Shown: one piece after another, positions 1 through 27,837 of the stretch
Position numbering within the stretch: position 1 is the first letter of the stretch
How the letters are laid out: every line of letters begins with the position of its first letter
Source: a virus
Length of the DNA: 27,837 nucleotides
Direction: 5' to 3' (one strand)
IMG/VR virus record: IMGVR_UViG_3300027963_000271
Coordinates: 1 to 27,837 of that record
Made by a program: the position numbers and the translations under genes
Notes under the pieces: model-generated
Told to the model about the DNA's origin: nothing
Database searches by the model: none
The model's input: only the letters and a program-made list of their open reading frames with translations

Positions 1-22
1 CTACCAACTGCTCCACTCCCCG
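1..22 (-). tRNA. 5' fragment of a tRNA gene, truncated by the window edge
   Basis: Read on the minus strand, the sequence starts CGGGGAG (acceptor 5' strand), then TG, then the D-stem GAGC, then the D-loop AGTTGGTAG. This is the canonical beginning of a tRNA. The C at position 1 and the TG-GAGC pattern resemble initiator tRNA or tRNA-Pro, but the anticodon lies outside the window, so the isotype cannot be named. It follows the tRNA-like element at 28-114 by only about 5 nt, which suggests a small tRNA cluster on the same transcript. Confidence 0.6.
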
Positions 23-27
23 CCTAG

Positions 28-114
28 GACGCCAAGAGGGGGTCGAACCCTCATCGCCGGCAGAGCCGGATTCTTCCGCGGCTGGGCGCGCCCAGCACTT
101 GAATTATTGGCGTC
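28..114 (-). ncRNA. tRNA-like cloverleaf element without a normal anticodon loop
   Basis: On the minus strand, GACGCCAA (114-107) pairs perfectly with TTGGCGTC (35-28), giving an 8-bp acceptor-like stem. The 3' strand of that stem directly follows a textbook T-arm: GAGGG, loop TTCGACC, CCCTC (52-36). A D-arm-like pairing ATTC/GAAT (104-101 with 73-70) encloses a 16-nt palindrome GCTGGGCGCGCCCAGC. Where an anticodon arm should be, there is a 5-bp hairpin CCGGC-TCT-GCCGG with only a 3-nt loop. No CCA is encoded. It could be a decayed tRNA, a class II tRNA that I have folded wrongly, or a tRNA mimic. The acceptor and T-arm are seen directly; the rest is a hand fold. Confidence 0.4.
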
Positions 115-120
115 GTCACA

Positions 121-297
121 TCACCGCCAGACAACCTTCCGCGCCACCCGCACAGGGGCCGTCGTCACCGTCACCGCCTTAGAGCACGCCCCGCCCACGC
201 AGGTCGTCGGCCTAGCGGTCGGCCGTCGGAACGGGCCGGCGTGGGCCGACGCCGACAAGATCACCAGAGCCACCACTGCGAGAAATCCATTTCGCAT
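121..297 (-). CDS. small exported Cys-containing basic peptide
   Basis: A 58-residue product starting at ATG 297, preceded by GGAG about 7 nt upstream. Residues 1-20 form a classic signal peptide: MRNG, a hydrophobic core FLAVVALVILS, and an A-H-A cleavage motif before GPF. The predicted mature part is about 38 residues, basic and rich in Thr, Arg and Val, with a C-V-G-G-A-C motif (residues 33-38) that could form a disulphide or bind a metal. It is the last protein of the early operon. It lies in the same frame as the upstream DUF551 gene with no stop between them, so it may be made alone from its own ribosome site or as the tail of a longer protein. The function is unknown; a periplasmic or envelope role such as superinfection exclusion is conceivable. 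Confidence 0.5.
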   Translation of the reverse strand: MRNGFLAVVALVILSASAHAGPFRRPTARPTTCVGGACSKAVTVTTAPVRVARKVVWR

Positions 298-501
298 CAC
301 GTCACTCCGTTGAGGCGGTCTTGGCAGCGGCATCCACCACAACGGCAGATACCCCGCCTCGACCAATTGCGGGCGTGGATACAGCCACGCCACCCCGTCG
401 AACACATCCGAAATCGCACACACCGGCCACGATTTGCCGTCACTCACCAGACAATCCTGCTGGTGTTCTGGCGGGTCTTCGTCGATTCGTCGCCACATCA
501 T
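121..501 (-). CDS. DUF551-type small protein, reading through into the exported peptide
   Basis: The first 63 residues look like the DUF551 family of small phage proteins: an opening M-W-R-R-I-D-E-D-P-P, a central D-G-K-S-W-P, and the family's usual ending W-W-M-P-L-P-R-P-P. DUF551 proteins normally stop close to this W-M-P-L-P motif. Here the frame stays open for 63 more residues and runs through the signal peptide of the exported peptide at 297. The start ATG (501) overlaps the stop of dnaN in an ATGA, so translation is probably coupled. The molecular function of DUF551 is unknown to me. A genuine fusion would place a hydrophobic segment in mid-protein; two separate products from overlapping starts seem more likely. 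Confidence 0.6.
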   Translation of the reverse strand: MMWRRIDEDPPEHQQDCLVSDGKSWPVCAISDVFDGVAWLYPRPQLVEAGYLPLWWMPLPRPPQRSDVMRNGFLAVVALVILSASAHAGPFRRPTARPTTCVGGACSKAVTVTTAPVRVARKVVWR

Positions 502-1640
502 TCCGCCGCCAACGGCATCACCACCGCCAAGGCGTCATCGTGACGCATCACCACGGCGCTCTCCGCGTCGGTGGCGAAAACCTCAATGATTGCACCCGGG
601 TCAACATTGCGGAGCCAGCCGCCCACGAACGTTGGATCGAGCCGCACCGTGGCCTTTATCCCCGCCATGGTGAGCTCGGCCGTCACGGTCGACTCGCCGT
701 AGTCCGCCGAACGCGCCGACAACATCAGACCGTTGTCGACGAACGTGAACTGCACGCCGCGGCTCGTCTCGTTGACGACAATTGACGCCTGCCGAACAGC
801 CGCGAGCAGCTCGCCGGCCGTCACCTCGGCGTGGGCCGGCGGTGCCTTGAAAACCTTGTCCTCACCGGTGCCGAAATCCGGCCGAATGTTCTTGGGGATC
901 ACGTCGGCCCACTTCGGGAATCGGCCGTCGAGCAGTCTGGCCCAGAGCGTGACGCCGTCCATGTCGGCCACCAGCTCGTTGCCGGCGAGGCTGAGCTGGA
1001 TCGCGTCATCGGCGTTGACCGCCGCCAATTTGGCTAACGTGTTGATGGCGTGGGCCGGGATGATGCACGACGCGTCATCCACCGCCTGGTCCACCTCGGC
1101 GTAGGCCACGTGCAGCCTCCGGCCGTCCGTTGCCACGAACGCCACGTCGCCCTTCTTCTGCTCGACCAGCACACCACCGAGGGCGTAGCGGCTGGAGTCA
1201 TCGTCGGTGGCTCCGACGACGCTCTTGACCACGCGGCAGAACTGGTCGACCGGGAGCCGAAGGAACGGCTTGCCGGCGTCGTCGCCACGCTCAGGCCATT
1301 CGCCGTCAATCACCGGCAGCGTCCACTGGCCGCGGCCGGCTGTGATCCGCACGTTGCTGCCGTCACGGGCAAACGACACGTCACCCACGGCCATGCCCGC
1401 GATTGCCGCCAGCCGGGCATGCGGCACGACAAACGGCTCGTAGTCGGCCCCCTCGAGGTCGACGAGCACCCGCAGCTCACCGTTGAACGCCTCGGCCCCG
1501 TAGGCCCCGAGCCGCACGCCGGAAAACGTCGCGTGCTTCGCGCTGATCGCCGGCGCCACCGCGGTCAGAGCCGCGCGCAGGTCCGGTGCCGGAATCGTCC
1601 AGGCCGTTGTCGGCCGTCTCGTCTTTGTCGATGTCGTCAT
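498..1640 (-). CDS. dnaN: phage-encoded DNA polymerase III beta subunit (sliding clamp)
   Basis: The 380-residue product has the full length and three-domain layout of bacterial beta clamps (E. coli 366). The domain II signature S-R-Y-A-L-G-G-V-L-V-E-Q followed by V-A-F-V-A-T-D-G-R-R-L is diagnostic. Domain III runs from about residue 275 (GELLAAVRQASIVVNE) to the C-terminal VVMPLA, which corresponds to the end that forms the partner-binding pocket. A beta clamp is a homodimeric ring that tethers the polymerase to DNA. The start at 1640 has an AAGGGG ribosome site. It follows the initiator gene by 15 nt and precedes DUF551 with an ATGA overlap. No clamp loader or polymerase is in the window, so it would have to use host or off-window partners. 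The N-terminal domain looks more divergent than domains II and III. Confidence 0.93.
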   Translation of the reverse strand: MTTSTKTRRPTTAWTIPAPDLRAALTAVAPAISAKHATFSGVRLGAYGAEAFNGELRVLVDLEGADYEPFVVPHARLAAIAGMAVGDVSFARDGSNVRITAGRGQWTLPVIDGEWPERGDDAGKPFLRLPVDQFCRVVKSVVGATDDDSSRYALGGVLVEQKKGDVAFVATDGRRLHVAYAEVDQAVDDASCIIPAHAINTLAKLAAVNADDAIQLSLAGNELVADMDGVTLWARLLDGRFPKWADVIPKNIRPDFGTGEDKVFKAPPAHAEVTAGELLAAVRQASIVVNETSRGVQFTFVDNGLMLSARSADYGESTVTAELTMAGIKATVRLDPTFVGGWLRNVDPGAIIEVFATDAESAVVMRHDDALAVVMPLAAE

Positions 1641-1655
1641 GGAATCCCCTTTTGG

Positions 1656-2570
1656 TTACTGATACCGCTTCACCAGAGCCTCGCTGAGAGGCTTTGGCTC
1701 TCCTTGCCGCTCTTTCCTCGCGTTCTCCCGGTCAGCCCGTAGAGCGGCCTGCTGGGCCGCGTGGCGCTTGGCGCGGGAAAACTCCTCGTCGGTCATAGGT
1801 CGACCGTCAAACTCGGGACGCGGGATGCGCACTACGGGCGGACTACCGCCAGGCCGGATTCCCGGCTCACGATGGGTTCCCCCACGGTCCTGGCAGCGAG
1901 AGAACCACGTTGTCGTGATCCAGCGCCGCCAACTCGACTTGGTGGCCTTCTTGGGGTTCGCTTTTAGCCACTGATGGGCCTTGGCAAGCTCGACGGGCAG
2001 GTCAGCCGCCGGATACGCCTTTGACCATTCCGCATGGTCCGCGTCGGTGATTCCCTCCCAGCCGTTGTCCGCAGACCACCGAAGCGGATCGGCCGGCTTT
2101 GAGCGTCGCCGCGGCTGCGGCGTGCTCAGAGCACTAGAGGTGGAAGGATTAGAGGAAGGACAAGAAGACAAAGAAGGAAAAGAAGGAAGAGCGCAATTTG
2201 ACACGGGAAATAATTGCTCGCCGTGAAAGTTCACGGCTTGCCCATCTTCACACGACGGGAAGCCCTCCGAGGCCTCGGAAGGGTGGCACCGCTGATGCAC
2301 CCGGAACCGTGGGATCTCGAGGAACGATCCAGTGCCGACTTGGTAGATCACGACCAGGCCGCGGGCCACAAGCTGCCCAAACATCGGGACGATGTCGAAC
2401 GAGTCGTATGGGAACAGCTCGGCCTTGATCCGCAGGGGCCGGTACTCCATCCGGCCATCGGCGTCGGCCAGCGTCCACAGGCCGGCAAACAGGAGCCGGG
2501 CAACGGGATCGCAAGACGCAACGTCTTCGTTCTTGAAGAAGCCCGGCTTGATGTTTCGTGTTCGTGCCAT
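1656..2570 (-). CDS. phage replication initiator / primosome (DnaD- or O-like) protein
   Basis: The 304-residue product begins MARTRNIKPGFFKNEDVA and continues with L-L-F-A-G-L-W-T-L-A-D-A-D-G-R, the N-terminal winged-helix pattern shared by many phage replisome-organiser proteins. Residues of about 120-160 are a Ser/Pro-rich linker. The C-terminal part (around residues 165-225) has W-x-x-I-T-D-x-D...W...Y-P and W-L-K-A-N-P-K-K-A-T-K-S-S-W-R-R-W-I, a module often found at the C-terminus of such proteins and thought to recruit the helicase loader. It probably binds the phage origin and loads the host replicative helicase. It lies directly upstream of the sliding clamp. The AT-rich, purine-biased linker DNA (2140-2210) could be part of an origin, but I see no clear iterons. 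Confidence 0.7.
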   Translation of the reverse strand: MARTRNIKPGFFKNEDVASCDPVARLLFAGLWTLADADGRMEYRPLRIKAELFPYDSFDIVPMFGQLVARGLVVIYQVGTGSFLEIPRFRVHQRCHPSEASEGFPSCEDGQAVNFHGEQLFPVSNCALPSFPSLSSCPSSNPSTSSALSTPQPRRRSKPADPLRWSADNGWEGITDADHAEWSKAYPAADLPVELAKAHQWLKANPKKATKSSWRRWITTTWFSRCQDRGGTHREPGIRPGGSPPVVRIPRPEFDGRPMTDEEFSRAKRHAAQQAALRADRENARKERQGEPKPLSEALVKRYQ

Positions 2571-2591
2571 CCGTGATCACCAATAGTCTCG

Positions 2592-2831
2592 TCACCCGCC
2601 AGTAATCCGCAGCCCTGTGCGTTGCCTAGGCGTTATCACAGAAGCCTTAGACGGCGGCCGGCTGCACTCACACCGGTCGCACACCAACTCTCCAGGCTGT
2701 TTCAAAAACTTCTCAGCAGTGCTGAAATCGATCCGAATTGCCTCTTTGCACAACCCGCAGAAACCCCTCCGAAACCTGGACCCAGCGATAGCAGGGAACG
2801 TCGCGTCGAGCATCCGCTGGAACTTAGTCAC
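2592..2831 (-). CDS. small zinc-ribbon protein
   Basis: A 79-residue product using a GTG start at 2831 that overlaps the preceding stop as GTGA. A GGAGGG ribosome site lies about 5 nt upstream and decides this start over the in-frame GTG at 2843. Two cysteine pairs, C-G-L-C and C-D-R-C, spaced about 25 residues apart form a zinc-ribbon, followed by one more C and a Pro-rich tail. Such proteins bind DNA, RNA or protein partners; the role here is unknown. Its position between the winged-helix-like protein and the initiator suggests a DNA-metabolism function. Confidence 0.65.
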   Translation of the reverse strand: MTKFQRMLDATFPAIAGSRFRRGFCGLCKEAIRIDFSTAEKFLKQPGELVCDRCECSRPPSKASVITPRQRTGLRITGG

Positions 2832-3154
2832 ACCACCCTCCACACCGGTTGCCGCCTAGCATGACTCCGCGGGCTCTGGCTCTTGGCCATTCGCCCCGTC
2901 TCCGTGATCGTGCCCTGCTTGGCAAGCGCCATCGTGAGCGCCCCCCAGCCGTTGTGGTGTTCAGGCCCAATCCCGTGCCGCTCGCAGACGACGCGGAACG
3001 ATTCGGCCAGCACCTCTTGGCCGGCGAGCTCGGCACGTACGACCGCAGAGGCTCGCTCGATCCAGTCGGCACCGCCGACAGCCGCCAGGGCCACGTCGCG
3101 GGCACGTTCGCCGGCATCTAGATCGAAATAGGTCTGACCGTTGAATGTGGTCAT
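2828..3154 (-). CDS. phage protein with winged-helix-like C-terminal half
   Basis: A 108-residue product. It starts with an ATGA overlap on the methyltransferase stop and ends with a GTGA overlap on the zinc-ribbon gene. The N-terminal half is helical and acidic (D-L-D-A-G-E-R-A-R-D-V-A). The C-terminal part carries G-I-G-P-E-H-H-N-G-W-G-A-L-T-M-A-L-A-K-Q-G, then T-G-R-M-A-K-S-Q-S-P-R-S-H-A-R-R and V-W-R, a pattern I recognise in small proteins near replication genes of many phages (ending ...S-x-x-P-x-x-H-x-R-x-x-x-V-W-R). The predicted topology is compatible with a winged helix binding DNA. No function is established that I can name. Confidence 0.6.
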   Translation of the reverse strand: MTTFNGQTYFDLDAGERARDVALAAVGGADWIERASAVVRAELAGQEVLAESFRVVCERHGIGPEHHNGWGALTMALAKQGTITETGRMAKSQSPRSHARRQPVWRVV

Positions 3155-4041
3155 GCCGTCACCGTGTCAAAGAGGGTTTTGCTGTTCTGCTCGTGAACCT
3201 TCCGAGCCTTGGCGAGATTCTTCATGGCCTGGGAGTGGTACTCCGGCTTGAGTTCGCAGCCGTAGAACCGCCGACCACGCTGGAGCGACACGTAGCCCTC
3301 GGAGCCGATGCCCGTGAAAGGCGAGAACACCAGCTCCCCCGGATTCGTGTAGAGCCTCACCACGCGATCAATCACGCCAAGCTGGAGCGGGCAAATGTGC
3401 CGGGTGTCTTCCTCTGAGCGAGCCTCTCGGACGTTCAGCGTGTCCGTCTCTTTAATGTCGCCCCAGCAGCACTCCGCCCAGTCAATCCACTCGTTCCGCG
3501 ACACTTCGCCCTCGGAGTCAACGGCAATCGAATTGTCGCCTGGAGCACGGAACTTAATGAGATAGTCGGCAAGAGCACCACGCTGCCGGGCTCGATCCGA
3601 CTCAAGTCCCGAAAACTGCAATTCTCGGCTCTTGGTCCGAATCGCTTGTGCCTGCGGATTTTTGCGGATGGCCCAGTCGTACTCGTAGACGAGGCCGGCA
3701 CGCTCACCCATTCGGATGTTGATCCCGCGGTAGTCGTGCAGCCCAACTTCGCCGCTTCGCTTCAACCGCGGAATCTGCATCACGTGGACGATGCACGCCC
3801 GCCCTGGCTTCAGCACTCGACGGAGGCCGGCGTAGAACCACCCGAGGTGGAGCTTGGCTTCCCCGCGGAGATCCTCGCTGTTCCCGATGTCCTCTGGTTT
3901 CGACGTGTACGAAAACAGGCTCGGGAACGGCGGAGAGAACACGGAGAAATCTACGCTGGCGGGAGGCATCACCTCGAGCATGTGGGGGATGCAGTCGCCA
4001 TGATGAACGGCGTATTGTTGCTTGTCACTTAGAAGAGTCAC
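3151..4041 (-). CDS. N4/N6 DNA methyltransferase (beta-type)
   Basis: The chosen start is GTG 4041 (296 residues) because AGGAGG lies 9 nt upstream, inside the end of the helicase gene. An in-frame ATG farther upstream would add 22 residues without such a site. Residues 36-39 are S-P-P-F, the catalytic motif IV of N4-cytosine or N6-adenine methylases, preceded by H-G-D-C. Near the C-terminus F-S-P-F-T-G-I-G-S-E-G is the AdoMet-binding motif I. The order IV before I defines the beta permutation. It modifies phage DNA, most likely against host restriction. It overlaps the SNF2 helicase gene by 17 nt, so the two are translationally coupled. No cognate nuclease is visible. Confidence 0.88.
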   Translation of the reverse strand: MTLLSDKQQYAVHHGDCIPHMLEVMPPASVDFSVFSPPFPSLFSYTSKPEDIGNSEDLRGEAKLHLGWFYAGLRRVLKPGRACIVHVMQIPRLKRSGEVGLHDYRGINIRMGERAGLVYEYDWAIRKNPQAQAIRTKSRELQFSGLESDRARQRGALADYLIKFRAPGDNSIAVDSEGEVSRNEWIDWAECCWGDIKETDTLNVREARSEEDTRHICPLQLGVIDRVVRLYTNPGELVFSPFTGIGSEGYVSLQRGRRFYGCELKPEYHSQAMKNLAKARKVHEQNSKTLFDTVTA

Positions 4042-5479
4042 GGAACATAGCCTCCTGCTCGCGGGTATCGGCATCCACTCGACGTGCCTTCCGGAGCACG
4101 TTGTCAACCATCGGCCGTTCGACTTCGGTGATCGGGATATGCACGTTCAAGGGCCGCGTCGAGCCGACACGATTGGAACGCTTCACCGCCTGGTAATATT
4201 CCTCGTAAGAGTCCTGAAGACCGGAGAAGACTTGCCGAGTGCAGACCTGAAGATTCAGGCCGAAGCCAAGGATCTTCGGCTTGGATATCAGCACCCGAAC
4301 GCGGCCTGCCTTGAAGTCATCGACAAGCCGCTGACGCTCTTCCGGAGGTGTCGAGCCGTCAATGCTGGCAGCTCCTGGGATTACTTCCGCCAGCATGTCT
4401 TGCTCGTCGTTGTACTTGCACCACACGAGCGTTGATTCGTCCGGCCACGACGCGATCAGGTCACGGATAAAAGCAGGCTTCGTCGAGCGGTCGCACTTCG
4501 CCATTCGCGACAGCTTCGCCCTGCTCGTGATTCCCCCAAGGCTCGTGACGAACAGTTGGCCCGTCTCGCCTTGAATGGCCTTGTTCTGTTCATCTGAGAG
4601 ATCCACGTCGTGAATGTGGACGTGAATCGGAGGGATCGTCGAGACGTTGTCTTTCCATCCGTACGTGCTCGGATCGGTCAGGAAGATGCACCAATGAGAC
4701 AACGCACAATAGAACGGCCGCAGAGCGTGCGGCTTGAGTTCCCACCGCTCATTTGTCTGGCCGCGATTCACGAAGAAACGAGCCAGGAATGAGTTAACGT
4801 TCGGAAAGGCGTCGAGAAACACAGCGTGATTGGCGTACTCGATCCGGTCGTTCGGGGCGGGCGTTCCGGTCAGTGCCAGCTTGTACGGCACTCCGGCTCC
4901 AAGCCGCAGACAAACCTGCCCCCACTTCCCGTAGTGGCTCTTCAGCATCGACGACTCGTCAAGGATTAGACCGGCGAGGTTGCCGTCGGGCGTGTCGTCG
5001 CGGAGAGCGTCGTAGTTGGTGATTCCGAGCCGTCCGCCTGGCTTCGTGAGCCACTCGGCGAGGTCTTTTGCGGCAACCTGTTCGACGGGCAGCTTGCTGC
5101 CGTAGAACTTGGCCGCCTCGGCAACCGTCTGGCCGACGACCATCAACGGGCAGACGATCAGCGTCGGCTTGTCTGGACACGCCTTCCGCACGTGGCGAGC
5201 GAACTCCAGAAGCATTAGCGTTTTCCCAAGCCCGCAGTCTGCGAAGATCGCAAACTTCCGCTTTTGAATCGCCGTCCGCACGATGTCCCGCTGGTAGTCG
5301 AACAGGCCGGATTTTGCCCGGTATCCCACAGCGGCCGGCTCTTCGGTGTGAATCCCGAGCAGCGAGGCGTACTCGTCTGGCACTACAGCCATTCGCCCGT
5401 GAATCTCGTACCGCGGGAGCTGCTTGATGGCGATGAACTGGCGGTATCCATCAATGCTGTTGTCTAGATGCACAATCAC
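4025..5479 (-). CDS. SNF2-family superfamily 2 helicase / DNA translocase
   Basis: A 484-residue product with two RecA-like lobes. Q-motif region F-D-Y-Q-R-D (60-65); Walker A A-D-C-G-L-G-K-T (80-87); motif II L-I-L-D-E-S-S (171-177), a DEAH variant; motif III A-L-T-G-T-P-A-P-N (202-210); motif V G-F-G-L-N-L-Q; motif VI Q-A-V-K-R-S-N-R-V-G near residue 440. It should use ATP to move along double-stranded DNA or remodel protein-DNA complexes. Phages often carry this helicase next to a DNA methylase, as here with a 17-nt overlap, and such pairs may act in replication, recombination or anti-restriction. The start overlaps the preceding gene's reading direction as ATGA. Confidence 0.92.
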   Translation of the reverse strand: MIVHLDNSIDGYRQFIAIKQLPRYEIHGRMAVVPDEYASLLGIHTEEPAAVGYRAKSGLFDYQRDIVRTAIQKRKFAIFADCGLGKTLMLLEFARHVRKACPDKPTLIVCPLMVVGQTVAEAAKFYGSKLPVEQVAAKDLAEWLTKPGGRLGITNYDALRDDTPDGNLAGLILDESSMLKSHYGKWGQVCLRLGAGVPYKLALTGTPAPNDRIEYANHAVFLDAFPNVNSFLARFFVNRGQTNERWELKPHALRPFYCALSHWCIFLTDPSTYGWKDNVSTIPPIHVHIHDVDLSDEQNKAIQGETGQLFVTSLGGITSRAKLSRMAKCDRSTKPAFIRDLIASWPDESTLVWCKYNDEQDMLAEVIPGAASIDGSTPPEERQRLVDDFKAGRVRVLISKPKILGFGLNLQVCTRQVFSGLQDSYEEYYQAVKRSNRVGSTRPLNVHIPITEVERPMVDNVLRKARRVDADTREQEAMFRDSSK

Positions 5480-5739
5480 TTTTGGGCCCTCCGCTCCGAC
5501 ATGACGAACACGTAGACCCAGAGCGACGCGTAGCCGGTCAGCCCGTAGCAGCCGCGGTTCTCAAGGGCGTAGTAGTGAACGTGCTGCTCGCCTAGCACCT
5601 TGAGGTGGTCAGGCAACTCCTCGACGCTGCCGATGTCGGTGTATGAGCCGTCAGCCGGCCCGCCGATCATCGGAGCAACCGTCTGCACCGGCTCTGGCGA
5701 GCCGTGCGGCACGTAGTGCCACCCGTCTGGAATGTTCAT
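5476..5739 (-). CDS. small phage protein with GGPADG motif
   Basis: An 87-residue product with ATGA overlaps on both sides (5736-5739 and 5476-5479). It contains P-M-I-G-G-P-A-D-G-S followed later by H-Y-Y-A-L-E and a hydrophobic stretch S-L-W-V-Y-V-F-V. The G-G-P-x-D-G segment with a downstream Tyr-rich strand is common in small phage proteins of unknown function and suggests a compact beta fold. There is no signal peptide. The function is unknown; co-translation with the helicase points to early expression. Confidence 0.6.
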   Translation of the reverse strand: MNIPDGWHYVPHGSPEPVQTVAPMIGGPADGSYTDIGSVEELPDHLKVLGEQHVHYYALENRGCYGLTGYASLWVYVFVMSERRAQK

Positions 5740-6080
5740 TCCGCCCCCCTTGATTGCATGATCACGCTGAACGCCTCTGCCGCCGCTTTCTGGTAGCGAA
5801 GGTGGCAGGCGTTCAACGCCTCGCTCACCATCCGCCGAGCGTGTGGCCGCTCCCGGTTTGCGCTCGCCCTGCCGACGTAGAACGCTGCTGTGACGAGCTC
5901 AGCCAGCTTTTTGTCTTTGCCGTAAATCTGCTGGAGTTGTGCAAACTCCCAATCACGCTCATGGGCAAAGCACCCAAACTCCTCGTCTCGGATGAACTTG
6001 GCCTTACGGTCCTGCTCGGCCTGGTCCTCCATGTAGTGCCGCCACGGGCCGTTGGCGGGATCTTGGTCAGGCTTCGACAT
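5736..6080 (-). CDS. charged helical early protein of unknown function
   Basis: The start is placed at ATG 6080 (114 residues, MSKPDQDPANG) because GGAGGAG lies 7 nt upstream within the end of recT; an earlier in-frame ATG at 6101 has no such support. The protein is highly charged and mostly helical: E-D-Q-A-E-Q-D-R-K-A-K-F-I-R-D-E-E at the N-terminus and A-A-F-Y-V-G-R-A-S-A-N-R-E-R-P-H-A-R-R in the middle. It overlaps recT by 14 nt and the next gene by ATGA. The position next to RecT suggests a recombination or replication accessory, but nothing specific supports an exonuclease. Confidence 0.55.
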   Translation of the reverse strand: MSKPDQDPANGPWRHYMEDQAEQDRKAKFIRDEEFGCFAHERDWEFAQLQQIYGKDKKLAELVTAAFYVGRASANRERPHARRMVSEALNACHLRYQKAAAEAFSVIMQSRGAE

Positions 6081-6879
6081 GGAGCTGCTCCTCCCATGCA
6101 TCGCCGCGGAGCAGTTCGGCCTTGCCGTTGGCCAGGCTCAGCAGCTCGTCGACGTTCGCCGCCGAGAAAACGCCTTCGGCGTGACGCTCGTTGATCGCCC
6201 TGGCGATCTGGTCGAGCTGCTTGATGGTCGAGGCCGAGTTGATCGCCAGCCGCGCCTTGCCGAGCCGGTCGTCGGCCGCCACGGGCTTCGACTCGAGACG
6301 CGGCTGCTCGGGCTTCTGTGGTGCCACGGGGGCCACGACATCGGCAGGGTAGTCCTGTGCCTCTTCACTGCAGATCAGCCCCTTGAGCACGTCAGGGAAG
6401 CCGTCCCTGAGGGCAAATCCGCGGGCCCGCAGCTGGAGCATGCGGCGGGGGTACTGCGTCCATGGGCCGGGCTTCGCCCACAGGCCGGCACGTTTTGCGT
6501 CGGCCACGCTGAACTGCACGACCGTTGCCGTGGGGTAGCCACGCCGCTTGGCCTCGCAGGTCGCCACGGCCTGGTCGTTCTCGCCCTCGACGCGCTCCCG
6601 CACGTACTCGCACACCGAGCTGCCCATCACAAGTGCCAGGGCAGCATCGCCCCACACAGCCGGCCGGCCGTTGATCACGGCAATCGACTGCACCGACTGC
6701 ATCGGCCCGAGGCCGATCTCAGCCCCGTGCTGGATTGCCAGCAGGCAGTCTTCGGGCCGGCCCTTGAAATCCTTTGGCGCGAACTGGCTAGACGCCAGCA
6801 GCTTCCCGAACTTCATCCCCTCGTCGACCGTGTGGAGCGTGAGGCCCCGCGGCTCGGTCGTGGTCAGTCCTGTTGTCAT
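6067..6879 (-). CDS. recT: RecT-family single-strand annealing protein
   Basis: A 270-residue product. The conserved core is clear: L-L-A-S-S-Q-F-A-P-K-D-F-K-G-R-P-E-D-C, then I-Q-H-G-A-E-I-G-L-G-P-M-Q-S-V-Q-S-I, then V-I-N-G-R-P-A-V-W-G-D-A-A-L-A-L-V (residues about 26-83). The middle segment W-T-Q-Y-P-R-R-M-L-Q-L-R-A-R-G-F-A-L-R is the usual RecT arginine-rich motif. The C-terminal third is a variable linker plus small helical domain. RecT coats single-stranded DNA and pairs it with complementary strands during recombination-dependent replication. A GGGGGAG ribosome site precedes the ATG. No RecE-type exonuclease or SSB is recognisable next to it. Confidence 0.88.
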   Translation of the reverse strand: MTTGLTTTEPRGLTLHTVDEGMKFGKLLASSQFAPKDFKGRPEDCLLAIQHGAEIGLGPMQSVQSIAVINGRPAVWGDAALALVMGSSVCEYVRERVEGENDQAVATCEAKRRGYPTATVVQFSVADAKRAGLWAKPGPWTQYPRRMLQLRARGFALRDGFPDVLKGLICSEEAQDYPADVVAPVAPQKPEQPRLESKPVAADDRLGKARLAINSASTIKQLDQIARAINERHAEGVFSAANVDELLSLANGKAELLRGDAWEEQLHVEA

Positions 6880-7044
6880 CGTCTCCCCCTTTTTCCGGTT
6901 TCTGGAATCAAGAAAACCCGCTTCGCGTCCTGCTCGGCGGGGTGGTTGTTGCGTCCTTGCTACTGGTGCTCCGCACCACTCCTTCCGGCCTGCGGCCTCC
7001 TGCCGCCAGCCGGTCCTCTCATCACGTGCAGCGTGCGCCGGGCG
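6880..7044 (-). other. structured non-coding interval upstream of recT
   Basis: 165 nt between the first early gene and recT in a genome where neighbours usually overlap. On the minus strand it holds a perfect hairpin TGGTGC-GGA-GCACCA (6978-6964), other short GC-rich repeats, and a CCCGC...GCGGG stem followed by TTTTCTT. No convincing gene is visible; a 20-codon frame starting ATG near 7022 has no good ribosome site. It may act as a leader or attenuator controlling recT. Confidence 0.4.
6906..6941 (-). terminator. candidate intrinsic terminator or attenuator before recT
   Basis: On the minus strand a 5-bp GC stem (CCCGC at 6941-6937 with GCGGG at 6921-6917, 15-nt loop) is followed directly by TTTTCTTGATT. 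The stem is short and the loop long, so it is a weak candidate. It lies between the small gene at 7045-7260 and recT and would reduce read-through into recT. Confidence 0.3.
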
Positions 7045-7260
7045 TCAATCAAGCTCGAGGTCTGACGTGGGGACCGTCACAAACGACTCGGTGTCGATCT
7101 CCACGATCAGCCGGAACTGGTCAGAGTGGACGCAGGTGCCGCTCCACCTCTTGCCGGCACTGACGCCGCGGACAGCCTCGCCCCGCTCTGGCAGCGGCCG
7201 GCCGTAGATGTCGGCCATGCCGGCGACGGCGGCTTCGTACTCGTTCTTGTGTGCGTCCAT
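7045..7260 (-). CDS. small early protein of unknown function
   Basis: A 71-residue product with a strong AGGAGG ribosome site just before ATG 7260. The N-terminal third is helical (NEYEAAVAGMADIYG). The rest looks like a small beta barrel, with S-G-T-C-V-H-S-D-Q-F-R-L-I-V-E-I-D and ending in a short acidic tail. It is the first gene of the leftward early operon, right downstream of the operator/promoter region, so it is probably expressed first and strongly after induction. I do not recognise the family. Confidence 0.6.
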   Translation of the reverse strand: MDAHKNEYEAAVAGMADIYGRPLPERGEAVRGVSAGKRWSGTCVHSDQFRLIVEIDTESFVTVPTSDLELD

Positions 7261-7438
7261 CTCGTTCCTCCTCCGAACGGGTTGGTGAACAGGCGTTCAG
7301 TTCTGTCTAGGCAGGATATTCCGGTCGTGCGGCCATGCAAGCACCGCTAGCAAAACAAGGTGTCCCCTTCAATCGCAGCCTCATTGGCAAGGCTGGCTTG
7401 AAACTTCCTGAGAGTCAGGGGATAGCCTCAAGCACCGT

Positions 7439-7460
7439 CTGGTTCCTATGTCGGAACCAG
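7439..7460. promoter_or_regulatory. operator-like palindrome CTGGTTCC-N6-GGAACCAG
   Basis: A perfect inverted repeat with 8-bp arms (7439-7446 and 7453-7460) and a 6-bp spacer TATGTC. Ten bases from its right side, GTCGGAACCA (7450-7459), recur exactly at 7481-7490, 31 bp away or about three helical turns, so bound dimers would face the same side of the DNA. This is typical of a phage repressor or activator operator. Confidence 0.55.
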
Positions 7461-7480
7461 TGGGGCGAAGCATAGGCAGC

Positions 7481-7490
7481 GTCGGAACCA
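7481..7490. promoter_or_regulatory. second copy of the GTCGGAACCA operator half-site
   Basis: An exact direct repeat of positions 7450-7459. It lacks the opposite arm, so it would be a half-site or a weaker co-operative site next to the full palindrome. Confidence 0.4.
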
Positions 7491-7554
7491 ATCGTCAAGG
7501 GGTATTCACCAGGACGCTGGAAAGAACGATTTCAGGCCTATAAATGGCTAGAAA

Positions 7555-7791
7555 TCAGTTGGCAGAGAACCGCTCGGAACGCTTTTGTTCTCGCCCTGTG
7601 GCGTTGCGTTCGGCGATGTCGAGCACTTCTGCCAGGTCAACGACGCTGGCTCGGTCGTGCACTTTCTTGGAAAACAAGCGGCCGGTGCGGATCAGCTTGC
7701 GGATGTACGACATCGAACACGGGTACTTCTCGGCTGCTTCACGCACCGATACAAGAACCCTGCCCTGTGTGTCTTCGATAGCCACGACCAT
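7555..7791 (-). CDS. excisionase/MerR-type HTH DNA-binding protein
   Basis: A 78-residue product. Residues 14-58 form a helix-turn-helix of the excisionase (HTH_17) type: S-V-R-E-A-A-E-K-Y-P-C-S-M-S-Y-I-R-K-L-I-R-T-G-R-L, then V-H-D-R-A-S-V-V-D-L-A-E-V-L. The last 20 residues are basic and unstructured. It lies 225 nt from the integrase and is read in the opposite direction, as expected for a recombination directionality factor or a regulator of the divergent promoters. It could equally be a small transcription regulator; there is no other obvious repressor in the window. Confidence 0.7.
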   Translation of the reverse strand: MVVAIEDTQGRVLVSVREAAEKYPCSMSYIRKLIRTGRLFSKKVHDRASVVDLAEVLDIAERNATGREQKRSERFSAN

Positions 7792-7810
7792 CCCCCCATG
7801 CTAACCCCGC

Positions 7811-7824
7811 TGCACAGATGTGCA
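7811..7824. promoter_or_regulatory. operator-like palindrome TGCACA-GA-TGTGCA
   Basis: A perfect 6+2+6 inverted repeat about 20 nt upstream of the excisionase-like start codon. It shares the pattern G-Y-A-C-A-R-R-T-G-T-R-C with the palindrome at 7903-7914, which suggests one regulator binds both and controls the divergent genes. Confidence 0.5.
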
Positions 7825-7898
7825 ACGGAGTGCCTCGGATGGGCCGGTCGGCGGCTGCGTACAGTCCCCGTAACCGGCCAATTTGGAGCGGAGGGCAT

Positions 7899-7918
7899 GG
7901 GAGTACAAGTGTACACCC
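7899..7918. promoter_or_regulatory. operator-like palindrome around GTACA-AG-TGTAC
   Basis: A perfect 5+2+5 core (7903-7914) extended by GGG and CCC on each side after one mismatched A. It lies about 100 nt upstream of the integrase start and 91 bp centre-to-centre from the related TGCACA palindrome. Confidence 0.5.
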
Positions 7919-8016
7919 CTGCTAGCTTCTTCTGTTGTCGGTCGCGCGGAGGAGCCGTGTTCCCGTGGCATCACGGGGCGGAATCGCGCACGACTTGCTA
8001 AGCAGGGGACACGATC

Positions 8017-8925
8017 ATGACTGTCAGGGAGCTGCTGGTGGAGCGGTACGCACCGCTTCACCAGCTCACACCACGCAGCGTGGTGATCTACACAAACACC
8101 ATCGACCACTGGATGCGGTTTCTTGGACGGGAACCGCTGACTTCCGATTTTGACGATCTCGCCGTGTCGCGGTTTCTGGCTTTTCGCAACACGTCAACGA
8201 AACGTGGTGGCAAAACGATTTCGCCGAACACGGTCGCCAAAGACAAGGCGCAGATCTGCGCCCTGTGGACCTTTGCCGCCAAGAAACGGCTTGTGGAACA
8301 GTTCCCGAGCCTGCCCCGGACACATTTGGTCCACCGCACGCCCAAGGCCGCAACGGTTGACTCAATGCAGGCCCTCATGGCTGCGGCGTCGACCGGCAAA
8401 CGGCGGATGTACGGCGACTTGCCCGTGGCGTGGTTTTGGGGAACGCTAATCCGCGTAGCGTTTGAGACCGGCGAACGCCGAGGGGCTTTGATGAGCCTTC
8501 GCTGGTCCGAGGTCGACCTCGAGGGGCTCCAGGTCACGTTCCTCGCGGAAACCCGCAAGGGGCGATCCCGTGACATAGTGCGGGCTATCAGCCAGAGCGT
8601 GGCCGATCAACTGAAGCTGCATCGCGGTGCCCCGGGCGATCTGGTCTGGCGTTACCCGGGCAAACCTCACTCGCTCTACGCATCGTGGGATCTGCTCCGC
8701 AAGCGGGCCGGCGTCCAGGTGCGGGGCCTGCACTCAATCCGCAAGAGCTCGGCTTCGTACCTAGCAGCTGCTGGCGGCAACGCCTCGGACCACCTCGGTC
8801 ACAGCAACCCGCGGACGACCGCGGTCTACCTTGATCCATCCATCGTGCGGCCGGCAGAGACTGCCGTGAGCCGGTTGCCGCAGCTGGGCGGACCAGACGC
8901 CGAGTTCGTGCCGGAGGCGGAATAG
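8017..8925 (+). CDS. int: tyrosine-recombinase integrase
   Basis: A 302-residue product. Residues 1-105 form the SAM-like core-binding domain. The catalytic domain has T-G-E-R-R-G-A-L (Arg154 as the box I arginine), Lys181 in E-T-R-K-G-R-S-R, H-S-I-R (His239, Arg242), G-H-S-N (His262) and the nucleophile Tyr271 in T-A-V-Y-L-D. All key residues are present, so the enzyme should be active. It catalyses site-specific integration and excision of the phage genome. AGGGG lies about 8 nt before ATG 8017. It is the first plus-strand gene and is transcribed away from the excisionase-like gene. It lacks an obvious N-terminal arm-binding domain, so it may be a simple integrase. Confidence 0.95.
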   Translation: MTVRELLVERYAPLHQLTPRSVVIYTNTIDHWMRFLGREPLTSDFDDLAVSRFLAFRNTSTKRGGKTISPNTVAKDKAQICALWTFAAKKRLVEQFPSLPRTHLVHRTPKAATVDSMQALMAAASTGKRRMYGDLPVAWFWGTLIRVAFETGERRGALMSLRWSEVDLEGLQVTFLAETRKGRSRDIVRAISQSVADQLKLHRGAPGDLVWRYPGKPHSLYASWDLLRKRAGVQVRGLHSIRKSSASYLAAAGGNASDHLGHSNPRTTAVYLDPSIVRPAETAVSRLPQLGGPDAEFVPEAE

Positions 8926-9042
8926 GCAGTTTCCCCGCGGAAAACCGCCCCCAAAAAAATCTTTCCTCACCCCACTTGACCACAATGGACGATCGTCTAT
9001 ACTGACACCAGACGAGCACGACACCACCAAGGAAACGAACAG
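8926..9042 (+). other. integrase to cassette intergenic region
   Basis: It contains a short GCGG-AAAA-CCGC hairpin right after the integrase stop, with no T run on the plus strand, then the promoter at 8976-9003 and the ribosome-site leader of the next gene. There is no gene. Confidence 0.5.
8976..9003 (+). promoter_or_regulatory. sigma70-type promoter with palindromic spacer
   Basis: TTGACC (-35, 8976-8981) and TATACT (-10, 8998-9003) are separated by 16 bp, each close to consensus. The spacer ends in a perfect 10-bp palindrome GACGATCGTC (8988-8997) abutting the -10 box, an ideal place for a repressor. It drives the plus-strand cassette starting at 9043. Confidence 0.65.
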
Positions 9043-9294
9043 ATGAACGCCACTGACAGAGCGCTTGCCGCGGTTGGGATGACTCGCCGCGATATGGAGC
9101 GAGAGGATTTTATCCGTCGTTCTGGGCGAAAGGCCGCAAAGGCTCTGCGGGATCGCGGATACCAGATGCAGCGGGTTCCGACAAACGCTGGAAAGTCGGT
9201 GTCCAGATGGTGCCCGCCGGGCGTGGTGGCATCACCGGAGTCGTTCAGCTTTCCAGCGTTCTATATTCTGGTGTCTTCCTTTGCCCGTGACTGA
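9043..9294 (+). CDS. small basic protein, first gene of the plus-strand cassette
   Basis: An 83-residue product. The first half is basic and helical (M-T-R-R-D-M-E-R-E-D-F-I-R-R-S-G-R-K-A-A-K-A-L-R-D-R-G-Y), which could bind nucleic acid. The second half ends in a more hydrophobic segment S-F-P-A-F-Y-I-L-V-S-S-F-A. An AAGGAAACGA leader lies upstream of ATG 9043, 40 nt after the -10 box of a strong promoter. I do not recognise the family. It may be a small lysogeny or immunity protein, but this is only suggested by its position. Confidence 0.6.
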   Translation: MNATDRALAAVGMTRRDMEREDFIRRSGRKAAKALRDRGYQMQRVPTNAGKSVSRWCPPGVVASPESFSFPAFYILVSSFARD

Positions 9295-9312
9295 TCGCAA
9301 CGGAGCCAGCCG

Positions 9313-9546
9313 ATGCCCAAGACAATTATTCATGTCAACAATCACGTCATCCGCCGGAACGCCCAGACCGGAGAAAGGAACCCCGTGTTGACCGTAAAAA
9401 GTAGGGGGGCAAACACCTACGCCGAGTCTGTTGTCATTCACGGGCCGTGCCGAGTTATTTACTCGCCCGACAATCCTCTGCCGTGTGGGGCTCGAGTGTG
9501 GATTGAAACAATGGCCGATGTGGATCACGAAGGGACAGGAGAATGA
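9313..9546 (+). CDS. conserved small phage protein
   Basis: A 77-residue product with GGAG 8 nt upstream of ATG. It begins MPKTIIHVNNHVIRRNAQTG and continues with N-P-V-L-T-V-K-S-R-G, G-P-C-R-V-I-Y-S-P-D and C-G-A-R-V-W-I-E-T. I recall very similar small proteins (start I-I-H-V-N-x-H-V-I-R-x-N, end G-A-R-V-W-I-E-T) in diverse phage and metagenomic genomes, but no function is known. A compact beta fold is likely. The stop overlaps the next start as ATGA. Confidence 0.7.
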   Translation: MPKTIIHVNNHVIRRNAQTGERNPVLTVKSRGANTYAESVVIHGPCRVIYSPDNPLPCGARVWIETMADVDHEGTGE

Positions 9547-9908
9547 AAAACAAAAGAGACAAATACGTCGACTCAACGACCGAAGCGTTTATCACGTTTT
9601 TTCGTGAGTGCCATGATTCTTCAGGAATCAGTCCGACTTTTGAAGGCGCGCTTGCCTGGCTTTGCGGGCCAGAGCGGTATCGCTTGCCAATGAAAGCCTT
9701 TCGCGAATTGCTTCGTTGCCTGTCGAAGCACAAGGACGGTGCGCGGTATTTGTTGTGGGCGGCGTGCGCGATGGGCGACAGAATCGAGGACGATGGAGTG
9801 TTTATCGAAAACGCCCGGCGCTTTTTTTCTGGATGCCATTCTCGGTTTTCCCGACCTTCAACAATGTGCGTCCCCGCAGGTCCGATGATAGAAGCGGTTG
9901 ACCGATGA
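9543..9908 (+). CDS. unknown protein of the plus-strand cassette
   Basis: A 121-residue product coupled to the previous gene through ATGA at 9543. It is helical and globular, with aromatic residues: E-A-F-I-T-F-F-R-E-C-H-D-S, F-E-G-A-L-A-W-L-C-G-P-E-R-Y-R-L-P, and a Cys near residues 23, 41, 59 and 74. Local base composition is somewhat lower in GC than in the flanking late genes. I do not recognise a family. The C-terminal 25 residues look irregular. Confidence 0.55.
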   Translation: MKNKRDKYVDSTTEAFITFFRECHDSSGISPTFEGALAWLCGPERYRLPMKAFRELLRCLSKHKDGARYLLWAACAMGDRIEDDGVFIENARRFFSGCHSRFSRPSTMCVPAGPMIEAVDR

Positions 9909-9917
9909 CCCGCCCCA

Positions 9918-9942
9918 CCCGCCCGGCGCTTCGCCGGGCGGG
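9918..9942. terminator. perfect 10-bp GC hairpin between cassette genes
   Basis: CCCGCCCGGC (9918-9927), loop GCTTC, GCCGGGCGGG (9933-9942). There is no T run after it on the plus strand, so it is better read as an attenuator, RNA-processing or stability hairpin than as a full intrinsic terminator. It lies just after the 9908 stop and before the ribosome site of the next gene. Confidence 0.45.
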
Positions 9943-9961
9943 CCACACCAAGGAAACGACG

Positions 9962-10441
9962 ATGGCAGGGCAGTATCTTCGCCGCGGATTTGACGGGCCC
10001 GAGGTGTGGGACTCTTTGACATGCGAACACCGAGAGCCAACTCAACACGAGATAGACACGCTGCCTCGATGCCAAATGCGGCGAAAAAGCGCAAAGCCAC
10101 TTCCACCCCGAATCATCAACAGAAACGAGCACACGATGACAACGACCGCATCCAAGAAAATCCGCGTGCCAGCCTACTTCTACACCGATCACCTTGATCG
10201 AGCCCTCGACACCCCGGCCGACTTGGGCAAGTGCCGCTCGCATGCGGTCGTATCGGCCGACGATCCGCACCTTGCCGAACTGCTTGACGACGCCGAGCAC
10301 TACGCGCACCCGAGCGGCCCCGATGCCTGCGGCAAAGGGCTCATCATGTCTGCCAAGGCGACCGTCCGAGCGATCCGCGACGTAATCGGCTGGGACGATG
10401 CCTGCCCGGCAATCAAGCGGCTGCGGAGGCAGGCCCAATGA
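9962..10441 (+). CDS. cassette protein with two possible starts
   Basis: A 159-residue product from ATG 9962, chosen because the AAGGAAACGA leader precedes it. An in-frame ATG at 9905 would run the coding region through the strong hairpin and is less likely. Residues 1-55 (M-A-G-Q-Y-L-R-R-G-F...) look separate from the rest. An in-frame ATG at 10136 begins MTTTASKKIRVPAYFYTDHL, followed by D-D-P-H-L-A-E-L-L-D-D-A-E-H-Y-A, a pattern known as a stand-alone small phage protein (I/V-P-A-Y-F-Y-x-D-H...). So this may be two products, a fused 159-residue protein and a 101-residue one. The function is unknown. Confidence 0.55.
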   Translation: MAGQYLRRGFDGPEVWDSLTCEHREPTQHEIDTLPRCQMRRKSAKPLPPRIINRNEHTMTTTASKKIRVPAYFYTDHLDRALDTPADLGKCRSHAVVSADDPHLAELLDDAEHYAHPSGPDACGKGLIMSAKATVRAIRDVIGWDDACPAIKRLRRQAQ

Positions 10442-10647
10442 CACCTCGCATCAACACCACCGACTACGTCCGGCCGTCCACCGCGGCCACGCTCGCCGGC
10501 GTCAGCCGCGCCCTGGCCTACCGGCTGATCGCGGCCGGCACGGTCCCGAGCGTGGAGATCGACGGCACCGTGTTCGTCCACCGGCGGGATGTTGCCAGGA
10601 TCGTGGCAACGCCGGGAATAGGGCGACCGAGGAAGACCAAGCCATGA
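10438..10647 (+). CDS. HTH (excisionase/MerR-like) DNA-binding protein
   Basis: A 69-residue product linked to the previous gene by ATGA. It has a single helix-turn-helix of the HTH_17 type: Y-V-R-P-S-T-A-A-T-L-A-G-V-S-R-A-L-A-Y-R-L-I, then G-T-V-P-S-V-E-I-D-G-T-V-F-V-H-R-R-D-V, with a basic tail G-R-P-R-K-T-K-P. It is a small DNA-binding regulator or excisionase. A second such gene besides the one at 7555-7791 suggests that one is the directionality factor and the other a regulator; this one could act on the palindrome in the cassette promoter. Confidence 0.7.
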   Translation: MTPRINTTDYVRPSTAATLAGVSRALAYRLIAAGTVPSVEIDGTVFVHRRDVARIVATPGIGRPRKTKP

Positions 10648-10721
10648 CGGCCCGTCAGATCATCGCGTGGCTTCCAGTGACGATTCCTGTGGCCCTGCTG
10701 CTGCGCTGGCTGGCCAGCTAA
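10644..10721 (+). CDS. 25-residue hydrophobic peptide
   Basis: ATG 10644 overlaps the previous stop as ATGA, the usual sign of a real coupled gene in this genome. The peptide starts MTARQ and then has one hydrophobic helix I-I-A-W-L-P-V-T-I-P-V-A-L-L-L-R-W-L, enough to span the membrane. Such tiny membrane peptides can act as toxins, lysis timers or exclusion proteins, but no family is recognisable. It is the last plus-strand gene before the convergent late operon. Confidence 0.4.
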   Translation: MTARQIIAWLPVTIPVALLLRWLAS

Positions 10722-10727
10722 ACGCAA

Positions 10728-10759
10728 CCGCCCCCACCGGGAGGAGACGGTGGAGGCGG
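10728..10759. terminator. hairpin between convergent operons
   Basis: CCGCCCCCACCG (10728-10739) pairs with CGGTGGAGGCGG (10748-10759) with one mismatch and an 8-nt loop. It sits exactly between the last plus-strand gene (ends 10721) and the end of the leftward late operon (10791). It lacks a T tract on either strand, so it may rely on the strong stem or on Rho. Confidence 0.5.
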
Positions 10760-10790
10760 CGCGGCCGGCGGAAAGGGAGAAAACGCCAGG

Positions 10791-10982
10791 CTATTTGTCG
10801 GGGAGCGGTCTGCTGTTTTCCATGTGGGCGATCACGCAGAGCAACCTACCTCGCTCCGCAAGCAATCGCATCACGTCGGCTGCGAGCGTGCCGCTGGTGC
10901 CGGTCCACGCTCCCTGAAATCGACGCGCTCGATGCTCGATCCGCACGAGGTCGTCAGCGGTGAGGGGCTGGAGCTCGGGCAT
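10791..10982 (-). CDS. small Ea22-like helical protein
   Basis: A 63-residue product starting at ATG 10982 with AGGAG 8 nt upstream. It shows the pattern L-T-A-D-D-L-V-R-I-E-H-R-A...G-A-W...A-A-D-V-M-R-L-L-A-E-R-G-R-L, seen in many small phage proteins of the ead/Ea22 type whose function is unclear. It overlaps the 3' part of the diphosphohydrolase gene by 112 nt in another frame. It is the last gene of the late leftward operon. Confidence 0.55.
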   Translation of the reverse strand: MPELQPLTADDLVRIEHRARRFQGAWTGTSGTLAADVMRLLAERGRLLCVIAHMENSRPLPDK

Positions 10983-11341
10983 GGCTGCTTCTCCTGCAAG
11001 GGCGGAACACATCCTGGCCCGCGGAGCGTGGCTTCGTTGAGGTGCGGCCACAGCTCGTCTGAGTGGATTGCGGCCAACACATTCCACGCCGCGTGGCCGA
11101 GGTGCGGCTCCCTGCGGTCGCCGGAAAGGAACTGATAGATGTGGGCAATTGCATGGTTCAAAAGGTCGTGAACCGGCATGCCCTTTTCCCAGTTCCAGTC
11201 GCCGTACTTCTCGGCCCCTTCTGCACAGGCTCGGGCTATTTCACGAAGACCGATTGGCGAAACAAGGTCGTAGCGAAACGACTCGACAGCGTCGCTACGA
11301 ACCGCACCGGTGCCAAACTTGGCAGTAGTCCCGTCGCTCAT
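10871..11341 (-). CDS. dATP/dGTP diphosphohydrolase-like protein (DUF5664 type)
   Basis: A 156-residue product. Residues 18-105 carry the family pattern: R-Y-D-L-V-S-P-I-G-L-R-E-I-A-R-A-C-A-E-G-A-E-K-Y-G, then N-W-E-K-G-M-P, L-L-N-H-A-I-A-H-I, E-P-H-L-G-H-A-A-W-N-V-L-A. Members related to MazG/MazZ hydrolyse dATP or dGTP to the monophosphate, and phages use them to shift nucleotide pools. The last 45 or so residues are low-complexity (Ser/Pro/Arg) and overlap the next gene, so the true C-terminus or a frameshift is worth checking. No PurZ gene, needed for 2-aminoadenine synthesis, is visible. It starts with an ATGA overlap after the phosphoesterase. Confidence 0.72.
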   Translation of the reverse strand: MSDGTTAKFGTGAVRSDAVESFRYDLVSPIGLREIARACAEGAEKYGDWNWEKGMPVHDLLNHAIAHIYQFLSGDRREPHLGHAAWNVLAAIHSDELWPHLNEATLRGPGCVPPLQEKQPCPSSSPSPLTTSCGSSIERVDFRERGPAPAARSQPT

Positions 11342-12405
11342 TTCTTCCTCAGGTCGCGGTCGCAGAACAGGGGGAAAGCCTTGGTCGTCTCATGCCGCTC
11401 ATGGTCGATCACCACGCACGCCTGGCACGGGGGCTCGTAGGCGGCTTTGATTCGGACAGCGTAGGCCGAGTGTCCAATCACCGAGCCGTTGCTGACGTAG
11501 CGACCGGATCGGCCCCAAGAGAACTGGTGCCAGTGTCCGAGGCACGTGAGATCGGCGCGGAGCGTGGCATCCCACGCGGCAATGCTCTTGTTGAGCGGCA
11601 CGTGGATGCCGCCGATCCCGCCTTGGAACTTCACCGCATGCCCGTGGTGGAACCGGACGCGAAATCCATCGAGGTCGAGCACGTTGAGATAGCCGGTGCC
11701 GACGTGCCAGCGGACGTTTGGTTTCGTCTCAGCCGCGGCCAGCGTCAGGTAGAGGTGCTGCTCAAACGAATGCTCCATCTCGGTGCCGATGCGGAGCTTT
11801 TCTGTGCTGCGGCCGTGGTTGCCCGAATTGGTCGCAACGATCACCTCGTCGGCCTGGCCGGCGACGGCGTCGAGGAATCCCCGGATTCGCTCCCCGGCCC
11901 AGCGGGTGGCCGCGAGGGGGGCCAGCTGAGCGAGTTCGGCAGTGTCGTCGTGGATGTGGCCGCTGAGGAAATCACCACCAAGCCAGACCACCACACGGCG
12001 GATATCCGCCAACCTGCGTTCGTGCTCGAGCATGACGGCGAGCCGCTCGCCAAGCTCAGCGATCCGCTGGTCGGCCACCTCAAGGCTGTAGTCGTTGAGG
12101 CCGTTCACGGTGGCCGGGTCGACGCGTTCCTCGACGTGCCAGTCAGAGAGAAGCACGACCATCGTGGCGGCGTGCCGTCTTGCCTTGCCGGGCCTCTGGC
12201 GTGCCCTATGCGGGGCGATCCCGCGGAGGCCTGCCATCGCGTCGGCCCGAGCCCGCTCGGCGTCTATGCGGCTCAGAGCGGCCTTGTACTTACTGCGGAG
12301 CCCGGCGGCCTCGGCACGAAGCCGGGCTAACTCTGCGTCGCGGTCGAGGTTGTCCTGCTCGGCGGCACCCTCGCGGACGGCGTCGATCAGCTTTTTCTGA
12401 GCCAT
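11338..12405 (-). CDS. calcineurin-like metallophosphoesterase
   Basis: A 355-residue product. Residues 1-60 are a coiled coil with alternating Arg and Glu; a basic linker follows. The metallophosphoesterase core has all five metal-binding blocks: S-D-W-H (87-90), G-G-D (143-145), G-N-H (195-197), H-H-G-H (253-256) and G-H-W-H (290-293). The family binds two metal ions and cleaves phosphomono- or phosphodiesters, including nucleic acid ends. A phage role in DNA or RNA end processing is likely but unproven. AAGGAG precedes ATG 12405. It overlaps its neighbours by 19 nt upstream and by ATGA downstream. Confidence 0.85.
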   Translation of the reverse strand: MAQKKLIDAVREGAAEQDNLDRDAELARLRAEAAGLRSKYKAALSRIDAERARADAMAGLRGIAPHRARQRPGKARRHAATMVVLLSDWHVEERVDPATVNGLNDYSLEVADQRIAELGERLAVMLEHERRLADIRRVVVWLGGDFLSGHIHDDTAELAQLAPLAATRWAGERIRGFLDAVAGQADEVIVATNSGNHGRSTEKLRIGTEMEHSFEQHLYLTLAAAETKPNVRWHVGTGYLNVLDLDGFRVRFHHGHAVKFQGGIGGIHVPLNKSIAAWDATLRADLTCLGHWHQFSWGRSGRYVSNGSVIGHSAYAVRIKAAYEPPCQACVVIDHERHETTKAFPLFCDRDLRKK

Positions 12406-12662
12406 GCAGAAACTCCTTGCAGGCCTACTTCGGACAGGCCGCGGAGCCGCAGCTGCTCGGAGATGGTCATGGCTAACGCCACGCGAGTGCCGGGGAGCTT
12501 GCCGGCCCGGTGCTCCCGCTTCACTTGCTCGAGCTCGGCCAGCACGTCGGCCGGGATTCGTTCGTGCCAGGGGAGCGTGCGCCGTGGCGGGGGCGGGACG
12601 TTAGCGCGGATCGCGTCGGCCAGGGAGCTACTTGCCGCCCGGTTTGTCTTTGTCTTTGCCAC
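12387..12662 (-). CDS. small protein, possible HTH
   Basis: A 91-residue product with a GTG start at 12662, chosen because AAGGA lies 8 nt upstream; an ATG at 12707 has no ribosome site. The core reads L-P-W-H-E-R-I-P-A-D-V-L-A-E-L-E-Q-V-K and continues with a helical C-terminal part T-R-V-A-L-A-M-T-I-S-E-Q-L-R. This is consistent with a small helix-turn-helix or packaging-related protein, but I cannot name it. It overlaps the preceding gene by 35 nt and the phosphoesterase by 19 nt. Confidence 0.55.
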   Translation of the reverse strand: MAKTKTNRAASSSLADAIRANVPPPPRRTLPWHERIPADVLAELEQVKREHRAGKLPGTRVALAMTISEQLRLRGLSEVGLQGVSAWLRKS

Positions 12663-12795
12663 GCTTTGGTTCCTTGGTCTTGCGCCCGAACTCAATCGGC
12701 ATGGCATCCTCGGCCTCGTCGGCGCCCGTCACGTCGTCGTCGTTAAGCCCGTCCCACGTCCGACGCTCTGGCTTCGGCCTCGGCTTTTTGGCCAT
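12628..12795 (-). CDS. small charged protein, 55 residues
   Basis: The start ATG 12795 has GGAG 8 nt upstream. The product is MAKKPRPKPERRTWDGLN followed by an acidic stretch D-D-D-V-T-G-A-D-E-A-E-D-A and a very basic Lys/Arg/Pro tail. It looks unstructured. It overlaps the end of the Cys-rich gene by 53 nt in another frame. No family is recognisable. Confidence 0.5.
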   Translation of the reverse strand: MAKKPRPKPERRTWDGLNDDDVTGADEAEDAMPIEFGRKTKEPKRGKDKDKPGGK

Positions 12796-13171
12796 GGGCT
12801 TGCTCCTGTTTTGCAGCGTCGATGGCTCGGGCAACCATGATTCTCGCGGCCGTAGCAAGGAACGGCAGGCCCTTGGCTGCGGCGGCGCCGCGGAGGTGTT
12901 CCACGATCTCCTCAAGGTGCGCCCAGCAGTCTTGGCCCCATGCGTCCATCTGTGCCGCATAGGAGTCGCAGCCGCAGGAACCGTTGTCGCGGATGCCCCA
13001 CCATGCCAGCGAGCGGCGGAGTTGGCAGCCGGGACCGCAGGGTTTTCTTGGCGCCAAAGAACAATCGTGCAGGGACATTGCTTGAGGGTCGGTAGGCGAG
13101 TAGCCACACTCGCACGACACGCAACGAAAGCCTTGTGCATTTACGGACGTTTTTGCGCGTCGTACAGGCAT
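12743..13171 (-). CDS. Cys-rich conserved phage protein downstream of the adsorption gene
   Basis: A 142-residue product. The N-terminal F-R-C-V-S-C-E-C-G-Y looks like a zinc-binding knuckle. The central part has C-G-P-G-C-Q-L-R-R-S-L-A, C-G-C-D-S-Y-A-A-Q-M-D, W-G-Q-D-C-W and G-L-P-F-L-A-T-A-A-R-I-M-V-A-R-A-I. This resembles a family I recall next to tail-fibre genes in phages (C-x-C-x-x-x-A-x-x-M-D-x-x-G-x-x-W-C... G-L-P-F). Function unknown. The ATG directly follows the previous stop (TGACATG), with little ribosome-site support, so it is probably re-initiated. Confidence 0.65.
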   Translation of the reverse strand: MPVRRAKTSVNAQGFRCVSCECGYSPTDPQAMSLHDCSLAPRKPCGPGCQLRRSLAWWGIRDNGSCGCDSYAAQMDAWGQDCWAHLEEIVEHLRGAAAAKGLPFLATAARIMVARAIDAAKQEQAHGQKAEAEARASDVGRA

Positions 13172-13172
13172 G

Positions 13173-13754
13173 TCAATTGACAGTTAAAAGGAATGGAGTT
13201 TCGGAATACGTGGTAGCAAACACCCACACCGCGCCGGCGGTTGTCGTAAACGATATTCCTGGTCCTTCGCAATATCCGTCTGGAAGACCAACAAACGGCG
13301 GCGTTATGGAACTTTGGTAGTAATTCCAATAGCCATTCTTTTCGAGACTTATCCAGTAACGCAAACCGGCAGTAAGCGAATACCCAGAGTGCGTAAACGT
13401 CCATGTAGCGTTCCCCAACGAGCCAATAGCGGGCGCAGTGAGGGTTGCAAGAGAACCAACAGCCGGTCTCACATTGCCGGCATATACACCTGTTCCGTCC
13501 TCGTTGCCGTAGATTCTTGAACGCGGATAATTTGCGTACGAACCGGGAGGAAGCGTTCCCGCCAAAGGGTCGTAGCCGGCAATGCTAAGCGTTGCCGAAG
13601 TCAGCGTGATACCTCCGGCTGGGACAACGAACGACTGCGCCAGCCATGTGCTGTTATTGGCTTCGTTGTAGCCTATGGCTGTGTAATCAAATGGAGGGCA
13701 TGGGTTTTCAGTGCATCCACACGCTCCACAAGGAATCCCCAGTCCGAAAGCCAT
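13173..13754 (-). CDS. choice-of-anchor-R-like adsorption / tail-tip protein
   Basis: A 193-residue product. Residues 1-25 are Cys-rich (C-G-A-C-G-C-T-E-N-P-C). The remainder resembles the choice-of-anchor R beta-sandwich domain: Q-S-F-V-V-P-A-G-G-I-T-L-T-S-A-T-L-S-I, then S-R-I-Y-G-N-E-D-G-T-G-V-Y, then L-T-A-G-L-R-Y-W-I-S-L-E. It occurs in surface and tail-associated proteins. Its place at the distal end of the tail module suggests receptor binding or a tail tip. The DNA of this gene is visibly more AT-rich than its neighbours, a sign of recent exchange, as often seen for adsorption genes. Confidence 0.65.
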   Translation of the reverse strand: MAFGLGIPCGACGCTENPCPPFDYTAIGYNEANNSTWLAQSFVVPAGGITLTSATLSIAGYDPLAGTLPPGSYANYPRSRIYGNEDGTGVYAGNVRPAVGSLATLTAPAIGSLGNATWTFTHSGYSLTAGLRYWISLEKNGYWNYYQSSITPPFVGLPDGYCEGPGISFTTTAGAVWVFATTYSETPFLLTVN

Positions 13755-13763
13755 CGCATCACC

Positions 13764-14102
13764 TCACGGGCAACGGGCCTGGAGCAGATACCACGCTGTG
13801 CCGTCTTTGGCGAAAGCCACTTGCCTTGAGCTCGCCGCCGTGGGCAGCGCCCCGAAGACGTTGTAGACCGTGGCCGTGTTGGTGGAGCTCAGGAACGTGA
13901 TCGTTTGTGACGTGTCGACAGCCCACGAGTTGGTGCCGTACGTTCCCATCCGAAACACCTTGGCCGGCACGCCGAGGGCAGGGCGGAACGTGATTGCGTC
14001 CTGGTCCCTGCTGCCGTTCTCAACGGCAATGACGGCCTTGGCGATCCGCTGGCCAGCAGAACGCGAGAACCGCACGTAATCGCTGCCGGCACCCTCGCCC
14101 AT
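13764..14102 (-). CDS. tail-associated structural protein, unknown
   Basis: A 112-residue product. It contains S-R-S-A-G-Q-R-I-A-K-A-V near the start, F-R-M-G-T-Y-G-T-N-S-W in the middle and ends with A-F-A-K-D-G-T-A-W-Y-L-L-Q-A-R-C-P. I recognise the pattern (R-I-A-K-A-V... F-R-M-G-T... A-I-A-K-D-G-T-A-W-Y-L) as a conserved protein in distal tail modules of related phages, probably a minor structural component, but no function is known. It sits between two other virion-type genes with 3-10 nt spacing. Confidence 0.6.
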   Translation of the reverse strand: MGEGAGSDYVRFSRSAGQRIAKAVIAVENGSRDQDAITFRPALGVPAKVFRMGTYGTNSWAVDTSQTITFLSSTNTATVYNVFGALPTAASSRQVAFAKDGTAWYLLQARCP

Positions 14103-14105
14103 GCG

Positions 14106-14480
14106 TCAGCCCTCAAGGATCTGGAGCAGGAGCGGCAGCCCTTCAGCCGACGCCTTGGCCGCGTAGGAGCCCGCAGCGAGCCGCAAGACGGCCGCTTCGC
14201 CAGGACGCAGCGTCATGGACTCATAGAGCGTGCCGCCCGCGTAGCGGCCAAAGGACACCGTCTGCGTGGAAACGGTGGACGTGGAGAGCGCCCGGGCCAC
14301 ACACACCCCCACGCTTGAGAGCGAGGCCGTGGAAACCGTCGTGACGGCTGTGCCGAGCGTCAGGCTTACCGCGTAGAGCCCGGTGGCGGCCATGTCAGCC
14401 GTCACGCCCGAGGCCGCAAACATCTGCGTTAGCGGCCCCTTGCTGGCGTTCACGCTCACCGAGTAGTTGATGTCTGGCAT
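14106..14480 (-). CDS. small Thr/Ser-rich virion protein
   Basis: A 124-residue beta-rich product full of Thr, Ser, Ala and Val, typical of phage structural proteins: L-G-T-A-V-T-T-V-S-T-A-S-L, Y-E-S-M-T-L-R-P-G-E-A-A-V-L-R. No catalytic motif. It lies directly downstream of the large distal tail protein with a 9-nt gap. It is probably part of the tail tip or baseplate-like complex. Confidence 0.55.
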   Translation of the reverse strand: MPDINYSVSVNASKGPLTQMFAASGVTADMAATGLYAVSLTLGTAVTTVSTASLSSVGVCVARALSTSTVSTQTVSFGRYAGGTLYESMTLRPGEAAVLRLAAGSYAAKASAEGLPLLLQILEG

Positions 14481-14489
14481 GGTCTGTCC

Positions 14490-15371
14490 TCAGAAAGTCG
14501 GATAGCCGAAATAGGAGCCAAAGTTCACTGCCGCATGGACGCGACGCGTGAGAATATCGGGCGGGTTGGATTCGCCCACGTAGGACGTGGCCAGGGAGCC
14601 ATCGGAGTTGAGCGGCTGCGGATTGGCCGAGGCGATCTTGTCGCCCGTGTCTGGGTCGTAAACATACACTCGCTTTTTCTGGCCGCCGCTGACGTAGTTC
14701 CAGCCGACGTTCGGTAGCAGCATCGGCCAGCCGTCCGGCCGGTACGTGAGCGACACCTCGACCTTCCAGTAACGGATCTCCTGCTCGTTGACCACCTCCA
14801 CCGCAGGCTCGCCGCTGATGCCGTCGCATTTCCAGCAGTATTGAGCCCCGCCGATGTAGGCGGCGTCGTTGAGCGTGTTTGTCACCGCCGTGGCCACGGC
14901 GTAATTGAACGTCGAGCGGTTGCCGCTGATGTGGGCCGACAACGTTGAAAGGTCGGTCATCGCCCCCTCAAAGAAATCGCCGGCCGTGTTTACCAGCGTC
15001 TTCCGCTGGTTGCTGGAGTTGTAGTACCAGAGGGCGGGGATGCTCATCCCGCCCGTAGTGAACTTCCACACGTCCGGCCGGCTGAGCGGGTTTTGCGTGG
15101 TGTTCTGGACCTTGGGCACCTCGTACTGCCACGTCACGAGGTAGTGCCACCTCGAGCCGCTGTAGTTCTCCACCCGCACGTCGATGGCCCGGGAATAGCC
15201 GGCCTCGGGGTGGCTATCGAGGAACACAACGCCGGGGGCCTGGCTGATGAGCGTCTGCGGCGTTGTCGGGTCGTCGACCTCGACAATCCACGAACGGGTA
15301 AACACCGGCGCCTCGCCAAACTTGCGGCTGGCACTCACGTCGGCTTTTTCAGTGGTGCTGATAACGCTCAT
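14490..15371 (-). CDS. distal tail / baseplate-type structural protein
   Basis: A 293-residue beta-rich product directly after the tape measure (ATGA overlap at 15368-15371). In siphoviruses this position belongs to the distal tail protein or tail hub. The sequence has long runs of beta strands (W-H-Y-L-V-T-W-Q-Y-E-V-P-K, W-K-V-E-V-S-L-T-Y-R-P-D-G-W) and a single Y-C-W-K-C-D pair of cysteines. No enzymatic motif is visible. The function is inferred from gene order only; no family name can be claimed. Confidence 0.6.
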   Translation of the reverse strand: MSVISTTEKADVSASRKFGEAPVFTRSWIVEVDDPTTPQTLISQAPGVVFLDSHPEAGYSRAIDVRVENYSGSRWHYLVTWQYEVPKVQNTTQNPLSRPDVWKFTTGGMSIPALWYYNSSNQRKTLVNTAGDFFEGAMTDLSTLSAHISGNRSTFNYAVATAVTNTLNDAAYIGGAQYCWKCDGISGEPAVEVVNEQEIRYWKVEVSLTYRPDGWPMLLPNVGWNYVSGGQKKRVYVYDPDTGDKIASANPQPLNSDGSLATSYVGESNPPDILTRRVHAAVNFGSYFGYPTF

Positions 15372-17083
15372 GCTGCGCCGGCTCCGAGGATTTCGGCGTT
15401 CGCCGTCCGCTGGGCTCGCTGCTCGGCCAGCAGCTGCATCAGCGTGGCGTGTTGCTTGCGGTACTCCTCCACGGCCGGATCTTCCCGGCCCGTGGCCAGA
15501 GCGAGGTATTGGGAGATGCCCTCGCTTGTGCGGATGTCGTTGGCCTGAAGGGCGGCGCTGGATTTCTTGTCGAGCATTGCGGCGTTGGCACCGCGGAACT
15601 TACCGGCGTTGCTCACCCGCTCCTGCATCTTGGCCTCGTCCTTGAGGGCCTTTTTCTTGGCAGCCTCGGCGGCCTTTTCTCGCTGGGCCTGGTCGGCCTT
15701 CACCTTCACCAACGCGTCGTCCATCTTCTTTTTGAGCAAGGCCTGCTGGCGTTCAAGCTTGGCCTCTGCATCCCGCTTGGCCTTGGCCGCGGGATCGTCT
15801 TTCTCCGCAAACCGAGCGCGGGCCGCAGCGACACCTCGAGCAGCGGCGCCGGGGCCACCGGCCGCTCCTGCTTCGGCGTCCGAAAACGCAGCAGCCGCTG
15901 CGCCCCCAGCATTGCCAAAGGCTTCGCCGGCCTGGTCGACGTTCTTTCGCAACTGAGCCGCGGCCGAGTCGGCAAGCTCTTTGCCAAACGCCTCGGCTTT
16001 GTCGTTGCCAAACGCCCACCCGAGGTGCTCCACCGCCATGCCGAGGCTTCCGATGAGCGTATTGCCTACGGCTTCAAAGACGTTGAACACCCCGCGGAGC
16101 GTTTCGGCTACCGCCGTAATGACGTTGCCGATCACCGAGAATGTTTCGGCGGTTGTCGTGAGAGCCAAGCCGAACGTTTCAAAGCTCCCGAGCCAATCCG
16201 CAAATTGGGCGGAGAACCGGTCAAACACCTCAGCCAGCATCTGGGCGCCGTCGAACAGCGCCGCCGTCACGGCGTTGGCCAGCCCCGATCCGCCTTCACC
16301 GCCAAACGCCTCGACAAACGCCAGGAACTCTTCCACCATCGACGTGACGGCCGGGGCAAGGTTGGCCACCACCTGGCCGGTGATGCCGTCGAACGACTTG
16401 CGGGCAAGGTCGAGGGCGTCGTTCATGCCGCCGATGTTGCCGATTTGCTTCTCGGAGAGCACCACGCCGAGCCGCCGGGCTCGTTCCTCGACGCCGTCGA
16501 GGTTGGCAAGGAACGGCAGCAGCTCGGCACCGCTCTTGCCGAAAATGGCCACAGCCGCAGCGGCGCGGCTTGCTTCGCCGGGGACGGCAGAAATGGCCGC
16601 GGCGATTGCCCGGAATTGGTCTTCCGGGGCCATCACGGCAAGCTCTTGGAAGTTCAAGCCGATCTTCTCAAAGTCGGAAGCGTCGCCGTTTTCAATGGCC
16701 TTTCCGATGGCAACGCCCATCTTTTGAAACGCTGCCGTGGCGTCGTCAACGCCCCCCAGCTTTGCGGCCACCTGGAGCGACTGGAGAGCCTCCACGCCTA
16801 TGCCAGTCCGCTGAGCCAGGTCGTTGGTGGCGTCGGCTGCGTTGGCCACGCCAATCGCGTAGGAGCCCATTGAACTACCGAGGTTGGCCAGCGTGTTGCC
16901 GACAGCGGCGATCCCGCCGCCAAGCAACTTGCCAAGCTCGATGGTTTTTAGGTCCGACACATCGCGCGACGTTCGCTTGGCAGCATCGCCAATCTTGGAC
17001 AGCGCAGCCGCGGCCGAATTGGCGCCACTCGCCAGTTTTGTGGCGTTTGCCGAGAGCACAAATCCGAGGCCAATTGTTGCCAT
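15368..17083 (-). CDS. tail tape measure protein
   Basis: A 571-residue product, rich in Ala, Gly and Lys. It has the typical N-terminal F-V-L-S-A-N-A-T-K-L-A-S-G-A and a series of helical segments (A-D-A-T-N-D-L-A-Q-R-T-G-I-G-V-E-A-L). A hydrophobic, Ala-rich stretch (about 290-350) could insert in the host membrane. The C-terminal third is a long Lys/Ala coiled coil. Tape measure proteins set tail length and guide DNA injection; this length suggests a relatively short tail of about 85 nm. It follows the tail chaperones by 3 nt, as usual. No lytic domain is visible. Confidence 0.9.
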   Translation of the reverse strand: MATIGLGFVLSANATKLASGANSAAAALSKIGDAAKRTSRDVSDLKTIELGKLLGGGIAAVGNTLANLGSSMGSYAIGVANAADATNDLAQRTGIGVEALQSLQVAAKLGGVDDATAAFQKMGVAIGKAIENGDASDFEKIGLNFQELAVMAPEDQFRAIAAAISAVPGEASRAAAAVAIFGKSGAELLPFLANLDGVEERARRLGVVLSEKQIGNIGGMNDALDLARKSFDGITGQVVANLAPAVTSMVEEFLAFVEAFGGEGGSGLANAVTAALFDGAQMLAEVFDRFSAQFADWLGSFETFGLALTTTAETFSVIGNVITAVAETLRGVFNVFEAVGNTLIGSLGMAVEHLGWAFGNDKAEAFGKELADSAAAQLRKNVDQAGEAFGNAGGAAAAAFSDAEAGAAGGPGAAARGVAAARARFAEKDDPAAKAKRDAEAKLERQQALLKKKMDDALVKVKADQAQREKAAEAAKKKALKDEAKMQERVSNAGKFRGANAAMLDKKSSAALQANDIRTSEGISQYLALATGREDPAVEEYRKQHATLMQLLAEQRAQRTANAEILGAGAA

Positions 17084-17086
17084 GCG

Positions 17087-17383
17087 TCACGACCGTTTCA
17101 GCTTTGCCAGTTCGGCCTCGATCTCGGCCATCGTCTGCGGTGGAGACTCAATCGGCATGAAGTCTTCCGGCTTCGGCACCCTGCCGCGTGTGCAGTAGGG
17201 AGCGACAGCCGCCGCGGCCAGCGTCCCTGCTTGATGCCATTCCCGCCCAAACGGCTCCACGAATCGGCAGTAGGCCCACCACTCGCGAAACTCGTCGAGC
17301 TCCATCTCTCCAAGCTCTTTCAGGGTCTTTCCAAGATGCCCGGCCAGACGAAACAAAAACACCCGGTCTGGACGGGCTTTCAG
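17087..17383 (-). CDS. tail assembly chaperone extension (gpT-like), made by -1 frameshift
   Basis: This frame is entered by a -1 slip at AAAAAAC (17389-17383) at the end of the upstream chaperone gene. The frameshift product would be about 212 residues, with 98 from this frame. The sequence has the DUF4035-like pattern M-E-L-D-E-F-R-E-W-W-A-Y-C-R-F-V-E-P-F-G and ends with P-E-D-F-M-P-I, as in lambda gpT-type chaperones. A GTG at 17362 could start a free product but has no good ribosome site. The fused protein binds the tape measure during tail assembly. Confidence 0.75.
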   Translation of the reverse strand: MKARPDRVFLFRLAGHLGKTLKELGEMELDEFREWWAYCRFVEPFGREWHQAGTLAAAAVAPYCTRGRVPKPEDFMPIESPPQTMAEIEAELAKLKRS

Positions 17384-17724
17384 TTTTTTGCCAGTTCCTC
17401 GATCTTCGATTCGTCAAGGTCGTTGTGCTTCATCGCCGCTTCCCAGAGGCGATGAACCACCTTGGCGCTCTTGGCTGCCAGCTGCTCAACGTCACCGTTG
17501 CCAAAGATCCGCTGGCCTCGCTCATCGCAGAGGCACTTGGCCAGGAACTTGGAACGGAAGTCATCCATTCCGGTGGTCTTTTTCCGCTGGTACTCGAGCT
17601 CGTAGGCGTCGCGCTCGCCCACGGTCATGACGCGGATGTAGACATCCCCGCCCCATTCCGGCACGGCCACCTTGAGCAACTTCCCGTCGTCGGCCGCGAG
17701 GATCGCGTCTTTGGTCAATGACAT
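17380..17724 (-). CDS. tail assembly chaperone (gpG-like)
   Basis: A 114-residue product starting at ATG 17724 (MSLTKDAILAADDGKLLKV), which overlaps the previous stop as TGATG. Pattern V-P-E-W-G-G-D-V-Y-I-R-V-M-T-V-G-E-R-D-A-Y-E-L-E is typical of the tail chaperone that precedes the tape measure. The last codons are GCA AAA AAC TGA, which contain the slippery heptamer. The protein is needed in high amounts, and its frameshifted form in low amounts, during tail assembly. Confidence 0.85.
   Translation of the reverse strand: MSLTKDAILAADDGKLLKVAVPEWGGDVYIRVMTVGERDAYELEYQRKKTTGMDDFRSKFLAKCLCDERGQRIFGNGDVEQLAAKSAKVVHRLWEAAMKHNDLDESKIEELAKN
17383..17389 (-). promoter_or_regulatory. programmed -1 ribosomal frameshift site A-AAA-AAC
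   Basis: On the minus strand the frame is GCA AAA AAC TGA, so the heptamer A AAA AAC fits the X-XXY-YYZ rule, followed at once by a stop. Slipping by -1 continues as K-L-K-A-R-P-D-R-V-F-L-F-R-L-A-G-H-L, which is exactly the frame of the gpT-like protein. A small CCCG...CGGG stem follows the site about 6 nt downstream. Confidence 0.85.
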
Positions 17725-18074
17725 CAGCCCACCTTGAATGTGAGGTTGTAGGCCTGGAGCTCGCCCACGCCGGCGCTCCACCCGAGCCCCTGATACATCG
17801 CGGGCGTCAGCGTCCACGACACACCGGGGCCACTGATCGTCAGCGTAGCAGTGGCGCCAACGTTGGTGGTCGACATGCCGTTGGTGCCGCGGAGAGTCAG
17901 CGACACCGTGCCGTAGTCAACGTCCCCCGGGCGGAACGACTTGACGCGGCTTAAAGAAGTGCGGGAGGTCGTTTCCACTGAATCGGCAGACAGCCCGTCC
18001 ACCGAAACGGTCGTAACCTCACCGAGCGTAACGCTGCCCCACGTGACGGTTGTGCCCTGCGAATGGAATGGCAT
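17724..18074 (-). CDS. tail tube protein (second copy of a tandem pair)
   Basis: A 116-residue, Thr/Ser/Val-rich beta protein (G-T-T-V-T-W-G-S-V-T-L-G-E-V-T-T-V-S-V, T-A-T-L-T-I-S-G-P-G). It resembles small major tail (tube) proteins and shares its overall layout with the neighbour at 18087-18413: a start with S-Q-G, a central D-x-x-x-x-x-x-L, T-L-T-I near residue 80, a G-E-L and an ending N-x-T-F-K. Multiple copies polymerise into the tail tube around the tape measure. It lies between the other tube-like gene and the chaperone, as expected. Confidence 0.7.
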   Translation of the reverse strand: MPFHSQGTTVTWGSVTLGEVTTVSVDGLSADSVETTSRTSLSRVKSFRPGDVDYGTVSLTLRGTNGMSTTNVGATATLTISGPGVSWTLTPAMYQGLGWSAGVGELQAYNLTFKVG

Positions 18075-18086
18075 AACCGCTCCTCA

Positions 18087-18413
18087 TCAGGAGCACTTGA
18101 ACGTGGCGTTGCCCTTGACCAATTCGCCTACGGCATAGGTCAGGCTGGACGAATAGCACGTGGCGGTCCCCGTGTAGCTGCCGATGGTCAGCGTGCCGGT
18201 CGTGCCTCGAGCAACAAGGGCCGAGCCGAAGTAATCGAGGGTGATCTCGTCCGACTCTTGGAGCGCGGCCGCCTGGAGGAGCCGCTTGGAGCCGGAGGCC
18301 TGACCGATGTGCGAGCCGTCAAGCTCGTTGGTGGAACCCGAAATCTGGACGTTTGTCGCCGTGTAGGTCGTACCGGCAAACACGAACGAATTGCCCTGCG
18401 AATCTGCTGCCAT
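18087..18413 (-). CDS. tail tube protein (first copy of a tandem pair)
   Basis: A 108-residue product from ATG 18413 (MAADSQGNSFVFAGTTYT) with GGAG 8 nt upstream. Like its neighbour it is a small beta protein with G-T-L-T-I-G-S-Y and ends V-G-E-L-V-K-G-N-A-T-F-K-C-S. A free Cys at position 107 is unusual. Either copy may be the main tube subunit; the other could be a tube-terminating or head-proximal variant. Confidence 0.7.
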   Translation of the reverse strand: MAADSQGNSFVFAGTTYTATNVQISGSTNELDGSHIGQASGSKRLLQAAALQESDEITLDYFGSALVARGTTGTLTIGSYTGTATCYSSSLTYAVGELVKGNATFKCS

Positions 18414-18488
18414 GAGGCGCTCTCCGATGGGTTGCGGCGGCACTTCCGCCAACCCCCACCGTATGGCTCACCCCCGGCAGACTTGCAG

Positions 18489-19238
18489 TTATCCAGGCTT
18501 CTTCGTGAGCTTCTTGGTTGCCCTCACAATGGCGTCTTCCATCGCTTCGTGAAGCACTCGCCCCATGATTGCCGAAGAGGAGTCAAACGCTCGTTTCACT
18601 GGGTGAAAAGCCGGCATAGCCCCCAGCCCCTTGTTTGGGTCGACTCGAGCAATGAACGCAAACGGATACCGCGGGTGGGTGCCCGTTTTGGTTGTTCCAA
18701 AAGGGCCGCCCGTGTTCCACGAAGACATAACCACAGAACTGGCGTTGGCCTGCTCTTTGACTCGCGTGTATTTGGTGGTCGTACGCCCATTTGCCGTGAT
18801 CCGTTCACGGGCGATTTTGCGACTTTTCCCGGGAAATCTCCGTTTCGTCCCAAACTCCACAAGGTGGGAATGAAACGCCCGGTCATTTCCTATTCGGATT
18901 TGGCCGCCTGGAACTTTCTTGCTGTCACCTGTCCCGCTTCTTCTGTATCCGATCACAGCCACCGCCACAGGCAACCGTGATTTTTTGTAGTACTTGGTCT
19001 TCATCGCAACGGCGCGGAGCAGATTGCCTGTCTTTCTGCCAATCTGACGCACTCGCGCTTCAAGGGCTATGCGCCCCACCTTGCCTGCCCGTCGAACCGC
19101 AAGCATGCTTTCTTTGCGGCAAATGTTGTCAGGGAACTCGCGCAAACGATCCTGCAAAACCCGGATCTGCGAGAAATCAAACTCAACCGGAGCGTGATCG
19201 CCAACGCTCAAATCAAACTGAAGGAAATTGTCGCTCAT
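18489..19238 (-). CDS. HK97 gp10-like head-tail / tail completion protein
   Basis: A 249-residue basic product. F-H-S-H-L-V-E-F-G-T-K-R-R and A-M-P-A-F-H-P-V-K-R-A-F-D-S-S match the HK97 gp10 family, in which F-x-x-H-L-V-E-x-G-T is the hallmark. It forms the collar between head and tail. It is longer than the typical 130-160 residues because of insertions between residues 90 and 185. The DNA is slightly more AT-rich than neighbours. Overlap of 4 nt with the next upstream gene (ATGA). Confidence 0.82.
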   Translation of the reverse strand: MSDNFLQFDLSVGDHAPVEFDFSQIRVLQDRLREFPDNICRKESMLAVRRAGKVGRIALEARVRQIGRKTGNLLRAVAMKTKYYKKSRLPVAVAVIGYRRSGTGDSKKVPGGQIRIGNDRAFHSHLVEFGTKRRFPGKSRKIARERITANGRTTTKYTRVKEQANASSVVMSSWNTGGPFGTTKTGTHPRYPFAFIARVDPNKGLGAMPAFHPVKRAFDSSSAIMGRVLHEAMEDAIVRATKKLTKKPG

Positions 19239-19660
19239 ACGGTCTCCACAACACGGAACTCGTAGTTTTGCGACACGCCGTAATACGGCACCATTTGCTC
19301 GTCTTGAGGCATCTGAAACACATCCGAATCGGACGTGAGCGTGACTCTTTGCACGGTCACGCCATCAGACGTTCCAGAATAACCGTCCAGTGCCAATCGG
19401 ATTGCACGGGACAGCTGCTTTCCGTTCTCGTAGCTTGTCCCCCAGCTCGTCACTTGAATGGTGACAACCGGAACACCGACTGGGCCGGTGATGGAGTGAA
19501 CCCTGTCGCTTGAGGTCCGTTGATAGATCACAATCGGCAGAGCCGTGCCCATCGGTGCTAAGCCAGGGAACACTTTTGTTCCCACGATTGCGGAAACGCT
19601 GGCGTTTGCTGTCAGCAGTCCGTAGATCAGAAGCTCTGGAAACTCTGCGGCAAGGCTCAT
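19235..19660 (-). CDS. DUF3168-type tail completion protein
   Basis: A 141-residue product with the DUF3168 pattern: V-S-A-I-V-G-T-K-V-F-P-G-L-A-P-M-G-T-A-L-P-I-V-I-Y, S-S-D-R-V-H-S-I-T-G-P and Q-V-T-S-W-G-T-S-Y. Members cap the tail tube at the head-proximal end. ATGA overlaps on both sides. Confidence 0.85.
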   Translation of the reverse strand: MSLAAEFPELLIYGLLTANASVSAIVGTKVFPGLAPMGTALPIVIYQRTSSDRVHSITGPVGVPVVTIQVTSWGTSYENGKQLSRAIRLALDGYSGTSDGVTVQRVTLTSDSDVFQMPQDEQMVPYYGVSQNYEFRVVETV

Positions 19661-19986
19661 GCGTCCGTTCTCCGCTCGGTGGCGATGAGCTCATGGTAGA
19701 AGAGCCTTTCCCGCTCGTTGATCTGCCCAATCTCCAGCTTCCGGCCTTTGTAGTCGACGCGCATGGCCGAAGTCAGCCCGTCGAGGTAACGCATCGTTAC
19801 CTTGTGCGTCATGATCCCCATGACCTCGCCGTAGTGGATCGCCTCGCGGGCGCTGAGCGGTTCCACGTTGGCCCACACCGTGGCAAACGTCGACCAGGTC
19901 AACACCGGCTCGCCAAGGCTATTGGCCGTGGCCGTGGGCGTTTCCAGCGTCACGCGTGCCCAGAACTTGCCCGGATCAATCGGCAT
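19657..19986 (-). CDS. head closure protein (SPP1 gp16 / phage head-tail joining type)
   Basis: A 109-residue product with the head-tail adaptor pattern R-V-T-L-E-T-P...D-S/N-L-G-E-P-V-L-T-W-S-T-F-A-T-V-W-A-N-V-E-P-L-S-A-R-E and R-Y-L-D-G-L. It forms a ring that closes the portal after packaging. ATGA overlap with the next gene; a short gap after the connector gene. Confidence 0.85.
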   Translation of the reverse strand: MPIDPGKFWARVTLETPTATANSLGEPVLTWSTFATVWANVEPLSAREAIHYGEVMGIMTHKVTMRYLDGLTSAMRVDYKGRKLEIGQINERERLFYHELIATERRTDA

Positions 19987-19994
19987 GGCTCACC

Positions 19995-20669
19995 TCACTG
20001 GTATCCGCCCCATCGGCAGGAATCGAGCAGCGTTTTGATGCTGTACGGGGGCTCGGCGTAGGTTCCGTTCATCGTGCCCGAACGGACCTCGTACCACACG
20101 CCGACGAGCATCATGATGGCGTGGCGGATCTGCCGCGGAACGCTCTGGCCGGAATCGCCGTACCCCGCGTACCACGTGATCACCACGCTGTTTTGATCGA
20201 CACGGTGAGCCGGCCACGTGCCGGCGTAGAGCGGCCGAACGACGCCCGGGGTGGAATCGCTGTCCACCCGGTACTGATCTGTCGGCATCGTTGTCCTGGT
20301 GCCGGTGTCGGTCAGGTAGGAAATCGTGGCGGTCGTGTTGCTCGTCGACATCGGCGGGCGGGGAAGCTCGATGTCGGGCGGAAAGATGTCGGCCCGGACG
20401 TTGAGCTGAGTCGCAATGAACGTCCGGTCCTGGTACGCCTCGCTCAGCTGGCGAGCCATTGTCGGGAACGAATCCATCCGCATCGTCCATTGGGTCGTGA
20501 CGAGCGTGCGGTCGAGGTAGACCTCGGCCCACTCGCGGGCGGCCGTGATCAGCGCGGCGATGTAGGAATCGTCGGTTTCGTGATCGACGCGGAGGTGCTG
20601 TTTGACCTCGAGCAGGCTCACCGGCTCGACGGCCGGCTGGATGGAACGCGTTAGGGAGCGCCATTTCAT
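19995..20669 (-). CDS. head-tail connector (phiE125 gp8 / gp6-like)
   Basis: A 224-residue product. The start P-V-S-L-L-E-V-K-Q-H-L-R-V-D-H-E-T-D-D-S-Y and I-T-A-A-R-E-W-A-E are the family hallmarks; the end P-R-Q-I-R-H-A-I-M-M-L-V-G-V-W-Y-E is also typical. It makes the adaptor ring on the portal. The ATGA overlap joins it to the small upstream gene. Confidence 0.88.
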   Translation of the reverse strand: MKWRSLTRSIQPAVEPVSLLEVKQHLRVDHETDDSYIAALITAAREWAEVYLDRTLVTTQWTMRMDSFPTMARQLSEAYQDRTFIATQLNVRADIFPPDIELPRPPMSTSNTTATISYLTDTGTRTTMPTDQYRVDSDSTPGVVRPLYAGTWPAHRVDQNSVVITWYAGYGDSGQSVPRQIRHAIMMLVGVWYEVRSGTMNGTYAEPPYSIKTLLDSCRWGGYQ

Positions 20670-20875
20670 CGACGTTGCCTCCTGCGGGGCGTTAGGTCGG
20701 CGGTGCGGACATCAGCCGGCTCCATCACTGCGGCCTCTACGAGGGCTTCCTGGGGCTCCGGGGCGGCGATCCGCTGCCGAATCCAGATCTCGGCAAACCG
20801 CTCGTCGACCGTAGCCACGTCGCCCTGGGCGTAACGCTGCCAGGGCCTGAGAAATCTGATGCGTACCAATGTCAT
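20666..20875 (-). CDS. small head-module protein
   Basis: A 69-residue product from ATG 20875, which overlaps the glycosyltransferase stop as ATGA. It starts MTLVRIRFLRPWQRYAQGDVA, followed by D-E-R-F-A-E-I-W-I-R-Q-R. Small proteins of this type, with a start like V-R-F-L-x-x-W-x-x-Y-x-x-G-D, often lie just before the connector gene and might form a small beta barrel in the capsid or connector. No function is known. Confidence 0.6.
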   Translation of the reverse strand: MTLVRIRFLRPWQRYAQGDVATVDERFAEIWIRQRIAAPEPQEALVEAAVMEPADVRTADLTPRRRQRR

Positions 20876-21609
20876 GATGGAGCACTCCACGATCCTGCCG
20901 GCTTCTCGCCCTTTTCAGCGAACTCCGTTGTCCACTGAAACACCGGCTTGTTGAGGTCTTGCCCGGGCCACACCGCCACATACTCGCCGTGGCCGAGCGT
21001 CACCCGAGGCGAGACAAACACCCGGTTGCCGCTCTCCCGCCAATTCCGCCAAAACCAGATGTCTTCGTCTGTTCGCCCGTCGCCCCATCTGCCGTCCGGG
21101 CCTGGCTTGCTCCAGAACCACGGTTTCTTGCATCGCTTCAGCGCCGCTGTTGAAATCACCGTGCAGCCGAAATGGGCCGTGTCGACCTCTTGAACGGGCG
21201 AGGCAAACCACGACGCCGGCAGCGATGTCTTGTCCCCCTCCTCGAGCTTGTCGAGCGTGCCGAGAACCGTGAGCATTGGCCGCCCGTCCTCCCGTTTCGT
21301 CTGCAAGCCGGTCAGGGCGTCGCATTGAAACGTCATGGCCAGGGCAAACAGATGCTCGACGTCCTCCCGCGTGAAAAACGTGTCGTAGTCGATGGTCAGC
21401 AGATACTCGTTCTTGTCGATCATCCGCTCCATCACGCGGGTGTTTACCTGTCCCCAGAACGCACCTGTGCCCATAGTTGGGTTGATGCCGAGGGGGATCA
21501 GGGCCTTTGCCCACGCGAAATGGTTGGCCGTGAACGAGAGCCGAGGCATTGAGAGAACCGCCTCGACTCGCACCTCGACATCTGTTCCGCCGACTTTGAC
21601 AAACATCAT
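20872..21609 (-). CDS. GT-A type glycosyltransferase in the head module
   Basis: A 245-residue product from ATG 21609; an upstream in-frame start at 21642 would run through the terminator and is rejected. The pattern Y-L-L-T-I-D-Y-D-T-F-F (DxD at residues 74-76), D-V-E-H-L-F-A-L-A, the donor-binding L-T-G-L-Q-T-K-R and W-F-W-R-N-W fit a GT-A glycosyltransferase. It may add sugars to the capsid, the tail or phage DNA. It sits between the terminator after the capsid genes and the connector, unlike most siphovirus head modules. A conserved G-x-G-x-x-x-x-x-N donor region is not obvious, so the sugar donor is unknown. Confidence 0.68.
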   Translation of the reverse strand: MMFVKVGGTDVEVRVEAVLSMPRLSFTANHFAWAKALIPLGINPTMGTGAFWGQVNTRVMERMIDKNEYLLTIDYDTFFTREDVEHLFALAMTFQCDALTGLQTKREDGRPMLTVLGTLDKLEEGDKTSLPASWFASPVQEVDTAHFGCTVISTAALKRCKKPWFWSKPGPDGRWGDGRTDEDIWFWRNWRESGNRVFVSPRVTLGHGEYVAVWPGQDLNKPVFQWTTEFAEKGEKPAGSWSAPS

Positions 21610-21616
21610 GTGGCCC

Positions 21617-21653
21617 AAAAGAAAACGGGCGACGGGGGGCACCCCGCCGCCCG
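21617..21653 (-). terminator. rho-independent terminator after the capsid genes
   Basis: On the minus strand CGGGCG, G, CCCCG complement pairs form a 12-pair stem with one mismatch (21653-21642 with 21637-21626) and a 4-nt loop, directly followed by TTTTCTTTT (21625-21617). This is the best intrinsic terminator in the window. It lies between the decoration-like gene and the glycosyltransferase, so it would raise capsid expression over downstream genes by partial termination. Confidence 0.75.
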
Positions 21654-21688
21654 CTCTTGGGCGTTACTGTGGACTAGTGGTCAAGCGT

Positions 21689-22132
21689 TCAGCCGCTCAC
21701 CCACGCCACAACGTTTCCGCTGGTGGCGTCGGTCGGGGCCTGCTCGCCGCGGCCGAGGCGGGCGACGGTGGCCACGCCAACGGTGTTACCGGGGCTGGCC
21801 ACGACGGTCAGGTAGCGCTTCTTGCCGCGGAGGTCGACGTTGAACCGAGCGGTGTAGCCGTTGTTGGCTCCCGTGGTCGTGCCGGCACCGATGGTGAAGC
21901 TGGTTCCACCGACAAAGCCAGAGACATCCGCCTGGCCGGAGCCGGAAGCGTCGCTCTGCTGGAGCTTGAGCACGCTCGCCGCGGTCGCGGTGGCCGCCGT
22001 GAACGGGCTGAACACGATGTCGATGGAGGCGAAATCGTAGGCCAGCGTGTCGATCTCGTGGCTGTGCGTAGCGGAAGCCGCAACGCTCGCCGCCGCCTTG
22101 GTATCCGTCTTCGTGGCTGCAATGTGATGCAT
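21689..22132 (-). CDS. probable capsid decoration / auxiliary head protein
   Basis: A 147-residue product, Ala/Thr/Ser-rich, with a start M-H-H-I-A-A-T-K-T-D-T-K-A-A and a beta-rich remainder (I-D-I-V-F-S-P-F-T-A-A-T-A-T-A, G-K-K-R-Y-L-T-V-V-A-S-P-G-N-T). It is directly downstream of the major capsid gene (28-nt gap) and before the terminator, so it is probably made in amounts similar to the capsid. The R-Y-L-T-V/A-x-x-x-P segment is seen in related virion proteins. A role as decoration protein is inferred from position. Confidence 0.62.
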   Translation of the reverse strand: MHHIAATKTDTKAAASVAASATHSHEIDTLAYDFASIDIVFSPFTAATATAASVLKLQQSDASGSGQADVSGFVGGTSFTIGAGTTTGANNGYTARFNVDLRGKKRYLTVVASPGNTVGVATVARLGRGEQAPTDATSGNVVAWVSG

Positions 22133-22159
22133 GAGGAAAACTCCTAGAGAGAGTGCTGA

Positions 22160-23491
22160 TCAGGAGGCGGCGGTCTTGAGCGCGATCACCGGGCCGGGGG
22201 TGCTGGTGTCACCGAGGCTGTGGTGAACCATGTCGTAACGGCCCGTGCCGTACCACGCGGCCAGGTCGAGCTCGATGTACCGCTCGGTGGTCATGCGGAG
22301 CGAGAACTCCTGACGGGAGCCGAGGATCGAGGAGAGCCCCATGTCTCCGCACAGCACCTTGATCTTGCTGGCGTCGGTAGTCGTGGTGGAATCCATGACG
22401 AGCACCGGGATCACCGGCAGGCCGAGGAACCGGTACTGGAGGCCGGCACCGTTGTTGATGGTGTCGATGGAGTTACCGCCGGCGCTAAGGCCGAGCACTT
22501 GCATGGACTGATGATAGATGGCGTGGTGGCAATACCACGCCGGGTTGCCACGCTCGAACACGTACCGCGGAACCTTGGCAAGAACCGCCTCGTAGTCGGC
22601 CAGGGTCAGCGTCGTGGCTCCGGTGTGGCCGCTGGCCGCCGTCACGACCGACGCCGAGTAGGCCGAGTTGCCGATCTTGGGGACGATGCCCCACATGCCG
22701 CCGTAAGTTGACGTGCCGTCACCGAGGAACGTCGCGTTGTCCTGAGCGAGAGCCACGGCGGTGGCGAACTCTTGCAGGAGCCAGTCGGCCACGTTGACCG
22801 CGTTGGCGTCGTTGAGCACCTCGTTGGAAACCTTGGTGCCCACGCCAAGCTTTTTGGCGACCAGCTGGACCATGGTGCCGGTCGGGTCGGTCGTGCTGAT
22901 TTCGGTGTTCTCACCGATCCAGCTGGCCGTGGTTCCGGTGAGCCGCTTCGGCACCAGCTTGGTGTCGGTGGTCATCACCTCACGCTGGAGAACGCGGGCG
23001 GCAACGCCGTAGGTTTCGACTAGGCGGATGAGGTTCGTGGAGAACTCGTCCACCATGGTGAAACCGCCGGTCGAGTTGCTGCTCTCGACAACGGCGCGGG
23101 CCTCGACGCCGTGCTCCGCACACCACTGCCGGGCTTCCTCGTTCTTGAGGAACTTGGCCTGGATGAACTTGCCGGAGCGGTAGGCGTTTTCATGCGAATC
23201 GAAATACTTCGGCTTCTGCGCGTAGGGCAGGGGCCGGATCTCGGAACGCTGCTCGGGGGCCGCCGGGGCGGGAGCGCTCACGGCAACCGTCTTGCGGAGA
23301 GCCGCGGCCGACTCGGCCACCTTCCGCTCGAACGCCAGGCCCTTCTGGATGCCGGCGGCGCGAGTGCAGAGCGTTTCCAGCTCGAGGTCGCGGGCGGCGA
23401 TCACGTCGGCGTCACCTTCGATAGCCCGAACGGCGTCGAGGCGGGCGGTGACTTCGGCTGCTTCGTTCTCGAGGGCGGCCATGCGGTCCAT
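22160..23491 (-). CDS. HK97-fold major capsid protein
   Basis: A 443-residue product. Residues 1-75 are a coiled-coil delta/scaffold domain (M-A-A-L-E-N-E-A-A-E-V-T-A-R-L-D), then a linker cut by the protease. The mature part has N-S-T-G-G-F-T-M-V-D-E-F-S-T-N-L-I, then I-G-E-N-T-E-I-S-T-T-D and K-V-S-N-E-V-L-N-D, and Y-E-A-V-L-A-K-V-P, all typical of the phage capsid family. It forms the icosahedral shell. The start at 23491 has AGGAG 7 nt upstream. The leader before it is about 120 nt long and carries palindromes. Confidence 0.92.
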   Translation of the reverse strand: MDRMAALENEAAEVTARLDAVRAIEGDADVIAARDLELETLCTRAAGIQKGLAFERKVAESAAALRKTVAVSAPAPAAPEQRSEIRPLPYAQKPKYFDSHENAYRSGKFIQAKFLKNEEARQWCAEHGVEARAVVESSNSTGGFTMVDEFSTNLIRLVETYGVAARVLQREVMTTDTKLVPKRLTGTTASWIGENTEISTTDPTGTMVQLVAKKLGVGTKVSNEVLNDANAVNVADWLLQEFATAVALAQDNATFLGDGTSTYGGMWGIVPKIGNSAYSASVVTAASGHTGATTLTLADYEAVLAKVPRYVFERGNPAWYCHHAIYHQSMQVLGLSAGGNSIDTINNGAGLQYRFLGLPVIPVLVMDSTTTTDASKIKVLCGDMGLSSILGSRQEFSLRMTTERYIELDLAAWYGTGRYDMVHHSLGDTSTPGPVIALKTAAS

Positions 23492-23528
23492 GTGAGACTC
23501 CTGCCGTGGTTGCGGGCGAACGGCCCGC

Positions 23529-23550
23529 GCGTGTGCGATTAGTCACACGC
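23529..23550. promoter_or_regulatory. CRP/FNR-like palindrome before the capsid gene
   Basis: GCGTGTG (23529-23535) and CACACGC (23544-23550) are perfect inverted arms around an 8-nt spacer. The core TGTGC-N6-TCACA differs from the CRP consensus TGTGA-N6-TCACA at one base. It lies about 40 nt upstream of the capsid start on the minus strand. It may be an operator or an mRNA hairpin. Confidence 0.4.
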
Positions 23551-23595
23551 TATGGCTGGAGACATGGCCCCTTGCAGAACGCAGAGGGGCGGAAG

Positions 23596-23623
23596 GTTGT
23601 ACGGTACAACGCTGTCAGCGTTG
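23596..23623. promoter_or_regulatory. two overlapping palindromes downstream of the zinc-ribbon gene
   Basis: GTTGTAC-G-GTACAAC (23596-23610, 7-bp arms) and CAACGCT-GTC-AGCGTTG (23607-23623, 7-bp arms) overlap by 4 bp. They span the zinc-ribbon stop codon. They can fold as alternative RNA hairpins or serve as operators for a capsid promoter. No T run follows. Confidence 0.45.
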
Positions 23624-23779
23624 CCGACGCCAAATCGAAGAGGCTTTTACGACGCAGCGGCACGTGTTGCCGCACCGCTTGCACTGCATGTACCGCAGTT
23701 GCTCGGCGCCGTAGGGCTTGCTGGTGCGTGTTCGCATCCGCTCGCCGCAACTCTTGCAGTCGCGCTTGTCGTCAGGCAT
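23615..23779 (-). CDS. small zinc-ribbon protein in the head module
   Basis: A 54-residue product (MPDDKRDCKSCGERMRTRT...) from ATG 23779, which overlaps the protease stop. Cysteine pairs C-K-S-C and C-K-R-C, plus T-C-R-C, form a zinc ribbon; the pattern Y-M-Q-C-K-R-C-G-N-T-C-R-C-V-V resembles Com-like and phage zinc-finger proteins that regulate translation. It could bind nearby mRNA or DNA. Such a gene between protease and capsid is not usual. Confidence 0.62.
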   Translation of the reverse strand: MPDDKRDCKSCGERMRTRTSKPYGAEQLRYMQCKRCGNTCRCVVKASSIWRRQR

Positions 23780-24407
23780 TCCGCAGCACCTCGGCCCACA
23801 TGGTGGCAATCCGGTGAATCACCGAGCGAGCCTCAACGGGAGCGGGCACGACCACCCGCTGGCTCTCTTGCCACGCCTGGAGCGAGCGAATGGCCGGCAT
23901 GGCGCTGGTTTGCACGTAAGCCGGCGACACAACTGGCCCCATTTCGTACAGGCCGGCAGCCTCACGAACGTCTCGGATCGGCCCGGCCGAATCGCTTGAA
24001 AACGATTCCCCGCCGGAAGCAACCTGGAACGCGAAAGAACTGCCCTTCACGTCGCGCCGGGAAATGAGCTCCATGACATCGGCCCGGGTCGCCGGGGGCG
24101 TGACCACGTAGCCAATGCCCTTATCGTCGCGGAACACCTCAAGCGTGCCCGACGATTCCCGCCCGAGCATCATGTTGGGGTCGTGGTTGAAGTAGCTCAC
24201 GAGGTCGACACGGGCTCGCTGGCGGTCGAGCACCTTGTCGAACGCCCCTGGCATGATTCGCTCGCGGAATCCGCCGAGGTCTTGCGAAAGCCGGTTGTAG
24301 ACGATGGCGTAGCCGCGGATCGCGGGCCGGCCGTCAGCCCGCGTCTCCACCAGCAGCTCGGCCTCGGGGATGTCGTCAACGCTGATGCAGCGCAGTTCAC
24401 GTTCCAT
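23772..24407 (-). CDS. HK97-type prohead protease (U35)
   Basis: A 211-residue product from ATG 24407, chosen because AGGAG lies about 8 nt upstream in the end of the portal gene. It contains R-P-A-I-R-G-Y-A-I-V-Y-N-R-L-S, then F-R-E-R-I-M-P-G-A-F, the catalytic His in F-N-H-D-P-N-M-M-L-G-R and the catalytic Ser in V-K-G-S-S-F-A-F. It cleaves the scaffold domain from the capsid protein during maturation. An overlap of 11 nt with the portal gene. Confidence 0.9.
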   Translation of the reverse strand: MERELRCISVDDIPEAELLVETRADGRPAIRGYAIVYNRLSQDLGGFRERIMPGAFDKVLDRQRARVDLVSYFNHDPNMMLGRESSGTLEVFRDDKGIGYVVTPPATRADVMELISRRDVKGSSFAFQVASGGESFSSDSAGPIRDVREAAGLYEMGPVVSPAYVQTSAMPAIRSLQAWQESQRVVVPAPVEARSVIHRIATMWAEVLRNA

Positions 24408-25785
24408 TGCCGTTCTCCTGAAGCATTTCGGCCTGTTCGGAGTCATCGACCGGCTGGCCAACGCTTGACTCCGCGGGCTCATCGGCCTCGCTGGCCTCGT
24501 CACCTGGACCAGAAGTGTCCAGGGCAAACTCGTCAGCGGCCGGTGCAGCCTGCGGCGGGTTAATGATCCGGTCGACAGTGGTCATGTTCAGCTGCATAAA
24601 CCGTTCATCACCGCCCTCTTCCACCGGGTTGAGCCCTTCCATGGCTCGGATTTCGTCGATGGTGATGGCGCCGATGTTCAGCATCTCCCGGTAGTAGGTT
24701 GTCCGGCTTGCCGAATCGCCCATCGAAAGCCGACGCAGGTCGAAATCTGCACAGTAGTTCTCCGGCAGCGTCAGGCTGATGAGGTCGCGTTGAATCGCGC
24801 CGGCCCAGCGTTCGGCCCACGGCGAAATGCAGTACGTGAGAGCGTCGATGCCGTTCTGCTCAATGTTGCTGTAGGTGGCCCGCGTCAGATCCTGGAGCAG
24901 ATGCGGAGGCACGCGGAAGTACCGCGCCACGTCGATGATTTGGTACTGCCTGCTCTCAAGGAACTGAGCTTGCTCGTTGCTTGCCGCGGCGATCTCCACC
25001 GGCTTGGTGCCTTGCGGCAAAAACGCCGTGCGGAATGCACGATCCGCGCCACGATGCATTCGCTCCCACGACTCACGGGCACGTTCAATGGCTTCCTGCG
25101 GCATCGCGTTATCGTTGGTGAACACTACGCCCGGCTTGGCACCGTTGCCAAAGAACGCCCCGGCGTGCTGCTCGAGGGCCTGGGCCAGGCCGATGGCGTC
25201 GCGGAGCATCGACGGCGGCTGGAGCCCCGTCATCGAATCTGTGGACATGAACGGCAGGCGGAAAATCTGGTTCTGCTGATACGGGATCTGCCGTTCGGTG
25301 CCCGGCTGGCGGTACTCGTAGGAGAGCGAGTAATCGTCGTTGAGCTTCACCGTCATGCGGCTCGGGTGGAGCGGCACCAGTTGGTCGTACGCACCTCGAG
25401 CACCGGGCACGCGGAGGGCGAACGCTGTTCCGTACATGCAGCATAGCGCCGTCATCGTCTCCACAAACTCCATCCGCGTCTGCCAGTTGTTCGGGCGACG
25501 GCCGAGGATTGAGAACAGCGGCTGTTCCTTGGCCATCCGCCTGCCGCCGTTTGGCATTTCCTCGACGAGGTTGAGCGGGCAAGATGCCAAGGTTTCGGAA
25601 ATGACGCGGACGCACCCGATGAACGCAGAGCATTTCAGGGCCGTCTCGGGCGTGACGCGGACACCCGAGGGCGTCTTGTTGGCCCCGACAAAAGCCCATT
25701 CCGCAGAGCGGAACTCATGGACCTTCCAGGGGTCTTCGCCTCGGCGGTCGTTGATGATTACGCCGTCTTCGGTGGTCACAGCCAT
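24397..25785 (-). CDS. portal protein (HK97 family)
   Basis: A 462-residue product. Typical features are the start region A-L-K-C-S-A-F-I-G-C-V-R-V-I-S-E-T-L-A, then the segment G-A-K-P-G-V-V-F-T, E-S-R-Q-Y-Q-I-I-D-V-A-R-Y-F-R-V-P-P-H-L-L, and S-N-I-E-Q-N. It forms the dodecameric ring at the unique vertex for DNA packaging. The C-terminal 60 residues are acidic. It overlaps the terminase stop by 10 nt. Confidence 0.93.
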   Translation of the reverse strand: MAVTTEDGVIINDRRGEDPWKVHEFRSAEWAFVGANKTPSGVRVTPETALKCSAFIGCVRVISETLASCPLNLVEEMPNGGRRMAKEQPLFSILGRRPNNWQTRMEFVETMTALCCMYGTAFALRVPGARGAYDQLVPLHPSRMTVKLNDDYSLSYEYRQPGTERQIPYQQNQIFRLPFMSTDSMTGLQPPSMLRDAIGLAQALEQHAGAFFGNGAKPGVVFTNDNAMPQEAIERARESWERMHRGADRAFRTAFLPQGTKPVEIAAASNEQAQFLESRQYQIIDVARYFRVPPHLLQDLTRATYSNIEQNGIDALTYCISPWAERWAGAIQRDLISLTLPENYCADFDLRRLSMGDSASRTTYYREMLNIGAITIDEIRAMEGLNPVEEGGDERFMQLNMTTVDRIINPPQAAPAADEFALDTSGPGDEASEADEPAESSVGQPVDDSEQAEMLQENGNGT

Positions 25786-27320
25786 TGGATGTCCCAGTTT
25801 ACGTCGGGCTGTTTCGCGGCGGTGGCGTGACTCCCGAGGGCCATGACCAGCGAAACGATGCCGTCGATGCGTTCGGTGCTCTTGGCTTTACTCGGCTTGA
25901 TGTTGCCCTGGTGGTCGCTCTGAACAGCGACGTTGGCCGCCATCCACGACAGAACCGGATGCCCCGCGTGACGCATCTTCTCGGAGAGAACGAGCGTTTC
26001 AAACTGCTTGGAGGGGCTCGACATTGAGCCGTACCCCTGCCCAAACGCTACGACTTCCACGCCTTCCCCTTGCAGTTGCGTGGCTAGCTGCGTGGCGTTC
26101 CATCGGTCCAAACCCACCTGTTTGACGTTGTATTTCTGGCACAGTTCAACAATGTCTCTTTTGATAACGTCGTAGTCAGTGACGTTGCCATCGGTGGCTC
26201 GGATGAACCCATCCCGAATCCACCCGAGGTAGTCCACCCGGTCTTTCTGAGCGCGGGCCTGAGCCCCTTCCATCGGCACCCAGAAGAACGGCATGACATC
26301 GAACGTCCCGTCATCGTCCTGGCTGATAAGCACGAACGCCGAAAGATCGGTGGTCGACGCTAGGTCGAGGCCTGCGTACCACGTTCGCTTTTCCAGATCG
26401 TCCCGTAGCGGCGCGCCGCACCTGGCCCACGCGTCGGGAGTAATCCACCTCACGTCCTGCGTGGTCCACACGTCGAGCCGGTATCTCAAAAACGCGTTGA
26501 GCTTGCTCGGGCTTTGCTCAGCCTCGCGGGCGTCGGCCGCAAAAGATTCCTCGGTGATCGTCTGGCCCAGCGACGGGTTTGCCTTGTGCCACGTCGCCGG
26601 ATCTTTCCAGTCGTCTTTGGGGCCGGCCGCGTAGATGCAGCCGTAGAACGCGGGGTCGAACGTCGGATCGGCAATGCACCGCTCCGCGTAGGCGTGTTGC
26701 TCCCAGCAAATGCTCTTGCGGTCGTAGCCGGCCGTGGTGATTGAGAGCAGCAGCGGTTGCCGACGAGCTGCACCACCGTAGCGGAGGGCATCCCAAAGAC
26801 GGCGGTCACGTTGGGCGTGGAGCTCGTCGAAGAGCAACGCGTGAATGTTCAGCCCTTCGGCCCGAAACGCGTCGGCCGAAAGCACCCGGTAGAACGAGTT
26901 GCTCGCCTTATGAACGATGGTCTTGCGGCTGTCGATCACCTCAAGGGCGCGCGAAAGGGCAGGGGACGCCCGCACCATCGACGCGGCCTCCCGGTAGATG
27001 ATTCCAGCCTGCTCACGATCCGAGGCGGCGCCGTACACCTCGGCCCCGGGCTCGTTGTCGGCCAGGAGCATGTACAGGGCGACGCCGGCTAGCGTGGTCG
27101 ACTTGCCTTGCTTCTTCGGCAACTCGATGTAGCCAACGCGATGCTGCCGAGTGCCGTCCGGCTTGAGCCGGCCGAAAAGCTCGCGGAACACGCCGTGCTG
27201 CCAGGGCAAGAGCTTGAAGTTCTGGCCGGCTTGGCCGCCCTTGCTGTGGCGCAGGATCTTCTCAAAGAAATGCACCACCCGCTCGTACCGGGCCTGGCCG
27301 GCGGGCGTCAGGTCAGGCAC
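25776..27320 (-). CDS. terminase large subunit
   Basis: A 514-residue product from GTG 27320, overlapping the small subunit stop by 8 nt; an ATG at 27407 would need a 95-nt overlap. The ribosome site is weak for either start. The ATPase domain has Walker A E-L-P-K-K-Q-G-K-S-T (about 66-75) and Walker B A-L-L-F-D-E (161-166). The nuclease domain has the first metal-binding Asp in A-G-L-D-L-A-S-T and another in Q-V-G-L-D-R-W-N. It packages and cuts DNA at the portal. It belongs to the P27/HK97-like terminase group. Confidence 0.93.
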   Translation of the reverse strand: MPDLTPAGQARYERVVHFFEKILRHSKGGQAGQNFKLLPWQHGVFRELFGRLKPDGTRQHRVGYIELPKKQGKSTTLAGVALYMLLADNEPGAEVYGAASDREQAGIIYREAASMVRASPALSRALEVIDSRKTIVHKASNSFYRVLSADAFRAEGLNIHALLFDELHAQRDRRLWDALRYGGAARRQPLLLSITTAGYDRKSICWEQHAYAERCIADPTFDPAFYGCIYAAGPKDDWKDPATWHKANPSLGQTITEESFAADAREAEQSPSKLNAFLRYRLDVWTTQDVRWITPDAWARCGAPLRDDLEKRTWYAGLDLASTTDLSAFVLISQDDDGTFDVMPFFWVPMEGAQARAQKDRVDYLGWIRDGFIRATDGNVTDYDVIKRDIVELCQKYNVKQVGLDRWNATQLATQLQGEGVEVVAFGQGYGSMSSPSKQFETLVLSEKMRHAGHPVLSWMAANVAVQSDHQGNIKPSKAKSTERIDGIVSLVMALGSHATAAKQPDVNWDIQWL

Positions 27321-27786
27321 CGTGGGCTGAGAAGAAGTCCTCAAGCTCGTCTTTTTGCTTCTCTTGCTTCGTGCCAAGGCGTGTTCTGCTGCTAGGCGTG
27401 AGCCCAAACTCTCCCATTAGCGACGCCTGGAGCGCCACTAATCCGCGGTATAGCGAGCCGGCAGGGTTGGGCTTCACCCCGCCGAGGTCAGTATGGAGAA
27501 CCGGTCCACCGGCTCGGAGCTCGAGCAAGCACGCCTGAGCTGCTGCGTAGACCTCGCACAGGGTGGCCAAAGCTTCCCCGTCACCGGTCGTGAGCGTGCC
27601 AAGCTGGAGCAGAATTGGCACCAGTGCCTTCCACTGCTTCACAGCGTTTGGTTCTGCCTTGAGCCGAGCCGGCATTGGCGGCGCTCCGGCAGGCATGGAC
27701 GGCTCGGGGCGGATTGGCCGTTTGCCCGGGTTGCCGTTGAGCAATTTCAGTGCCGTTGGAACCGGCTTGCGGCCTTTTGCGGCCAT
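27313..27786 (-). CDS. terminase small subunit (P27 family)
   Basis: A 157-residue product. The start G-R-K-P-V-P-T-A-L-K-L-L-N-G-N-P-G-K-R-P is the clear signature of P27-family small terminases. The helical body has W-K-A-L-V-P-I-L-L-Q-L-G-T-L-T and D-G-E-A-L-A-T-L-C-E-V-Y-A. It binds the packaging site and recruits the large subunit. It is the first full gene of the late operon in the window; the 50 nt to the right edge hold no other recognisable feature. Confidence 0.92.
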   Translation of the reverse strand: MAAKGRKPVPTALKLLNGNPGKRPIRPEPSMPAGAPPMPARLKAEPNAVKQWKALVPILLQLGTLTTGDGEALATLCEVYAAAQACLLELRAGGPVLHTDLGGVKPNPAGSLYRGLVALQASLMGEFGLTPSSRTRLGTKQEKQKDELEDFFSAHGA

Positions 27787-27837
27787 GGCGGATTCTCCAA
27801 AAACGCACGCGGCATTTTGCGGACACGCACGCGGCTG

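Follow-up and report, generated by a model that had tools for sequence, protein, structure and literature searches.

Some phages code for a processivity ring of their own. In T4 this ring is gp45, a PCNA-like trimer served by a loader and a polymerase that the phage also supplies, and the replicases of dsDNA viruses were reportedly surveyed by Kazlauskas and Venclovas in 2011. Full-length clamps of the bacterial DnaN type are present in the phages of family PHROG 947 (Aurantimonas AmM-1, Rhizobium RR1-A and 16-3, Paracoccus Pthi1, and Microcystis Mae-JY04), with genomes of 40-60 kb; integrases are annotated in RR1-A and Pthi1, and a tyrosine recombinase in Mae-JY04. According to an excerpt of the description of the cluster MabR mycobacterial prophages, a DNA polymerase III sliding clamp is common to all MabR genomes (PMC9434293). 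Phage-borne DnaN as such is already on record, named temperate-type phages included.

The gene described here was found in a virus record of 27,837 bases, analyzed at full length (the window). The ORF at 498..1640 (minus strand, ATG start) codes for a DnaN-type beta sliding clamp of 380 amino acids, with a full-length profile match to PHROG 947, "DNA polymerase processivity factor" (residues 14-378 of 380, E 7.7e-44). The Pfam model of the central domain, DNA_pol3_beta_2, scored above its cut-off (71.3 bits), the C-terminal model DNA_pol3_beta_3 (24.4 bits versus a cut-off of 27) and the NCBI DnaN model TIGR00663 (107 bits versus 137.65) scored below theirs, and the N-terminal-domain model PF00712 had no match to the clamp in the Pfam search or in the profile search of the record. 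Since the family scores are partly under their cut-offs, we consider the protein a divergent member and withhold the equivalog name.

As judged from the predicted structure, this divergent sequence is yet complete, since all three domains are present in the model and residues 12 to 379 align with solved beta clamps. Bacterial clamps account for 55 of the 58 matches among solved-structure sequences up to E 1 (best E 2.2e-18). The AlphaFold model, made with an alignment of 50 sequences (pLDDT 90.5, pTM 0.88), was superposed with VIA-align on the E. coli beta clamp 2pol with a Z of 35.9 (351 residues, rmsd 2.3, 22% identity), which bears out the complete clamp proposed in an earlier note on this DNA. 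In the model, the first domain keeps the clamp fold despite its divergent sequence. The linker before the third domain is longer in the window clamp and its two nearest kin, and model confidence is lower there. Several inner-face positions that are basic in E. coli are not basic in the window clamp; most of these are likewise non-basic in planctomycete hosts.

Those two nearest kin are on the contigs G001 (clamp 93% identical) and G002 (79%). G001 has about 38.3 kb and a 126-base terminal repeat, and is probably complete because of that repeat. By sequence comparison, the clamp is under purifying selection, with dN/dS values of 0.12, 0.22, and 0.21 between the window, G001, and G002.

Directly upstream of the clamp and on the same strand is a putative replication initiator (1656..2570, minus), which matches PHROG 16167, "replication initiation protein", with its residues 1-128 (E 1e-37) and has no Pfam match. 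Only 15 bases separate the end of its ORF from the clamp start, in keeping with the coupling to an initiator gene that had been noted before. A small gene (121..501, minus) without a PHROG match under E 0.5 overlaps the end of the clamp gene and is kept in both near relatives (75% identity over 115 amino acids in G001, 79% over 67 in G002). Upstream of the initiator are a small ORF (2592..2843, minus), with no family match and no counterpart listed in G001 or G002, and a small conserved gene (2828..3154, minus; 92% and 83% identity in G001 and G002, respectively) that weakly matches a family of unknown function, PHROG 38279. Both near relatives thus retain 121-501 and 2828-3154 along with the clamp. 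The G001 initiator, in turn, belongs to another family (PHROG 2509), and its G002 counterpart is 48% identical to it; the clamp, kept while the initiator family was switched, is therefore the steadier part of the module. The initiators adjoining the clamp look chimeric, with different N-terminal families in the window (PHROG 16167) and in G001 (PHROG 2509, 21152-21943). A stretch of about 90 residues of the window initiator is common to G026 and G034, and its C-terminal part is, by eye, shared with L161.

Further along the window are genes for a DNA methyltransferase (3151-4107, minus; Pfam N6_N4_Mtase) and an SNF2-type helicase (4025-5479, minus; Pfam Helicase_C and SNF2-rel_dom). We found no counterpart of this pair in G001 or in the 20 kb of G002 compared. 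It is 79-80% identical in G012 (33635-35948), whose exonuclease is only 74% identical. This absence from near kin, together with the similarity in G012, suggests that the pair is a mobile cassette. These genes are followed by a RecT-like single-strand annealing protein (6067..6879, minus; PHROG 561, E 7.2e-48), a tyrosine integrase (8017..8925, plus; Pfam Phage_integrase, PHROG 1), the marker on which the putative temperate lifestyle of this phage rests, and an exonuclease-family protein (11338..12405, minus; PHROG 284, E 3e-35). Tail, head, and terminase genes occupy much of the remainder. In five related records (G012, G023, G024, G025, and G040), a protein of about 700 amino acids that by eye resembles another large terminase replaces the large terminase of the window.

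The exonuclease-family protein was used to find the phage group. With it, 188 related viral contigs were retrieved and 80 of them retained; a clamp is present in 12 of the 46 records searched by clamp profile (46 of the 80 exonuclease loci). Nine of the 14 related records of at least 30 kb have the clamp and five are without it, although some of the latter may be fragments. One of the long records, G040, has the initiator but no clamp match. Judging from gene content, the clamp is not indispensable within the group. Where it is present, linkage to an initiator is the rule: for 63 of 70 loci the start of an initiator-like cluster is no more than 2.6 kb upstream of the clamp gene, and for 5 more it is no more than 3.3 kb away. 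The 70 were taken from 84 clamp loci (L053, L074, L097-L176, L186, and L187) as those whose upstream sequence exceeds 2.5 kb, and the cluster was built by linking BLAST matches, the PHROG identification applying only to its window and G001 members.

A profile scan of viral metagenome contigs confirmed at least 518 clamp loci of any kind, from which the best 80 by similarity to the window clamp were taken as phage loci L097-L176. Together with the nine long records and the named temperate-type phages known to carry one, this calls for a correction of the earlier view that complete DnaN copies are uncommon in phages, a view that is wrong for the present group. Among named phage records, 36 of 50,697 have a clamp match at E <= 1e-5. 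At least one of the 36 is a piece of bacterial chromosome, namely the public record L313 (CAKLQH020000026.1), which is labelled "Acinetobacter phage" but has dnaA, dnaN, recF, and gyrB in order. The records from which L306 and L307 come, both unannotated and unverified, may likewise be bacterial DNA.

Profiles of PolC alpha, PolA, PolB, and the loader delta subunit, which found their positive controls in known genomes, had no match in any of 10 clamp-bearing records; an enzyme of very divergent sequence could still escape them, just as the first domain of the clamp itself escaped PF00712. Two of the 10 records have terminal repeats (G001, and a more distant relative with a repeat of 99 bases), and both are probably complete. 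A polymerase gene lying merely beyond the window edge was considered and rejected, since the profiles detected none in these two relatives. The lack of a visible polymerase, also claimed before, holds for the window and for both terminal-repeat relatives by the families searched.

To place the phage clamp among bacterial ones, 84,980 genomes were scanned with motifs from the phage clamps, giving 276 matches, of which 253 are relatives; as the motifs are phage derived, the scan shows where such motifs occur. The best 80 belong to Planctomycetota by organism name, except for one titled only "bacterium", and 77 of these 80 are chromosomal dnaN genes, given the dnaA, recF, or gyrB in their loci. 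Some of the planctomycete genes used below came from this motif scan and the others from the 30 top-ranking among 294 genomes; they are therefore an uneven sample, made up of the nearest kin. In the latter set, dnaA, recF, or gyrB is found within the loci of about 4 kb in 25 of 29 cases, so that up to 3 of the 101 genes lack this context.

In an IQ-TREE tree of 105 rows, the 49 phage clamps included form a single clade (SH-aLRT 100) with a stem of 1.03 changes per column, located inside the planctomycete genes. The fork joining this clade to one chromosomal group has a support of 83, and the deeper nesting forks have 98 and 99; all trees are quick searches with SH-aLRT support only. Of 87 phage clamps, the tree includes 49: those of the window and its two near kin, roughly one in two of the other loci, and several that were selected individually. 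The planctomycete rows number 37, of which 36 belong to the 101 and the last is L199, a locus showing none of dnaA, recF, and gyrB. The remainder are 12 other mobile sequences and 7 other "chromosomal" ones, for which a chromosomal context applies only to E. coli and Acinetobacter, the rest coming from plasmid- or phage-labelled records and being taken as chromosomal. Forcing the planctomycete genes together was rejected in a first sampling (p-AU 0.0171; 37 genes, 7 rows dropped, phages thinned to 22). In a second, wider one, which included all 12 exonuclease-found clamps and in which L199 and L287 were among the rows dropped, the p-AU was 0.0834, with the 26 phage clamps once more forming a single clade (SH-aLRT 100). 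Given these two values, the phage clade may be nested inside Planctomycetota or may be its sister group. All 12 clamps found via the exonuclease, and not via the clamp, fall in the same clade.

From these trees, the sampled phage clamps are one clade inside or beside Planctomycetota DnaN, and the lineage is old, having parted long ago from planctomycete dnaN. A recent pick-up from the host, which the earlier note had named, in combination with a broken pocket, as grounds for giving up its reading, is rejected by the trees, by the long stem, and by the best chromosomal identity to a phage clamp, which reaches 39% in the best segment. In the 105-row tree, the clamps of AmM-1, RR1-A, 16-3, and Mae-JY04 group with Azospirillum DnaN, so that at least two separate captures took place, and the phylum to which a clamp is related can differ from that of the phage's host. 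Mae-JY04 (row L007) is a cyanobacterial phage, yet its clamp falls, on a long branch, with those of Azospirillum and of alphaproteobacterial phages, so that clamps may pass from phages of one phylum to those of another.

The host of the window phage probably belongs to the phylum Planctomycetota, considering the kinship of the clamp and two phage-like contigs (L186 and L187) binned in planctomycete genomes. In L187, a window-type initiator (50% identity over 117 amino acids) adjoins the clamp. A search for a prophage with this clamp in planctomycete chromosomes found none; a distant exonuclease match (35-38%) occurs in 2 of 392 planctomycete genomes. A host search of genome contigs with the clamps of the window and its two near kin gave no match, no host emerged from comparing the terminase with those of named phages, and the RecT and initiator searches led to scattered hosts. 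Among the literature matches listed (titles and abstract openings, with most subscription journals outside the coverage), none deals with DnaN in planctomycete phages, and the portion of PMC12926913 available mentions no phage-borne clamps.

The comparison with host clamps was made on rows reduced at 80% identity (28 of the 87 phage and 52 of the 101 planctomycete clamps). An excerpt of PMC11139829 gives 18 positions for the partner pocket. Phages and hosts hardly diverge at these, the mean being 0.06, whereas it is 0.35 for columns that belong to neither pocket nor interface (p 6e-9). At all 18, the window has a host-type residue, one that occurs in at least 10% of planctomycete DnaN, which rules out a broken pocket. 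Clamp-binding motifs, the check proposed in the earlier note, showed no excess over shuffles in the 44 window ORFs, either as pentamers (2 versus 1.23 expected), as hexamers (1 versus 1.22), or in loose form (5 versus 3.61). The helicase at 4025-5479 has a loose clamp-binding-like pentapeptide, Q-x-x-M-F, near its C-terminus (residue 475 of 484). A conserved protein of 95 amino acids in G001 (L011; 13759-14046, minus) contains a Q-[LI]-x-L-[LF] stretch resembling a clamp-binding motif, found also in 12 of 21 other matched loci, which could be chance within a helix. We do not count these motifs, the stretch of the 95-amino-acid protein included, as proof of partners.

Considering the full-length clamp, the adjacent initiator, the failure to find a polymerase, and a pocket suited to host partners, the best reading would be that the protein serves the host replisome on phage DNA. 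The former suggestion that it redirects the host replisome to phage DNA is thereby supported in part. It seems fairly likely that the protein is a functional homodimeric clamp, old kin of planctomycete dnaN, that the host loader would put onto phage DNA for use by host Pol III. The observations underlying this are the fold (as modeled), the host-type pocket, purifying selection, the position of the clade, the linkage to an initiator, and the lack of a polymerase or loader delta match. What speaks against it are the ordinary frequency of clamp-binding motifs in the window ORFs, the relatives that do without a clamp, the failure to find a prophage with this clamp in planctomycete chromosomes, the weaker nesting in the second sampling, and the non-basic inner-face positions. 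An ancestor of this group of small temperate-type phages would have captured dnaN once, long ago, presumably from a host. The clamp would probably be expressed with the phage initiator in a replication module, presumably early, and its subunits, modeled as monomers, would pair as a homodimer. The host clamp loader would then place the phage ring on primed phage DNA, where host Pol III and other clamp users could bind the conserved pocket. The advantage may be that phage copying is freed from the host clamp supply.

At the subunit interface, it is the kind of change relative to the hosts, and not its extent, that stands out. In the published excerpts, E. coli interface residues include Phe106, the 105-303 ion pair, and Ile305 (PMC11139829, PMC3763527), and residues 103 and 305 are opposite each other across the interface (PMC4041429). 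Phages and hosts each reach at least 80% conservation in 56 columns, and only three of these differ between them (F106 to W, S104 to G, and position 20). The core residue 106 is Trp in 27/28 non-redundant phage clamps and Phe in 51/52 hosts, and position 104 is Gly in 27/28 phage clamps and Ser in 48/52 hosts. At 105/303, at least 31 of the 52 planctomycete clamps carry opposite charges if His is taken as positive, in most cases with the signs swapped compared with E. coli; the pair is neutral in the phages, with none of 28 charged oppositely; for 103/305 the figures are at least 35/52 and 0/28. Both pairs covary in hosts (permutation p 0.006 and 0.008, respectively, uncorrected for nine pairs tried and ignoring relatedness).

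These changes raise the possibility, which we nevertheless consider unlikely, that the interface has been re-specified so that the phage subunits pair only with themselves and keep a host-type pocket, the ring being out of the reach of host regulation, host-clamp inhibitors, and subunit mixing. Two of the three fixed differences, at 106 and 104, are on the interface strand, the two charge pairs that covary in hosts are missing from every phage clamp, and the window is host-type at only 12 of 18 interface positions compared with the complete agreement of the pocket. The interface as a whole, however, is not more diverged than the rest (mean 0.28 versus 0.35 elsewhere, p 0.14), its enrichment among diverged positions is not significant, and only 1 of its 8 host-conserved positions has changed, compared with 25 of 81 elsewhere. 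Moreover, the pair 74/298 is kept (49/52 planctomycete and 26/28 phage clamps), and in phage-host cross-pairing attraction would be lost without any like-charge clash. Because all phage rows are one clade, the fixed changes amount to a single evolutionary sample. The hydrophobic core of the interface is kept in the window (I78, L108, I272, V for L273, and an aromatic residue at 106). The fuller version of this idea is more doubtful still: a planctomycete-phage lineage with an orthogonal ring, in which the host-form pocket is frozen and the interface rewritten (Trp core, salt bridges removed), so that rings stay unmixed and the same polymerase is recruited.

Another possibility, also on the unlikely side, is that of simple dosage, in which the phage supplies extra host-type clamp for many phage forks, mixing freely with host DnaN and without any specificity. 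The fully host-type pocket, the ordinary fold, and the absence of the clamp from some relatives would all fit, but dosage does not explain the recoded interface residues, nor, by itself, why all 12 exonuclease-found clamps belong to one old lineage instead of being fresh host copies. The clamp as a loaded, working homodimer remains the reading we prefer.

Some host-fixed positions have also drifted in the phages. One is that of E. coli R80, which presumably faces the DNA channel; 96% of hosts have R there, whereas most phages have G, N, or A. Such drift would fit a clamp resisting a host factor, a host regulator, or a rival-phage protein that disables the host clamp; a precedent is phage Twort, whose Gp168 blocks the DNA channel of the S. 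aureus clamp, according to an excerpt of PMC11139829. Differences off the pocket are, however, expected after a long divergence, and we regard this explanation as improbable. By its title, structure 2xur concerns an E. coli Gly157 mutation that affects replication initiation; position 157 is Gly in 52/52 planctomycete clamps and Ala in 71% of the 28 phage clamps, and the window, by eye, keeps Gly. It is very improbable that the clamp is a regulator or decoy that titrates host clamp partners with no role in synthesis, since an intact pocket could bind partners but a monomeric decoy would not need three domains and a hydrophobic interface core under purifying selection, or linkage to an initiator.

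Phages that keep a clamp of their own while apparently lacking a polymerase suggest that, of the whole replisome, the clamp can be the component that pays to own. The uncultured phages marked by this gene probably have planctomycete hosts, to our knowledge a phylum with few studied phages. If the interface were truly re-specified, nature would here have insulated a copy of a central part of the cell machinery.

Compared with the systems described so far, the clamps of the PHROG 947 phages are 21-27% identical to the window clamp, and those of AmM-1, RR1-A, 16-3, and Mae-JY04 fall away from its clade, the placement of Pthi1 being unsure. The MabR clamp is likewise a prophage-borne DnaN homolog, according to the excerpt of PMC9434293, but unlike the window clamp it groups, on a long branch, with Nocardia and Streptomyces rows, and its gene is two genes or more beyond the lysis genes with no initiator annotated beside it. 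The E. coli beta clamp has the same fold, three domains, and partner pocket at 22% identity, and the charged 105/303 pair is neutral in these phages. The closest likeness is to the chromosomal DnaN of Planctomycetota, which shares up to 39% identity in the best segment, the SSRxALGxVL-type and MPLA-type motifs, and the same pocket residues. The phage copies differ from it by W for F at 106, by G for S at 104, and by the loss of the 105/303 and 103/305 charge pairs, and their genes are located in a phage replication module instead of next to dnaA and gyrB.
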